DNA of 64,000 bases, taken from NCBI GenBank assembly GCA_001599355.1, contig BCGQ01000002.1, positions 881,554 to 945,553 of the forward strand. The letters are read 5' to 3'. Made by a program: the position numbers and the translations under genes. Source of the stretch: Nakazawaea peltata. Lineage: Eukaryota > Ascomycota > Pichiomycetes > Alaninales > Pachysolenaceae. The notes under the pieces were generated by a model. The model was not told where the DNA came from and did no database searches. It saw only the letters and a program-made list of their open reading frames with translations. Position 1 is the stretch's first letter. Every line of letters begins with the position of its first letter. Shown here one piece after another: positions 1 to 64,000 of this stretch.

Positions 1-409
1 GGCCAAATTTTTAATAGCACGTTATCACCCTAGTTCCTAAAGCTAAGAAAAGGGTCAACCAAATTTTATCTCTATGATGTAATATCACTTGTTTAAACTT
101 TGCCCTTGTTGTGATCAAAAAAGGGCAAAATGCACCTATTTCAGTTTTAGACTACAAATTTGGAAATGCCCAAACTCTGTATTCCCAACGGCATGCTATT
201 GTCAATGCATCCTGCATAAAAAATAAAAAATGTTGCCCTTTTCCCACAGCAAAAATCACACATCTCACGTCTGCCGTTTTTCTTTTCTTTTCTTTTTCCC
301 GTCTTTGCAAAGGATTAAAAATTTTCCCTCCCCACCCTATTTAAGAAGCGTGCAATCCCATAGTTTGAAAGGTGTGGTGACAAAACGACGATTGTGCTTA
401 CATATAAGT
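1..409. other. intergenic / promoter of RGS gene
   Basis: All six frames are closed by stops near the left edge, so no gene enters from the left. The stretch is AT-rich with pyrimidine-rich patches around 270-310, and is best read as the promoter and leader of the RGS gene starting at 410. No further element is recognised. Confidence 0.6.
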
Positions 410-1444
410 ATGGACTACTACCGAACAGAGTCCTACATTAACGCGGGGCTTCCCAAGATCACTACGATCCCAGCGCCATCCGACGAAAATGACATATTGA
501 CTCAACAAGAGACTCCTGATACTCGTTCGGCCTCTTTTAAAGCCGCTTCACATATTCCACCTTCTTTAGAAGATGTTCTCACCGGGGTTTCTCAACTGCC
601 ATACACCAGAAACCATTTCCTGCAATATCTTTTACAAAGACACTGTCTTGAGAACTTGGAGTTCTTCATTGAAATCGACAAGTTTGTCCAGTTGACGACT
701 ATGGCCGAAAGAGAATATAATTGGAAATATTTGTTCACCAATTTCATCGAGACTGAGGCTCCAAAAGAGATTAATCTCCCTGCCTCTGTTAGAGATCATT
801 TTGCCATCGATATGGTACCGTCTGAACAACAGTTACAAGAGGCCTCCAAGATCGTCCTCTGTTATTTACACGAGGGCTACGTTGGATTCATCTCCTCCAC
901 TGAGAAGTTACAACAAGATATGATGCAGGAGCGTCAACAACAATACCTGCAACAGCAACATTATCATCATGTCCAGGCTCCAGTCCCAGTTCAGAGAAGA
1001 ACCTCTACAGCTGGAACCGCTTCAAGATCGAATACACCTTCTTCAAGATGTATTTCTCCATTATCTCCTTCGGACTCATTAGTCGCTAACACTCAAGTAC
1101 CTAGAACTGATGATAACGATCTTCCATTCGAGATGAGTGACGACGAAGAGAACAGGGACCATGATATTGACATGGACGCAGAGCAAGTGATTCTGGACAG
1201 CGAGGACGGCGACTCAATGAGAGCTCCAAGCCCTAACAAGGAGCTTTCTACTTCCCAACAAAATGGTACTACTGATACCATCTCAGCAAGTGGTCGTAAC
1301 TCGTCTGTATCTTCCAACCACTCCGCTTCATCTAACACCAGATTGAACAGTTTTGTTGGATCATTTAAGAGCACCGACTCGAACTGGAAGAAACTGGCGA
1401 AGAAATTCAAATGGAGAAGATCTTCGTACTCTTCCAGTGAGTAA
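410..1444 (+). CDS. RGS2: RGS-domain regulator of heterotrimeric G protein, Rgs2-like
   Basis: A 344-residue protein with one RGS domain at about residues 50-170 (from PPSLEDVL through NHFLQYL, ENLEFFIEIDKF and EINLP to LCYLHEGYVGFI). RGS proteins speed GTP hydrolysis by G-alpha subunits; Rgs2 in S. cerevisiae acts on Gpa2 in the glucose-cAMP pathway. The short N-terminus, the single RGS domain near it and a long Ser-rich acidic tail ending in a basic stretch (WKKLAKKFKWRRSS) resemble Rgs2 rather than Sst2, which has DEP domains. The open frame extends upstream to 230, but the ATG at 410 is preferred: the upstream part is a low-complexity leader translation and the domain begins well after 410. 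Family call is firm from the motifs; orthology to RGS2 is an inference. Confidence 0.7.
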   Translation: MDYYRTESYINAGLPKITTIPAPSDENDILTQQETPDTRSASFKAASHIPPSLEDVLTGVSQLPYTRNHFLQYLLQRHCLENLEFFIEIDKFVQLTTMAEREYNWKYLFTNFIETEAPKEINLPASVRDHFAIDMVPSEQQLQEASKIVLCYLHEGYVGFISSTEKLQQDMMQERQQQYLQQQHYHHVQAPVPVQRRTSTAGTASRSNTPSSRCISPLSPSDSLVANTQVPRTDDNDLPFEMSDDEENRDHDIDMDAEQVILDSEDGDSMRAPSPNKELSTSQQNGTTDTISASGRNSSVSSNHSASSNTRLNSFVGSFKSTDSNWKKLAKKFKWRRSSYSSSE

Positions 1445-2239
1445 GTGTTATTTTGCATATTTATTATTACGAAAGGTAAAACAGAGGGGGGTTCACATTT
1501 TATTATTGTCATTAGCATTTTGTCATGAGTTTTACGAGGTTGTACTTTACATTTATAGAATACCAAATATAAGTTTAGCATTGAATATAAGATAATTGTA
1601 GTGGAGTAGAGATGATTTTGGTGATAAACTAGGGGAATTGTTCTTACTAGACTGTAGAGACCCATCGGTCATGCTTACCTTGTTCTTTATACCCGGCTGT
1701 GGATTCTGTGGCTCGTATTACCCAATACGGAATTACTTGTTTAGGAACTCATATCCCGGAGTCTTCGGTCAACCAGCTCATCGCGCTCAAAGCCGAACGT
1801 GGAGTTGGTTAGAAAAAAAAGAAACAAAAATTTGTAATAGGCGGCATTAGTTCTGCAGGATGTGAAAGGAAACTGTGGACAAAGAACAGAGCGGTGGAGG
1901 TTGGTTGACGAACGGTAAGGCCGGGCTCCGAATAGGCTCCATTAATGACAAAAATATTGATCCAAAGTTTTGGATGTGCCATTGTAATGACCCACTGTAA
2001 TTCCGCACGTTTCGGCGCGCTTACAATTTCTTCCGCTCACAAAGAATGACCTTCTCTTCTTACCCCTACTTTTATCAGAACCATCAAGGGCAAAAAAAAG
2101 AAATGACGAAAATTTTTATTTGTTAGACGAATCCACACTAGTATAAATAGAATTTGAAGTGCATTTTCATAAGAATTCAAAGTATTTATAAGCATTTAGA
2201 GAGAATATTCTAGCCATAACCGTATTTTTGAACGTATAT
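1445..2239. other. intergenic, tandem genes
   Basis: About 795 bp between the RGS and F-box genes, with only short ORFs lacking family resemblance. A TATA-like box lies at 2142-2149. Nothing else is recognised. Confidence 0.6.
2142..2149 (+). promoter_or_regulatory. TATA box of F-box gene
   Basis: TATAAATA lies 91 bp before the ATG at 2240. The position suits a yeast core promoter; function is inferred. Confidence 0.5.
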
Positions 2240-3964
2240 ATGGCTCCTTCATTGATACACGATCCAAACACCGCTGTTAGCCACTACCTTCAGCATCATA
2301 ATCACGAGTTTTTAAAATCGCAGTCTGATTTAACCAATCTTATTTCCGATCCAGATGTTTCCAATGAAGACCTGGAGGCTGTTGGTGAGGCGTTATTAGC
2401 GCTGCAACATGAGCAACAAGAGTTTCATCAAGATCAAATAGAAACTAGTGGAGATGCCCAGAAAAACTCCGCCTTTTATGCATTACCTATAGAATTATTT
2501 GTCGATATTATTGGGAAAGTTTACTATGGTGAACGTATCGAGTCACTTACATCACAACTTGAAGAATTCAGTAAGAGTATCATGCCTGTTAACAAATTAT
2601 TTTATCGTTTGGCCAGAAGATTATTATATAGATATTGTGTTTTTACCAGGCCTAATTCGTTCTCCCAGTTCTTGAATAATTTGATCAACGATCCTACTTT
2701 GGGCACTTATGTCAAGACTTTGGACTTCGTCGAATTCACTTCCATCGGTTTAGGTCGGACAGGTAAGATGAATCTGGAAATTCAAATGGTTACCGATGCC
2801 ACCATTTTGGCATGTCTTCAGAGAACTCCTAATTTGGTTGAATTTTTAGCAAGTGAAAGTATCGACACCGATATCGATATCAATATCTTGAACTGTTTAT
2901 TCAATGATTTGGCTTACTTGAAGAGTGTTGATTTTTGTGGAGCTACCAATATCAAATTTGTTCAAGCTTTTCTGGATTTGGAGTTGCATCAGAATTCCTA
3001 CATTTCTCGTTTATCGTTCCATGAATGTACCAACTTGTCACTGGACACATTCAGAGTGGTTTTGTCACATTTGCCTGAAGTTACAAGATTAGATTTGTCC
3101 CACACCATGGTAACCCTGAGGATATTGAAAGAGAATATAAGACCTACTGCTAGGTTAACACATTTGTCGGTTGCCAGATGCACTAATTTAACCACCAGAG
3201 AGTTGATGGAATTTTTGTTGCACCATGAATCGGTTAATGAAGGGTCTTTAATGTGGTTAAATATTCAGGTTGACTCATCTACTGTTGCTCCTTTGAATCT
3301 GGATCAATTAACAATCTTGTTGAAGAAATTGAATGCTCCAAGATTAAGATATTTGAACTTAGGAGGACTCCCTGTCCAAGCTTCACACTTAGAAATCATT
3401 TCATCGAGATTCCCATACTTGCAAAGTTTAGGTATAGCTAATTGTAAGATCACTTTACAAGAATTAATTGACTTCTTGACGAAATGGAGTGGGTCTTGCT
3501 TAAAAGTGCTCGATTTAGCTGGGTGTCTGTGTATTAACAAATGGACAATTGACCAACCTGTTTTATTGAACTCTTTGAGCTCTTTAAGACTGATCGAAAT
3601 CTCCAGCAAATTGATCGATGATTTGCCCTCATATCTCATGACTCCTTCTTCTGTATGGAAGCCTTTCGATAATAACCGTTCATCAAGAAGGTCGTGGGTT
3701 TACAAAGTGAGCGAAGAAGAGAGAATAAAAATCTTAAAGGATCCAAGTTACAATAGTGACCTGATGAATAACTTAGTTTTTTACGATATGAAGACGGGGA
3801 AAAAAATCAAGAACTTCGTTAAACCCCCTAGTTTCTTAAAATACACCTCAAGAAAGATCAACTGTTCCAGGGGGTTCTATTATAATGTTAATGATGATGA
3901 GACTGTTTTCCCGGTTGAGTTTACCGAGAGGGGGATTTATCGTTATTATTCGTTGAACAAATGA
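2240..3964 (+). CDS. F-box / leucine-rich repeat protein
   Basis: A 574-residue protein. An F-box-like segment sits at about residues 78-135 (FYALPIELFVDIIGKVYYG, then NKLFYRLARRLLYRYCVF). It is followed by irregular leucine-rich repeats at about 160-480, with recurring patterns such as LKSVDFCGATN, VTRLDLSHTMV, LTHLSVARCTN and LKVLDLAGCLC. F-box/LRR proteins are substrate receptors of SCF ubiquitin ligases: the F-box binds Skp1 and the LRR binds the target. The pattern resembles the S. cerevisiae YDR306C type (Sgt1-linked F-box/LRR), though I cannot confirm orthology. The frame opens at TTG 2228; the first ATG, 2240, is taken as the start. Target unknown. Confidence 0.75.
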   Translation: MAPSLIHDPNTAVSHYLQHHNHEFLKSQSDLTNLISDPDVSNEDLEAVGEALLALQHEQQEFHQDQIETSGDAQKNSAFYALPIELFVDIIGKVYYGERIESLTSQLEEFSKSIMPVNKLFYRLARRLLYRYCVFTRPNSFSQFLNNLINDPTLGTYVKTLDFVEFTSIGLGRTGKMNLEIQMVTDATILACLQRTPNLVEFLASESIDTDIDINILNCLFNDLAYLKSVDFCGATNIKFVQAFLDLELHQNSYISRLSFHECTNLSLDTFRVVLSHLPEVTRLDLSHTMVTLRILKENIRPTARLTHLSVARCTNLTTRELMEFLLHHESVNEGSLMWLNIQVDSSTVAPLNLDQLTILLKKLNAPRLRYLNLGGLPVQASHLEIISSRFPYLQSLGIANCKITLQELIDFLTKWSGSCLKVLDLAGCLCINKWTIDQPVLLNSLSSLRLIEISSKLIDDLPSYLMTPSSVWKPFDNNRSSRRSWVYKVSEEERIKILKDPSYNSDLMNNLVFYDMKTGKKIKNFVKPPSFLKYTSRKINCSRGFYYNVNDDETVFPVEFTERGIYRYYSLNK

Positions 3965-4145
3965 GGAGTGATGTAGATATATTTATGATTAATGAATGTA
4001 ATGATATGATGATATGAAGTAGATGGTAGGAGAGTACTGAGAGTAGGTATAGGGAAAAGTGTAGGGACAAGTGAGGGACAAGCGAAGCGAAAGGATAGCG
4101 AAAGCCTAACGAATAGCTCATAGAGTAGTGCGCACCATATATAAC

Positions 4146-4207
4146 GTAGCGCATACTTAACGCCCGTAGTGATGCGCATAGTTAACCCCTGTAGCGCATA
4201 GTTGGCC
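4146..4207. repeat. three imperfect direct repeats
   Basis: Three diverged copies built on GTAGCGCATAGTTAACCCC: 4146-4165, 4166-4190 (with an internal insertion) and 4191-4207. They lie between the F-box gene and TUB2. Function unknown. Confidence 0.6.
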
Positions 4208-4429
4208 TCACTGCACATACAAGAGAGGAACAAGTATAGAGTGCATATAAAAATCTATAAGAGAAAAACATAATTAATTGGGGCTGATAAGACGCGTCAA
4301 ATAAACGATAGGTGAGATTAAGCTTGTAATAAGTGTAGATAGAATATAGTTTCTGTAGTTAGGACAAGATCGAGTATACTAGCAGACATTCACTACACAC
4401 TATATCCTGCTGGTCTTTCTATTCCTCCT

Positions 4430-4472
4430 ATACCCACCTATACCTACCTACCCACCTACCCACCTACCTATC
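4430..4472. repeat. CCTA/CCCA tetranucleotide microsatellite
   Basis: A run of about ten CCTA/CCCA-type units on the + strand, about 280 bp before the TUB2 ATG. Probably a neutral simple repeat. Confidence 0.7.
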
Positions 4473-4753
4473 TCAAATCTACATTTCCCTATACCATTAG
4501 CACTTTATCACTCCCAATCAGGTTATTTGTTTACCTTTCTTTTATGCTCTATTAGGGAATATTTGTTTACATTTTTGCTTCTCAATTTTGTTCAAAAATT
4601 TTTTTCCCTCTGCTTTTCCCCTTCGAAATCAAATCTCAAATAAATAACAAAACAAGTATTTAATCATTTCTAAATACATTTAGATATAATACATCTAGAG
4701 AACGAAGGATCGCATCGCGTGTTGTTTATATCTAGTCTATTGAAACTTTTAGA

Positions 4754-6381
4754 ATGAGAGAAATTGTACGTTGGAATCTTTGAACTAAGGGCGGTGATGT
4801 GCCGTTACAGACACGAGACGGATCAGACGAGTAAAGACGTGTTGGTGTGGCAAGAGAAAGGAATGAGCATGTTTATCAAGATTGGAATGTATTATCAATT
4901 TATCATGTAGCGCCAGGTATGGTCACATCACGTCTCGCCACGCTCCCACGCACCCACCACCTTATCCCTTTACAGCATATACTAACATAATCTAGATTCA
5001 TTTGTCTACTGGTCAGTGTGGTAACCAAATTGTAAGTAAAACAGATCGAATCAGACCATTTATCACATCATACTAACCATTCATATAGGGTGCTGCTTTC
5101 TGGCAAACCATTTGTGGTGAACACGGCTTAGACGCCGAAGGTAACTATCACGGTGACGACGATATCCAAACATCCAAGTTGAACGTTTATTTCAGCGAGG
5201 CTAACAGTGGAAAGTATGTACCAAGAGCTGTTATGATTGATTTGGAGCCAGGAACCATCGATGCTGTCAGATCTTCTTCTCACGGTAACTTATTCAGACC
5301 AGATAACTTCATCTATGGTCAATCTTCTGCCGGTAACGTTTGGGCTAAAGGTCACTACACTGAAGGTGCCGAATTAGTCGACTCTGTATTAGATGTTGTC
5401 AGAAGAGAAGCTGAAGGATGTGACTCTTTACAAGGTTTCCAAATCACCCACTCTTTGGGTGGTGGTACCGGTTCTGGTATGGGTACTTTATTGATTGCCA
5501 AGATTAGAGAGGAATTCCCAGACAGAATGATGGCTACTTTCTCCGTTGTTCCAAGTCCAAAGACTTCTGACACCGTCGTTGAACCATATAACGCTACCTT
5601 ATCTGTCCACCAATTGGTTGAGAATGCTGATGAGACCTTCTGTATCGATAACGAGGCCTTGTATGACATCTGTATGAAGACCTTGAAGTTGCCTCAACCA
5701 ACTTACGATGAGTTGAACCACTTGGTCTCCAGTGTTATGTCTGGTATCACTACTTCATTGCGTTACCCAGGTCAATTGAACTCTGACTTGAGAAAGTTGG
5801 CTGTTAACTTGGTTCCATTCCCAAGATTGCACTTCTTCATGGTTGGTTACGCTCCATTGACTTCTTTGGGCTCTCAATCTTTCAGATCTTTGACCGTTCC
5901 AGAATTGACCCAACAAATGTTCGACGCCAAGAACATGATGGCCCTGTCTGACCCAAGACATGGTCGTTACTTGACCGTTGCTACCTTCTTCAGAGGTAAG
6001 GTTTCTGTAAAGGAAGTTGAAGACGAGATGCACAAGGTACAAACACGAAACTCTGCTTACTTTGTCGAATGGATTCCAAATAACGTTCAAACTGCCATTT
6101 GTTCTGTCCCACCAAAGGGTCTTGACATGTCTGCTACCTTCATTGGTAACTCCACATCTATCCAAGAGTTGTTCAGAAGAGTCGGTGACCAATTCAGTGC
6201 CATGTTCAGAAGAAAGGCTTTCTTGCACTGGTACACAAGTGAAGGTATGGAAGAGATCGAATTCTCTGAGGCTGAATCTAACATGAATGACTTGGTCAGT
6301 GAATACCAACAATACCAAGATGCTGGTGATGATGACGAAGAGTTGGACTACGCTGATGAGGCTCCAATGGAAGAGATGTAA
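4754..6381 (+). CDS. TUB2: beta-tubulin (three exons)
   Basis: Exons are 4754-4765 (MREI), 4996-5031 (12 codons, [12 protein letters not shown]) and 5089-6381, giving 446 residues. Beta-tubulin pairs with alpha-tubulin to form spindle and cytoplasmic microtubules and binds the exchangeable GTP. The N-terminal GQCGNQ loop, the tubulin signature GGGTGSGMG, the MREI autoregulatory start and the acidic C-terminal tail ([14 protein letters not shown]) are all present, and identity with known fungal Tub2 is very high. Both introns have GT...AG ends and TACTAAC branch sites. The frame of exon 3 is open only from 5179 with a TTG, so an intron-blind annotation would lose the first 46 residues. The only in-frame CTG (5944-5946) sits at the Ala of the conserved MMAA(S/A)DPRHGRY segment. 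Confidence 0.97.
4766..4995 (+). other. TUB2: TUB2 intron 1
   Basis: Begins GTACGT after the 12-nt first exon and ends TAG. The branch site TACTAAC is at 4980-4986, only 9 nt from the acceptor. The spliced protein matches beta-tubulin exactly at the junction (MREI/IHLSTGQ). Confidence 0.93.
5032..5088 (+). other. TUB2: TUB2 intron 2
   Basis: 57 nt, from GTAAGT to TAG, with branch site TACTAAC at 5071-5077, 11 nt before the acceptor. The junction restores GNQI/GAAFW of beta-tubulin. Confidence 0.95.
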
Positions 6382-7270
6382 AAAGGCTATCAACAGAACC
6401 ACTGAAAAATACCTATAAAAATCTAAAAAAAAAATTACAACCAAATAAAGATACCAAGTGAGGAGTTTAGGAGACAACGAAGAAATTAACACCCCACTTC
6501 AAAGAATATTTCAAAAGCAAGATATGTCGGTGAAATTTACGATCAGTTTTGTTTTATATATATTTGTTTTCAGGGTTAATACGGGCGTATCTTTTGTTTA
6601 GCTATTTGTTGAGGGTGATGGTATACCACGATTTCGCTTCATAGTTGCTGGTTTCTTTTATCGCGATCTGCAATGGTTTATTATCATTATCCCTTGATCG
6701 ACGATCTGCAGAGAGGGATGTGAATTTCTTCGTTGCTACTTCCACCCACCTCATTATCTGTTGTTTCCCTCACATAATCAGAGGTCTAATCTCTTTATGT
6801 CATGTCTCATCCCCTTTTTTAAATCCTTTTCCTTTTTTTAGTCCCCTTTTTTTCTCACTATTTTTTTGCCTTATTAATCTTATTATATCTATACTTATTA
6901 AGAATAATGTAAGAGTGAGTAATCTTGACTGGTTTCTATGCGCGCTCCCTTAAGCATCCGTGGCATATTGTTTATCCTTGTTCGATTTTGTTCGTTCGCC
7001 TTCCAGTGCGCATTTAAGGTCATCTCTTACCCCCGATTGCCTCATCCAGCCGTTCTTGCCCCCTAACTGCTCGCACATGCAACTTGCAAGTGAGTGCGAT
7101 ACAAGTGCGAGCCTAGTCTAATTTAGTGTAATTTAGTGAGTTTTCGTTTAGAAAAAAAATATTTTTTTCTTTTTCTCAGATCCGGAACTGGCCTTTGGGG
7201 GTGGCCGGGATATAAAAGAGGCAAGGGGCGCCAAGAGGGTTGGAAAGAATTCAACACTAGTGATTACCAA
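6382..7270. other. long intergenic region, T-rich
   Basis: About 890 bp between TUB2 and a small hypothetical gene. A T- and TC-rich stretch spans about 6800-6900. Short ORFs here are low-complexity translations with no recognisable domain. A TATA box lies at 7211-7218. Confidence 0.55.
7211..7218 (+). promoter_or_regulatory. TATA box of small hypothetical gene
   Basis: TATAAAAG lies 53 bp before the ATG at 7271. This strong consensus box supports transcription of the downstream reading frame. Confidence 0.5.
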
Positions 7271-7825
7271 ATGATAATGACATTGAGACAAATACTATCA
7301 GGGATATTGGATCCTCAACAATTGACAAATATAGTTCGAGGCAAAGGATGGTCCGGAAATTCTGCTATTGTAAAAGTGGAAGATGGATCGAAACACGGAA
7401 AGCCTAGACGACTTTCAGGGCTTAAGCATCTGGGTTCTTCGGTGCTCCATGAGTCTAAGAACCTTATAACAGGACATTCTGATGGGGTGTATAGTCCTAG
7501 ATCTACAATGTCTACAAAAGATCTCAAAGTGGTGACTCGTTCGGATATATTGAAACTTGGAGAAAAGAGTCCGTATCATAGCCCTACATCCGGGCATTCC
7601 ATGAAAAGACAATCGAGTTCCAGAAGTCGTCGCACTGACTCTCCAAAACCAATTTTACGTGCATCTTCCGATCCCGGATACGTCGCCTCATCTGCTTCCA
7701 ATAATCGTGCAGTTCTGCTATTCATAGACGACAACCCTTTGTATCGCTCTGTAACAAATCATTCGCTTACCAGTGGAGCCAGTTACAAAGTGGTTCTTGA
7801 TTCCAACAGTGTACTTCTTCCGTGA
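7271..7825 (+). CDS. hypothetical Ser/Arg-rich protein
   Basis: A 184-residue reading frame (MIMTLRQILSG...). I do not recognise the family. The N-terminal part (LRQILSGILDPQQLTNIVR) could form a short amphipathic helix. The middle is basic and Ser-rich, with RSRRTDSPKP, a possible proline-directed phosphosite context. The C-terminal part (AVLLFIDDNPLYRS, SYKVVLDSNSVLLP) is more hydrophobic. An ATG at 7277 is an alternative start. A TATA box just upstream and the length of the open frame favour a real gene, but a lineage-specific or spurious ORF cannot be excluded. Confidence 0.5.
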   Translation: MIMTLRQILSGILDPQQLTNIVRGKGWSGNSAIVKVEDGSKHGKPRRLSGLKHLGSSVLHESKNLITGHSDGVYSPRSTMSTKDLKVVTRSDILKLGEKSPYHSPTSGHSMKRQSSSRSRRTDSPKPILRASSDPGYVASSASNNRAVLLFIDDNPLYRSVTNHSLTSGASYKVVLDSNSVLLP

Positions 7826-7963
7826 GCTCCATGATTTCCTCCCGTGAATTCCCTATTAATTAATTTTTTTTTTTTTAACGGCCGTAATGAATATATTCAT
7901 CCATCTCATCTAACCCCCCGGCTCGGGTATAAAAAAAATTATAATTCCGAGCACTCTCGCTCA

Positions 7964-7979
7964 TTTCCCAATTAGGAAG
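7964..7979. promoter_or_regulatory. Mcm1-type CArG element (EHT1 promoter)
   Basis: TTTCCCAATTAGGAAG fits the MADS-box P-box form CC(N6)GG with TTT/AAA-type flanks. It lies 97 bp before the EHT1-like ATG. Binding is inferred from the motif only. Confidence 0.4.
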
Positions 7980-8075
7980 CTGGAAAATTCACTTAAACCG
8001 TTGAGGTTCCGAAAAATCGCCAGCCGTTGTTAAGAAAGATTCAGCTGGTTCCGAAGTATTGACAAGAAGCATAGG

Positions 8076-9470
8076 ATGAGCATTTTTGGACAAGGTTTCA
8101 TTTCTGGAGTCAAGCAATACTTGCCTGAGACTCCTATCTTCTTGAAGAGTAAGTCTAACAGTGATGTTGGAGAGTCTTCTAACCTCACTTTGAAGGAGGT
8201 TATCGCCAATTCTGGAGAGGAATTTAACCATGGAAGTTGGTCTGTTTTGAACCCTTTGTTGTTCAACGGACATATGCAAACCTTTTATCTGGCTGTTGGA
8301 CTGTTTAATCATGTGGACCATATTTACTATGGACGTGTCAGAGTTGGCTTTTCAGATGGGGGAACTGCTTCTCTGGACTATGTCATCTCCAAGGAACAGT
8401 ACTATAAATACGGCGGAGATCCGGACCCTGCATTAAAGTTACCACCAAGAACTCGTTTCCTTGATGAAAAGGAAGAGATCCCAGAATTTAATTTCCATTT
8501 CGGTACCAACGAAAAGACTCCTTCTGATGATTCCACTAAACCTATTTTGTTGGTTTTGCACGGTTTAAGTGGAGGATCTTATGAAAGTTATGTCAGGGCT
8601 TTGTTCTCTGAGCTTAATTTGGACGAGTTTGATGGTGTAGTTTTGAATTCCAGAGGTTGTGCTAGAACCAGAATCACCACTCCTCAGTTATTCTGCGGTT
8701 TATGGACTGATGACGTTAGACATTTCGTGAACGAGTTGAAGCTGAAATTCCCTCACAGACCTATTTATGGTGTTGGATTCTCATTGGGAGCTTCGATCTT
8801 AGCCAACTTTGTTGGCCAAGACCTGGAAAAATGTCAATTAACTCTGGCCTGTATTGTTGGAAACCCATGGGATTTAACAGAATCTTCGTATCTGTTGCAT
8901 AGATCGTACATTGGTAAGAATGTCTACTCTCCAGTGATGGCATCTAACCTCAAGAGATTGATTAAGAACAATATGGAACAACTTTCGAAGTCCGACAAGT
9001 TTTTGGAATTGTACAAAAAGCACAACGACAAGATCAAGTCGATCAACGATTTCGATAACCTGTTCACCTGTAGAATGTTCGGATTCAACACTCTGTACGA
9101 GTATTATAGACATGCTTCTTCAGTAAATCGTGTTTTGAATATTAGAATTCCTACATTGATCTTGAACAGTGTCGATGATCCTATTGTAGGACATGAACTG
9201 ATTCCTTATGCGGAAGTCGAGCGTAATCCTTACCTTGTTTTAGTCACTACAGACCATGGAGGACACTTGGGTTGGTTCAAATATGACAATTCCAGATGGT
9301 ACACGAAGCCAATGGTTAACTTTTTCAAGAGATTCCAATCCGATGTCGAATTGGACAAGGCTACAGGTAAAGCTGTTGTGGCAGATGAGGGTGTTTTGCC
9401 ATATCTGAATTGTTTTGAGGTTGATCGTCTTAATATGAAGAAGAACAAGTTTTTTGTATTCGAAGAGTAG
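8076..9470 (+). CDS. EHT1: medium-chain acyl-CoA:ethanol acyltransferase/esterase, Eht1/Eeb1 family
   Basis: A 464-residue alpha/beta hydrolase of the Eht1/Eeb1/Mgl2 (ABHD1/3-like) family. Such enzymes make and hydrolyse medium-chain fatty-acid ethyl esters at lipid droplets and membranes. The oxyanion region HGLSGGS, the nucleophile elbow GFSLGAS with Ser236, the acid segment DDP (Asp367/368) and the catalytic His397 in GGHLGW are visible. NPWDL and FGFNTLYEYYRHAS match the family. S. cerevisiae Eht1 is 451 residues, so the gene looks full length. The single gene may equally be the ortholog of EEB1, since the two are paralogs in Saccharomyces. The start at 8076 is the first ATG of the frame. 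Confidence 0.88.
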   Translation: MSIFGQGFISGVKQYLPETPIFLKSKSNSDVGESSNLTLKEVIANSGEEFNHGSWSVLNPLLFNGHMQTFYLAVGLFNHVDHIYYGRVRVGFSDGGTASLDYVISKEQYYKYGGDPDPALKLPPRTRFLDEKEEIPEFNFHFGTNEKTPSDDSTKPILLVLHGLSGGSYESYVRALFSELNLDEFDGVVLNSRGCARTRITTPQLFCGLWTDDVRHFVNELKLKFPHRPIYGVGFSLGASILANFVGQDLEKCQLTLACIVGNPWDLTESSYLLHRSYIGKNVYSPVMASNLKRLIKNNMEQLSKSDKFLELYKKHNDKIKSINDFDNLFTCRMFGFNTLYEYYRHASSVNRVLNIRIPTLILNSVDDPIVGHELIPYAEVERNPYLVLVTTDHGGHLGWFKYDNSRWYTKPMVNFFKRFQSDVELDKATGKAVVADEGVLPYLNCFEVDRLNMKKNKFFVFEE

Positions 9471-10267
9471 TGTATAGAAGATAGATTAGGGGAATATAAG
9501 GATAGAAAAATGGGTGTAGATTGAAATTGTAGATGATATTTTTGGGGGGATTAGATGATAGTGGGGAGGGTATGTAAATGAGGGGTGCTGTAAGAGTAGT
9601 GCAAAGGCGTTGTAGGGGTTTAGAGTCTACGGTACCTTAGGCACTGTGGGGTATTGTAGGAGGAGGAGTGGCGTAGCTCAAGGTAATGCAGAGAACTGCA
9701 ACGTAGAGAGCTATCTTCCAGCTCGTAATTTACATCTCTTGATAAGCACCTCCTACCCCTTTAGGTCCATCGAGCACTCATTAACTCTCTTCGGAAAGCG
9801 TTACTCTCTTCGGAGAGCGTTTTAATAAAACATCACCCGCACTCTATAAAGCTCTAAAAGTAATATTAAATTTTTTAAGTACAAACTTATTGTTTTTAGT
9901 AGGCTTAATAAGGGACTATAATAATTGTGTAATTTAATCGGTTTATTCTCTCGGACTCACCTTGTCTTACTTCTCGCACGCTCTCGCGCGCTGTCGCCTG
10001 CTCTCAAGTCGCCACGCCCCCATCACTCCCATCACTTGTCCCGTCTCTCCCTACTGCCCTCTCCCTTCTTTATACTTCTTTAGGAAATTCCCATTTAAGT
10101 AATTCTGTACCTCACGCCAAAATTTCACTATTTTCATCGTCTTTTCCTTCCGTCGCCCTCTCGCTAGTCTCCTTTTTCTTTAGGTCTGAGCTTGCTTTTG
10201 ACAGCAAGATAAAACCATTACGGCGGGAGACTTTAGATCGCAATTCCAGAGATAACTGACCGACCAA
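9471..10267. other. intergenic, tandem genes
   Basis: About 800 bp between EHT1 and PER1. A G-rich stretch follows the EHT1 stop, then a 19-bp tandem duplication at 9784-9821. The last 300 bp are pyrimidine-rich (PER1 promoter). No gene is seen. Confidence 0.6.
9784..9821. repeat. 19-bp tandem duplication
   Basis: Two adjacent copies of ACTCTCTTCGGAAAGCGTT (9784-9802 and 9803-9821), differing at one base. Each copy also contains a short inverted CTCTTCGGAGAG-like arm. Confidence 0.75.
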
Positions 10268-11350
10268 ATGAGACTTGAATACTCGATTGCCCTTGCAGTG
10301 GTTCTGGGTCTTACCCTGGCCTCTCCAGGAGACCAACTAGAAGAGTTCCAAAACTGCGTAAAAAAGTGCGACTATCTCACGTGTGATGAGAGTCATTTGT
10401 ATGATTTCACCACTAAAGAGCTGAGATTGCTCAAGAGACAACAACGGGAGTATCAATTATTCCAGCCAGATGGTCCGAATGTGCTATTGAGGATGCTTGG
10501 TTGGAATTGCTATGATAATTGTGACTATCAATGTCAAAGAATAGTGACCAAGTTTAGGGAGCAAAATAATGAGGAGATATTCCAATTTCATGGTAAGTGG
10601 CCATTCATGAGGGTCTGTGGTATTCAAGAGCTTTTCAGTACCCTCTTCAGTATCTTAAATTTCATTCCGCATTATATGGGATTTCTCAGTTTGAAGCAAC
10701 AATTGACCCAATTGAGTCGCAGTGGCAGTGGATCTGTCGAATTACATATTGTTTATCGCAATTATATTCTGATTCTGGCCGTCACCATGTGTGCTTGGGT
10801 CTCCTCAACCATTTTCCACTTGAAAGATACTTGGAATAGGGAGAAATTGGACTACTATTTTGCCGGACTTGCCGTACTTACTGGTTTCCATGCCATTTCT
10901 ATCAGAGTATTCAAACTTTTCTTAGAGATCAACCGCACAAAACGTTTAGCATTCACTTTTGTATGTTGTCTTTTATACATATATCATATCACCAGGTTGA
11001 CAATTGACTGGTCTTACACATACAATATGCAAGCCAATGTTTTCATCGGTTTATTACAAAACGCTTTATTTATCTACCATGGAGTCACTTCTTATATGGC
11101 CCTGATTCCTTCCAGAGGTAAATTCACTGATTATTTGACTCATAAAGATTATAATTGGCACTTAACACCGATTGTTTTAGTCCTGTCGGTGTGTTTTGGA
11201 ATGTCATTTGAACTCTTTGATTTCCCCCCACTTTTCGATTTAATAGATGCTCATGCTATCTGGCATTTTGTCACCATCTGGCCTCTGTTTTTCTGGTATG
11301 ATTATCTTATAAGAGATGCTCGTATCATCACCGAGCTGAAATATGACTAG
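10268..11350 (+). CDS. PER1: GPI-anchor remodelling protein Per1 (PGAP3 family)
   Basis: A 360-residue ER membrane protein. Per1/PGAP3 removes the sn-2 acyl chain of GPI-anchored proteins in the ER, before C26 lipid remodelling. A signal peptide (residues 1-19, cleaved near LAS) is followed by a Cys-rich lumenal domain (NCVKKCDYLTC, WNCYDNCDYQCQ), the family hallmark FHGKWPFMRVCGIQELFST, and about seven membrane segments. The predicted catalytic-type His/Asp residues lie in the membrane part (HVK-type SSTIFHLKDTWNREKLDYY and the C-terminal HAIWH). Length and motif order match S. cerevisiae Per1 (357 residues). Confidence 0.95.
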   Translation: MRLEYSIALAVVLGLTLASPGDQLEEFQNCVKKCDYLTCDESHLYDFTTKELRLLKRQQREYQLFQPDGPNVLLRMLGWNCYDNCDYQCQRIVTKFREQNNEEIFQFHGKWPFMRVCGIQELFSTLFSILNFIPHYMGFLSLKQQLTQLSRSGSGSVELHIVYRNYILILAVTMCAWVSSTIFHLKDTWNREKLDYYFAGLAVLTGFHAISIRVFKLFLEINRTKRLAFTFVCCLLYIYHITRLTIDWSYTYNMQANVFIGLLQNALFIYHGVTSYMALIPSRGKFTDYLTHKDYNWHLTPIVLVLSVCFGMSFELFDFPPLFDLIDAHAIWHFVTIWPLFFWYDYLIRDARIITELKYD

Positions 11351-11416
11351 ATGGCCCCCCTTCACTGTATCACTACATAGAACTCTATATAAATACATGC
11401 ACTTTTATTAATTAAA

Positions 11417-13213
11417 CTATTCCTCACGGACACTTACTAAGGTGTTTGCCCTTCTTGGGATTACGAAACTTGGAGATCTTGTAAGAGATCCTCCTCTTCT
11501 CTTGTAAAGGTTCTCGTAAGGGTTGGAGTGTTCAAGGTACCTCATCGATGACTGTTGGTGGTTGGTTGGAGGTGGTGATGATTGTTTGATATTGACGTAA
11601 TCCTCAATATATGTCAAGTTACTTTCAGCCAGAGAGCTTCTTACGCTGAGCTGCCTTTGGACACGAATGCTATTTTCTCTCTTTAACGCTTGTAAAACCG
11701 ATCCTTGTCTTGAAGGGTAGTATGATGATTGGTACAGAGACGATACTACAGATCTGTTGTCGTCGTACTCGGAAGAAGCAATATCGACAATAGAGTTTTG
11801 GTAACTGTTGCTGAGAATCAGTGCAGTCGAAATAGTTCCAGCATATTCACTACCTGATACATCATCTCTGCTTTCATAGGATGATAATGACGTCAGAGAG
11901 CTATGATTTTCTTCAAATCTGACAGACTCGGAATCATCGTAGTCACTCTCGGTCTCATAATCGGAAATAATGGACTCCAAAATGCTCTCTCTCTTATCAG
12001 AGATGGTCATCGGTGGTTCCATTATAGTTTCTTGTGAAGAAGAAGCAATTGACAGAAGCTCATCACTGATATCTCTGTCTTCTCTAGAATCTCTGTAATG
12101 GTTGACGTCCAATTTCAATTTGATTCTGTTAGCTACCACCGATTTCAAGTAATGGGACCAAAGTTGAGTTATATCAAGTTCATCGAATTCCTGAGCAGAG
12201 TTTCTATGATCTAACATCTTCAAGTCTGGTGAAGGATACACCTCCTCTTCTTCTTCATCTTCTTCAGCTACTTCAAATGCTGTGTAATTTCCTCCAGACA
12301 AGATTTCTTGTGAAAGATTTGCCAAATTCACTAACCCTTGCTCTTTTTGGAGGTAGTTATCGATTACCAATGATTCACCTTCCTCCTCTGACATAGACTC
12401 TTGTAATGGCATATGTGGTGGTTGTAGTACTTCTACTTCATCTTCAGGTTCTTGAGGCAATTCCGGTTGCTGCTGGTATTGTGACAGCTGTGAAAATACT
12501 CTCTGCAGATTTTCATAATGACTTGGACCTAAGATCTTGTCAACTTGTTCAAGGTAACTTGATGAGGCCTTGTAATTGATATCCTGATTTGTCTTTGAAA
12601 TGCTTTTGTTTCTGTAAAGTGACTTTCTTCCTTTGTTTCTATTCCTTGATAATGCTCCACGCTTTCTGATAATAAGTCTCCATTTCTGTAACTTGCTTTT
12701 GAATTTGAGACATTTCTTCAATGTTCTGGTCAACCATCCCTCTTTCTGTCTAATGGCATTTGATCTCTTCAATGTAGATTGCTTGGAGAGGGCTCCTGTG
12801 GTATTCTTTCTTGATAATGTGAGCTGAGATCTGAGAGATTGGTTGGTCTTGAATTGAAGTACACTTGGTGATCTAGACAATTGCAGACTAAAAGTTTTGT
12901 TCCTTGGTGTTGGACGGATACTGACACTTGACTGATATTTCAATTGAGTCGAATTTGAAACCTGCCCTTCAGAATACTCTGATTGAGGCTTATATGCAGA
13001 TGAATAATTAGAGCTTGTCATTCTAGATCTCAGATCTTGGAATTCGCTCAGCAGTCCATAATCAGAACTAGTTACTGATTCTGTGACTCTAGTGGAAGCT
13101 GCTCCAGACCTGGCTATACTCAGTTGTGAATTATTTGAGCTGGGGAACTCGAACATCATCTGGCTCCCTTCAAAAGACTCCGTTTTTTCTCTTCTATGGG
13201 TTTGTTGCGACAT
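11417..13213 (-). CDS. AIM44: bud-neck polarity protein, Aim44/Gps1-like
   Basis: A 598-residue, Ser-rich, largely disordered protein. Three short conserved islands resemble what I recall of S. cerevisiae Aim44 (Gps1): an N-terminal KTESFEGSQMMFEFPS box; a central basic block (LKRSNAIRQ, then a run of Lys/Arg with hydrophobics to RLIIRKR) that could bind membrane; and, after an acidic stretch, LWSHYLKSVVANRIKLKLDV. Aim44 marks cytokinesis remnants and restrains Cdc42 re-use at old division sites. The overall order of the islands, the acidic EEDEEEEEVY tract and the C-terminal RRANTLVSV also fit. Assignment rests on remembered motifs, not an alignment, so it is moderate. It is divergent from TGS1 across 305 bp. 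Confidence 0.62.
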   Translation of the reverse strand: MSQQTHRREKTESFEGSQMMFEFPSSNNSQLSIARSGAASTRVTESVTSSDYGLLSEFQDLRSRMTSSNYSSAYKPQSEYSEGQVSNSTQLKYQSSVSIRPTPRNKTFSLQLSRSPSVLQFKTNQSLRSQLTLSRKNTTGALSKQSTLKRSNAIRQKEGWLTRTLKKCLKFKSKLQKWRLIIRKRGALSRNRNKGRKSLYRNKSISKTNQDINYKASSSYLEQVDKILGPSHYENLQRVFSQLSQYQQQPELPQEPEDEVEVLQPPHMPLQESMSEEEGESLVIDNYLQKEQGLVNLANLSQEILSGGNYTAFEVAEEDEEEEEVYPSPDLKMLDHRNSAQEFDELDITQLWSHYLKSVVANRIKLKLDVNHYRDSREDRDISDELLSIASSSQETIMEPPMTISDKRESILESIISDYETESDYDDSESVRFEENHSSLTSLSSYESRDDVSGSEYAGTISTALILSNSYQNSIVDIASSEYDDNRSVVSSLYQSSYYPSRQGSVLQALKRENSIRVQRQLSVRSSLAESNLTYIEDYVNIKQSSPPPTNHQQSSMRYLEHSNPYENLYKRRGGSLTRSPSFVIPRRANTLVSVREE

Positions 13214-13518
13214 ATTTTATTGCTAAATTAGATTATAAAACAGATTGCCCCAGGAACAGGATCTCTACACTTATATAAACCAACCTCAAAACTGTATTAA
13301 AATAGAAATGGCTGGAGTTGTTGATTCGGTGAGATCATGCAGGTGAAAGGGAAAAAAAAGAGGGTAATTTTTGTATGCGTGGAGGGTGGCTGGAGATTAA
13401 GATTTGGTGGACTAATAAGTAGATATTTCGTATATAGCTAAGGGTGATGAGGGCTCGGACGATGGAAAAAAAAAAGACGGCTGATGAAAAGAGGCTGATG
13501 AGATGAGACCTCGAGAAA
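13214..13518. promoter_or_regulatory. bidirectional promoter AIM44 / TGS1
   Basis: 305 bp between divergent starts. On the minus strand TATATAAG (13270-13277) lies about 57 bp before the AIM44 ATG. No clear TATA is seen for TGS1. Confidence 0.45.
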
Positions 13519-14253
13519 ATGTATTACGAAGAGACTGACAATGACAAGGATAAGTATCGTGAGAACTTGGCTTTGACACGTTCATCGTTGCCAGATAGTT
13601 TGAAAAGATATTGGGCTGATAGATATGTGCTATTTCGTGAGTTTGATCAGGGGATCGAGTTAACGCCAGAGTTGTGGTACTCGGTGACCCCTGAAGATGT
13701 GGCTATATTTGTGGCCAAGTTTGTGAGGAATTGTATGCCTGAAGCGCGGAATATAATGGATTTATTTTGTGGTGGAGGGGGAAATACAATCCAATTTGCC
13801 CGTTTTTTTGATAGGTGTATACTGATCGATTATAATGAGGACAATATAAGATGCACGTTGAACAATCTGCGAGTTTACGGAGTGAGAAATAAAGTTGAGC
13901 TGATCAAGTTTGATTGGAGTCAAGCATTGGAAAATAAAGGAGACAATTTAATAAGCGCTTTACCAGTTATAGATCTCGTTTTTTCTTCTCCACCTTGGGG
14001 AGGTCCTGCATATGCCAAACAACGTCAGTACGATTTGGATAATTTAGAGCCGTTAAAACTCAAACAATTACTCGAGAGTTGTTTCAGGATTTCATCGAAT
14101 GTTTGTCTTTTCTTACCGCGAAACTCTGATTTGGACCAACTTTCTGAAGTAACTCGGGCCTTGGGAAAATCTCAATGTAAGGTCCTTTACGTCCACCATA
14201 CTGGACGATTAAAAGGAATCTGTGTATTTTGGGGCTCTCCCTTCTTTTACTGA
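13519..14253 (+). CDS. TGS1: trimethylguanosine synthase
   Basis: A 244-residue SAM-dependent methyltransferase. It adds two methyls to the m7G cap of snRNAs and snoRNAs, giving the 2,2,7-trimethylguanosine cap. Visible motifs are YWADRYVLFREFDQGI and ELWYSVTPEDVA (cap-side elements), the SAM-binding MDLFCGGGGNTIQFA, ILIDYN (motif II acidic residue) and FSSPPWGGPAY (about residues 155-165), whose Trp stacks on m7G. S. cerevisiae Tgs1 is 315 residues; the shorter form here keeps the catalytic core and lacks the longer C-terminal basic tail. The first ATG is used. Confidence 0.95.
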   Translation: MYYEETDNDKDKYRENLALTRSSLPDSLKRYWADRYVLFREFDQGIELTPELWYSVTPEDVAIFVAKFVRNCMPEARNIMDLFCGGGGNTIQFARFFDRCILIDYNEDNIRCTLNNLRVYGVRNKVELIKFDWSQALENKGDNLISALPVIDLVFSSPPWGGPAYAKQRQYDLDNLEPLKLKQLLESCFRISSNVCLFLPRNSDLDQLSEVTRALGKSQCKVLYVHHTGRLKGICVFWGSPFFY

Positions 14254-14603
14254 AAATTCTTAATTTTTTGCATCTGCCCCCATCCGCTGCGCTTACCGCA
14301 AAGAAGCTTCTCTGCATGGAACGAGCGAGAGAAGGTTCCATTGGATGAGCTGGCTTGGGGGTCACTTTAATAGAATAGAATAATCCTTGTAAATGAGTTT
14401 TGAGAGTTGTAGATACTGTAGAAATAACCGACCAAAGATACTGGGAGCAAGATCCACGCCCTCTCTTTCCCCCCATCTCTTATCATCAATTTTCTCGCTT
14501 CGGTTACTCTTTCTGGACGCATTTTCCGCGACTCGAAAAATTTTCAAGATAATCAAGAGGGCCCTACTTACGGGAGATAGCGGGGTAGTTATCGAGGTTA
14601 GGT
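14254..14603. other. intergenic, tandem genes
   Basis: 350 bp between TGS1 and the PQ-loop gene, presumed promoter. No ORF with family resemblance and no TATA consensus. Confidence 0.55.
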
Positions 14604-16013
14604 ATGGTAAACTTCAGTCTTCAGCCACATGTGCCCGATAACATCGACCATGACAAATTTTGTGATGAGTTGAAGTTTTTCGCCAAGGTGGTGTACGTGC
14701 TAACAGGGGAATGCGTACTTGATAAGCATGATGTCATCAGGATTTGTTCGGAGGTTTCAACCGTGACAGGGTACATGTCTGTGGTGTGTTGGCTTTTCGC
14801 ACAGCTTCCGCAGGTGATCAATAATCATCAGAGAGGGTCTGTGGAAGGCATATCACTTGCATTTCTTCTTTGTTGGTTTACCGGTGATGCATTGAACCTT
14901 GCAAGTTGTCTCATGACGAGGGCAATGGGATTTCAGATTTTATTATCAGGATATTATTGCATCATCGACGTGATTCTACTGTTCCAATATTACTATTATT
15001 CGCATTATTTACCAAGACATCCTACATTGAGATTGAAAAAGAACCAGCGACTCCGGAATGTTAAGAGTCCTCGTTCAAATTTGAAGCAGCGTTTACAACT
15101 GATTCATAACAATGCATATCAAGAGATCGATACAGATCCACAGGGTGTACCTAGCATTCCATCTGAGCATATAGCCATTCCTATAAACGCAAAAAATAAC
15201 TATTCCAGCATACAAGAGTCCGAGGAGATGGACGGTCTGGACTTTACAGGCTCCTCTTCACAGGGCAAAAATATTCAAGCATCAGGATCAAAACCAATGA
15301 GTTTTTCCAAATTGATCTCATCTAGTTTTATTACAGGGTTTAGTAAAGTACATGGGGCACCTATTAGTACAAATGGGGTCGCCATGACTACAGTAGGTGC
15401 TGCTATTTCAAGAAGTCATAGTATTGAGGACGTGGGGAAGATATTGGCTTGGTCATGCACCTTCTTTTATTTGTCGTCCCGGTTACCACAGTTAGTGACT
15501 AATTACAAAAATAAGACCACGCAGGGTGTCAGTATATTATTATTCCTTGCAGCCTTGGCCGGAAATAGTTTATATTCGATTTCATTGCTGACGTCAAAAG
15601 AGGCTATCAAGGGGGGCAAAGTGGCTCGTGAATTTTGGAATCGTGAATTGAGCTATTTTCTTGGTGCTACTGTCACTATATTATTCGACTTAATTATGCT
15701 ATACCAATGGTATATATTCGATTATAGCAAAAGAATTCAACGCCAGAAACGTCATAAACTTACCAGAGGGTCGTCTCGAGGTCGTGGTACCACTCCATTA
15801 CTGGCAAATCATCGTCATGCTTATCCAATGCTCACTGAGCCAATGTCTCTCACTGATACTATCGAAGTTGTGAGATCTCCAGCTAGTATTCCAGCTAGTA
15901 TTCTGTTGCTTGAGCCCAAACATCAGAGGAAATTATCAGAATTACAACCATTATCACCTCGTGATTTCTTGATTGAGTCATATTTGGGGGGTGATGAGAA
16001 CGATAGAGATTAG
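14604..16013 (+). CDS. PQ-loop vacuolar amino-acid transporter, Ypq-like
   Basis: A 469-residue membrane protein with two PQ-loop repeats: AQLPQVINNHQRGSVEGIS (about residue 71) and SSRLPQLVTNYKNKTTQGVS (about residue 295), each followed by a small-residue-rich helix (CWFTGDALNLASCL; AALAGNSLYSISLL). This is the layout of the Ypq1-3/Stm1/PQLC2 family, which exports cationic amino acids from the vacuole or lysosome. Seven membrane helices are expected. A long polar loop (about 150 residues) separates the two halves, making it longer than S. cerevisiae Ypq1 (308 residues). Which of YPQ1, YPQ2 or YPQ3 it corresponds to cannot be told. Confidence 0.88.
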   Translation: MVNFSLQPHVPDNIDHDKFCDELKFFAKVVYVLTGECVLDKHDVIRICSEVSTVTGYMSVVCWLFAQLPQVINNHQRGSVEGISLAFLLCWFTGDALNLASCLMTRAMGFQILLSGYYCIIDVILLFQYYYYSHYLPRHPTLRLKKNQRLRNVKSPRSNLKQRLQLIHNNAYQEIDTDPQGVPSIPSEHIAIPINAKNNYSSIQESEEMDGLDFTGSSSQGKNIQASGSKPMSFSKLISSSFITGFSKVHGAPISTNGVAMTTVGAAISRSHSIEDVGKILAWSCTFFYLSSRLPQLVTNYKNKTTQGVSILLFLAALAGNSLYSISLLTSKEAIKGGKVAREFWNRELSYFLGATVTILFDLIMLYQWYIFDYSKRIQRQKRHKLTRGSSRGRGTTPLLANHRHAYPMLTEPMSLTDTIEVVRSPASIPASILLLEPKHQRKLSELQPLSPRDFLIESYLGGDENDRD

Positions 16014-16158
16014 ATTAATTTACAATGCATATATTCATAATGAAAGAGGGGAATAGATGTAGATAAGTAGGTAACTAGTCAATTATAGGTCATGCATATC
16101 GCCCTTATCTAGGTGGTAATACCCGAATAGCTTTAGCGAGTCATTGTAGGTTTGCGAA

Positions 16159-16176
16159 AGGGGTACCGGTACCCCT
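16159..16176. repeat. 18-bp perfect palindrome
   Basis: AGGGGTACCGGTACCCCT reads the same on both strands with no spacer. It sits about 150 bp past the PQ-loop gene stop. It could be a dimeric-factor site or part of a hairpin terminator; neither is shown. Confidence 0.8.
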
Positions 16177-16332
16177 CAAAGAGTGCATACATAAAATTCA
16201 GGGTCAAGCTGAATTCCTCAAGTATCACTTGACTATTCCCACTAACCCCTAATTGTCCCAATCTCACCCCCAAACCATACCTCTCCATCTCCTTTAACCC
16301 CCCTTTGCTAACCCCTCTAGGCAGATCAGCGT

Positions 16333-16373
16333 ATTTCCTATTTAGGAAATTCGACCTCCCGAAACGTAAACAA
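16333..16373 (+). promoter_or_regulatory. Mcm1 P-box plus forkhead site (KIP2 promoter)
   Basis: ATTTCCTATTTAGGAAAT (16333-16350) has the Mcm1 core CC(A/T)6GG in an almost perfect palindrome. GTAAACAA, the Fkh1/2 consensus, follows at 16366-16373. The pair lies about 200 bp before the KIP2 ATG and resembles the Mcm1-Fkh2 arrangement of G2/M (CLB2-cluster) promoters. Confidence 0.55.
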
Positions 16374-16566
16374 TGCCAAAAAAGGTCAAAAATCGTCCCT
16401 TTTCAGACATCTCCTCTGCTGTCTCAGAATTGATAGCACGGTAGTTGGTATTTCGTCTCTAGAGTAGATAGTTGGAGAGAGGTGAGACAGTTTGGGTTGT
16501 TGTTAGATCACGAAAATATAAACAAAACTGCTTTCATATATTCATTAGTTGTGAGAAGTAGACATC

Positions 16567-18957
16567 ATGTTCGGATCAGCTCCTCCTTCAAGAATGAGAG
16601 CACAGACTCCAACAAGAGAGTCACGATTCATGGCCAGCAGTCCTAGTTCCAGTAACGGTGATAGCAGAACCAGTAGTCGTGGCAGTAGTCGTGCTGGCAG
16701 CAGACCAGCCAGCAGATTAGAAAGTAGAGCATCCATTAGAGCTGGTGTGGGGGCTATGAATAACAGTGGTAGCGGTGGCTCTTTGGGCGTGAATGGGGGG
16801 CCAAGGCCGGCATCCTCGATCTCTGCGCGGACTCCAATCAGAGCTGGACCATCCGTTAATGCAAGTGGTAACGGATCACTGTCATCTTCATCGCGTTTTA
16901 ATGGGTTCACTACCCCAAATAGACCAGCCAGCTCAATGAGCCATTTCAGACCTTCGTCATCGTTATCACACAGCAGTTCAAGTGGGTCTGACTCCGCTCC
17001 ATATTCAGGATCTGTCAAAGTCTCCATCAGGCCAAGACCTTTACCTGAGCAGACCCAAGCATACCATTGGGACATCGATACGTCTGCTAACATTGTCAGT
17101 ACTGCCGATCTGGGAGAATTCCAATACGATCACGTCTACGATCCACTCCTGAGTAATCATGACGTTTACTCGGAGACGGTAAGACCTGTGATTGAGAAAT
17201 GTTTGGATGGATTTAACGGTACCATCTTCGCCTACGGTATGACAGGAAGTGGTAAAACTCATTCTATGCAAGGTTCCGGTTATGAAGCCGGTATTATTCA
17301 ATTGGCAGTAAATGAAATCTACGAGAGAATGGAATTCGACCAAAGTAAAAAGAACTATACTGTAACACTTTCATATTTAGAGATCTATAATGAGAAGTTA
17401 TATGACTTATTGAATCCTGCGACTTCTCAACTGTTACTTAAAGGCTCGGGATCTTCTAGTATGTTCAGTAATAACAGCTCGTTACTCAAAGATGATATCA
17501 AGATCCGTGATGATCCACTGACTGGTGGTGTCAATGTAGTCGGATTGCACCAAGTGAGCGTCTCTTCGTCAGACGAGTTATTGACCCATATTTCCAAGGG
17601 AGATTCTATTCGTCGTACTGGAGGGACCGATTTCAATGCTCGTTCTTCGAGATCTCATGCTATTGTGATGATCAAATTGAAGATGCACGATTTAGAAACC
17701 GGCTCTGAAAAGATATCGACGTTAAGTCTTTGTGATTTGGCTGGATCTGAAAGACTGACAACACAACAAGAGAGACGTAAAGAAGGTTCATATATTAACA
17801 AGTCATTATTACTGCTTAGTACTGTGATTTCGAAGTTGAGTGCCCAATCGTTGAGTAGTTCGGCCGGGGATCTGCTGATCCTGCTGCTGCAAAGAGCTCA
17901 TATCCCATACAGAGACTCTAAATTGACCAGATTATTACAAGGTTCTCTCAGTGGTAGCTCATTGATCAGTATTTTATGTACAATCCATCTCTCTTCTAAT
18001 GCCGTTCCTGAAACGATCAATACTTTACGGTTCGCTTCGAGGGCCAAGAATATCCAATTGACAGTCAAGAAGAATGAACTGTACGCTGGTGCTGATAAAG
18101 ATAAGTTGATCCAAAAGTTAAAGATCGAATTGGATAAATATAAACTGGAAGTGAGATCGATGAAGAGGGACTTACAAACTGTTCCATCTCAAAATAAGTC
18201 TCGTAAAACATCTCAAAGTTCAATTTCATCGTCAGGATCTCTTAATGACTCTTCTCGTGATGAAATTAACCAGTTACAACTGGAAAATAAGATTCTTATG
18301 GAACAAGTAGAGCATTATAAACGTCTTAATGATTACTCCCGGTTGAATTCGACTATGGTAAAGAATGAGCATCTTCAACTGTTGTCTCTGTTGGAAGTCA
18401 ACCGGAATTATAGGGATGTTCCAGAGATTGTTCTTGGATTAGAAGACTTTTACAAGAAACAAGTAGTTGAGATTGAAGAATTGACATCTTATACGACTCA
18501 TTTGGAAAACAAACTTCACGAATATGAACTTGCAAATGGATCTAGATCAGGTGAGAAGTCTCAAGGAACCGACGATTCAATGTTAACTAACGTAATCAAA
18601 GAACAAGAGGAGGAATTACTGGAATTAAAAGAACAATTAAGATCAAAAGACTCGATTATCAAACTGTTAAAGAATTCTTCAAGGATTAGAGAGTCATTAG
18701 ACAATGGAAGTAGTGCTAATAGTAGCAGAATTCCATCGTTGACTCATAAGAGATCCGACGAATCGATGAGAAGCTCGGCAGATCTGTACTCTGATTTGAA
18801 TTTATCATCTGAGATGAACTCCAGCTCTCTTGTTATGGCAGGACAACATACAGATGATTCATTCAGCAATGCTTTAAAGCCAATTAACGAGGACCGGTTA
18901 AACATGTCTTTGACATCGTCTCCTCCTAAACATCTTGAGATCGAAGATGCTTGGTAA
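16567..18957 (+). CDS. KIP2: kinesin-7 family motor Kip2
   Basis: A 796-residue plus-end-directed kinesin. Kip2 carries dynein and Bik1 along cytoplasmic microtubules and promotes their growth for spindle positioning. The first ~145 residues are Ser/Arg-rich and disordered, a region known to regulate Kip2. The motor domain spans about residues 148-510, with the P-loop GMTGSGKTHS (about 224-233), switch I NARSSRSHA, switch II DLAGSER and the neck-proximal RFASRAKNIQ. Coiled coil follows at about 515-715 and then a polar tail. S. cerevisiae Kip2 is 706 residues. An Mcm1-forkhead type promoter element upstream fits the mitotic expression known for KIP2. Confidence 0.92.
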   Translation: MFGSAPPSRMRAQTPTRESRFMASSPSSSNGDSRTSSRGSSRAGSRPASRLESRASIRAGVGAMNNSGSGGSLGVNGGPRPASSISARTPIRAGPSVNASGNGSLSSSSRFNGFTTPNRPASSMSHFRPSSSLSHSSSSGSDSAPYSGSVKVSIRPRPLPEQTQAYHWDIDTSANIVSTADLGEFQYDHVYDPLLSNHDVYSETVRPVIEKCLDGFNGTIFAYGMTGSGKTHSMQGSGYEAGIIQLAVNEIYERMEFDQSKKNYTVTLSYLEIYNEKLYDLLNPATSQLLLKGSGSSSMFSNNSSLLKDDIKIRDDPLTGGVNVVGLHQVSVSSSDELLTHISKGDSIRRTGGTDFNARSSRSHAIVMIKLKMHDLETGSEKISTLSLCDLAGSERLTTQQERRKEGSYINKSLLLLSTVISKLSAQSLSSSAGDLLILLLQRAHIPYRDSKLTRLLQGSLSGSSLISILCTIHLSSNAVPETINTLRFASRAKNIQLTVKKNELYAGADKDKLIQKLKIELDKYKLEVRSMKRDLQTVPSQNKSRKTSQSSISSSGSLNDSSRDEINQLQLENKILMEQVEHYKRLNDYSRLNSTMVKNEHLQLLSLLEVNRNYRDVPEIVLGLEDFYKKQVVEIEELTSYTTHLENKLHEYELANGSRSGEKSQGTDDSMLTNVIKEQEEELLELKEQLRSKDSIIKLLKNSSRIRESLDNGSSANSSRIPSLTHKRSDESMRSSADLYSDLNLSSEMNSSSLVMAGQHTDDSFSNALKPINEDRLNMSLTSSPPKHLEIEDAW

Positions 18958-19102
18958 GTACAATAGGTAGTGTATAGTAAGATAAAATATAATATTGGTA
19001 TATCTAGTAGAGTAAAAAGTAAAAAAAGAAGTGAATCAAGAAGGGCCGACTATGCGGTGGGTCATTGGTGAGACCGGTCAAATATCAATCAGTCTGGACT
19101 GC

Positions 19103-20786
<1,684 letters not shown>

Positions 20787-23249
20787 TTATTGGCTATTTG
20801 CCCAGTATTTAGTTCTTTTATTCGTCTCCACAACATCCCCCATCCTTCTCTTCTTATCGTCCGTATTAGTAATATCATTGAGTTTGCTAACACGTACAAG
20901 ACGCAGAATATGTTTATCACTTTCATTCTGCTCCTCCACTTGTATATCCTCCGATTTATCCATGAATAATCCAGTCCCATCATTAACCATTAATTGATAA
21001 CTCAATTGTTCTTTACGATTGGTATCTCTGAAGATGTCAATGATATCATTCTCACGTAACTTGATCTTCTTGTTCTTTCCAACTCTCACATTATTCACAT
21101 AACATCCATTAGTCGAGTTATCCAATAACCATAAATCTTCTAAACCTTGAGCAGCTGACTCGAAGATCGAATTGGCATTGACAGGGTGTCTTTTCTTCAA
21201 AATTATGCAATGAATCTTTGAACAACGGTCATCTAACAATTGGAAGTTACGACCTAAAATGAAGAGACTCTCACCTTGCTTGAAATATAATGATCGAGAA
21301 TTGGCAATTGACTCAGGGAGTTTCTGTAAAGTGATGAAAGTACCCATTGGAGTAGACATCGATGTTTTATTCAGTTTTGGTGTCGTTGTCATCGGCAGTA
21401 AATTGTTCTGTGATTCTGACAACTTCGAAGGATCTTGAATCTCGGGTATCACACGAGACTTCTTCTTCTTAACTGCAGATATTGCCATCTCATTTGTTGA
21501 TCCAAGAATACCATCAATACTGTTCTCATAGTCCGATGGACCAACCAAATCTGTTGTATCATCCATAGATTCATGTCTAGGTTGTTGAGATCTTGGGATC
21601 TCTTTGTTAATCAACTTCTTATTAGGTACTTTGAACAATGGAGCATTCAGTTGTGAGTCTGTATTATCGTCTGGCTTTTCTTCATCGTCGGACACAAGTT
21701 CTTCAGCCATATTCTCGTCTTCTTCAAAGAACACATCGTCAACAGGACGGTTATTTCTATGTTGAGACATCTTTGGCTGAGACATCTTTGGCTGAGACAT
21801 CTTGGTCTGTGATTCCAATCTCTTTTGTTGAGATTGAGATTGTGACAAACTTATCTGTGATTGGTTATTAGACTCTTCAAAGTCATGGAACCACTTATGT
21901 TGTAACAGTTCATGGGCACTGAGTCTTTTGTTCACATCCAACAGGAATAACTTATCTATAAAATCAATGGCATGGTCACTAATTTGTAAGTCTCGAAGTA
22001 AAGTCTTGTGATAATTCTTGTTGACAATATTAACAAACAAATCATCTTGAGTAGATCCACTGAATGGCAAATGAGCTGTCAAGATCACATATACTAAACA
22101 GGCTAATGACCACATATCGACTTTAGAAGAATATGTCTTTAAATCCACGTTCTGAGATTCAGGGGGAATCCGAGATTTCCCTTTGAATTTGGACTCTCCG
22201 AACTTACCTACAATAACTTCGGGAGCCACGTATGCTAAAGTTCCACAGAATGTCTTCATAACCGATGCACTGTCACTTATTTTGGCTAAACCGAAATCTG
22301 TCACTTTCACCTTGACTGGATCATCTTGAGCAATCAAAATATTATCAGGTTTAAGATCTCGATGAGAAATTCCCTTATCATGAACATATTCTATCAGTTC
22401 TAAAATCTGTCTGGTAATTTCACGTCCAGCACTCTCACCAACAGCACCATTAGCCGCCACAAAATCCATTAAATCTCCTCCAGGAACATACTCCATCACT
22501 AAATAATAGTTATCCATATCCTCATAAAACAGTTTAAGCCTCACTATACCTGGATGATCCAATCTTTTCAAAATTTCCAACTCCCGTTCGACTCCATCGA
22601 GTCCTCCGTTCATCAGTTTACGTTTAGAGATAATTTTCACAGCATAAGTGTCTCCAGTCTTACGTTCGATCAGTTTCTTAACAGTAGCAAATGCTCCAGA
22701 CCCCACTACTTCGTTCCTAATAAAGAAATCGGAGTGAATACCAAAATTGAGCCCCGACAGCGTGATATTCAGCGTCTCAATATCCTTAGGTATCACCACA
22801 ATGTACGTTATAACGTCTTCAGGGACACCATTCCCCACGGAAATCTCATCGCCTTGGGTTAATATGTAATTATTGTTCTTTACGACACGTGATCCATTCA
22901 AATAGGTACCATTAGTGGATAAATCTTGGAGCATCAAGTTCTTGATATTGCTCTTACTATTCAACCAAACCTTGAAGTGCTTATTACTAATTCTATTTGA
23001 TTTATTGTTCAATAAGAAGTCACAAACGTTGGCGTTTCGGCCAAAAATCCATTCCTGCTTGGAAGTCGCTGCCTTGGTCTTCAAATCCAAATGATTCTCG
23101 TTTATCCGACCCCCAGTGCATACCAATCGACAGATCACATTCTTACCGAAAGTTTCGTCGGAGGAGGCGAAGAGAGCCGGTCGCTGTGTCAGCAGCTGGG
23201 TGGGCTGCGTCATTTCCGGTGGAAATTTACTCGGCGACGTCTGCTCCAT
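20787..23249 (-). CDS. RAD53: checkpoint effector kinase Rad53 (CHK2 family)
   Basis: An 820-residue kinase with the diagnostic FHA1-kinase-FHA2 order. A TQ cluster (MTQPTQLLTQ) precedes FHA1 at about residues 45-140 (IFGRN, SNKHF, STNGTYLNGSR). The kinase domain is at about 172-445 (GSGAFATVKK, AVKIISKRK, HRDLKPDNILI, DFGLAK). An SQ-rich linker follows, then FHA2 at about 630-740 (FILGRNFQ, NSTNGCYVNNVRVG), and a basic C-terminal NLS-like KKRR...NKRTK. It transmits Mec1/Tel1 signals in replication stress and DNA damage. The frame opens at a GTG (23309) just after a stop, so the first ATG at 23249 is used; the resulting length matches S. cerevisiae Rad53 (821). Confidence 0.97.
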   Translation of the reverse strand: MEQTSPSKFPPEMTQPTQLLTQRPALFASSDETFGKNVICRLVCTGGRINENHLDLKTKAATSKQEWIFGRNANVCDFLLNNKSNRISNKHFKVWLNSKSNIKNLMLQDLSTNGTYLNGSRVVKNNNYILTQGDEISVGNGVPEDVITYIVVIPKDIETLNITLSGLNFGIHSDFFIRNEVVGSGAFATVKKLIERKTGDTYAVKIISKRKLMNGGLDGVERELEILKRLDHPGIVRLKLFYEDMDNYYLVMEYVPGGDLMDFVAANGAVGESAGREITRQILELIEYVHDKGISHRDLKPDNILIAQDDPVKVKVTDFGLAKISDSASVMKTFCGTLAYVAPEVIVGKFGESKFKGKSRIPPESQNVDLKTYSSKVDMWSLACLVYVILTAHLPFSGSTQDDLFVNIVNKNYHKTLLRDLQISDHAIDFIDKLFLLDVNKRLSAHELLQHKWFHDFEESNNQSQISLSQSQSQQKRLESQTKMSQPKMSQPKMSQHRNNRPVDDVFFEEDENMAEELVSDDEEKPDDNTDSQLNAPLFKVPNKKLINKEIPRSQQPRHESMDDTTDLVGPSDYENSIDGILGSTNEMAISAVKKKKSRVIPEIQDPSKLSESQNNLLPMTTTPKLNKTSMSTPMGTFITLQKLPESIANSRSLYFKQGESLFILGRNFQLLDDRCSKIHCIILKKRHPVNANSIFESAAQGLEDLWLLDNSTNGCYVNNVRVGKNKKIKLRENDIIDIFRDTNRKEQLSYQLMVNDGTGLFMDKSEDIQVEEQNESDKHILRLVRVSKLNDITNTDDKKRRMGDVVETNKRTKYWANSQ
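21761..21806 (-). repeat. RAD53: 15-bp in-frame tandem repeat in RAD53 SQ cluster
   Basis: Three to four copies of a 15-bp unit encode repeated KMSQP, adding SQ dipeptides (Mec1/Tel1-type phosphosites) in the linker between kinase and FHA2. Confidence 0.8.
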
Positions 23250-23391
23250 CTGAAGATGATTCAATTGTCGGGATTTACCGTGAGATTTGATTTGATTTTG
23301 AGATGGCACTTAACTTTGAGATGGGTTTGGTTGTCGCCGCGGAGGTTCAGGCGCGCGGTTTGGTGGTGATTTTTTCGAGAATTTTTGGGTT

Positions 23392-23397
23392 ACGCGT
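23392..23397. promoter_or_regulatory. MCB element (RAD53 promoter)
   Basis: ACGCGT, the MBF (Mbp1/Swi6) core, lies 143 bp before the RAD53 ATG. RAD53 is a late-G1 transcript in S. cerevisiae; use of this site here is inferred. Confidence 0.55.
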
Positions 23398-23433
23398 TTT
23401 CGTAATTTGCTGAGAATTCGTTAGGGATACGCT

Positions 23434-23518
23434 GAGCTGCGTTAAGAGTTGAGCTGCGTCAAGGGTCGAGCTGCGTTAAGGGTCGAGCTGCGCTAAGCGT
23501 TGAGACTGCGCGAGGGTT
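23434..23518. repeat. 17-bp minisatellite, five copies
   Basis: Head-to-tail copies of GAGCTGCGTTAAGGGTC starting at 23434, 23451, 23468, 23485 and 23502; the last is the most diverged. It lies upstream of the RAD53 MCB site. Confidence 0.9.
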
Positions 23519-23765
23519 TAGGCTACGCTGGGAAGGCTGAGCTAACTAGCCACAAAAAAGGGGGCTACCTCTTAAGGTACCGATGGGATAGCCACCCCTT
23601 GAGGATAACGTAACCTATTCAGACTGAATTAAAATACAATTTTATCCTATATTGAAGCTATTGAGATTTATTTGTAGTGAGTGAAGATCTGGGTTCATTT
23701 CTTGTTTGTTTCTTGAATATCGTTGTAACTTAATCCTCATTTGAATGTGGTCGTGTGGTGATACT

Positions 23766-24821
23766 TCACACCTCATAACATGGACGATCACAAGGATCCC
23801 GACCATACCAAATACCCCAATTATGATATTTAGTAGAAATTGGTGTTATTGTAGACTCAATTGCTTGTTTGGCAGAGACCGCTGCCCCAATATGACTGAA
23901 ATGAATACAAAACCCTAATCTTTTAGACACCAAGGGGGTTATTTCGAGAATATCTCCGTAGATTTGAAATTCGTCTCTTATTTCACCAGTATTCAACTCT
24001 GAAAGAAACTGATGAGATTTCATTTGGAATCCTCCTCTAAATGATCTTTGGGAACTCGCGGTGTTCTTCTTTAAAATCAATACTCTTCTAGCATTCTCGT
24101 CTGTGTAAATTGTTGAATACTCTCCAATGGCCATATTTTCAGAGGATTGAGCTTCCCCAAAAAGATACTGTTGCTTAATAAAAGATGCTTGTGGATGACT
24201 TCCATTTACCATGAACATTCCTGTTTGAGAATACCGTTTGAAATTCATGGCATCTTCCAATTTCAAAAACACCACCTCAACGACACAGAGATCTCCATCT
24301 TGTTCCAGTACTACATATTCCAAAGGGCCTCCTTGGATTTTACATACCACATCTGAAATACTAGTGTTAATTGGGAATCCTGAAATTTGGAGTTTTCTTG
24401 AGACTGGACCCAAAGACGGAGTTCTCGATACTTTCTCAAAGAATTCATCTCTAATTTCTGAAGATATTGTTCTCCGTTTTGTCAATCCCAAGTCTTGGAT
24501 TTCTTCTCTTTTTCTGTTGGGGGTTACAATATCTTGAAATGGTTCACGTTTCACCCTCTTCTTTCCTAATATCCGAAGAGAAGAGCCTGTTGAGTCATCA
24601 TGATGGTGAGAGAGGATCTTGGATGCATATGACATCGCAAGCAGACGGATAGACACTCTATCTGACAGTTGAGAATTTTCCGTCGATACTTCTTCTCCTG
24701 CCAGATTTACAGAGAGAGATGATTTCCGGGACCTTTGTTCATCGTTTCTCACAATTTCAACTTCTTTAGAGTCATTACTGTTACCTGCCTTAATGGCGTC
24801 AAGCGACTCCATTTTAAACAT
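23766..24821 (-). CDS. RRM-type RNA-binding protein
   Basis: A 351-residue protein. The N-terminal 130 residues are polar, with phosphorylatable Ser/Thr. An RRM-like fold begins at about 140 (KLQISGFPINTSISDVV ... CVVEVVFLKLEDAMNFKRY). A second is likely at about 245-335 (RRVLILKKN, TGEIRDEFQIYGDILEITPLVSKRLGFCIHFSHI), ending in the motif WGIWYGRDPCDRPC. That C-terminal pattern vaguely recalls the meiotic Smk1 activator Ssp2, which is of similar length, but I cannot confirm this and give no symbol. It is in tandem with PUS7, only 102 bp downstream of it. Confidence 0.6.
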   Translation of the reverse strand: MFKMESLDAIKAGNSNDSKEVEIVRNDEQRSRKSSLSVNLAGEEVSTENSQLSDRVSIRLLAMSYASKILSHHHDDSTGSSLRILGKKRVKREPFQDIVTPNRKREEIQDLGLTKRRTISSEIRDEFFEKVSRTPSLGPVSRKLQISGFPINTSISDVVCKIQGGPLEYVVLEQDGDLCVVEVVFLKLEDAMNFKRYSQTGMFMVNGSHPQASFIKQQYLFGEAQSSENMAIGEYSTIYTDENARRVLILKKNTASSQRSFRGGFQMKSHQFLSELNTGEIRDEFQIYGDILEITPLVSKRLGFCIHFSHIGAAVSAKQAIESTITPISTKYHNWGIWYGRDPCDRPCYEV

Positions 24822-24923
24822 CCCATGCCTTACACTCCGTTATTACTCATCAATTATGAATTTATTTATATTTAAAAAAAGGGGATACACTTATTACACA
24901 AAAGCGGTGGGACAAAAAATTGT

Positions 24924-27113
24924 CTAAGATGCAACATTACATATTTCACCTCTACGAGAGGTGTCTCTCTTCATTAATTCACGAAGCAGCATCGTGGCAT
25001 ATGAAGATGTTCCTAATTGCATCTTAATTATGACAGCAGTGAGTGGACCATCAGGATTACCATCTTCAATTCTATTGAAATCTGGGAATTCTTTAGAGGC
25101 ATAAATTTCATTGATTTTGGACTCGATTTGCTCTTCTGAGAGTATGTCTTTCTGCAGTAATACCTCATCGATCTTATTCTTCTGATATTCCTGTTTGGAT
25201 CTCAAGATATCAAGATCGGTCTTAACCAAAGTCTCCTCATTACTATTATAATGTCTTATATGGCATTCCATATTAGAAATTCTACTAACGATGTTTCTGT
25301 AGGAGCCACTTAAAGAGAATTCACGAACCCTACGGGACATATTATCTGGCTCGAGTCCATCTTGAGCCATTACGTCTTCGTAAACTTGTTTTAAAGCTGG
25401 ATTTGCAGGGTATACTACGTCGAAACCGGGGGTGGGTAAAACGATGTCATAAATGGAGAATTTGTTCAGCTCAATTTCTTCTTTTGTAACTGGTCTAGCT
25501 CTGGTGAACTTGTCCTGCTTGACATCTTCCTCGAAGTCATCTTCATCACTATCTTCTGTTGGAATTGTTTCTTGTGCCGTTTTGTCGTCTGAAATAACCA
25601 AATCTCCCTCGACAACTTCCATACCAAATAATTCCATTCTCTTGGAAACAACACAGTTCCACACATATGATTGATAAGCATGACCATACATGATTCGTAA
25701 GTTTCTTGGGATCTTCATAATACCCATCAAATACGAATTTTCACTGTATTCACCTTCAGAGTTAGGTTTGTCTTTACTTAAGGCATTTAAAATAGCACAT
25801 TCGGCACTACTACGTCTAGGCATTTTACTTAAAGCGAAAGTAGCGTTCTTTGTTTTGGCCCATATGGATCTCAGTTCCACTGAGTCTGGTGAAACAAGCT
25901 CTTGCTCGGAAAGTAAGAGCTCCAGAGCATCTTTCCATTTGCCTTGAAGCAACTTGACACCCACTTGGTGGGTCGAAATCGAGAAAGTCCCAAATCTCTG
26001 CATTCCAAAATAGTTTATGAACCCCTTGGATTGCAAAGACTCTACAGATTCATGAACAATTTCTTCGAGAGGTCTCGATTTATCATAAGGTTGAACATCT
26101 TTAATGGTGATGACAAAAGAATTTCCCTTCAAATCTCCCAATCCTAAACCTCTATCGGAGTATTCGAAGGATCCAAGTCTTACACCTTTCAATATTTTGT
26201 TCAAGTTACTGATCCTGTTAGCTCTCATTCTCTCTATGGAGATTCTTTGGACAGTGACTCCACGCCTATCCTTGGTACCAGCATATCTGATACTTTTGGT
26301 AGGAATTCTCAAGAATTTCAGAAGTAAAGATGCCACCTCCATAGTCTCTTTGTTTTCTTTATACATAGTTACTGTAAGGTGGTCCTTAACTGGACCTAAA
26401 CCTGCTTCAGCCTCGATATCATTGTTATCATTGTTCTTATTTTTGTTCTTTTGATTACGGTCCCTATTCCGGTTGTTATTTCTGTTTTTAGAAGGGTTCA
26501 AGGTAATTTTGAAACGGTTATCTTCTGTGGTAGAACTTTCTAATCTACCTTCAAATGCCACTCTTAACAATTGGTGGATTTTTCCACGTTGAGATTTCTC
26601 ATTGAACAGTTTGGATGTCTCCATCTTACCATTGTCAGTTATAAGAGACTCAATTTTGGTCAAATCTTCTTCTCCGAATGTCTCAAGTAATGATATTCTA
26701 TGTTCAGGTTTCAATTGAAAGACTGGCTTCTCTTCCTCCTTCTCCTTCAGTTCAGTCACCTGCTCATCTGCTTCAACCTGCGGCTGTTGTTTATATTGCA
26801 GCTCCAATTCCCTCTTCTCCTTCCTACGATCTCTCCTATTCTGAAATCCTTCGTCGGTCAAATGAACCTCATTGCCTTCAATATCAATCTCATTCACAAG
26901 AAAATCATAATATCTTTGCTTCAATATCCCACTGAACCCATTATTCGACTTGGAAATGTATGTAGTGATCCCAACATCTTCTTCCTGAATCCCCTGAACT
27001 CGAGGATTTTCTTCTTCTGGTCTTCTCTGAGGATTCTCTACCTTTACTTTCTTCGACTCGGGCTCATTAGTCCCCTCCTGTCTCGTCTCAATCTCTCGTT
27101 TCATACTACTCAT
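24924..27113 (-). CDS. PUS7: pseudouridine synthase Pus7 (TruD family)
   Basis: A 729-residue enzyme. It makes pseudouridine in U2 snRNA (35), tRNA (13 and pre-tRNA-Tyr 35), 5S rRNA and mRNAs at UNUAR-type sites. TruD-family landmarks are VGITTYIS and GILKQRYYDFLVNEID near the N-terminus, the catalytic loop RYAGTKDRRGVT (Asp at about 282), GLGDLKGNSFVITI, INYFGMQRFGTFSISTH, the TRUD insertion with acidic linker, YGHAYQSYVWN and LGTSSYATMLLREL. The match to S. cerevisiae Pus7 (676) is close along the whole length. The N-terminal region has extra Lys/Asn-rich low-complexity insertions. The frame opens at TTG 27143; the first ATG is 27113. It shares a 205-bp divergent promoter with PRP46. Confidence 0.97.
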   Translation of the reverse strand: MSSMKREIETRQEGTNEPESKKVKVENPQRRPEEENPRVQGIQEEDVGITTYISKSNNGFSGILKQRYYDFLVNEIDIEGNEVHLTDEGFQNRRDRRKEKRELELQYKQQPQVEADEQVTELKEKEEEKPVFQLKPEHRISLLETFGEEDLTKIESLITDNGKMETSKLFNEKSQRGKIHQLLRVAFEGRLESSTTEDNRFKITLNPSKNRNNNRNRDRNQKNKNKNNDNNDIEAEAGLGPVKDHLTVTMYKENKETMEVASLLLKFLRIPTKSIRYAGTKDRRGVTVQRISIERMRANRISNLNKILKGVRLGSFEYSDRGLGLGDLKGNSFVITIKDVQPYDKSRPLEEIVHESVESLQSKGFINYFGMQRFGTFSISTHQVGVKLLQGKWKDALELLLSEQELVSPDSVELRSIWAKTKNATFALSKMPRRSSAECAILNALSKDKPNSEGEYSENSYLMGIMKIPRNLRIMYGHAYQSYVWNCVVSKRMELFGMEVVEGDLVISDDKTAQETIPTEDSDEDDFEEDVKQDKFTRARPVTKEEIELNKFSIYDIVLPTPGFDVVYPANPALKQVYEDVMAQDGLEPDNMSRRVREFSLSGSYRNIVSRISNMECHIRHYNSNEETLVKTDLDILRSKQEYQKNKIDEVLLQKDILSEEQIESKINEIYASKEFPDFNRIEDGNPDGPLTAVIIKMQLGTSSYATMLLRELMKRDTSRRGEICNVAS

Positions 27114-27318
27114 CTTGACCTTCTGACCCCGATGACCTTCCAAATTTTTCAGCTATATAAATTTTTTTTTCAAATAAAGTTTAAACTGTGCGTAGAATTC
27201 AATTTAAGAGAGGTTTTCACACTAAGAGATGAAAAATATTTTTTTCCAGCCCTTGTGTTAAACGGATTATATTTGGGATATAAACGATAATTTGGAGAGG
27301 TGATATTGACAGATTGAG

Positions 27319-28824
27319 ATGGGGGAGTCATATGAGACAATCCAGAGGAGCAGAGAGATACTCTTCAAGAATCAGGACCCGTTGTTTGATAATGAGGACG
27401 AAGAGGGAACCCTGATTTATCTGCATGTGAAAATAAGACAAGATGAGGATTTCAAGAGGCTTCCAAAGCATCTTGAGGCCAAGATTGAGGCAGCTACAAA
27501 GGGTAAGAAGGTCCAATCTGTGTTGGGAAGAGTACTGGAAGGAAGTGTAAAGACTGTAGTTGACCAGGAAGTGGCAGAAGTTGGGGATAACTATGTTACA
27601 AAGCTTGTGGAAGAAGGATCTATTCAGAAGAAGAAGAAACTTAGCTCTGACGAGAATACCAAGGTGGATTCGGCTATAATATTAGCATCTGAGGTTCCTG
27701 AAAAGAACACCAAGCTTGAATCGCTTCCTGAGTTCATGAAAACGGGAGTTTCAGCATCAAGATCCCTTCAATTGGCCCATCAAATCGAAGAAGAATCAAC
27801 CGGTTCTTTCTTAGGAGAAATCCATCATAAACAACGTCCAGAATGGCATGCACCATGGAAATTGATGAGAGTGATGGCCGGTCATACAGGTTGGGTGAGG
27901 TCCCTTGCAATGGACCCTGAAAATAAATGGTTCCTGTCGGGATCTGCCGACTCAACGATCAAAATCTGGGACTTAGTCTCTTCTCAATTAAAACTAACCT
28001 TAACTGGCCATATAATGGCTGTAAGAGGTATAGTAATCTCACCTAGACACCCGTATATGTTCACATGTTCTGAGGATAAGACTGTAAAGTGCTGGGATTT
28101 GGAGAAGAACAAGGTCATCCGTGACTACCATGGACACTTGTCGTCTGTTTATTCCATAGATCTCCATCCAACTATGGATGTGATTCTGACGGGAGGGCGG
28201 GACTCATCCGTAAGATTATGGGATATCCGGACTCGTGTGCCTATCCATGTTTTCAGTGGACACGATTCGTTCGTAACCAACGTCCGTTGCCAGGCAACGA
28301 CTCCTCAGCTTATCTCTACCTCTATGGATGGGACTGTCCGAACTTATGATATTGTAGCTGGTAAAACAAGACAAGTATTAACTCAACATCACCGTGCTGT
28401 TCGTGGAATTCTGATCCACGAAGTGGAAAACACCTTTGCGACTCTGTCCAGTGACAGTATCAAACAATGGAGACTCCCAAATTGTGAGTTGTTACATAAC
28501 TTCTACCCTCGTCATGAGGCTGTAGTAAATACATTATCAGTAAATCAAGGCAATGTTCTTTTCAGTGGAGCTGAAGACGGGACAATGCTGTTCTTTGACT
28601 GGAAATCCGGTCATAAATTCCAACAATCCGAGACCATTAAGATGCCCGGAAGTTTAGATAGTGAGAGAGGTATTTATTGTAGTACTTTTGATAAATCTGG
28701 GTTAAGATTAATTACTGGAGAGCTGGATAAGAGTATTAAGATGTGGAAGGAGGATGCTGATCTGACGGAGGAGAGTCATCCTGGACTTCCATGGGATCCT
28801 ACGGAAGAGTATAAAGAGATATAA
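27319..28824 (+). CDS. PRP46: spliceosomal WD40 protein Prp46 (PLRG1)
   Basis: A 501-residue component of the Prp19-associated (NTC) complex, needed for spliceosome activation. An N-terminal helical/charged region of about 180 residues precedes seven WD40 repeats from about residue 190, beginning [22 protein letters not shown], then [42 protein letters not shown] and [18 protein letters not shown], ending [15 protein letters not shown] and [12 protein letters not shown]. These match S. cerevisiae Prp46 (451) and human PLRG1. Three CTG codons (27934, 28723, 28762) lie where orthologs commonly have Ala, as in GEADKSIK and DATEES. Confidence 0.96.
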
Positions 28825-28919
28825 TGAGTTTAATTGAATTTCGTAATTGGGGGTAATTTTAGGGGTAATTGTCGGTGTATTTAAACTATTTAGACGTAAT
28901 TGTGGACCTATTTAGGCTA

Positions 28920-30074
28920 TTAAGATGTAATTGTCGAGCTGGAATTAGTTTCTGTATCCCTCTTTTCAACGAATCTCTCGTAAAAATGAAATATCTCGAA
29001 ACAAACCTCAATTAAAATCAAATATATAATAATCATTTCCAATCTAACCCCCTTCTCTTCATTCAAGGTGGATAAAACCAGGCGAGCTTCATCGGTAGCA
29101 TAGTCTAATTTCCTATTTAAGATGCCAATACGAGGAGAGATATCCAAATTTCTCGAGATCTCCTTGAAAATCTTCTCCAAATTAGGTTCAGACCAATATA
29201 AATCAGGGATTTCTATCAATTCCGAGTATAAATTCAATTTTGCTCGGAGTAATAACAAACGTCCAATAGAACGCATGACCAGCGTACTTTTCACCTTCAA
29301 TTTCTTACCCAGGGCTAGGTCCTCGGTGATCGTCTTGGTCATTGAAACCTGTGCCTCGAGAGACAGCTCCAATATAGCCAATCTGGTAGATCTAGAAAGT
29401 CCAAACAGAAACAGCAGTTTATCTAATAAGCGTTCACTTGGAGAGACACCTTTGATACAAATGATATCTTGATCCATGACCGAAGGACCATCGTACATAT
29501 CAAGTTCAACATAATCCATGTCCTCACTCTCAGGAGTATATGGTGTGATCATAGCCGAAGCAAGGAGAGGAAGTACCTGCTCTTCTAAAGTCAGCTCATC
29601 GAGTCCGTACAGTACTACGGTACCTGAATGAAGGACGAATACATCTGATTTCATTTTCTCATTGATATTAGGGAATTCAAGATGTACCAGTTCGTTTGGG
29701 ATCAACACTCCGGCCGTCTTAAACCCATTATCATGGCATAAATCCACCAGTTTTCCCAAATCGTAGCTTTCACAAGTCGAAATCGATACACAGGGGAGCA
29801 TTTTATATTGCTGACCCTTATAATCGTAGGTGAATTTTGATGAATTGGATGTCCCAGTAGCCGATGCCGCCACCCGCCGTCTCAAATTGTTGTTTTGAAT
29901 GATAGCTTTTGAAGCTCTAGGCACTTTCGACTTGGATTTAATCAGGTATGAAGTCGATTGCAGTTGTAGAAGAGGGGAGTTTCGGTTGGAAAATTGGCGG
30001 AATGGTGTGAAAATCGGACATAGAGCAATATTAAGAGCTCTGGAATGCCTCAAAGGCAGCTGGAAACGCAACAT
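28920..30074 (-). CDS. MRX10: mitochondrial DUF155 protein, RMND1/Mrx10-like
   Basis: A 384-residue protein of the RMND1/Sif2-Sif3/RMD1 (DUF155) family. The N-terminal ~45 residues are rich in Arg, Ser and Leu without acids (LPLRHSRALNIAL, FRQFSNRNS), a typical mitochondrial presequence. The DUF155 core runs from about residue 90 to 350 (DVFVLHSGTVVLYGLDELTLEEQVLPLL, SRSTRLAILE, SELIEIPDLYWSEPNLEKIFKEISRNLDISPRIGILNRKLDYATDEARLVL). A hydrophobic segment near 355-370 is a likely membrane anchor. Human RMND1 and yeast Mrx10 support mitochondrial translation at the inner membrane. The presequence favours MRX10 over cytosolic RMD1/RMD8. It converges on PRP46 with 95 bp between. Confidence 0.85.
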   Translation of the reverse strand: MLRFQLPLRHSRALNIALCPIFTPFRQFSNRNSPLLQLQSTSYLIKSKSKVPRASKAIIQNNNLRRRVAASATGTSNSSKFTYDYKGQQYKMLPCVSISTCESYDLGKLVDLCHDNGFKTAGVLIPNELVHLEFPNINEKMKSDVFVLHSGTVVLYGLDELTLEEQVLPLLASAMITPYTPESEDMDYVELDMYDGPSVMDQDIICIKGVSPSERLLDKLLFLFGLSRSTRLAILELSLEAQVSMTKTITEDLALGKKLKVKSTLVMRSIGRLLLLRAKLNLYSELIEIPDLYWSEPNLEKIFKEISRNLDISPRIGILNRKLDYATDEARLVLSTLNEEKGVRLEMIIIYLILIEVCFEIFHFYERFVEKRDTETNSSSTITS

Positions 30075-30634
30075 CCCTTCTCTATAACTACTAACTACCG
30101 CTGAGATGAAGCTTAAATGAAGGACTTTGAGATTTTTAGGTGATGAGTTGTTGATGCCTATTTAGGAAATTACTTAATAAGGAAATACGAGAGAGACCAG
30201 AGATTAAATAGGGTAGTGCACAAAATACGAATGTTGAGAGTATTTTTAAGTCGTGCACAGACTAACAATGCGTAGAGAGTTATTTTAAGTAAGTCGTGCA
30301 CTCTGGGGACAATACTAAATTTGGAAGGAGTTTTTGAGTGCTCGGAGTCAAAAAAAAGTGTCTTTCGTTCCGAAGCTGAAAACGAGTATGATGAAGAGGA
30401 AAGCATCGGAAAGGTAAAAACGACATGCTGAACGGGTAAACAGAGGAATTGAACAGATAGGCTTAGGTCAAATTCCATTAAACCCGTTAACAGCAATTGA
30501 AGTGGTCCATCTCATCGCCACCCATTTCATTTCTAAGCATCGGCCGGAAGCAACAGTTTCGGAATCACAACTTGTGCGCACTTTTCTTTGTTTTTCTTCT
30601 CGCAAACGCATGGAAATACCGGTAATCTTTGATT

Positions 30635-30653
30635 CCGAGAATCCGAGATCCCG
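30635..30653 (-). promoter_or_regulatory. CGG-N5-CGG-N5-CGG array
   Basis: On the minus strand CGGGATCTCGGATTCTCGG gives three CGG half-sites with an 8-bp period, about 570 bp before the pump ATG. Direct-repeat CGG sites are the usual target form of Zn2Cys6 activators. Confidence 0.5.
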
Positions 30654-31009
30654 TATGCAACTATGCGTCTAAGTTTACTTTTTTCTTTCCAAAGTGGAGA
30701 AGGCATCTACATGACATACCGGCAACGGAAAGGGAAGCCAAGAAGCGTTAGAACAAGGGGATAATGGGTGGCGAAAATTAGTCGCGAGAGAACCGATTGT
30801 AGATCTTAGTTCAATTCGGTCTCGGAATCACTCTTTCGTTCGGTTTCGCACTCTCCCAAGTAACCCTCTTCTCGTCTCCGTAACAATCGCACCACTCTTA
30901 GCCCTCTCTCTCTGTTTCCGCACTCCCGCCCAGCCTTCCCTTCTGCTCTGCCGTGTTTACATTTTTCAGACCAATTGCTATTGTTCCAAACGCAAAAGAT
31001 TTTCAATCT

Positions 31010-31021
31010 TTCCGGCCGGAA
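31010..31021. promoter_or_regulatory. TTCCGGCCGGAA palindrome
   Basis: A perfect inverted repeat with overlapping CCGG centres, about 205 bp before the pump ATG. It is a candidate zinc-cluster factor site, related in form to but not identical with the PDRE (TCCGCGGA). Confidence 0.5.
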
Positions 31022-31224
31022 TGAGGAACAAGACGAAAACGAACCGCTTTGGCTTGCATCCCCTGCGGATGAGTCCCATTCTGCATTGCCTTGTAAACTT
31101 CCAGCCGCATCTTGCACAATCGAATAAATATCAGTGAAAATCTCTTAGCGTCAAAAGGAATTGATTTATTTTAAACTTTGTATTCTAAGCTAGTTATATA
31201 CTTTTTCGAGTGACTAAGTTCTTA

Positions 31225-34200
31225 ATGTCGGCCGATTCGATCACCGTTAAGAACGACGTAACCGAGCTGAACGCTCAGGATGCTGCCTCCGATGAAGTTG
31301 CCTCTTATCATGGTTTCGATAATCAACTGGAGCTGCAGGTCCGTGATTTGGCCAGGAAGTTGACCAACGAGAGTGCTGAAAACTTGATGAGAACCGAGAG
31401 TCATCTCGAAGGTGTCTCCCAACAAGAAGTATTGGAAGGCCGTGTTGTTCCAAATTACAGTCGTGATTTGGTCCGTACTTTGACCTCCATGTCTCAAGTC
31501 CCAGGTGTTAGTACTTTCGAAGAAGGTATCGACCCAAGATTAGACCCTAACTCTGAGCAATTCGATTCGAGATTCTGGATTAAGAATTTAAGAAAGATGA
31601 TGGACAAGGACCCAGATTACTACAAACACCTGTCAATGGGTGTTGCCTACCGTAATTTGCGTGCCTACGGTATTGCTTCCGATGCCGATTACCAAATGAA
31701 CGTTTTAAATGCTGCCGGTAAGCTTTTCCATGATTACGTCTACAATGGTATCATCAAGAAAAACGACCCAACTCGTTACTTTGATATTTTGAAGCCAATG
31801 GATGCTTTAATTAAACCAACTGAGTTGACCGTTGTCCTTGGTAGACCAGGTGCTGGTTGTTCCACCTTGTTAAAGACTATCTCTACCCAAACCCATGGTT
31901 TCAAGGTTGGTGAAGAGAGTCAAATCACTTACGATGGTGTCACTGCTGACCAAATCAGAAAACATTATCGTGGTGATGTCGTTTACAGTGCTGAATCCGA
32001 TCACCATTTCGCCCATTTGAGTGTCGGAGACACTTTGGAATTCGCTGCCAAATTGAGAACCCCTCACAACAGAATCCCAGGTGTTAGCAGAGAAGAATAT
32101 GCCAAGCATGTCACTGCCGTCTACATGGCCACTTACGGTTTATCTCATACTTACAACACCAAAGTTGGTAATGACTTCGTTAGAGGTGTTTCCGGTGGTG
32201 AAAGAAAGAGAGTCAGTATTGCCGAAGTTGCTTTGGCCGGTCTGTCTTTACAATGTTGGGATAATGCTACCAGAGGTTTAGATTCTGCTACAGCCTTAGA
32301 ATTTATTCGTGCTTTGAAGGCATCTGCCATGGTTTTGGAGCTGACTCCATTGATTGCTATCTACCAATGTTCTCAAGATGCTTACGATTTATTCGACAAC
32401 GTTATTCTTTTATACGAAGGTTATCAAATCTTCTTCGGTCCAGCTAACGAAGCCAAGAGATTCTTCTTAAAGATGGGTTACGAATGTCCAGCCAGACAAA
32501 CCACTGCCGATTTCTTAACCTCCTTGACCAACCCATCCGAAAGAGTTGCCAAGCCAGGATACGAAGCTAAAGTCCCACAAACCCCAGAAGAATTCTCCAA
32601 CTACTGGAGAAACTCCCCAGAATACCTGGAGTTAATCAAGAAGATCGACGCGCACTTTGATCACGTGAAGACCAACAACGTTGCTCAAGATTTCCATGAC
32701 GCGCACGTTGCTCGTCAAGCCAAGCACACCAGACCTTCTTCTCCTTACACTGTTTCTTACTGGATGCAAATCCGCGCAGTTATGGGAAGAAATATCTTGC
32801 GTATGAAGGGAGATCCATCGGTGGAATTATTCATGATGATCTCCAATACTTTAGTGGCCTTCATGTTAGCGTCTATTTTCTACAACTTGCCTTACTCCAG
32901 TGCCTCGTTCTACTACAGAGGTAGTGCTCTTTTCTTAGCTGTGTTATTTAATTCTTTCTCTTCTCTTTTGGAAATTATGGTTTTATTCGAGGCCAGAAAC
33001 ATCGTGGAGAAGCATAAACAATATGCTTTATACCATCCATCTCTGGATTCCTTCGCGTCTATTATTACCCATTTGCCTCAGAAGATCATCACTTGTATCG
33101 GTTTCAACCTTTGTTACTATTTCATGGTTAACTTGAGAAGAGAAGTTGGTCCATTCTTCATCTACTTGATTGTCAATTTCATGACTACCTTAACCATGTC
33201 TCATTTCTTCCGTGCTATTGGTGCCGCCTCCAAGACTTTGTCCGAGGCCATGACTCCTGCCTCGATCGTCTTATTGCTGATGATGATCTTCACTGGTTTC
33301 GTCATTCCTACCAAAGATATGCTTGGATGGTCCAGATGGATCAACTACATTAACCCAATTGCTTACTCTTTCGAAGGTTTAGTTCTGAACGAATTCAACG
33401 GAATGAATTATACTTGTGGTGCCTTGATTCCTCAAGGTGGAGCTTACGATGTCGTTCCTTACGAATACAGAGTTTGTTCCGCCGTCGGTTCCCGTCCAGG
33501 TGAGAACTGGGTAAGTGGTACTCGTTACATCGAAACCTCTTTCGCCTACTACCGTTCCCATCTTTGGAGAAATTTCGGTATCGTGATCGGATTTTGCGTC
33601 TTTTTCTTAGCTGTTTACTTGATCTTCACCGAGTTCAATGAAAGTGCCAAGCAAAAGGGTGAGGTCATCCTTTTCCAACAATCCACTTTGCGCAAATTAC
33701 GTAAGCAAAACAAACAAAGAGCGGATATTGAGGCTGCCGGTGGCGATGTTAACGCGTTTGATGGCGATCGTACCGAGCTGACTAACGCAAACATCGATAA
33801 GTTGGTTCGTTCCGAGAATATTTTCCATTGGAGAAACGTTTGTTACGAGGTTCAAATTAAGAGCGAGACCAGAAAGATTTTGAATAATGTCGATGGTTGG
33901 GTTAAACCGGGTACTTTGACCGCCTTGATGGGTGCTTCTGGTGCTGGTAAGACCACCTTGTTGGATGTCCTTGCTAACCGTGTTACTATGGGTGTTGTCA
34001 CTGGTGATATGTTCGTTAACGGTCGTTTGAGAGATTCTTCGTTCCAAAGATCCACCGGTTACGTCCAACAACAAGATTTGCATTTGAATACTTCCACCGT
34101 TAGAGAAGCTTTGAGATTCTCTGCTTATTTGAGACAACCTGCTCATGTTTCTAAGGCTGAGAAGGATGATTATGTCGAAACTGTTATTGATATCTTGGAA

Positions 34201-35904
34201 ATGACCAAATATGCCGACGCCATTGTCGGTGTTGCTGGTTCTGGTTTGAACGTTGAACAAAGAAAGAGATTGACCATCGGTGTCGAAATGGCTGCTAAGC
34301 CTAAGTTGCTTTTATTCTTGGATGAGCCAACTTCTGGTTTGGATTCTCAAACTGCTTGGTCTATTTGTCAATTGATGAGAAAGTTAGCTGACCATGGTCA
34401 AGCTGTCTTGTGTACTATCCACCAACCTTCAGCTCTTCTTTTACAAGAGTTTGACCGTTTGTTATTGTTGGCTAAGGGAGGTAGAACTGTATTCTTTGGT
34501 GATTTGGGTAAAGATTGTGAAGGTTTGATCAATTATTTCGAATCTCATGGTTCTGAAAAGTTCCCACCTGAGGCTAATCCTGCCGAGTTCATGTTACATG
34601 TCATTGGTGCTGCTCCAGGTTCTCAAGTTACTGTTGATTATCATGAAGTTTGGAGAAACTCGGATGAATATAGAGCTGTTCAACTGGAATTAGATGAAAT
34701 GGAACGTGAATTGATTAAGATTCCTTTGGATTCGTCCCCAGAATCTTATAAAGAATTTGCTAGTACTTGGTATGTCGAGTTGTACTACGTTACTAAGCGT
34801 GTTTTGCAACAATATTGGAGAACTCCAACTTATATCTATTCCAAGTTGTTGTTGGGTGTTACTTCTTCTATTTTCAATGGTTTCTCTTTCTTCAAGGCTA
34901 AAAGGTCCGAGCAAGGTTTGCAGAACCAGATGTTCTCTATTTTCATGTTCCTTGTTGTCTTCAACACCTTGAACCAACAGATGTTACCTCACTTTGTCAC
35001 CCAAAGAAGTTTGTACGAGGCCAGAGAAAGACCTTCGAAGACTTTCCGTTGGCAACTGTTTATCTTCGCCCAAATCTTCACTGAATTACCTTGGAATATC
35101 TTGACTGGTACTATTGCCTTCTTCTGTTGGTACTATCCAGTCGGTTTGTACAACAATGCTCCAACTACTGCTCAAGTTCATGAGCGTGGTGCTTTGGCTT
35201 GGTTGTATTCGACTGCTTTGTATGTCTACTCGATTTCTATGGGTCAAGCTTGTGTTGCTGGTCTTGAAGATGCAGAGGCTGCTGGTAACTTGGCTTCTTT
35301 GTTGTTCATGTGTTGTTTGAATTTCTGTGGTGTCCTTGTTGGTCCTACTGCTTTACCTGGATTCTGGATCTTCCTTTACAGAGTTTCTCCATTCACTTAC
35401 TTTGTCTCTGGTCTTTTGGCTACTGGTATTGCCAATTCTGAAGTCACCTGTGCTGACAATGAAATCAGTGAACTTTATCCACCAGCCAATCAAACTTGTG
35501 GTGAATATTTGGATGATTATGTCTCGGCTGCCGGTGGTTACATCGTTGACTCTGACGCTACTGATGTATGTAAATATTGTTCCATGAAAGATACTAATGT
35601 CTATTTGGCCAGTGTCAGCTCTTATTATTCTCAAAGATGGAGAAACTGGGGTATCTTTATTTGTTACATCTTCTTCAATTATGCTTTCTGTATCGTCATT
35701 TACTGGGTTCTGAGAGTTCCAAAATCTAAGAACAGAGTTCTGAATGAACAAGACAATGCCAATATTAAGAATATGGATCAAAACCAAGCTTCTTCCGGTC
35801 CAGTTATTACTGCTCCATTGAATGAGAAGCCTGTTGGATCCTCAGCTGCTCATGGTTCTTCAAGTGAATCCGAGAATACCGAGAAGACTCCAATGGATGT
35901 CTAA
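31225..35904 (+). CDS. CDR1: full-size PDR-type ABC multidrug transporter (Cdr1/Pdr5 type)
   Basis: A 1559-residue plasma-membrane pump of the ABCG/PDR family with (NBD-TMD)2 order. NBD1 has the family's degenerate Walker A GRPGAGCST with Cys212 in place of Lys, and the signature VSGGERKRVS followed by QCWDNATRGLDSATALEF. NBD2 has a canonical GASGAGKTT (903-911, Lys909), LNVEQRKRLTIGVE in place of a standard C-loop, and LLFLDEPTSGLDSQTAW. Each TMD has six helices, with the large Cys-containing extracellular loop before the last helix. The sequence is close to C. albicans Cdr1 throughout, including IHQPSA and CLNFCGVLVGP. Drug and sterol/phospholipid efflux is the family role. The frame opens at GTG 31210; the ATG at 31225 is the start. 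Codon use is strongly biased, suggesting high expression. Confidence 0.95.
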   Translation: MSADSITVKNDVTELNAQDAASDEVASYHGFDNQLELQVRDLARKLTNESAENLMRTESHLEGVSQQEVLEGRVVPNYSRDLVRTLTSMSQVPGVSTFEEGIDPRLDPNSEQFDSRFWIKNLRKMMDKDPDYYKHLSMGVAYRNLRAYGIASDADYQMNVLNAAGKLFHDYVYNGIIKKNDPTRYFDILKPMDALIKPTELTVVLGRPGAGCSTLLKTISTQTHGFKVGEESQITYDGVTADQIRKHYRGDVVYSAESDHHFAHLSVGDTLEFAAKLRTPHNRIPGVSREEYAKHVTAVYMATYGLSHTYNTKVGNDFVRGVSGGERKRVSIAEVALAGLSLQCWDNATRGLDSATALEFIRALKASAMVLELTPLIAIYQCSQDAYDLFDNVILLYEGYQIFFGPANEAKRFFLKMGYECPARQTTADFLTSLTNPSERVAKPGYEAKVPQTPEEFSNYWRNSPEYLELIKKIDAHFDHVKTNNVAQDFHDAHVARQAKHTRPSSPYTVSYWMQIRAVMGRNILRMKGDPSVELFMMISNTLVAFMLASIFYNLPYSSASFYYRGSALFLAVLFNSFSSLLEIMVLFEARNIVEKHKQYALYHPSLDSFASIITHLPQKIITCIGFNLCYYFMVNLRREVGPFFIYLIVNFMTTLTMSHFFRAIGAASKTLSEAMTPASIVLLLMMIFTGFVIPTKDMLGWSRWINYINPIAYSFEGLVLNEFNGMNYTCGALIPQGGAYDVVPYEYRVCSAVGSRPGENWVSGTRYIETSFAYYRSHLWRNFGIVIGFCVFFLAVYLIFTEFNESAKQKGEVILFQQSTLRKLRKQNKQRADIEAAGGDVNAFDGDRTELTNANIDKLVRSENIFHWRNVCYEVQIKSETRKILNNVDGWVKPGTLTALMGASGAGKTTLLDVLANRVTMGVVTGDMFVNGRLRDSSFQRSTGYVQQQDLHLNTSTVREALRFSAYLRQPAHVSKAEKDDYVETVIDILEMTKYADAIVGVAGSGLNVEQRKRLTIGVEMAAKPKLLLFLDEPTSGLDSQTAWSICQLMRKLADHGQAVLCTIHQPSALLLQEFDRLLLLAKGGRTVFFGDLGKDCEGLINYFESHGSEKFPPEANPAEFMLHVIGAAPGSQVTVDYHEVWRNSDEYRAVQLELDEMERELIKIPLDSSPESYKEFASTWYVELYYVTKRVLQQYWRTPTYIYSKLLLGVTSSIFNGFSFFKAKRSEQGLQNQMFSIFMFLVVFNTLNQQMLPHFVTQRSLYEARERPSKTFRWQLFIFAQIFTELPWNILTGTIAFFCWYYPVGLYNNAPTTAQVHERGALAWLYSTALYVYSISMGQACVAGLEDAEAAGNLASLLFMCCLNFCGVLVGPTALPGFWIFLYRVSPFTYFVSGLLATGIANSEVTCADNEISELYPPANQTCGEYLDDYVSAAGGYIVDSDATDVCKYCSMKDTNVYLASVSSYYSQRWRNWGIFICYIFFNYAFCIVIYWVLRVPKSKNRVLNEQDNANIKNMDQNQASSGPVITAPLNEKPVGSSAAHGSSSESENTEKTPMDV

Positions 35905-36252
35905 TTTTAACTTGATATATTCTATTTATACATACCGAAACATTAATAAATTGTTTGATAATAAAGAGACATTGTGTAGAGTTGGGCATTTGCCGATTAT
36001 CTAGCAGTTATTTAGTGAATTTTAGACACTTTTTTCACTAATTTTAGACCCATTTTTGACCCCCCAAAAAAGGGATACATTTTCCCACGCAAATAAATAT
36101 TCGTATATTGCTAAGACAAAAGTAGTAAACTACGAATTAATTTTATGCTCAAATTACCATTCGTAATCTGCTACTGAAAAATTCTCTAAAATTTTTCAAG
36201 ATGAGATGATAATCGGCTGATCGAGGTCATCACTAACCTGATAAAAACGATA
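35905..36252. other. intergenic / DYS1 promoter
   Basis: 348 bp, AT-rich, between the pump and DYS1. No clear TATA or other element is recognised. Confidence 0.55.
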
Positions 36253-37368
36253 ATGTCGAACGAGAAGAAACCAGGATTAGCTAACGAGGCCGTTTTCGTT
36301 GCATCTGAGCCAGTTCCAGAAGATGTCGACACCGTCCAAGGTATCGACTACTCCAAGCCTGAGTCTCGTAACTCCAGCGCTAAAGACTTGATCAAGGGGA
36401 TGAAGACTATGGGATTCCAACTGTCTTCGGTTGCCCAGCTGTGTGATATCATCGAGGCAATGCGTGCTTGGAGAGGTAAGCATATTGATGAGTTAGAAGA
36501 GCATGACAGAAAGGGAGAATTCGATGAGGATGGATACCAGAAGACCACCATTTTCATGGGTTACACTTCGAATTTGATCAGTTCAGGTTTAAGAGACACT
36601 TTGAGGTTCCTTGTACAACACAAGATGGTCAGCGCTATTGTTGCCACTGCTGGTGGTATTGAAGAGGATTTAATCAAATGTTTGCTGCCAACTTATATGG
36701 GAGATTTCCACTTACAAGGCTCGGCTTTAAGAGAGAAAGGTATGAATCGTATTGGTAATTTGTTAGTTCCTAATGATAATTACTGTAAATTTGAGGAATG
36801 GATCGTTCCTATTCTCGACACCATGTTGGAAGAACAAGAAGAGAACGCCAAGGCCGGCACGGCTTATGATGCCGACGTTCCTTTCTGGACCCCTTCAAAG
36901 GTCATCGATAGATTCGGAAAAGAGATCAACGATGAGTCTTCGGTCTTGTATTGGGCCCATAAAAACAAGATCCCAATCTTCTGTCCTCTGTTGACCGACG
37001 GAAGTATTGGAGACATGTTATTCTTCCACACTTTCAAAGCCTCTCCTAAACAATTACGTATCGATATCGTAAATGACATCAGAAGAATTAACTCCATGTC
37101 CATGGAGGCCAGTAGAGCTGGTATGCTTATTCTTGGAGGAGGTTTGATCAAGCACCATATTGCCAATGCCTGTCTTATGAGAAACGGAGCCGACTGGGCC
37201 GTCTATATTAACACTGGTCAAGAATATGACGGTTCTGATGCCGGTGCTAGACCAGATGAGGCCATCTCTTGGGGTAAAATTAAAGCCGATGCCAAGTCCG
37301 TCAAAGTTTATGCCGATGTTACCGTTGTGTTCCCATTAATTGTAGCAGCTACATTTGCTTCTAAATAG
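36253..37368 (+). CDS. DYS1: deoxyhypusine synthase
   Basis: A 371-residue enzyme. It transfers the aminobutyl group of spermidine, using NAD, to one lysine of eIF5A (Hyp2/Anb1), the first step of hypusine formation. Strong matches to S. cerevisiae Dys1 include [59 protein letters not shown], the catalytic Lys300 in [17 protein letters not shown], and [18 protein letters not shown]. All four in-frame CTG codons (36421, 36439, 36685, 36988) fall where yeast or human orthologs have Ala (MGFQASSV, .ACEII, KCLAPTY, SPALTDG). It converges on HPR1 with 24 bp between. Confidence 0.98.
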
Positions 37369-37392
37369 ATTAATAGTATACATTTGAGAAAA

Positions 37393-39309
37393 TTAGTAGT
37401 CCATGTCGTCGGTTGGAGCTGAAACTGTCTGGGTCTCAGCATTAGAAGTATCTTCATTGGTGGTCTCAACAGTATTAGATTGGGTGGGTGGTTCCAGAGC
37501 TTTCTTGTTGACTTCCTCGGCCTCTTCAAGTTCTAATTCTTCCTTCTCTTTCTCGAATTTCAGTTTTCTCTTCTTTTCAAACTCCTCTTTGAATTGAACC
37601 ACCAATTTCTCATCGAATAACCCCTCTACACCAAGTTTATACGTAGTTTTACTGAACTGAGTCCATCTTCCAGACTCTCTATATACTCGCAACAGCTTGA
37701 ACATCAAGACTTCTTTCTTCTTTCTTTGAGACTCGATCTCAGATGAAGTATACATATCAGAATCTTCCTCCATCATTTCCAAAGTGCTCTGCAGTCTAGC
37801 AAGATCTTCTTTAAGTGTCTCAAAAAGCTCCTCTGAGTTAGTAGATTGAGAGCCAGCTGCTTTTGAGATCTTTTCCAACCCTGAATCAAGTGCCCATACT
37901 CTGGAAATCTCGTTGGTTCCATATTTAGGAATATGCTTATTTCTAATTTTAGAATTCTTAGCTATGAGATCTCTAGCTTTCAGGACTCTGCCAGTATCGA
38001 GTTTCAATTCACGACCAGTCTCGAAATTCTCAGCTATCCAGCTACCCCAAGCTATAGTCGAGTCTTGAGATACAGTAGACATCAAATAAAAGAATTGCAG
38101 ATCGACCTTTTTACAATGAGTTTGAAGACTCCTCTTGAGGTCCATCAAGAAATCTTTGGTCGATCTGTAGTCACTACGGATATTTATCATCTTCTTCAAC
38201 AGTGGGTTATCGAAATAAAGCATACCAGTGCAACAGAACATGTAGATTTGTAATTGTATCAGTCTTCTGAATTGGTGAGTCTTGATCATAGCCAGGAATA
38301 ATTCCTCAGACATAGTCATTGAGGAATTGAACAGGAAATCTTGGGCCAATTTTTGCAATTGTTCACCCTCCAAGTCATTGGTAACTTCGATCTGAGACAC
38401 ATCTACGTGCTTAGGTGCTTTTTTATCATCTTTTAGGTCGAAATGTATGAGATCTTGAACAAATTGCATAAAATCGTCAATCACATCACGATCAACAAAC
38501 CTTTTGGCGAACACAGCCGATTCTGGATATGTTAAATAGTACCTAATACGGATATATAAGTTATACGTAGTCAATTTAAGCCTCTTGGTGCTATTGTACT
38601 GCTCCCTCTCAAAGTCATAGTGTGTATTTACCAGACGACTTGGGTTAGACAAGACCGACTCTCCAATTGCGAAGAATTCGGCGACAAAGAACCGGAATTT
38701 CCCGAGAAATGTCACATTTTGTTCATCCTGATAGTCAAATATTCCAGTCAAGGTATTGTAGATGTCGATGATTTCGGTTCCTGGCCTCTGAGAGGCAGAA
38801 GTAACTCCACATTCCTTCTGTAATTTCGTCAATCTAGCAGGGCTATTGAAAATCAGCTCTTCAAAGATGGTCCTAATGATCTTTTTGTTGGTCTTAAGAA
38901 TTATTTTATGCAATAACAAGAATGGAAGATCAATATCGGCCACTTTAGCCACTGCTGCCAAATATATAGACAAATCTAACAACACGAGTGATTTCTGAAT
39001 CACGTGATCAAGATTCTCCTGTTCCTCCTGAATAAATTTTGTGTATAACCTTAAAATGACAACCTCTAAGACGATCTTTTGGTATGTCAGGGTCTCTTGA
39101 TTGGTTGTTATGACGCTGGAGTCTAAAATTTCAGTGGTTTTGCTGGTCAAAATTGGGTCAGCGATCAATGCCAGCGAGAGCGGTTTAGCGCTGTCTTGAG
39201 AGGATGAACTTTCCCTAACAAGCAGCTCAAAGGGTCCAATTAACGAGTCAGCTACGGCGCTTAACTCAATTAAAGCTGGTCTAACAACCAGAGATTCAGA
39301 ATCCGCCAT
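37393..39309 (-). CDS. HPR1: THO complex subunit Hpr1 / THOC1
   Basis: A 638-residue protein recognised by the ordered THOC1 landmarks: FLGKFRFFVAEFFAIGES, TYNLYIRIRYYL, LTSEKL-like MTMSEELFLAMIKTHQFRRLIQLQIYMFC, IAWGSWIAENFE and YGTNEISRVWALDSGLEKI, each paralleling a stretch of human THOC1. THO couples transcription elongation with mRNA packaging and export and limits R-loops. The C-terminal ~130 residues are charged and coiled (RKLKFEKEKEELELEEAEE), ending polar. S. cerevisiae Hpr1 is 752 residues and diverged, so similarity there would be low. THOC1 assignment is by pattern, not alignment. Confidence 0.8.
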   Translation of the reverse strand: MADSESLVVRPALIELSAVADSLIGPFELLVRESSSSQDSAKPLSLALIADPILTSKTTEILDSSVITTNQETLTYQKIVLEVVILRLYTKFIQEEQENLDHVIQKSLVLLDLSIYLAAVAKVADIDLPFLLLHKIILKTNKKIIRTIFEELIFNSPARLTKLQKECGVTSASQRPGTEIIDIYNTLTGIFDYQDEQNVTFLGKFRFFVAEFFAIGESVLSNPSRLVNTHYDFEREQYNSTKRLKLTTYNLYIRIRYYLTYPESAVFAKRFVDRDVIDDFMQFVQDLIHFDLKDDKKAPKHVDVSQIEVTNDLEGEQLQKLAQDFLFNSSMTMSEELFLAMIKTHQFRRLIQLQIYMFCCTGMLYFDNPLLKKMINIRSDYRSTKDFLMDLKRSLQTHCKKVDLQFFYLMSTVSQDSTIAWGSWIAENFETGRELKLDTGRVLKARDLIAKNSKIRNKHIPKYGTNEISRVWALDSGLEKISKAAGSQSTNSEELFETLKEDLARLQSTLEMMEEDSDMYTSSEIESQRKKKEVLMFKLLRVYRESGRWTQFSKTTYKLGVEGLFDEKLVVQFKEEFEKKRKLKFEKEKEELELEEAEEVNKKALEPPTQSNTVETTNEDTSNAETQTVSAPTDDMDY

Positions 39310-39751
39310 ATCAATATGCTGTAGTGACCTTAAACTGGGACTGATCCTCCTTCAAGAGTTGAATTGAAGCCTCGAGAAATTTTTGATGAAGTTTTGTAAA
39401 GTGCTCAAAGGTAATGAATTCCTTCTTGGGAAGTTGCTGTATATGGCTACTTAGGGCAGAGCAAAGTACGAATTATCACGGAGTAGTTCAAGGTGGGTTA
39501 GGCTGGTAGAGACGGGGAAGAGAGGAGACCTGAAAGGTAACCAGACAGAGGTCAGACAAGGTAAAGAACCCTTTGAGAGTAGCCGAGTCAATGAAAGTCT
39601 ACATTCATCTACATTCATATTTCAATAAACCAAATAAATAAATAAATAAGAAAGATCAATATGATCAATAATAAATAGTAATAAATAATAATAAATAAGC
39701 ACTAGTAAGGACTAGTATTTAGGAGAGTGGTACAAATGGACGGCACGACAA
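39310..39751. other. intergenic / HPR1 promoter, AT-rich simple repeat
   Basis: 442 bp between the HPR1 start and the stop of NDUFA12, both minus strand. An AATA-rich simple sequence spans about 39625-39705. No other element is recognised. Confidence 0.55.
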
Positions 39752-40189
39752 TCACAGCTCGACTCTTTCGGCTACCCGAGGTGTCCAAGCTTGTGTCTTA
39801 GGTTTGGCTGTATTATATGGAATATATGCCCCATCAGTGAATGTCTTATTAAGGGCTCCAGCCAGTGGTAAATCGTACAGTCTGACCAGTTTCATGGAAT
39901 CTCCATCCTTCAAAGCATTTGGAGGAGTATCAGTTCCATAACCCAACCAGAAATGCCATCCCGGCTCCACTTGTGACATATCAGGTCTCCAGAAGTTGGC
40001 ATACTCGACCCATCTGGTTCTCAAATGGATCTCCTCCTCGTCATGAGTCTCATAAAATTTGTTACCATTTCTATCGGTACCGATTAAGACACCCCGCTTT
40101 GTATCGTTATGAGTGGCGATTTGTTTGAAGGATTTCTTGAATCCATTCAGCCAGAAGTTCTTCAATGTCCTTGTTAATGAGACAGACAT
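39752..40189 (-). CDS. complex I accessory subunit NDUFA12 (N7BM / B17.2)
   Basis: A 145-residue subunit of mitochondrial NADH:ubiquinone oxidoreductase at the N/Q-module junction. Family motifs are KRGVLIGTDRNGNKFYE, RWVEYANFWRPDMSQVEPGWHFWLGYGTDTPP and the C-terminal AWTPRV. The frame extends to an ATG at 40273, adding 28 Cys/Phe-containing residues, but the ATG at 40189 (MSVSLTRTLKNFW) fits the family length and start. Its presence implies a functional proton-pumping complex I, which Saccharomycetaceae have lost. Confidence 0.93.
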   Translation of the reverse strand: MSVSLTRTLKNFWLNGFKKSFKQIATHNDTKRGVLIGTDRNGNKFYETHDEEEIHLRTRWVEYANFWRPDMSQVEPGWHFWLGYGTDTPPNALKDGDSMKLVRLYDLPLAGALNKTFTDGAYIPYNTAKPKTQAWTPRVAERVEL

Positions 40190-40496
40190 GATGAATTGAT
40201 GAACGCGGGTTTGATGTGCAGTGTATTGGATGAAGCAATAAATACGACAATTAAATCTTGAAAATCCCCACATTTTAAAGTAGACCAGAAATTGGCTTTA
40301 TGTGCACTACTTTTGTTAATTGCCTGTTTAATTGTAAATTGCTCAGTATCACCCGTTGCATCCCTCTCTTTCCTCCGCCAAAATCTCCGCGCGATCCCCG
40401 CCTAAACGAAAGAGAACCACCGGCTTGTAGTGAAAAGTCCCTGCCAGATTAATTCTTATCAGTTAGCGCCGATAGAATCACCCAAGATTATACATC
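40190..40496. promoter_or_regulatory. divergent promoter NDUFA12 / ASI-like
   Basis: 307 bp between divergent starts. GC content is raised in the centre. No consensus element is recognised. Confidence 0.4.
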
Positions 40497-42518
40497 ATGC
40501 TGCTGGCGGAGTCGGGTTTTGAGACTGCCTGGTTCCCAGGTCGTATCTTAATGAAGTTCACCAGCGCCATTATGGAGCAATCCGAAAGTCCGGATTCTCC
40601 TAATCAAAGATCCACCTCGATGATCAGCTACTGTGTTTCTCCGTTTGCGGCTATGTGTATGACGACGCTGATATTATTGAACAGAATCATGGTATTTGCG
40701 TCCTCTTCATCTTCGTCACGCAATCAGTTACCAATGGCGAGCCGTATATTCTTGAGAACTCTTCTGCTATACTTGCTTTTCCATGGTTCTTATGGTGTTC
40801 TTGTAGCGTTGAAGCTCAAGTTCGATGAACATACTAATCCGCTACTGAGATGGCTCTTGTCATCTTCGTGGTTTGACTATGATTACAATGAGTTCAAAGA
40901 TAAGGCGTTCTTGCTGATGCCGTATTTATCCAAGTCCTTCTTGGATTCCAATGAACGCAATTCCAACCTTGAGTTGTTGATGAAGAGCCCTTCTCCTTCG
41001 ATATTGAAGCCTTTATATCTGGCTTTGTGTATGGGACAGATCTTGGAATATTTCATTGCTCTGATCGATGGCACTGACCCGTTGGTGGAGAACGGTTTGA
41101 CTTTATTCGAGTATTCGTTGCTGTTCCAAGAGGTGCAGAGTGCTGGTATCCCTGCTTATGAAGTTTTGGTCGTTGCTTTAGTCGCTGTTTGTAATCAGAT
41201 GACTATTCATTTATTAGGGTTATTCTCATTGCATCATTATCATCTTTTACCTTCGTCATTCATTGGAAGTTTCATATTATCCTTCTGTTTCTTCAGCTTT
41301 TTCAATGGCAGATTCCTGTACTTCCCATTCATAGTCATCATTGGTTATTTACCTCAGTTACTTACACTTTGTATCATTCTTTTGTGTATCCTGATATTCA
41401 TGCTTCTGGCTCTTTTGAAGGGATCGTTCAAAGATTTGGAATTCAGTAAAATTGCCGACAATATTGGAACTCTTAATGTCTTGATGACTGACGATTTCTA
41501 CACTGCCTTGACCAATGTGGGATCTTTTGTATTGAATGCGGTCGCAAAGGCTAGTTACGTGAAAGAGATATCTGATATCAAGTTCCATAATAGCACGTGG
41601 ATTGAGAACTCTCAGATCAAGCGTAAAAACCAGTCTTTTCTCTCCAAAATTACTGGATATAATAATGCCACTGATATTCCACCGGAACTTGTGGATATGA
41701 GAGTTAAAAATGCTACTCCAAAACTCACTTCTGGAAGATGGATGATCCTGAAGAGATGTATAACATTCAAGACACTTTTAGTACATTTCAAGGAGATGAT
41801 GGTCTCGTTGATTACTCGGAGGAAGCCTAGTTTCTTAACATTAGAAGAGCCTTTGAATGTGAGAAGCGATTATTTCCGTGGTACAAATGGAGTTTTGGAA
41901 GGTGATGAAGACGAAGAAGATGAAGATTTTATTTTGGAAAACTTTAACAATGAGGAGGAAGAAGATGATGATGATGAAGACGAAGATAATGAAACAGAAA
42001 ATGAAAATAACGAGCTTGAGTCAACTGATGGAGACTTGGTAACCTCCCATTCTAATGGGGCCCTTGCAGAATTGATTTCTTCTCCTGAAGATTTATTCAA
42101 TCTCTTCGCTAGCAAATTCCAGCAAAATATTAAGGAAACACCGTCTCCCTACGATATGAGAATATTAAGACTGCATTTACTTCGAGATGACAATCAGGTT
42201 GTGACAAGATCCAACCTTAACAGCTCGGAGACTGCTAATAATTTGGTGGATTTGATATTGGAAAAGAGAGCCCTGAAGTTCAAGCTGCTGACTACCGATG
42301 CAAAGGACTTTGAAGATGATGAAAGTGATGAAGAAGGTCCTCTAGTGCTATCTGAGTGTGTAATTTGTCTGACTAATCAAAGAGAAATCATTTTATGGCC
42401 ATGCAAATGCCTCGCAATTTGCGAAAGTTGTCGTGTGAGCCTCATTGTCCGTGGATTTGATGATTGTGTCTGTTGTAGACGCAAGGTGGAGCTGTATAGC
42501 AGAATATTTGTTCCATAG
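40497..42518 (+). CDS. ASI1/ASI3: inner nuclear membrane RING protein, Asi1/Asi3-like
   Basis: A 673-residue polytopic protein with a C-terminal RING. About five hydrophobic segments occur between residues 45 and 320, followed by a long nucleoplasmic part with a strongly acidic tract (about 465-505). The final RING-type domain, at about 620-665, reads CVICL...WPCKCLAICESC...CVCCRRKV. This order (multi-TM N-half, acidic linker, C3HC4-like RING at the very end) is that of Asi1 and Asi3, which with Asi2 form the ubiquitin ligase that degrades mislocalised proteins at the inner nuclear membrane and keeps SPS-sensor targets Stp1/Stp2 silent. Whether it corresponds to ASI1 or ASI3 cannot be told. 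The start reads ATG CTG CTG, so Met-Ala-Ala here. Confidence 0.75.
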   Translation: MLLAESGFETAWFPGRILMKFTSAIMEQSESPDSPNQRSTSMISYCVSPFAAMCMTTLILLNRIMVFASSSSSSRNQLPMASRIFLRTLLLYLLFHGSYGVLVALKLKFDEHTNPLLRWLLSSSWFDYDYNEFKDKAFLLMPYLSKSFLDSNERNSNLELLMKSPSPSILKPLYLALCMGQILEYFIALIDGTDPLVENGLTLFEYSLLFQEVQSAGIPAYEVLVVALVAVCNQMTIHLLGLFSLHHYHLLPSSFIGSFILSFCFFSFFNGRFLYFPFIVIIGYLPQLLTLCIILLCILIFMLLALLKGSFKDLEFSKIADNIGTLNVLMTDDFYTALTNVGSFVLNAVAKASYVKEISDIKFHNSTWIENSQIKRKNQSFLSKITGYNNATDIPPELVDMRVKNATPKLTSGRWMILKRCITFKTLLVHFKEMMVSLITRRKPSFLTLEEPLNVRSDYFRGTNGVLEGDEDEEDEDFILENFNNEEEEDDDDEDEDNETENENNELESTDGDLVTSHSNGALAELISSPEDLFNLFASKFQQNIKETPSPYDMRILRLHLLRDDNQVVTRSNLNSSETANNLVDLILEKRALKFKLLTTDAKDFEDDESDEEGPLVLSECVICLTNQREIILWPCKCLAICESCRVSLIVRGFDDCVCCRRKVELYSRIFVP

Positions 42519-42534
42519 TTAATATAGATATTTA

Positions 42535-42562
42535 CCCCCCCCCCCCCCCCCCCCCCCCCCCC
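42535..42562. repeat. homopolymer of 28 cytosines
   Basis: An uninterrupted run of C, 16 bp after the ASI-like stop codon and 158 bp before the MFS gene. It is the longest homopolymer in the window; its true length is uncertain because such runs are prone to sequencing error. Confidence 0.9.
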
Positions 42563-42668
42563 GCTTACGATTTCCTGTCGCTAATTCCCCTTTTTCCTTC
42601 CCCTTTTTTTCGGCAAACTATATTTGCATATTTTTCATGCAAGACGATAAGACTCGAAGACTTGTAGA

Positions 42669-42676
42669 TATATAAG
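42669..42676 (+). promoter_or_regulatory. TATA box of VBA-like gene
   Basis: TATATAAG lies 45 bp before the ATG at 42721. Confidence 0.5.
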
Positions 42677-42720
42677 CGTGGAGAAGAGAGTAGGTTTGGT
42701 GTGTACCAAGAGATGGGAAT

Positions 42721-44478
42721 ATGTCAGAAACCAAATCATTATTAAGTTTGGAGCCGACCTTGTCTCCTACTATTTTCAATGACCCCTCCACTACAACTGC
42801 CGGAATTATAGTCAATGAATTAGTGGCTAGAGTGTCTCACGGTGGGGAGACTTTAGGAGATGATGAGACTATCACCTCTTATGGGGCTATCGATGAAGAG
42901 GATCAGGATGAAACGCCTCATGAAGAATTTGCTGTACCGTACAAAGAATTAATGATGACCATGATAGCTCTCTCTATGTGTACTTTCCTTTCAGCTTTGG
43001 ATAGCACTGTTGTGACAACCTTACTGACAGTGATAGCGTCTGAGTTGGACGCATTACCAAGAATGTCTTTCATTGGAACCTCATTCTTACTTTCATGCAG
43101 TCTGCTTCAACCTCTTTTCGGTAGAATCAGTGATATATTTGGCCGTAAAATCGTCTTGTTATCATGCATTGGATGCTTCGCAATTGGATGTTTAATATGT
43201 GGTATGTCCAAATCTCTTTGGCCTTTGGTCGTTGGAAGATTCATCACTGGAATTGGAGCCGGTGGTATGAACACTTTGGGTACTATTACGACTTCTGATT
43301 TAGTTAGTTTGAGAAGACGTGGGGTTTTTCAAGGTTTCATGAATATTTTCTACTCTGTGGGTGCTCTGTCAGGTGGAACTTTAGGGGGGCTTATCTCAGA
43401 TCTGTTTGGTTGGAGATATGTATTTTATTTACAAATTCCTTTGATTATATTGAGTGGAAGCTTAATTCAAATATATTTGAACTTACCGGAGGGTTCTATC
43501 GGAAGGGGAGTCCAAGGTCATGATATGATGGGCAAATTGAAGAAAATCGATTTTGTCGGCTCTTTCTTACTCGTCTCATCTCTTAGTGGGATCATTTGCG
43601 CAGCAGCATTTGGGGGTAATACCTTCGCTTATTCAAGCCCTATTTTCGCTCTAATTTGTATCACATCATTCCTGGCCTTACTGTTGTTTACATACTTTGA
43701 ACTATACATCGTAGAGGAGCCTATCATCCCGGTAAGGTTAATGGCAGACAGATCAGTATTGTCTTGTTCTTTACTGAACTGGTTCAATAGTCTGGCCACT
43801 TATGGATGTTTCTACTTTGTTCCTGTGTTTTTCTCTACGGTGATCGGATTGACTGCGACCCAGAACGGTCTAAGGGTGGTCCCAACCTTCGCCGTTTCTA
43901 GTGTCACCGCAGTCGGAGCTGGCGTCTATATGAAAACTACTGGAAAGTACTTGAAATTTATTATCTGTGGTTCCTCTTTGGGAGTGATAGGTACTTATCT
44001 CATGTGTTATGTAGGAAGGGATCTCTCACTTTTCCGTCAATTTACTATTATGGTGCTCCCTCAGATTGCGCATTCGATCGTTATCACAGTGTCACTTTTA
44101 GCATTAATTGCACTGGTTCCTCTGGAAATCCAACTGAGTACTACTTCAATTCAATACGCTTTCAGGGCTACAGGATCTACATTAGGAGTATCTATTTGCT
44201 CTGCTGTCTTCACGTCTAGGTTACAATCTGCTTTATTGGACAAACTCACACAAGCGGCTCCAGATGGTTTTAACGTACGGAAGATGGTATCCGATCTGCT
44301 AAAAAATGCAGAATATGTAAATTCACTGCCACATTGGGCTATTGTCCCTATACGTGAAAGCTACAATGATGGTTGTCATGCTGCGTTCTGGCTCTGTTTT
44401 GGATTTTCAGCACTGGCAATGATCAGCTGCTGCTTCATCCGTGAGTATGAACTTCATTTCTCTATAAAAAGAAAATAG
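42721..44478 (+). CDS. MFS transporter, DHA2 family, VBA/Fnx1-like
   Basis: A 585-residue, 14-helix drug:H+ antiporter-2 type protein. After an acidic 80-residue N-terminus come FLSALDSTVVTTLL (motif D1), GRISDIFGRK (motif A), GRFITGIGAGGMNTL (motif B), TTSDLVSLRRRGVFQG and YSVGALSGGTLGGLISDLFGWRYVFYLQIP (motif C). The TTSD-RRG-FQG-GG-LGG pattern is that of vacuolar basic amino-acid transporters (Vba1/2, S. pombe Fnx1/Fnx2). Import of Lys, His and Arg into the vacuole is the likely role. With the PQ-loop gene earlier in the window, both import and export type vacuolar transporters are present, though not linked. Drug export cannot be excluded. Confidence 0.82.
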   Translation: MSETKSLLSLEPTLSPTIFNDPSTTTAGIIVNELVARVSHGGETLGDDETITSYGAIDEEDQDETPHEEFAVPYKELMMTMIALSMCTFLSALDSTVVTTLLTVIASELDALPRMSFIGTSFLLSCSLLQPLFGRISDIFGRKIVLLSCIGCFAIGCLICGMSKSLWPLVVGRFITGIGAGGMNTLGTITTSDLVSLRRRGVFQGFMNIFYSVGALSGGTLGGLISDLFGWRYVFYLQIPLIILSGSLIQIYLNLPEGSIGRGVQGHDMMGKLKKIDFVGSFLLVSSLSGIICAAAFGGNTFAYSSPIFALICITSFLALLLFTYFELYIVEEPIIPVRLMADRSVLSCSLLNWFNSLATYGCFYFVPVFFSTVIGLTATQNGLRVVPTFAVSSVTAVGAGVYMKTTGKYLKFIICGSSLGVIGTYLMCYVGRDLSLFRQFTIMVLPQIAHSIVITVSLLALIALVPLEIQLSTTSIQYAFRATGSTLGVSICSAVFTSRLQSALLDKLTQAAPDGFNVRKMVSDLLKNAEYVNSLPHWAIVPIRESYNDGCHAAFWLCFGFSALAMISCCFIREYELHFSIKRK

Positions 44479-45028
44479 CGCTATTTAGATATACAATTAG
44501 TAATCAATATTAATTTATTTCTCCACTATCTCCTTAGGAAGTTGTTACCATCGGCGCACTTAGCGGCTCTAGTTTGTGTAGTGCGCTCTGAAAATAAATA
44601 AGAAGGGAAAAAAAAGGGGGTGATTTGCCTAGACTGTGAAACAATGCGTTTATTTTACCACTTTCCAACCATTTGTTGACTTCCGCCTCGTGTGGCTAAA
44701 GTAGGAGGCCATGGATAGCCGTGCGCCACCTATTGATCGTCTGCCATCTCCGCCTTCTGCCGCATCTTATCGCTAGATCGTTCCTCCACGTTTCGCCACC
44801 AAAGCTTGTCTAACCGCTCTCTCAGCCATATCGGGTAATTTCCCCTGCAAAACCGAAACCGGAAACGCCACTCAGGATCATCCCTCATCTCGGAGCACAT
44901 TATGAGCTACATACCCCCCTGATATTTACTGTTATAATTAGCATATAAATGGGGACTTGTCCGCTACTCAATTGTGAGCTTATGGACCATAAGAAATTTA
45001 AATAACACTCTACAAACAAACTCAAATC
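44479..45028. other. intergenic / SDR promoter
   Basis: 550 bp with a GC-richer centre. TATAAA at 44944-44949 lies 80 bp before the SDR ATG. No gene is seen. Confidence 0.55.
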
Positions 45029-46018
45029 ATGTTCGAAGTATTAAAAGACGTATATCATACTTTAGTTTGGCCTCCTGCACCAACTTTCAAGAAGGAGGAT
45101 TATCCAGATTTAACTGGAACAGTCGCCTTTGTTAGTGGGTGCAGTGCGGGGATTGGGGTTCCTTTAGTCAAGAATTTGTTAGCGAAGAACTGTCATGTGA
45201 TTGCCGGTGTTCGTAATAAATCCAAAATGGAAGGAGTCGCCCAGAAAATTGTCACCGAATTGGGAGATAATGATGGCTCTCCTGTTGGAAAATTGGATAT
45301 TGTTGTAATTGATTTGATGGATTTGGAGACTTTGAAGTCTGTTCCTTCTCAATTGGAGAAATTTACTGATCATTTGGATATTATTATTCACAACGCCGCT
45401 ATCAGTGTATCAACTTCTAAGGAAACAAAACAAGGATTCAACCCAATTTTCGGTGTCAATGTGTTCAATACGTTCCTGTTGCAGAGATATTTAGATCCAT
45501 TTTTCTTAAAAGACTCTGACAGTCCATTTAAGAGGTTGGTTTGGGTCGCATCTGCACTGCACTTGTTTACCCCTAAAGGAGGCTTTAACTGGGAACTGTC
45601 CCGTGGGCCTTCTAGGGGTCTCGGAGATGATATGGATGCTTATAATGAATCCAAGACTCTGGTTATGTGGCTTGCTTATTATTGGAACGTTATTCACAAA
45701 GAAGACATTGAGAAAAATGAAAAAATTGTCAGTTTATCCGCTCATCCTGGAATGATTGCCTCTGATCTCTATAAAGAAGGTAATGCATTAATGAGATATC
45801 TGCAAAGCTGGTTATACAGTGTCGAATCTGGATCTTTAAGTATTCTTTATGGTGCTTTATCTCCAGATCTTAATTCTAAGGAGCATCAAGGTGCTTATAT
45901 CTGCCCTTGGGGAAGAGTTTACCCTCCTAGACTGGATGTCAAAGAAGGTTTCACAAATGGTCAAGCCGAGAAAATGTGGAACTACGTTTTGAGCACTACG
46001 GAACCTTACCTCAACTGA
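45029..46018 (+). CDS. short-chain dehydrogenase/reductase
   Basis: A 329-residue classical SDR. The cofactor loop GCSAGIG (about residues 37-43, variant of TGxxxGIG), HNAA (about 121) and the catalytic YNESK (Tyr at about 205) with upstream Ser in VWVASALH are visible. The ADGVRNKSK-type Arg after the second strand (GVRN) suggests NADP preference. The N-terminal stretch (YHTLVWPPAPTF) and the C-terminal APYICPWGRVYPP-like segment recall fungal Env9/retinol-dehydrogenase-like SDRs, some of which sit on lipid droplets. The substrate is unknown. Confidence 0.75.
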   Translation: MFEVLKDVYHTLVWPPAPTFKKEDYPDLTGTVAFVSGCSAGIGVPLVKNLLAKNCHVIAGVRNKSKMEGVAQKIVTELGDNDGSPVGKLDIVVIDLMDLETLKSVPSQLEKFTDHLDIIIHNAAISVSTSKETKQGFNPIFGVNVFNTFLLQRYLDPFFLKDSDSPFKRLVWVASALHLFTPKGGFNWELSRGPSRGLGDDMDAYNESKTLVMWLAYYWNVIHKEDIEKNEKIVSLSAHPGMIASDLYKEGNALMRYLQSWLYSVESGSLSILYGALSPDLNSKEHQGAYICPWGRVYPPRLDVKEGFTNGQAEKMWNYVLSTTEPYLN

Positions 46019-46298
46019 GGTGGTATCTCACCCCTTTTAACTTGTAAATAAATATTGTTGACTATCTTACATTAACACACTCTAAGTAGATTTTAACATT
46101 AGGAAAGCTATACGCCACCTTATACACTCAGATATATTTCTTCCTCACTTTGTGAACTCATAAAGGGGCTAAATAAAATATATATTAAATATAGAGGAAG
46201 AAAGAGAGAAATTAATCCGGAAAAGGAAATCCTTTACAGAGACTCCCCTCTTTACATGGCGTTGTCATAGCAGCAAACTTTATTAATATACACTTAGA

Positions 46299-46684
46299 TC
46301 ATTCATCATACTTGATGATGGCTATCACGGAATCTCCTCTTACAAATAACTTGGCAATGAATCTCTCTCTTAAAGTTTTCTTCTTATTCTCTCCCATTTC
46401 CTCCCAGATCTCTTTCACGTTCACAAGAACTAAGTTACAATGTCTGTCGAATGCCTTTACTTTACCGATCAATTTGTGATTGTTTCTCAACGAAATCAAC
46501 ACCGTAGATTCCAGTTGGATACTCTTGGTCAATAATGACATCGGTCCATTGTTGAACTCATACTCTTCCAACTGTTGGAGTTCGAGCTCGGACAACTCCG
46601 ACTTCGGGCGGCTCATAAGTTCTCTGCTCTCCATGTTAGTACTAATCATCTGAATATCACAAACTATACCCATACTTACTCCAT
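46299..46684 (-). CDS. SMD2: Sm-core protein SmD2 (one intron)
   Basis: Spliced from exon 1 46684-46680 (ATGGA) and exon 2 46623-46299, giving 109 residues beginning MEELMSRPKSELSE. SmD2 is one of seven Sm proteins forming the ring on U1, U2, U4 and U5 snRNAs. Sm1 and Sm2 motifs are clear: VLISLRNNHKLIGKVKAFDRHCNLVL and FIAKLFVRGDSVIAII. S. cerevisiae Smd2 (110) starts MSSQIIDRPKHELS, so the spliced product matches in length and register. Without splicing, the ATG at 46673 inside the intron opens a 124-codon frame; that is what a naive annotation would show. It is divergent from the neighbouring mitochondrial protein gene over 201 bp. Confidence 0.93.
46624..46679 (-). other. SMD2: SMD2 intron
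   Basis: 56 nt with a perfect donor GTAAGT (46679-46674), branch site TACTAAC (46641-46635) and acceptor CAG ending at 46624, 11 nt past the branch site. Splicing after ATGGA keeps frame and gives an SmD2 of standard length. The 5-nt coding first exon makes it easy to miss. Confidence 0.88.
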
Positions 46685-46885
46685 TTCCTTTATATATCTC
46701 TATCGTTTGACCACCGGTTCGACTCCTTTCTTCCGCTTTGTTTAATTCTTTTGGCTTTCTTAGTTTTTGTTAATGAAAATTTTTAGGTGTTTTTCCCTTT
46801 GCTCTTTAGAAGGAGAAGAGTGGTAGGGCTGAAGCTGATGGGAGTTGAAGCAAATTGAGAGAGAGGGAATAGTTAAATTGAAGAG

Positions 46886-48013
46886 ATGATAACGTTTAGA
46901 GGGTTTGGAGTGATCAGAAACTCTGTGACAATACGAAGGAGATATTTTTTATCTGTGAATATGTCCTACAGTCGAACTCTACATACGGGACCTCCAGGTG
47001 GGCTATATAATAAGAACGATAGAAGCCAAATCTCGAATATTTCTAATATTTTGGACGAATTAAATGACGAGAGAGACTTCCATTCGAATAGAGATGGTAT
47101 TTACAGAACAACTGCATCACAGTTAGTCGAGAAAATGAACAGAGATAGTGGAGAACTGACCGATGTGACGACGGAGACCGAGAATTCTGAAGGACAAAAT
47201 GAGTCCAGCGTTAATTTGACGCTGACAGGCGGTGGAGATCTGCAACTGAGTTCTGAAAATGATACCATTACGAACACTAGCAATGATGCAGAGCTTCTTA
47301 GCATCGAAAATGTTTTAAATACCCATGAATTGTATAAGCAGCTCCGAGAACTGCAGTTCACCGAAGCTCAACTGAAGCTCTTATTAGAGTTGGTGTTATC
47401 GCAACTACAAAAAAACACAGAGAAGCTTGTTTCGGAGAATTGCCCGAAGCTTGACTTCCATAACGAAAACTACTTGTTCCAAGCTCTGCAGCTGGAATTG
47501 AAATCGGAATTGAAGCTGGCCAGAGAATCCGATTACAATGCTTTGATAAACTCGTCTATTTTACTTAAGAGATTCTTCCAGAGTCTTGAGGATGAATTGA
47601 AGATCAACTACAACTTAATGGATAACTCGATACGACTCGAATTTGACGAATTCAAACACGAGAATAATTTATTAAACAGACAATTGGACTTGAAGAATCA
47701 GGACTTGAACAATAAGATCGTGACAGATCTTGTCGGTGACTTAAGATCTTTCACAGAGAGTTTGAGATGGACATTGACGAGAAGTGCACTTACCAGTATT
47801 TTCGCCTTGGTGTTCCTCGGTATCACCACGTACACAGTAATCAAGAACGCCGAGGAAGAAGAGGAGGAAGAAGAGCTGAGAAAGATTCTGCTGTTAAAGC
47901 AACAGCAACAACTACTCCAAGAGCTCAATTCGAAGAAGATCATCGAAAAGATGACCAACCACAATATTGAACAAGAGGAAGAAGATGCTGAAAGGTCCTT
48001 AGATGAAAGTTGA
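46886..48013 (+). CDS. mitochondrial coiled-coil membrane protein, MCUR1/CCDC90 (DUF1640)-like
   Basis: A 375-residue protein. The first ~35 residues are Arg-rich and free of acids (ITFRGFGVIRNSVTIRRRYF, SRTLHTG), a mitochondrial presequence. The middle has long helices with heptad character (about 140-300, LYKQLRELQFTEAQLKLLLELVLSQL onward, then NRQLDLKNQDLNNKIVTDLVGDL). One membrane helix follows at about 312-330 (SALTSIFALVFLGITTYTV), then a polyacidic, Gln-rich C-terminus. This order fits the CCDC90/MCUR1 family, whose yeast members Put6/Put7 assist mitochondrial proline oxidation. The polyglutamic/Gln tail after the helix is longer than usual. Confidence 0.65.
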   Translation: MITFRGFGVIRNSVTIRRRYFLSVNMSYSRTLHTGPPGGLYNKNDRSQISNISNILDELNDERDFHSNRDGIYRTTASQLVEKMNRDSGELTDVTTETENSEGQNESSVNLTLTGGGDLQLSSENDTITNTSNDAELLSIENVLNTHELYKQLRELQFTEAQLKLLLELVLSQLQKNTEKLVSENCPKLDFHNENYLFQALQLELKSELKLARESDYNALINSSILLKRFFQSLEDELKINYNLMDNSIRLEFDEFKHENNLLNRQLDLKNQDLNNKIVTDLVGDLRSFTESLRWTLTRSALTSIFALVFLGITTYTVIKNAEEEEEEEELRKILLLKQQQQLLQELNSKKIIEKMTNHNIEQEEEDAERSLDES

Positions 48014-48045
48014 GTGTATTTTATGTATGTAATATTTATTGAATA

Positions 48046-48882
48046 TCATAATTTGTGTCTTCTTTGCTTAGAATTTACCTGAGCAAGACGCACTTGGGGA
48101 ATCCCCTCCATCCATTTACCGTAGCCTTTCATGATCTCTGTAACATTAGCAAGTTGGTAGTCATTATAATACTGCTGTTTCATTAATGCTTTACTGTCCA
48201 AAATCAGCTCTGGTATTAAAGGTTGAGAATAACTGAAAATGTCCTTGATCACCTGTTCATTGAATTCAGCATATTGATCAGTAGTGTAGTTATAAACCTT
48301 ATTGAGGAAACCCACATTCTCCAAATCTTTGACATACATTGGTCTGGCCAACATAATAGCTTCATTTGCTTTGGATAAACCAAATCTTCTTATAATCAGG
48401 GCGGAAGCTGCTCCCTCACAAACAAGACCAAGGTTGGAGAAAGGCATCAATAAAAACACATCTTTAGGATTGATGGCATAAACAAAATCACATAAACACA
48501 CCATGGAGGCAGTCAATCCAACCACTGGTCCGTTCAAACATGCTACCAAGATCTTCTTATGATCAAGAAATACCGATGTGATATACAGATTTCTACCTAC
48601 AAATTCCAGAAGCCAATAATCACGACGAACATCATGTGGTTTTCCATGCTCCTTCTCTTTCAACATATTAGACATGGACAAATCTGCTCCAGAAGAAAAG
48701 TACCTTCCGGTCGATTGTAATATGGTGAATATTGTATCGGGATCATCATTGGCCTTCTGGACCAAAGTACCAAGAGTGGAATATTGTTTCACTGATAACG
48801 AATTGAGTGCATCAGGTCTATTCAAAGTGATGATAGCGCATTTCCGCAGCTTGTCTACTCTATATTCAATATCGTTTGACAT
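48046..48882 (-). CDS. ECI1: peroxisomal enoyl-CoA isomerase
   Basis: A 278-residue crotonase-fold protein. Eci1 shifts 3-cis/trans double bonds to 2-trans during beta-oxidation of unsaturated fatty acids. Visible are IITLNRPDALNSLS, FSSGADLSMSN (oxyanion region), ACLNGPVVGLTASMVCLCDFVYA and FSNLGLVCEGAASALIIRRFG with the catalytic-type Glu. The C-terminal tripeptide HKL is a PTS1-like signal (S. cerevisiae Eci1 ends HRL), supporting peroxisomal location. DCI1 is a paralog of ECI1, so the single gene stands for both. It converges on the upstream neighbour with 32 bp between. Confidence 0.93.
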   Translation of the reverse strand: MSNDIEYRVDKLRKCAIITLNRPDALNSLSVKQYSTLGTLVQKANDDPDTIFTILQSTGRYFSSGADLSMSNMLKEKEHGKPHDVRRDYWLLEFVGRNLYITSVFLDHKKILVACLNGPVVGLTASMVCLCDFVYAINPKDVFLLMPFSNLGLVCEGAASALIIRRFGLSKANEAIMLARPMYVKDLENVGFLNKVYNYTTDQYAEFNEQVIKDIFSYSQPLIPELILDSKALMKQQYYNDYQLANVTEIMKGYGKWMEGIPQVRLAQVNSKQRRHKL

Positions 48883-49062
48883 TTTACATGTATTTTTTTA
48901 GCCCCTTTACGACAGGTTCTTACCCAGTATTTAAATAGTCTTCCCCACTGTAATAAAGTGTCACATGCGATCGCTCCCCTCATTACGCCCACAAAAGGTA
49001 AGCAATTTGTTTGCGCATCCTCGGCAGTAAATGAGAGAATTTGCATGCGCGGGTGGGAGAGG

Positions 49063-49152
49063 AAACGTAAAGGGGTAAAGGGGTTAGGAAAGGAGCTGCA
49101 TAAAGAGGCTACGTAAAGGGGTTACGTAAAGGGGTTACATAAAGGGGCTACA
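49063..49152. repeat. degenerate ~14-bp minisatellite
   Basis: Copies of TACGTAAAGGGGT-like units, the clearest at 49111-49150, preceded by more diverged units. Confidence 0.75.
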
Positions 49153-49172
49153 GGTCATCAACTAGATCAATT

Positions 49173-49243
49173 TCAATAACAGTAAACAATAACAATAACA
49201 ATAACAATAAACAATCAACATTCCAATTCCAATAACAATAACA
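49173..49243. repeat. CAATAA microsatellite
   Basis: A run of CAATAA/AACAAT units with a few interruptions in the ECI1 upstream region. Confidence 0.75.
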
Positions 49244-49291
49244 CTCAAGTCACCACACTTCTACTTCACCTACCCCATATTAATTTATTAT

Positions 49292-51451
49292 CTAGATACC
49301 AGATCTGTAGATGGAGGTGTTTTGGCTTCTGAATTGAATGGTATCCCTCCGACTCAATACCAACAACAGCTTCTCCAATGAATATCTATTGTAACCTTTA
49401 TGGGTGATGAACTCTTTCTCCAAAGTGTTTCTTGAGGTCGACCATCCAATTGGTAATCTTCTCTTGACTTGAGCCATGATCTTTTCAATTTCATCCTTAG
49501 TTTTCTCATTCTCGTTATTTGAGTCATTGTTGATAGCACTCAAAGTGGAAGCATGGAATAATCTCAACAGCTCAGTGACGTGACGCTCCGTCAGTATAGG
49601 ACTCAATTCCAATTTCAGTAACGACTCGGTGATTCTAATAGTAGCCTCTAATTGTCTAACAGTAATTGGAATAGAAGATCTCTCATTCAAATGAGCTTCC
49701 AGTTCATGAACTTGCTTTCTGATGTTAATGAACTCGGAAGACAACAATTCAGACAGCTCTTTAGATAATCTCGGAGCACATTTAGTTTTACAGTAATTGA
49801 TATATCTCTTCATCTTCAATAATGGAATATCACCCTCGGCTTGTTGTTGATCCATCTCCGCACCAGTATGAATATTCATAACATGTCTAGCCATCGATGT
49901 ATCTCTTTCAACGTTATGGTCATCTTTAATGATGAAGATCAAATCGAATCTGGAAAGAATAGTCGATTGGAAATCGATATTTTCTCCCGCACTCTTGACG
50001 TCATCATATCTACCAAAGATAGGATTCAGAGCCAGCAAAACCGAGGTTCTGGAGTTCAAAATAGTAGTAATACCGGCCTTGGCAATACTGATAGTCTGTT
50101 GTTCCATCAGCTCGTGGATCAGCACTCTGTCCTCATCTCTCATCTTATCAAACTCATCGATACAGACCACACCACCATCAGCCAAAACCATAGCACCTCC
50201 TTCCAAATAGAATTCTCTAGTGGCAGGATCTCTTTGGACAGTCAGGGTCAAACCGGCAGCAGAAGAACCTTTACCAGATGTATAAATGGAGATTGGGGAG
50301 ACCTTCTCAACGAATTTCAACAATTGAGATTTCAGAGTACCTGGGTCACCAAGAAGTAAAACATTGATATCTCCTCTTAATCTCAGACCATCAAACAAGA
50401 TCTTCTTCGAACCCCCCATAAGCAAACACGTGATCAGCTTCTTGATATCTTCATTACCGAAAATGGAAGGAGCGATGGAACGCGAGAATTTCTCGTAAAT
50501 TTCAGGGTCACGTGATATCTGTAAGAATTCTTCCTCTTCTTCTTCTGTGAATTGTAACTGGTTGGCAAGACTGGTGTCACTTTCGATACCTAACACTTTA
50601 AGATATGGGTTTCTGATGGCAATACCACCTCCAGAACTTGGACCACCTTGTTTTTTCAGTTGGTAAATCAGATAAATACCGGTGACGGTACATTTGTTAC
50701 CTGGGATCAATCTGTTGGTCAAGTTTCTGTTAACCGTCAACATGATATGTCTTGGTAATTCACCCACTGGAACATCTTCTGGGTTCTCTTGTAATTTCAA
50801 CACTTGTTCATCGACAAATTGTGATTTGTCATGGATGATGATATATGGATCAATACCACATTGGTCTTTCTCCAATTTTTCACCTTGACATTTCTTAGGT
50901 AATTGGATAGGACCAAAATTCGATTGGATCTTCAAGTTTTGTGTATGTTTACAGCTTTTACACATAATCGAGGTCATTGTCAGTTTCGAGTTCAAGGTGG
51001 AGGTAGAGATGATGATACCTGAGATTCTGACAATCTTGGAAATATATTCACTGGACAAATCTCTGATAGTGACTTGATTGTTTTGTGAAATTAAGATCAA
51101 CTGACACGTTGGGAAATTGAGAGGAATCTGCTCATTTGTCAAATATAAAATCTTCTTCAGGATCTCGGTGATCGATTGCTCGAACAACGGGATCATTTCT
51201 GTTGGATCATCATTCAATCTCTTATTCAACTCTTCATTGTACACAATCAAGTGTTCATTCAAAACCTCAAGCTTATAACTTTTGGAAAGCAAATTCTCAC
51301 GTAACTGATCTCTATAGATGAACTGGTTATCGATTCTGAACTCCAAAATGAAGTTTTTGAACATCTTGATGATCTCGGAGAACTGGTCATCCGAAACATC
51401 TTCAGGAGGCAACACTGAAGCCCCGTATACGGCTGGACTATCAAATGACAT
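49292..51451 (-). CDS. MCM5: replicative helicase subunit Mcm5
   Basis: A 719-residue subunit of the Mcm2-7 helicase. The N-terminal half has the zinc-finger pair CKSCKH and CQGEKLEKDQCG. The AAA+ half has Walker A GDPGT-x-KSQ at residues 368-376, the continuous VLADGGVVCIDEFDKMRDEDRV (Walker B and sensor region) and the arginine finger SRFD at 500-503. At residue 373 the codon is CTG where every MCM has Ala. At least nine CTG codons of this gene fall on Ala positions of S. cerevisiae Mcm5. The promoter has an MCB and Mcm1-type elements, matching the G1/S and M/G1 control known for MCM5/CDC46. Confidence 0.98.
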   Translation of the reverse strand: MSFDSPAVYGASVLPPEDVSDDQFSEIIKMFKNFILEFRIDNQFIYRDQLRENLLSKSYKLEVLNEHLIVYNEELNKRLNDDPTEMIPLFEQSITEILKKILYLTNEQIPLNFPTCQLILISQNNQVTIRDLSSEYISKIVRISGIIISTSTLNSKLTMTSIMCKSCKHTQNLKIQSNFGPIQLPKKCQGEKLEKDQCGIDPYIIIHDKSQFVDEQVLKLQENPEDVPVGELPRHIMLTVNRNLTNRLIPGNKCTVTGIYLIYQLKKQGGPSSGGGIAIRNPYLKVLGIESDTSLANQLQFTEEEEEEFLQISRDPEIYEKFSRSIAPSIFGNEDIKKLITCLLMGGSKKILFDGLRLRGDINVLLLGDPGTLKSQLLKFVEKVSPISIYTSGKGSSAAGLTLTVQRDPATREFYLEGGAMVLADGGVVCIDEFDKMRDEDRVLIHELMEQQTISIAKAGITTILNSRTSVLLALNPIFGRYDDVKSAGENIDFQSTILSRFDLIFIIKDDHNVERDTSMARHVMNIHTGAEMDQQQAEGDIPLLKMKRYINYCKTKCAPRLSKELSELLSSEFINIRKQVHELEAHLNERSSIPITVRQLEATIRITESLLKLELSPILTERHVTELLRLFHASTLSAINNDSNNENEKTKDEIEKIMAQVKRRLPIGWSTSRNTLEKEFITHKGYNRYSLEKLLLVLSRRDTIQFRSQNTSIYRSGI

Positions 51452-51554
51452 TGCGGTATTGTATGTAAAATAGCTTGAGATCTAATTTCAAAACACCCAA
51501 ATATATGAACAAATAAATAAAAATCAACGGGAGGAAAAGATGAGGAAAAAAAAT

Positions 51555-51622
51555 GTCCCAAAAGGGAAATATTTAAAATTATTTCGTGCGTCAGACGCGT
51601 CTTATTATTATTCCAAATTAGG
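51555..51622. promoter_or_regulatory. MCB and Mcm1-type elements of MCM5 promoter
   Basis: ACGCGT (51595-51600, MBF site) lies 144 bp before the MCM5 ATG. CCAAATTAGG (51613-51622) is a perfect CArG/Mcm1 core flanked by TT/AAA. A CCCAAAAGGG-like element lies nearer the gene at about 51558-51567. In S. cerevisiae MCM5 is controlled by early-cell-cycle boxes bound by Mcm1. Confidence 0.55.
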
Positions 51623-51667
51623 AAAATTGATAATATGTACACTATATGTCATATATATATTTAGGGA

Positions 51668-54466
51668 TCAAGGGGTGAACAGGTACTCTTCATTGGAGAC
51701 ATTTACTCCGTTGAGAAGAATTTCATCAAGGTCATTGAAATTGAAATTGAGTAAACCTGTGTTGATTTGTTGTCCGGATTCTCCTGTCCATGTACTGATA
51801 TTATTGATCATTGTAGTGGTACGGCCTGTGAAGGGGGTAATTTCTGAGCCCGAATTGTTTAATTGAGTCGAGGAAGTTGACAGCAGTGGTGGATTGGCTC
51901 CATTAGGTCTAGTTGTAGAGATATTTTGGGTACTATGATCTGAATGAGTATGAGTAGCATGCTTCTCGGGAATTTTTTCCAAATGTTTGTCCGAATGTTT
52001 CTCCTCAATATAATTCCCATTTGAGTTAGTCCCATTAAATGTGTAATTAGTATAGTCATGAGTAGTGACATTATTAGACTCTGGAATGTCTTCTTGGAAT
52101 TGAGGTTGGGACAGGGCGTATTGATTCGAAATAGGAGTTTGTGAATCATCAGACGAAGGTTTCAATGGAGGTGAATGAATTAATAAATGACTTAAAGATT
52201 TTGGAATCGATTTTTGTAATTGTCCTTGTCTTTCTCTTCTAGCCAGTTCTTCTAATTTCTCCTCATCAGTTTTCACCACTTTGAAATTATTTATAGACTC
52301 ATCAAGACTGAAATGATGCATTGGTTTTCTAACAATCAGTGGTGGCATACCTGGTCCATTATTATAAACGATTTCACTGGAATCAGGTCCACAACGTAAA
52401 ATTAAATTTCCAATTGTAGCATTCATTAATTCGTCAAAGGTGTCTCTAAATACCAACAGGAACTTGGTACGTTCAGACATTACAAATAAACATATGGAAC
52501 ACAGTCTTAAGTCATCAAGACCACTAAACAATTCTCCACTGACTATAGGTCTAGTGTGTTTAGAGACATCACCCAATTGTTTTCTACGCATATCATCTTT
52601 ATTTCTGGTCAACCAAAGACAGTAAATTAAAGTGACACCAGCAACAAAAACAGTATGAATATGAGTAGTAGAATGTCCAAATACGGTTTTTTGGTGGAAC
52701 AGTTTGAATAATTGGCAAATCTGACCCGCCAGCAGCTGACATTCTTTAAATAACCGATCTTCAGGATCCAAACATTCCAAAAATGGCTGGATTAATACTC
52801 TTACAGATCTATAATAGTATATACTTAAGGTCTCATTTTCGACACCTTTAGCAAAACCTTCACAAGAACGTCTCCAAGCGTCCAATTGGTCGAAAAATTT
52901 CTCAACTAATGGCACTTGAGATTTGCTAACTTTAGAAGTCAGAGATATGATATTCAAAGTCTCAACAAACTGCAGCTCAATTCTACGGATTTTAATCATC
53001 TGGTTGATGAACATTGGTCCATTTGTGGGGTGCATCAGATTAGAAGGCTCATATTCAAATACCGGCAAATCTGGATCACACATACTTTCAGGTAAGACAT
53101 ACTTCTTACTTACCAGAATCAGAGTAGTTTTCTCAAATATATAACTTGACCAAAAGACTCTCATCATTCTATCTCTCATTTTCAAATCAGTCACAGAATC
53201 ATATGTCAGTCTTTTATGTAATCGTAATTCGATACATAATTTCATGGCATCTTTAATAATATCAAAGACACCAACAGAATCACGATCTGTTCTCGTCAAA
53301 TATACAACGAGCAAGGTCAAAATCTCAACTTTACTCAAATCATCAAATTGTTTACATTTAGTAAGGTGTCTTAAACCTGTACAAAAGAATCTCTCAGGCA
53401 ATGGACCGTTATAACGTCCAGTAGTCATATGTAAAGAGGCCAGAATCAGGAAAATCAACCAAATTTTGGCAAATGATATATGGAAGTAGTCACCTTTTGT
53501 AATCAAAGACTGTAAATCATTATTGAAGTATGATTCATGGATTTTATGGATCTCCCGTTCGTCGAAAAGTGGGAATTTATACTGCAATCTAGAGAAATAT
53601 ATATCAAGAAGTTGTCTTGAGTAATGCTCGTTGATTTCATAGACCGGTTCATTGTTTAAGAATTCTTTTAAATTGTATTTTGACATGAATGAGTTATTAT
53701 AGTCGTTCTCTAGGTTGAAATCCAAATGTTTTAATGAGTCACGATCATGTTGTTTCTCGAAGGCCGAGATATTTGGGAGAATTCTTGCTGGTAATTTTTG
53801 AGAGGGGATAGGAGGTGGAATGGAAGTGATTAAAGGTGGATGTGCAGGTGTTGGAGGTGGAAGAGAAGGTGCACTCAGAGGCAGAATTGCTCTATTCCCA
53901 CTGGTCATTGAAGTAAAATTATATGGTGGGGAATCTTGTGATAATGGGGAAACAGGATTTTGATCATCGATATGAGGTGAGATCTTCTTATAATTCTTCA
54001 AAGCATGAGTCTTTTGAACTAATTTTGCATATTCAGGTTCAACTTTGACATGTTTATCCAATACTCTTTCTAAAAATTTGATCTTCTTTTCCAACAACAA
54101 AGTATATTCGTCTTTTTGGGTGGGTTTAATGCCATATTTCAGTGGCTTGACACATTCGACTCCGGCTCTCAAACAGGTCGTGCAACTAGGCATACGATGA
54201 TCACATTTTTGTTTTCTCTTTTGACAAAGGAAACAAGAAGTGGAGCGACCTTTTTTATCTAATTTTAAATCCAGCGAAACACCTGGGGAAGAAGGGGAAC
54301 TCTCTTGTTTAATGGAGAGGTGATCGTCTTCATCGGTGTTTTGACGTTTAAGAGGTATTGAACTTGATATCACTGAGTTTGACGACGATGATGGGGCTAT
54401 CATTTTGGTATCTTCTTGATGTTTTGTAATTGAAATACTTGGACTGATTTTTGGTTTTCTCCCCAT
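51668..54466 (-). CDS. Zn2Cys6 transcription factor
   Basis: A 932-residue regulator. The zinc cluster, at about residues 78-106, has spacing C-x2-C-x6-C-x6-C-x2-C-x6-C (CFLCQKRKQKC...SCTTCLRAGVEC). It is followed by a linker and a coiled-coil dimerisation helix (YTLLLEKKIKFLERVLDKHV). The middle homology region (fungal-specific TF domain) spans about 290-720 (YFSRLQYKFPLFDE, RDSVGVFDIIKDAMKLCIELRLHK, RMMRVFWSSYIFEKTT). The C-terminal ~200 residues are Asn/Ser/Thr-rich, ending in an acidic, hydrophobic LNFNFNDLDEILLNG, a likely activation segment. The frame opens at GTG 54478; the first ATG is 54466. I cannot name its S. cerevisiae counterpart or targets. Confidence 0.88.
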   Translation of the reverse strand: MGRKPKISPSISITKHQEDTKMIAPSSSSNSVISSSIPLKRQNTDEDDHLSIKQESSPSSPGVSLDLKLDKKGRSTSCFLCQKRKQKCDHRMPSCTTCLRAGVECVKPLKYGIKPTQKDEYTLLLEKKIKFLERVLDKHVKVEPEYAKLVQKTHALKNYKKISPHIDDQNPVSPLSQDSPPYNFTSMTSGNRAILPLSAPSLPPPTPAHPPLITSIPPPIPSQKLPARILPNISAFEKQHDRDSLKHLDFNLENDYNNSFMSKYNLKEFLNNEPVYEINEHYSRQLLDIYFSRLQYKFPLFDEREIHKIHESYFNNDLQSLITKGDYFHISFAKIWLIFLILASLHMTTGRYNGPLPERFFCTGLRHLTKCKQFDDLSKVEILTLLVVYLTRTDRDSVGVFDIIKDAMKLCIELRLHKRLTYDSVTDLKMRDRMMRVFWSSYIFEKTTLILVSKKYVLPESMCDPDLPVFEYEPSNLMHPTNGPMFINQMIKIRRIELQFVETLNIISLTSKVSKSQVPLVEKFFDQLDAWRRSCEGFAKGVENETLSIYYYRSVRVLIQPFLECLDPEDRLFKECQLLAGQICQLFKLFHQKTVFGHSTTHIHTVFVAGVTLIYCLWLTRNKDDMRRKQLGDVSKHTRPIVSGELFSGLDDLRLCSICLFVMSERTKFLLVFRDTFDELMNATIGNLILRCGPDSSEIVYNNGPGMPPLIVRKPMHHFSLDESINNFKVVKTDEEKLEELARRERQGQLQKSIPKSLSHLLIHSPPLKPSSDDSQTPISNQYALSQPQFQEDIPESNNVTTHDYTNYTFNGTNSNGNYIEEKHSDKHLEKIPEKHATHTHSDHSTQNISTTRPNGANPPLLSTSSTQLNNSGSEITPFTGRTTTMINNISTWTGESGQQINTGLLNFNFNDLDEILLNGVNVSNEEYLFTP

Positions 54467-56168
54467 AATGCAGTGCACGTAATAATAAATATGGGGTGCC
54501 TAAAAATGATAGGGCTGAGAAAGGTTGAAGGAGGGATAAAGATGGATGAAAATCGAGGAACAACAAATTCTTAATAATATTGATCAAGCTTTCAAGTTTC
54601 AAAACACTCCAAGCAATATACCGCTTCTGCCGGACAAGTATTATATATATCAAAATAGATCTATAACAGATCGCTGTCCGCAGGAAATTCCAGAATTCAC
54701 CCCAGGAGAAAGGGCCGAAAATTTTTCGTTTGGGAAAACGGAGGAAAAGGAGGGGCAAGTAGCGAGATTTTACACCCCGATGGAGGGGCAAAGGTTAGGG
54801 GGGAATTCCCGTGAGCGGGAATCAATGAGGGACAATGCCAAGAGTTATGAGTGAGCGGAAGAGTGGCTGAGATTATGAGAAATAAGAGGGGACAAGGTAA
54901 AGGGGTCGTGAGCTCTCAGCCGTTAGATATGGCGCATGAGCGCGTCTCGATTGAGGTGGGGCTACTTGACGGTGTGACACCCGGAAACAAAAAAATAGGT
55001 CATCTATTTGTTCTTATCAAGAGCAGAAAATGAGGGAGTACCGGAAAGAAAATGAACGAGGAAGGTGATGCATAAGTGCAGTAGTTTATATGTAGATGGT
55101 GTAGGCATTTCAGCATTTAACTGCAATTGGTAAAAAGTAGAAGTTACTATTAATTGATCTATGGTGACATCAATAGATTTTATGGATTTAATTCTGAGGA
55201 CTCTTTTCGGCCTGATCAACGGCCATCTATCAATGAGCTATCGCTTCTATGCATCTAGCCTCCAACTTGGATCCACCGTTCAACTATTGATCCACCCACT
55301 TACTTTCTCCTCTCTCTCATTTCTACTCCCCGTATTCGGCATTTCCCTTCGATCCCTTTCCTATCAAATTATCGTGTACAAATCTCTAATCCCATTTGTC
55401 GTGTACAGTATCCCAATCTCTCCCCTCCGCACTATCGATGACTGATTGTGTAACGAGGGGAAAAAAAAACCTGCGGTTGCTCCCGTTTTCGTGCGCGCCG
55501 CTTACAAACCCTTAGTTTAATTAATAGTGTGCTTACGTTAGCTCGGGACTATAAGGATTAGTCACAATAGATAAACTTCAGGGAACAATTGACAACGTTT
55601 AGAAGGCTTGAAATAACTATAACAATACGGCATTAGTTTGTGATAAGGTATCTTCCAACTTCCTTTCTCTTATCGTTGTACATTGTCTACTCACATGTCG
55701 TCTGCCTCCTCCGGAAACCCTTCCCCTACCCTACCGATTTTACCCCTATTTTAAATCACCTTGACCCTGCCTTCTTTATCTCTCCTCTACCTGCTCTCCC
55801 CCCCCTCTCCCCCCCATTTGCCCCGTTGCTTCCTCTCGAAACCTAAAGAATTTTTTCCTTCCGCCTTTTTTTCCTCCGTTTGGGCCAGAAGAAAAATCTT
55901 CGCGGTTTATCTCAAAAACGTCAATTAATCAGTCATATAGTCGCGAAGGTATCAAATAAGTTACACGTTACAAAGTTACACGCTACAAGTAGAGAGAACA
56001 CAGAGAAGAGGTTGCAACTGGTCATATACAATTTTTGGAATACTTTGGTATCTGGATATCCGCCTTTTTAAACCGCGCCTGAACACACATTTTGAACACC
56101 GCCGTAATTTAATCTTTATTTTGGGACGGGTATTGACTTGAATAATCACTTTAAGTTGGTCTGCTGTT
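54467..56168. promoter_or_regulatory. longest intergenic region, divergent promoter of Zn2Cys6 factor and MRS6
   Basis: About 1.7 kb. The half next to the factor gene is purine-rich and GC-richer. The half next to MRS6 is a long pyrimidine-rich stretch (about 55300-55860). A 15-bp tandem pair lies at 55958-55987. ORFs up to 102 codons here show no family resemblance. Long upstream regions are common for regulated transcription factors. Confidence 0.55.
55958..55987. repeat. 15-bp tandem duplication
   Basis: AAGTTACACGTTACA followed directly by AAGTTACACGCTACA, one difference, about 180 bp before the MRS6 ATG. Confidence 0.75.
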
Positions 56169-58136
56169 ATGAGCTATATCACTGAATCCAGAATGTTATC
56201 CGAAAGACGTCCTTCCATTGCCGAAAGAAGAGGCAGTATTGCTCTGCTGCTTGCCGAGGGCTCCGGTTCGGCTTCACCAAGTGGAGTAATCGACGGCGCT
56301 ACAGCAAGAAGACCTTCTATTATTCCATCTTTGGCTGGAATTGAAAAGCCAGAATCTGACCAAGTCGTTCCTGATGAATGTGATGTCATAATCATCGGAA
56401 CTGGTCTTGTCGAGAGTATATTACTGCTGTCTTTACAATGGCAAGGAACCAACGTTTTACATATCGATAATAATCCTTACTATGGTGATACTTCCGCTAC
56501 TTTGACTATTGATCAGTTGAAGGTCTGGACCGAGAATGTCAACGCCAAGAAGCCAGGCTTCTACGGTTATTCAAATGCCATGTTATACATCCCAAGACCA
56601 CAAGAATTGGTCTCGAAAGAATACGGAATTGATATCAATCCTCGTATTTTATTTCTGAAATCCGATTTACTCACTTTGTTGATCAAATCTAGAGTGTACA
56701 AATACTTGGAATTCTTACCATTAAGTACATATCATACATATGAGAACGATAACTTCGAGAAGATCGCCTCTACCAAGGAAGATATCTTCACCGATCAATC
56801 CTTGTCTCTTGCAACCAAGAGATACCTTATGAAGTTTATGAAGTTTGTTTTTAACTACGAGCACGAGTTGGACTCTTGGAAATCTTATCTGGATAAACCT
56901 TTCCAAGAATTCATCGAGCAAAATTACAAGTTGCTGCAACTGCAATTGAATGAGATTATCTTCTCTATTCTGTTATCGTCTACTCTGAGCATTTCTACTA
57001 AGGAAGGTCTTTCAAGAGTACGCCGTTATCTTTCTTCGTTTGAAGTTTACGGTGAATTCCCTGCTATGTACTCGAAGTATGGTGGTCCGGGTGAAGTTTC
57101 TCAAGGTTTCTGTAGATCGCTGGCCGTTGCCGGTGCCACTTATAAGTTGAATACCAGATTGGAGTCTTTTGACGAGCAATCTAAGGTTGCCAAGTTCTCT
57201 GATGGAACTTCTATCAAGGTCAATGAGAAGATCGTTTGTTCTCCTTCTCAACTGCCTTCCATTCAGACTTCTAGTTTACCTAAACAGAAATATGAAATTT
57301 CTAGATTGGTCGCTGTTGTCAAGAAATCATGTAAAGAATGGATGATTGAACGTGAGAATGCATGCCTTGTTATCTTCCCTCCTCACTCGTTGCCTACTGA
57401 TAATGAATATCCAATCCAAGTATTGATCCAAGGAGCTGGTGCCGGTGTCTGTCCTTCTGGTCAAAGTGTTTGGTATTTGTCTACAGTGGAGAAAGGTGAA
57501 CGTGCTAGATCTGATTTGGAACTGCTGTTACTGAAATTAGAAGAGAGTTTGCTTAGAGAAAGTGAAGAAGATGGATTGGGTACTGTCTTGGATCAAGAAG
57601 AGATCTTTAGCAATAGTAACATGATTAATAGTGTCAAATTGGGCAAGTCTTTGAAAGATTTCGTTCCAAAACAAAAGATTCAATACTTGTTCAAGTTGGT
57701 ATTCACTCAATTCACTTCTACTCCTCACTTTGGTGTGGTAAATTCCAAGTTATTCAAGCATGAAGAATCCTCAGACCATACTCTCATTTACTCGAATATG
57801 CCTTCTTCAGAGATTTCTTATGATGGTGTGATAACCGAATCCAAGATCTTGTACTCCAAGATCGTTGGTGATGACGAAGACTTCTTTGAAATCGATTTCG
57901 AGGATGAAGAAGAGTTCTCTCATGATCAAAAGATGGCCATTCTGCTGGTGACTCTGGAAAACGAAAGAAGTAGAAGAAACAGCAGCTTATCTCCTCAATT
58001 CCGCTCTCAAGCTAAACCATATCAACTGTTCTTCCAAGAGCCATTGAATCTGCTGCTGTCTGCTCAAGCTGCTGCTCGTTCAAATGATAGTGCAATCGAA
58101 GATGGTGATGACATTGAGATGGATTTTGATTTATAG
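56169..58136 (+). CDS. MRS6: Rab escort protein Mrs6
   Basis: A 655-residue protein of the GDI/CHM family. It presents newly made Rab GTPases (Ypt1, Sec4 and others) to geranylgeranyl transferase II (Bet2-Bet4). The FAD-fold-like start DVIIIGTGLVESIL, then QGTNVLHIDNNPYYGDTSATLT, YGGPGEVSQGFCRSLAVAGATYKLN and the C-terminal FTQFTSTPHFGVV are all typical. A Ser/Arg-rich N-terminal extension of ~65 residues precedes the fold, as in other yeast Mrs6. Two adjacent CTG codons (56424-56429) lie exactly at the Ala-Ala of VESVLAA in S. cerevisiae. The acidic C-terminus follows a Sec4-contacting region. Full length against S. cerevisiae Mrs6 (603). Confidence 0.95.
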   Translation: MSYITESRMLSERRPSIAERRGSIALLLAEGSGSASPSGVIDGATARRPSIIPSLAGIEKPESDQVVPDECDVIIIGTGLVESILLLSLQWQGTNVLHIDNNPYYGDTSATLTIDQLKVWTENVNAKKPGFYGYSNAMLYIPRPQELVSKEYGIDINPRILFLKSDLLTLLIKSRVYKYLEFLPLSTYHTYENDNFEKIASTKEDIFTDQSLSLATKRYLMKFMKFVFNYEHELDSWKSYLDKPFQEFIEQNYKLLQLQLNEIIFSILLSSTLSISTKEGLSRVRRYLSSFEVYGEFPAMYSKYGGPGEVSQGFCRSLAVAGATYKLNTRLESFDEQSKVAKFSDGTSIKVNEKIVCSPSQLPSIQTSSLPKQKYEISRLVAVVKKSCKEWMIERENACLVIFPPHSLPTDNEYPIQVLIQGAGAGVCPSGQSVWYLSTVEKGERARSDLELLLLKLEESLLRESEEDGLGTVLDQEEIFSNSNMINSVKLGKSLKDFVPKQKIQYLFKLVFTQFTSTPHFGVVNSKLFKHEESSDHTLIYSNMPSSEISYDGVITESKILYSKIVGDDEDFFEIDFEDEEEFSHDQKMAILLVTLENERSRRNSSLSPQFRSQAKPYQLFFQEPLNLLLSAQAAARSNDSAIEDGDDIEMDFDL

Positions 58137-58544
58137 ATGTCTTCGCTAAAAAAAGTTGTTCTTTGTGTTTGTTTTCTCTCTGATATGTTTCAGTATCTAT
58201 AACTCTTTTCAGTTCTTTTAATATACATTCAATGAAATATATAGTAGGATGATCATCTGGATTGATCTATCTATCGGATCTAAGCGAGATGACTAGCATT
58301 GTGACGTTGTGACGTTTTAACATCGCAACACCAAATGAGCAAAATATTACTATATGCAAAAAACATTTATTTGCCCTAACACATATCACGTGACCACAAA
58401 CCTATCCAAAAATTCACGACCTTCTAAAATTTTTCATACCAAGAAAGTGAAAAAAATTTTCAAATCTATTCATATTAATAGTCTAAAGAAAGCACTGACC
58501 AGAAACTATCTGAGGAAGAAGTCTATCTTATAGAAAAACTTAAA
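58137..58544. other. RPS12 promoter region
   Basis: 408 bp between MRS6 and RPS12. CCCTAA (58374-58379) and TCACGTGA (58386-58393) stand side by side. The leader is A-rich before the ATG. Confidence 0.6.
58374..58393 (+). promoter_or_regulatory. Tbf1-like and Cbf1-like sites (RPS12)
   Basis: CCCTAA (Tbf1 core) is followed 6 bp later by the E-box palindrome TCACGTGA (Cbf1). This pair is the known ribosomal-protein promoter type in Candida-like yeasts outside the Rap1-based Saccharomyces scheme. It lies about 150-170 bp before the ATG. Confidence 0.6.
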
Positions 58545-58967
58545 ATGTCTGACGTTGAACAAGAACAAATTATCGAGGAGGTTGAAGCTTCCGGAGTTAT
58601 CTCCATCGAAGACGCTTTGAAGACCGTCATCAGAACCGCTTTGGTTCACGACGGTTTGGCCAGAGGTTTGAGAGAAGCCTGTAAGGCTTTGACCAGAGGT
58701 GAGGCTCAATTATGTATCTTGTGTGACTCTGTCACCGAGGAGTCCATCACCAAGTTGGTTGAGGGTTTGTGTAACTCCGGTGAGGAGAAGGTCCCATTGA
58801 TCAAGGTCTCTGACGCCAAGAAGTTGGGTGAGATGGCCGGTTTGTGTGTCTTGGACAGAGAGGGTGAGGCCAGAAAGGTCGTCGGTGCCTCTTGTGTCGT
58901 CATCAAGAACTGGGGTGAAGACTCTGCTGAGAGAGAACTCTTGTTGGAGTCCTTGGCTGACAACTAA
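58545..58967 (+). CDS. RPS12: 40S ribosomal protein eS12
   Basis: A 140-residue ribosomal protein of the small-subunit beak. [40 protein letters not shown] and ARKVVGAS match S. cerevisiae Rps12 (143 residues). Codon use is extreme (GGT, TTG, AAG, GCT/GCC), with no CTG, as expected for a highly expressed gene. No intron is seen. Extra Cys residues occur at several positions (LCILCDS, GLCN, GLCV, ASCVV) where the S. cerevisiae protein has none. Confidence 0.98.
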
Positions 58968-59043
58968 GCTCGATAATATATATATAAAATTGATACTAAT
59001 CTAATGTATGTATATTAACGATTTCTTAAATACTGTAGAATGG

Positions 59044-60213
59044 TTAGAAGAAGAAGCCTGACTTGCGTAATTCATGGGCAAGATTATCTCTTGTGATTGC
59101 TTGGAACTCGTCAATCTTTGGTTGGTCATCGTAGTGTACTGATAATTGCATCACATCATCATCGGCTATTAAATTTTGTACAAATGTGTTATTGTAGTTA
59201 TGATTTCCTGCCGATGGGATTTCATCGAGGGACAGATTGGTGGAGTCATTGAGTTCCTGGTCTTGGATTTGTTCTAACATTTTGAATTCAATTGAGATGT
59301 CATTGTTTATAAGCATGATCACACTACTTAACCCTTTCAAATCTCTTTTAAATTGTATCTTAGTCAGTAATCGCAGCAGTCGTATCAATTTGGAGAAATA
59401 TGTGAAATTGTAGAAACAAGTAAGTGAATCGTCATTTGTTTTCTCAATCATATCTTGCAGATTCACTTTATACACATTTAAAGCTTCCAAAAGACGTCTT
59501 TTCCGAGGATATAATAACTTTGAATACCCCAATTCTCCCTTTGAAATGAAAAGTAACGTATTTATATCGTTCTTGGTATCACAATGGACAAACATCTGCT
59601 CAGTCTGGATCTCCTTCATGTCTCTTAGTATATCAGAGAACAATCCACCTTTTAAAATCATCTCCATCAAGATCATATTATTATCTATCTCGTATTCTTC
59701 GTAATTAAATTCATCATCAATAAGATCTAAATTAAAGGTCTTGAATTCTACTCTTTCCAAGATCAATGCGTCTTCAAATGATAGCACAAATGGGTGGCCA
59801 TAACCTCTATAACTGAGAATGCAATTGGTTTTAAGAGCCACGTTCTTAGTCTCCATATGCAGTTGAGCCTGGTTGTTCAGGATCGTGACACTTTCTAAAA
59901 GAGCCAGTAAATCGATCACAAAGCGTGTATTTTTGGTGAATGATTCGTCCAGGTCATCATCTTCCAGATCCACTGTTCTCTGAGATAGATCTTGATCACC
60001 GTCTGGGGCATGAAATTCGTATGAATCAAAGAAAGTAGCTTCGAGGTTCAATTGAGCTTTGCAAATATTGAGGTCACTTACTTTGAAGAAGACCCCGGTG
60101 GGTGTGAGGATCACTAGACATTTGTTTCCTATGGGCGCTATTGATCCTAGCACATTTGCCAACTGTTGGATTGAGGTGGTCGACAGGGTGAACAAGATTT
60201 CATCGTCAATCAT
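59044..60213 (-). CDS. RAD17: 9-1-1 checkpoint clamp subunit Rad17 (Rad1 of other species)
   Basis: A 389-residue PCNA-like protein. With Ddc1 and Mec3 it forms the checkpoint clamp loaded at damaged DNA by Rad24-RFC. Family features are the N-terminal ILFTLSTTSIQQLANVLGSIAPIG, the segment LSYRGYGHPFVLSFEDALILERVEF (match to CTLSYDGHGSPFVLIFEDSFISERVEY of S. cerevisiae by pattern), LRDMKEIQTEQMFVHC and SKGELGYSKLLYP. The C-terminus is shorter than in S. cerevisiae (401) but likewise ends in aromatics (GFFF). It is divergent from PEX22 over 252 bp. RAD53 is also in this window but the two are not adjacent. Confidence 0.92.
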   Translation of the reverse strand: MIDDEILFTLSTTSIQQLANVLGSIAPIGNKCLVILTPTGVFFKVSDLNICKAQLNLEATFFDSYEFHAPDGDQDLSQRTVDLEDDDLDESFTKNTRFVIDLLALLESVTILNNQAQLHMETKNVALKTNCILSYRGYGHPFVLSFEDALILERVEFKTFNLDLIDDEFNYEEYEIDNNMILMEMILKGGLFSDILRDMKEIQTEQMFVHCDTKNDINTLLFISKGELGYSKLLYPRKRRLLEALNVYKVNLQDMIEKTNDDSLTCFYNFTYFSKLIRLLRLLTKIQFKRDLKGLSSVIMLINNDISIEFKMLEQIQDQELNDSTNLSLDEIPSAGNHNYNNTFVQNLIADDDVMQLSVHYDDQPKIDEFQAITRDNLAHELRKSGFFF

Positions 60214-60465
60214 GGCTGGGATGTGGTCGCGTTATGGTGAAGGGAGATGGTCAGGGGAAGATTTAAAGGGGGCGCATCGCGCATCGCGTGGGAGAGGGCA
60301 GCGGTTGCGAGGGAATGGCCAGAGACTGCGCGGAGGTTTGGCGGAGGTTTGGCGGGAATAGGCAGAGTCTGCGCGGAAGGCTGGCAGAGCCTAGGCGGAA
60401 AGCACAAATATTTATCATGTGACCCTAATCAATCACTAACCACACCATTCAATTAATACCAAACC

Positions 60466-60996
60466 ATGCCGCCAAGGCGCAATAGTAGCCGAAACTTAGG
60501 TCTAATACTGTTAGGAACCGGATTAATTGCTCTGGGGTTAATTTATTGCTATAAAGAGTACCCTGAATGGACCGGATTCATCACTCGTAAGGACGACAAG
60601 AGAAGTAGCGGGGTAAAATATAGGTCACACTCCATATGCATAGTACCATCGGCAAGTGTATTGGCTGCAGGATTACCATTAAAGGAATTAAGTGAAGAAT
60701 TAACGGATTTGGTATTCATTTTACCTCCAGGGATCCGGAAAGATGATCTAGTAGAGTTCGGATTTAACCCAGAAGACTCTTTAAGCACAAGACTCATAGA
60801 ATGTGATACAAAGTTGGGAATATTCCATGTGATGAAACATTTGAAACAAAATTACAACTTAATATGCTTTGGAGACTTGGATATGGATGAAATTGAAACA
60901 GAAGGACTACAATTGAATCATTTCTTACGTCATGTAGTGCCCCTTGAACAGAACAATGAGCTGATACAACAAGAAATATATAATATAGTAATGTAA
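60466..60996 (+). CDS. PEX22: peroxin-22, anchor of the Pex4 ubiquitin conjugase
   Basis: A 176-residue protein with a basic N-terminus (PPRRNSSRN), one membrane helix (about 11-29, LGLILLGTGLIALGLIYCY) and a small cytosolic domain (RSHSICIVPSASVL, DLVFILPPGI, NYNLICFGDLDMDEI, FLRHVVPL). Pex22 holds Pex4 at the peroxisome and activates it for Pex5 monoubiquitination. Size, topology and the VFILPP-type strand agree with S. cerevisiae Pex22 (180). Its stop is 12 bp from the SCP1 stop on the other strand. Confidence 0.88.
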   Translation: MPPRRNSSRNLGLILLGTGLIALGLIYCYKEYPEWTGFITRKDDKRSSGVKYRSHSICIVPSASVLAAGLPLKELSEELTDLVFILPPGIRKDDLVEFGFNPEDSLSTRLIECDTKLGIFHVMKHLKQNYNLICFGDLDMDEIETEGLQLNHFLRHVVPLEQNNELIQQEIYNIVM

Positions 60997-61008
60997 TGAA
61001 ATTATAAA

Positions 61009-61626
61009 TTAAGTATTGTTTCTGATGATGTCTCTGGTCCCGCCAAAGATGATTCCTTCGGTCTTTTGGTTGGCCCCACCCATGTATCCGTATTCATGGG
61101 TACTCCATTTGTACAGTCTAGCAGAAGCCAAATGAGCTGGTTTGCGAGGGACGACTGGTTTCTCCAGTAATTTGGGACCAATGATATCTATTGATGGATA
61201 TTTCTTATTCAAGCAACGAGATAAACTCTGGATACTCAATAAAACCTGATATGGATCTTTCTTCTCGAATAAATCGACCGTTTGGAATAACTCATCTTGA
61301 GGAACTCCTTGCAGGGTACAATATTTGATGACAAAGGAGATGTTTTCCATTTGCATGAAGGCGATCTTGCTTTCTTTGAACTTGATACGGAATGGAGATG
61401 AGGTGTTGTAATCGGCTTCAATGGTATTGACCAACTTACAAAGAATTGTACCATCTTTCAAACTCTCACTTAATTCTTCGCCGCCATATTGCATCTCGAG
61501 CGCCTCATCGTGTAAGTACTTGAATATCCAAGGACGAACGAGGAGAGCGAGGTCCTTATATTTGGACAATCTCGAGTTTTTCAAATCGGTATCTAATGAG
61601 CTAACAGCCATATCTTGTTCCTCCAT
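61009..61626 (-). CDS. SCP1: transgelin/calponin-like actin-bundling protein Scp1
   Basis: A 205-residue protein. A single calponin-homology domain covers about residues 20-140 (DLALLVRPWIFKYL, GTILCKLVNTIE, FKESKIAFMQMENISFVIKYC, DELFQTVDLFEKKDPYQVLLSIQSLSR). A C-terminal calponin-like motif follows (GYMGGANQKTEGIIFGGTRDI). Scp1 bundles actin with Sac6 in cortical patches. The frame opens at GTG 61683; the first ATG is 61626, giving a protein close to the 200 residues of S. cerevisiae Scp1. A TATATAAG-type stretch lies 35-45 bp before the ATG. Confidence 0.94.
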   Translation of the reverse strand: MEEQDMAVSSLDTDLKNSRLSKYKDLALLVRPWIFKYLHDEALEMQYGGEELSESLKDGTILCKLVNTIEADYNTSSPFRIKFKESKIAFMQMENISFVIKYCTLQGVPQDELFQTVDLFEKKDPYQVLLSIQSLSRCLNKKYPSIDIIGPKLLEKPVVPRKPAHLASARLYKWSTHEYGYMGGANQKTEGIIFGGTRDIIRNNT

Positions 61627-62293
61627 CTTGAATGTTGTTACAGGGGGGGTATTCTCTCTTATATAACGGATCTTATCAGCCACTTTGGGCTATTTTTTTT
61701 CTTTAGGTGTCAACTATTTACTATGGGAGATGATGTATCGGAGGCTGAGAATGGGTCGAAAGTGAGAGGTCATTTAACCGGAAGAGGTTAAAAGATGATA
61801 ATGACAGATCATTGAGAAGATGAGGTTATACCAAATTAGAATACTTCAATTTTTGTGATTTATCTTGATTTGGTAAGATCTGAGACAGGGATAGATGTGG
61901 GGGGGGGATGTGTGGCTAGTGATAGATGAGGGCCAGTGAGAAAGAGGCCGAGAGGGTGTGCGCGCACTAGCCACCGAAAACAAATTTAGACCGAAGTTAG
62001 AAAGTGCCGTGTGGCTGCTTTTTTTCTTCCATGTGGCGCACCGAGGTGCCGTGTGGCGCCATGTGGCACCGTACCCGGGCTAGTGCGGGCTAGTGCACTC
62101 CTTGCGCAATAAAATTCCGCTTTTTTTCCCTAAAAGAGTCATTCATGTGGCAAGTGAATGACCAAAATCAGAAAATTTTGCAATTTCCATATTTTATAAA
62201 TAGCCACATTATTTTACTTGGCCACATTTCCCCCCAAATCCATATTTCACTATTAAGAAGTTCACATTTATACGAGTTTAACTGTAACTAACG
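61627..62293. promoter_or_regulatory. divergent promoter SCP1 / SSU1 with TGTGGC array
   Basis: 667 bp. Eight TGTGGC motifs lie between 61911 and 62226, and a 10-bp tandem CGGGCTAGTG pair at 62076-62095. A TATA box TATAAATA (62195-62202) lies 92 bp before the SSU1 ATG. No gene is seen. Confidence 0.6.
61911..62226 (+). promoter_or_regulatory. array of eight TGTGGC motifs
   Basis: Forward copies at 61911, 62010, 62032, 62052, 62062 and 62146; reverse copies (GCCACA) at 62203 and 62221. TGTGGC is the core of the Met31/Met32 site (AAACTGTGGC) of sulfur-gene promoters in S. cerevisiae. Confidence 0.6.
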
Positions 62294-63505
62294 ATGAGTC
62301 AGTATACATTTAAACAATGCTTCATCGAAAGCTTCCACCCTATATGGTTCGCCAGTGTTATGGGTACCGGTATCAGCTCGGTAATACTATATGAGTTCCC
62401 TTACAGAGCCTTTTGGCTTCAAGTGATGGGATTGGTGCTATTTCTGATAGCTTCCTTACTTTTTATTATGCATAATATCTTCCTTGTGTTGAAGTATCTG
62501 GTATTTTACAGAAGTATAGAGTTCATAATGGACTCTAAAGTGTCTGTGTTCATGGGTTGTTACCCTATGGCCCTTTGTCCATTAATTAATATGGTGCTGT
62601 TCATAGTTAAAGACTATGGCTCACAAGATAATGAGCATTGGTTTTTATTTATGTACATATTATTTTGGTTTGACGTTATAGCATCGTTGGTGTGTGCATG
62701 GGGTATCACTTTTGTCTTGTTCTGGAAATCTCAGATCAAGGAGTGGAATAGTCATGGTATTAATGCAACTTTACTTTTGCCAATCGTCACTTTAACTGTG
62801 GCTCTGACAACAGGCTTCGTTATATTCGATTATATACCTGAACATATGCGTTTGTTCCATTTAATTTTATGCTTCGTGATATGGTCCAATGCAATTATGT
62901 TGCTGTTCCCCTTCGTCAGCATATATTTCGCCAAATTGTACATCACCAAATTGCCTGCCAAGCCAATGATTTTCACCACTTTTATTCCGATTGGTTTCTT
63001 AGGTCAAGGAGCCTTTGGTCTGTTTTTATTCGGTGATTGTGCCAAATCGTACATTGAATCTGCAGATATTGCATCTTCAGATGTTTTGGTGCTCATTGTT
63101 CAGGTTGTATCGGTAATAATGGGTCTTATGATTCTCTCATTTGGATATTTCATGACCTTCATCGCCTGTGCATCGGTAATAAGTGCTGGACAGCAACAAA
63201 AATTCACCAAAAATTGGTGGCTGATGACTTTCCCATTGGGAACAATGGCTGTTGGAAACTCAAAATTAGGCGTTTTATACGATTTAGAAGTTTTCAAAGT
63301 AGTTGGTGGTATTTATGGAATTGCTACCGTATTAATCACCGTCACCTGTCTTCTTGGAAGTCTTTATGAAGAATTCCCTCACCAATGGTACCAACAAAAA
63401 TTTTTCGCAGACAAAGAGACTTCTCGCACCGCTTCTTGTAACGATATTAATGACCTGGCACAAGGAATCGCTTCAGACGATTCCACCCTTGCATCTCAAG
63501 TATAA
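62294..63505 (+). CDS. SSU1: sulfite efflux pump Ssu1 (TDT family)
   Basis: A 403-residue plasma-membrane protein with about ten hydrophobic helices. The first motif FHPIWFASVMGTGISSVIL is diagnostic for the tellurite-resistance/dicarboxylate (TDT) family, with later WFDVIASLVCAWGITF, PIGFLGQGAFGL and WWLMTFPLGTMA. Ssu1 exports sulfite and sets sulfite tolerance. S. cerevisiae Ssu1 is 458 residues; the C-terminal tail here is shorter. The promoter has eight TGTGGC motifs and a TATA box, suggesting sulfur-responsive control. Confidence 0.92.
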   Translation: MSQYTFKQCFIESFHPIWFASVMGTGISSVILYEFPYRAFWLQVMGLVLFLIASLLFIMHNIFLVLKYLVFYRSIEFIMDSKVSVFMGCYPMALCPLINMVLFIVKDYGSQDNEHWFLFMYILFWFDVIASLVCAWGITFVLFWKSQIKEWNSHGINATLLLPIVTLTVALTTGFVIFDYIPEHMRLFHLILCFVIWSNAIMLLFPFVSIYFAKLYITKLPAKPMIFTTFIPIGFLGQGAFGLFLFGDCAKSYIESADIASSDVLVLIVQVVSVIMGLMILSFGYFMTFIACASVISAGQQQKFTKNWWLMTFPLGTMAVGNSKLGVLYDLEVFKVVGGIYGIATVLITVTCLLGSLYEEFPHQWYQQKFFADKETSRTASCNDINDLAQGIASDDSTLASQV

Positions 63506-63567
63506 CCCCCCCAATAATAACCCCTAATATTAGATTTAATTATTGTAGTGCATAAATAACCAAAACT

Positions 63568-63577
63568 CCCAATTAGG
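63568..63577. promoter_or_regulatory. CArG-like element
   Basis: CCCAATTAGG, followed by AAA, lies about 102 bp before the ATG of the last gene. The core is the same as at 7967-7976. Confidence 0.35.
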
Positions 63578-63678
63578 AAACCATTTTCTTCTTCAAATTT
63601 TCAGCGATTTTCCAGTAAAAATTCTCATTTTGAAGAGGGTTGATTTGATTGAAGAGGTGCCACAAGCATAGAAAAGGG

Positions 63679-64000
63679 ATGTCTGGTATTTCTAGTAAGG
63701 TGAAGATTGCTCATTCGTTGAGGGTGTTTACGGCGCTGCGTTTTTTGTCGTCAAGCAGCACCGTTTTCAACCAAGAGTTGGGCCCTGTTAAGAGAACTTT
63801 TGACGAATTTATTTGGTACGAGAAGACTCCAGAGAAGTTGAAGCATTTTGTATATAGACCGAAGCATGCCGAGAATGTATTGAGAGCTGAGTTGTTCGAC
63901 AAAGAGACTGGAAGACCTTTGAGACCAGCCAAGTTCGATGGGTATCCAAAGCTGTCTTTGTTGAACAAGTACTTGTTGAATATTGAGAGTTTTGAAGAGC
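63679..64000 (+). CDS. 5' part of an unrecognised, probably mitochondrial protein gene
   Basis: 107 codons from the ATG at 63679 run open to the window edge. The protein starts MSGISSKVKIAHSLRVFTA(A)RFLSSSS, a basic, Ser-rich, acid-free stretch typical of a mitochondrial presequence. It continues with ELGPVKRTFDEFIWYEKT and KHFVYRPKHAENVLRAELFDKETGRPLRP. I do not recognise the family from this part. Two CTG codons (63736 and 63952) would read Ala. Confidence 0.75.
   Translation, partial: MSGISSKVKIAHSLRVFTALRFLSSSSTVFNQELGPVKRTFDEFIWYEKTPEKLKHFVYRPKHAENVLRAELFDKETGRPLRPAKFDGYPKLSLLNKYLLNIESFEE

Follow-up and report, generated by a model that had tools for sequence, protein, structure and literature searches.

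CTG codons stand on alanine positions of MCM5 and other nuclear genes in a budding yeast grouping with Pachysolen, in line with a CUG-Ala code

Does a yeast whose MCM5 gene carries CTG codons where the protein family has alanine also read CUG as alanine? This question was raised by a preliminary description of a 64,000-nucleotide stretch of DNA (here called the window; contig C2:881554-945553 of an assembly of 11.63 Mb in 11 contigs), which proposed a nuclear CUG-Ala code (NCBI table 26) of the Pachysolen/Nakazawaea clade and held leucine or serine to be ill-suited at nine listed MCM5 sites. In the window, MCM5 is a single uninterrupted ORF on the minus strand (49292-51451, 719 aa) with the Pfam domains MCM, MCM_OB, MCM_lid and MCM5_C and 18 in-frame CTG codons. 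For the alignment CTG was translated as X, so that no residue was favoured. A total of 8000 relatives were scored and the best 120 listed; the nearest (P0001) was left out and two were removed because of their length, so that 117 sequences remained.

All nine CTGs named in the preliminary description are in frame, in the motifs claimed and on alanine positions of the family. Alanine is found in 117/117 relatives at eight of them, all on the minus strand: codon 373 in the Walker A motif GDPGT[A]KSQ (50333-50335), codon 403 in GLT[A] (50243-50245), codons 444 and 448 in RV[A]IHE and IHE[A]MEQ (50120-50122 and 50108-50110), codons 473 and 475 in SVL[A] and A[A]NP (50033-50035 and 50027-50029), codon 612 in SL[A]KLEL (49616-49618) and codon 628 in xE[A]xRLF (49568-49570). 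At the ninth, codon 620 in PI[A]xERH (49592-49594, minus strand), alanine is found in 116/117. Two additional CTGs lie inside the interval spanned by these nine, again on the minus strand: codon 566 (49754-49756; Ala 116/117) and codon 584 (49700-49702), a variable and uninformative site (Asn 58, Lys 21 of 117). The seven CTG codons outside this interval comprise four with an alanine majority (98, 157, 339 and 695), two where serine is the commonest residue (261, Ser 87 of 117, and 265, Ser 61 of 117) and a counter-example at a conserved methionine site (codon 356, 50384-50386, minus strand; Met 107/117, Ala 0). The MCM5 record is thus imperfect, because codons 261, 265 and 356 depart from alanine. 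Over all 18 columns, the commonest residue is Ala at 14, Ser at 2, Met at 1, Asn at 1 and Leu at 0. The objection to leucine or serine at the nine listed sites therefore stands: alanine is present there in at least 116/117 relatives and no CTG column of MCM5 has leucine as its commonest residue.

Two further window genes served as independent tests: MRS6 (Rab escort protein, GDI family; 56169-58136, plus strand, 22 CTG codons) and a RAD53-like FHA/kinase gene (20787-23309, minus strand, 14 CTG codons). MRS6 was aligned with 119 relatives and RAD53 with 118/119, the nearest sister protein being set aside in each case, and CTG columns that were too gappy were excluded (9/22 in MRS6, 5/14 in RAD53 and 0/18 in MCM5). 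Across the three genes, 23 CTG columns were at least 80% conserved, and their residue was Ala at 21, Met at 1 and Gly at 1, with Leu and Ser at 0. At the same conservation level, control codons of the same genes followed their standard meaning: TTG fell on Leu in 48/53 columns, CTT in 13/13 and TTA in 30/33; GCT fell on Ala in 16/17 and GCC in 10/11; and TCT fell on Ser in 19/20, the TCN codons together (n=56) giving Ser 52 and Ala 3. Alanine at the CTG columns is not a chance outcome, because 0/99 conserved CTT, TTA or TTG columns carry it. When the level was lowered to at least 50% conservation, 33 CTG columns gave Ala 24, Ser 2, Glu 2, Gly 2, Met 1, Pro 1, Gln 1 and Leu 0. Contrary columns do occur: MRS6 codon 268 stands on a conserved Gly, and several MRS6 and RAD53 columns have Glu, Pro, Gly, Gln or Ser.

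We also compared seven extra proteins, chosen for having solved relatives, with their best solved-structure match, writing CTG as X and reading the alignments by eye. These were a kinesin, an ABC transporter, Prp46, deoxyhypusine synthase and Pus7 from the window, and MCM3 and MCM4 from contig C4. We excluded CTGs in gaps, in unaligned parts, in the truncated end of the ABC transporter alignment and, five in number, in a low-complexity kinesin stretch of ambiguous alignment; the remaining 43 sites matched Ala 20, Ser 6, Thr 3, Lys 2, Asn 2, Gly 2, Cys 2, Val 2, Gln 1, Met 1, Asp 1, Pro 1 and Leu 0. In deoxyhypusine synthase (36253-37368, plus strand), all 4 CTG codons are aligned with Ala in its best PDB match. 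The alanine share of this set is lower because a single homolog guides less well than a conserved column. Pfam scores were then compared under translation tables 11, 12 and 26 for ten proteins out of the 30 scanned with CTG as Leu; summed over the ten, main-domain bits were highest with Ala (2041.3), followed by Ser (2005.0) and Leu (1936.5), and Ser was narrowly ahead for 2/10 domains (GDI, 152.7 Ala vs 153.0 Ser; DUF155, 142.7 Ala vs 143.9 Ser). Altogether, the residue matched by CTG in MCM5 and other core proteins, which the preliminary description had proposed to tabulate, is mainly alanine (21/23 conserved columns and 20/43 structure-matched sites), and neither leucine nor serine is dominant in these genes, the pattern that the description had named, for a genome-wide table, as telling against its claim.

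A tRNA gene with anticodon CAG was found at C4:81426-81498 by a pattern search of the genome and ARAGORN. It scores 50.9 bits against RF00005 when filters are lax (gathering threshold 29), and its features are G1:C72, G2:C71, G3:U70, a U6-U67 mismatch, A73, a short variable loop and a T-run just behind the gene. BLAST of the genome returned one copy. ARAGORN labels it Leu, since it assigns amino acids by what an anticodon means in the standard code. Alanyl-tRNA synthetase (AlaRS) is known to recognize its tRNAs chiefly by G3:U70, and among 16 short-variable-arm tRNAs of the genome (alignment read by eye) this pair is carried by tRNA(CAG) and two Ala types alone. A tRNA(CAG) with alanine identity elements, which the preliminary description suggested looking for, is therefore present; the one copy seen has G3:U70 and A73. 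A first CAG pattern gave 74 matches vs 107 in a reversed control, hence no excess; 30/74 were scanned by ARAGORN and the other 44 inspected as strings, and two of the matches lay in the genes for Leu(AAG) and Leu(UAG), where TCAG falls outside the anticodon. A second pattern gave 38 matches vs 13 in the control, and tRNA(CAG) was among the 30/38 scanned by ARAGORN. A genome-wide RF00005 search (63 tRNAs, 48 of them fetched) missed tRNA(CAG), as did a default Rfam scan of its locus, and folding it as a lone RNA strand was uninformative (z 0.15).

Searching by A box, we found 16 Leu- or Ser-type tRNA genes: 9 Leu (CAA 5, TAA 2, TAG 1, AAG 1) and 7 Ser (AGA 3, GCT 2, TGA 1, CGA 1). ARAGORN reports one of these genes as Val(CAC), which we read instead as an intron-containing Leu(CAA). 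The anticodon CAG occurs in 0/16 of the genes found by these pattern searches, which are not exhaustive. When the genome was searched with two patterns for a type II tRNA(CAG), allowing for a short intron or none, 5 and 3 matches came up vs 4 and 3 in controls; the matches include a Leu(AAG) gene and a Thr(AGU) gene, the remainder are at control level, and two from the second search were judged on part of their sequence only. Within the limits of such pattern searches, we thus saw no tRNA(CAG) of Leu or Ser identity that would stand in for an Ala-type one, the finding that the preliminary description had named as fatal to its claim. The tRNA-Leu(UAG) gene (contig C4, ~804530-804715) has an unusually long intron, and the ARAGORN prediction for it spans 208 bases.

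These tRNA genes bear on the alternative that survives best, namely that CUG is read mainly as alanine with a measurable share of leucine, either by leucylation of tRNA(CAG) or by wobble reading by tRNA-Leu(UAG). The tRNA(CAG) carries G37, like the Leu tRNAs seen here, whereas the Ala and Val tRNAs seen have A37, and the available text of PMC5951914 blames G37 for 3% leucine mischarging of the C. albicans tRNA-Ser(CAG). Moreover, tRNA-Leu(UAG) is present, and with an unmodified U34 it could read CUG. Nevertheless, CTG stands on invariant alanine sites such as the Walker A motif, where mixing would carry a cost, and the variable arm of tRNA(CAG) is short, unlike that of tRNA-Leu. We consider appreciable leucine at CUG unlikely.

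To place the yeast, the nearest MCM5 among the matches listed is P0001 (source label lgn, which we take to mean assembled public reads), with 88% identity without CTG sites (617/701), followed by that of Pachysolen tannophilus with 75% (526/700 without CTG sites). No identical MCM5 protein was present among the 120 matches listed, and no protein named as Nakazawaea or Peterozyma was seen among the 120 matches listed each for MCM5, MRS6 and RAD53. In trees built, with CTG masked, from 26 MCM5 and 19 MRS6 proteins, the query, its sister and P. tannophilus group together with 100% support. NCBI taxonomy includes Pachysolen, Nakazawaea and Peterozyma in the order Alaninales.

The sister proteins carry leucine at some alanine-majority columns that are CTG in the window: six in the MCM5 protein P0001, two in the RAD53 protein P0241 and none in the MRS6 protein P0121. 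At the fourteen alanine-majority CTG columns of MCM5, P0001 has Leu at six and Ala at eight. This is what a sister with CTG at the six leucine positions, translated with the standard code, would show, and sister-species proteins in the protein collection thus look to have been translated with the wrong code.

Reading of CUG as serine (table 12, CUG-Ser1 or Ser2) fares much worse. Ser does rank above Leu in the Pfam sums and is found at 6/43 PDB sites and as the commonest residue of 2/18 MCM5 columns. Against this, conserved CTG columns have Ser at 0/23 and Ala at 21/23, while TCN codons give 52 Ser vs 3 Ala of 56; CAG occurs in 0/7 Ser-type tRNA genes found; and the sampled Ser1 and Ser2 yeasts are placed elsewhere in the MCM5 and MRS6 trees. 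On the masked alignments, the Pfam comparison of tables 11, 12 and 26 and the tRNA search, we rejected it as extremely improbable. The standard code, under which CUG is leucine and the MCM5 codons would reflect genuine substitutions, a pseudogene or an artefact, could draw on the tRNA-Leu(UAG) gene, since wobble lets a tRNA of this kind read CUG in some yeasts according to the sections available of PMC5951914, but it was rejected on the masked alignments, Pfam scores and tRNA search as having a negligible chance of being right: the MCM5 frame is fully open with all expected domains, leucine would be put at invariant alanine sites (Walker A included) and is found at 0/23 conserved CTG columns of the three genes, and the genome holds an Ala-type tRNA(CAG).

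We conclude that the window almost certainly derives from the nuclear genome of a budding yeast in the Alaninales (Pachysolenaceae) that uses table 26, with CUG read by a tRNA(CAG) that would be charged with alanine, and the ancestral tRNA-Leu(CAG) probably gone. CTG lies on alanine positions, a tRNA gene with G3:U70 and A73 is present, and the proteins group with Pachysolen. In the proposed mechanism, AlaRS would charge tRNA(CAG) through the determinants G3:U70 and A73, alanine would be the sole decoding of CUG, and tRNA-Leu(CAG) would have been lost from the lineage. The CTG columns, the tRNA(CAG) and the trees all support the code and clade assigned in the preliminary description.

Where did this tRNA come from? 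In the part of PMC5951914 at hand, the tRNA(CAG) of the Ala clade is said to stem from a tRNA-Ala by anticodon change. When compared with tRNAs of the same genome, tRNA(CAG) matches Ala(AGC) at 49 positions and Val(UAC) at 51, which is about equal. It is closer to Val(UAC) in the D arm (17 vs 13) and the anticodon arm (9 vs 6), and closer to Ala(AGC) in the acceptor (10 vs 9), the variable loop (5 vs 4), the T arm (14 vs 12) and at position 73. With 20 own tRNAs and the anticodon kept, FastTree joins CAG to Val(UAC) (0.93) and IQ-TREE gives no resolution; with 16 own tRNAs and the anticodon masked, CAG groups with Val(UAC) at UFBoot 79, and a grouping of CAG with Ala is not rejected (AU p 0.30). 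The Val anticodon CAC is one base from CAG. Limited pattern searches of the genome showed five Val(AAC) genes, one Val(UAC) gene and no Val(CAC) gene. Since the Val(UAC) of this genome carries U3:G70, a Val origin would require a change on both sides of that pair. On these sequence comparisons, it is conceivable, though rather unlikely, that tRNA(CAG) is not a simple anticodon change of tRNA-Ala and that it instead arose from a tRNA-Val(CAC) that gained G3:U70 and hence was given to AlaRS, or as a Val/Ala mosaic. Nothing on a Val-type origin of the CUG-Ala tRNA was found in the literature searched, which lacked the main discovery papers. Because tRNA(CAG) looks partly like a tRNA-Val, orthologs offer a way to test how the reassigning tRNA arose.

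CTG is a common codon in this yeast. It makes up 28.9% (309/1068) of CTG plus GCN codons over 30 ORFs of the window and 26.5% (571/2155) in 51 ORFs elsewhere in the genome, a sample of loci fetched for other reasons. Over 32 window ORFs it is the second commonest Ala codon (317, vs 353 for GCT), and it occupies 21/50 of the conserved alanine columns with CTG or GCN in the three aligned genes. The available account of code-changed clades in PMC5951914 describes CUG as a fairly uncommon codon at sites of low conservation; here, in contrast, CTG is common and stands on invariant alanine sites in the genes tested. The reassigned codon thus looks fully settled in core genes of this yeast.

CTG use within the MCM set is skewed, despite the six MCM proteins forming one complex: MCM5 has 18/42 CTG among CTG plus GCN codons (stop-to-stop frame) vs 28/302 across the remaining five MCM genes (post hoc Fisher p 2.7e-7). 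Genome-wide the MCM5 share is not extreme, being reached by 7/51 ORFs of the sample. A tubulin frame (5179-6381) has 1 CTG vs 26 GCN; genes such as tubulin are usually highly expressed. This frame starts within the protein and has no initial Met, so a 5' exon and an intron probably lie upstream.

The code itself is already described, and this case adds another yeast of the known CUG-Ala clade; the finding is correct but the code known, because the clade has been described and has its own NCBI order, Alaninales. Muhlhausen 2016 and Riley 2016 are reportedly the discovery papers. In the text available to us, Krassowski et al. 2018 give the Ala clade as Pachysolen, Nakazawaea and Peterozyma, together with its tRNA(CAG) (PMC5951914), and a Codetta screen of 462 yeasts, 453 of them in line with known CUG meanings, treats CUG-Ala as a known class in the excerpts at hand (PMC8629427). 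Codon-usage work handles Alaninales as CTG = Ala in the portion available (PMC11540330), and a review, as far as its accessible text goes, likewise takes Alaninales CTG as Ala (PMC11415595). Our yeast resembles these CUG-Ala (table 26) Alaninales in having CTG on alanine sites, a tRNA(CAG) with Ala identity elements and 100% support for its grouping with Pachysolen. No tRNA-Leu(CAG) was seen among the 16 Leu/Ser-type genes found by the pattern searches. Its MCM5 is 75% identical to that of P. tannophilus, which makes it another species, and its 11.6 Mb genome in 11 contigs is added to a small clade whose code change is among the few nuclear sense-codon reassignments. The CUG-Ser1 and CUG-Ser2 codes, as presented in the accessible part of PMC5951914, likewise concern the same codon and a new tRNA with anticodon CAG; in the present case, by contrast, the tRNA has a short variable arm and G3:U70, and CTG falls on alanine columns. 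The capture of leucine-box codons by alanine has a further parallel in Ashbya mitochondria, where CUU and CUA are read as alanine according to the available text of PMC3874161, but the codons there are other ones, and the genes studied here (MCM5, MRS6 and RAD53) are taken as nuclear.
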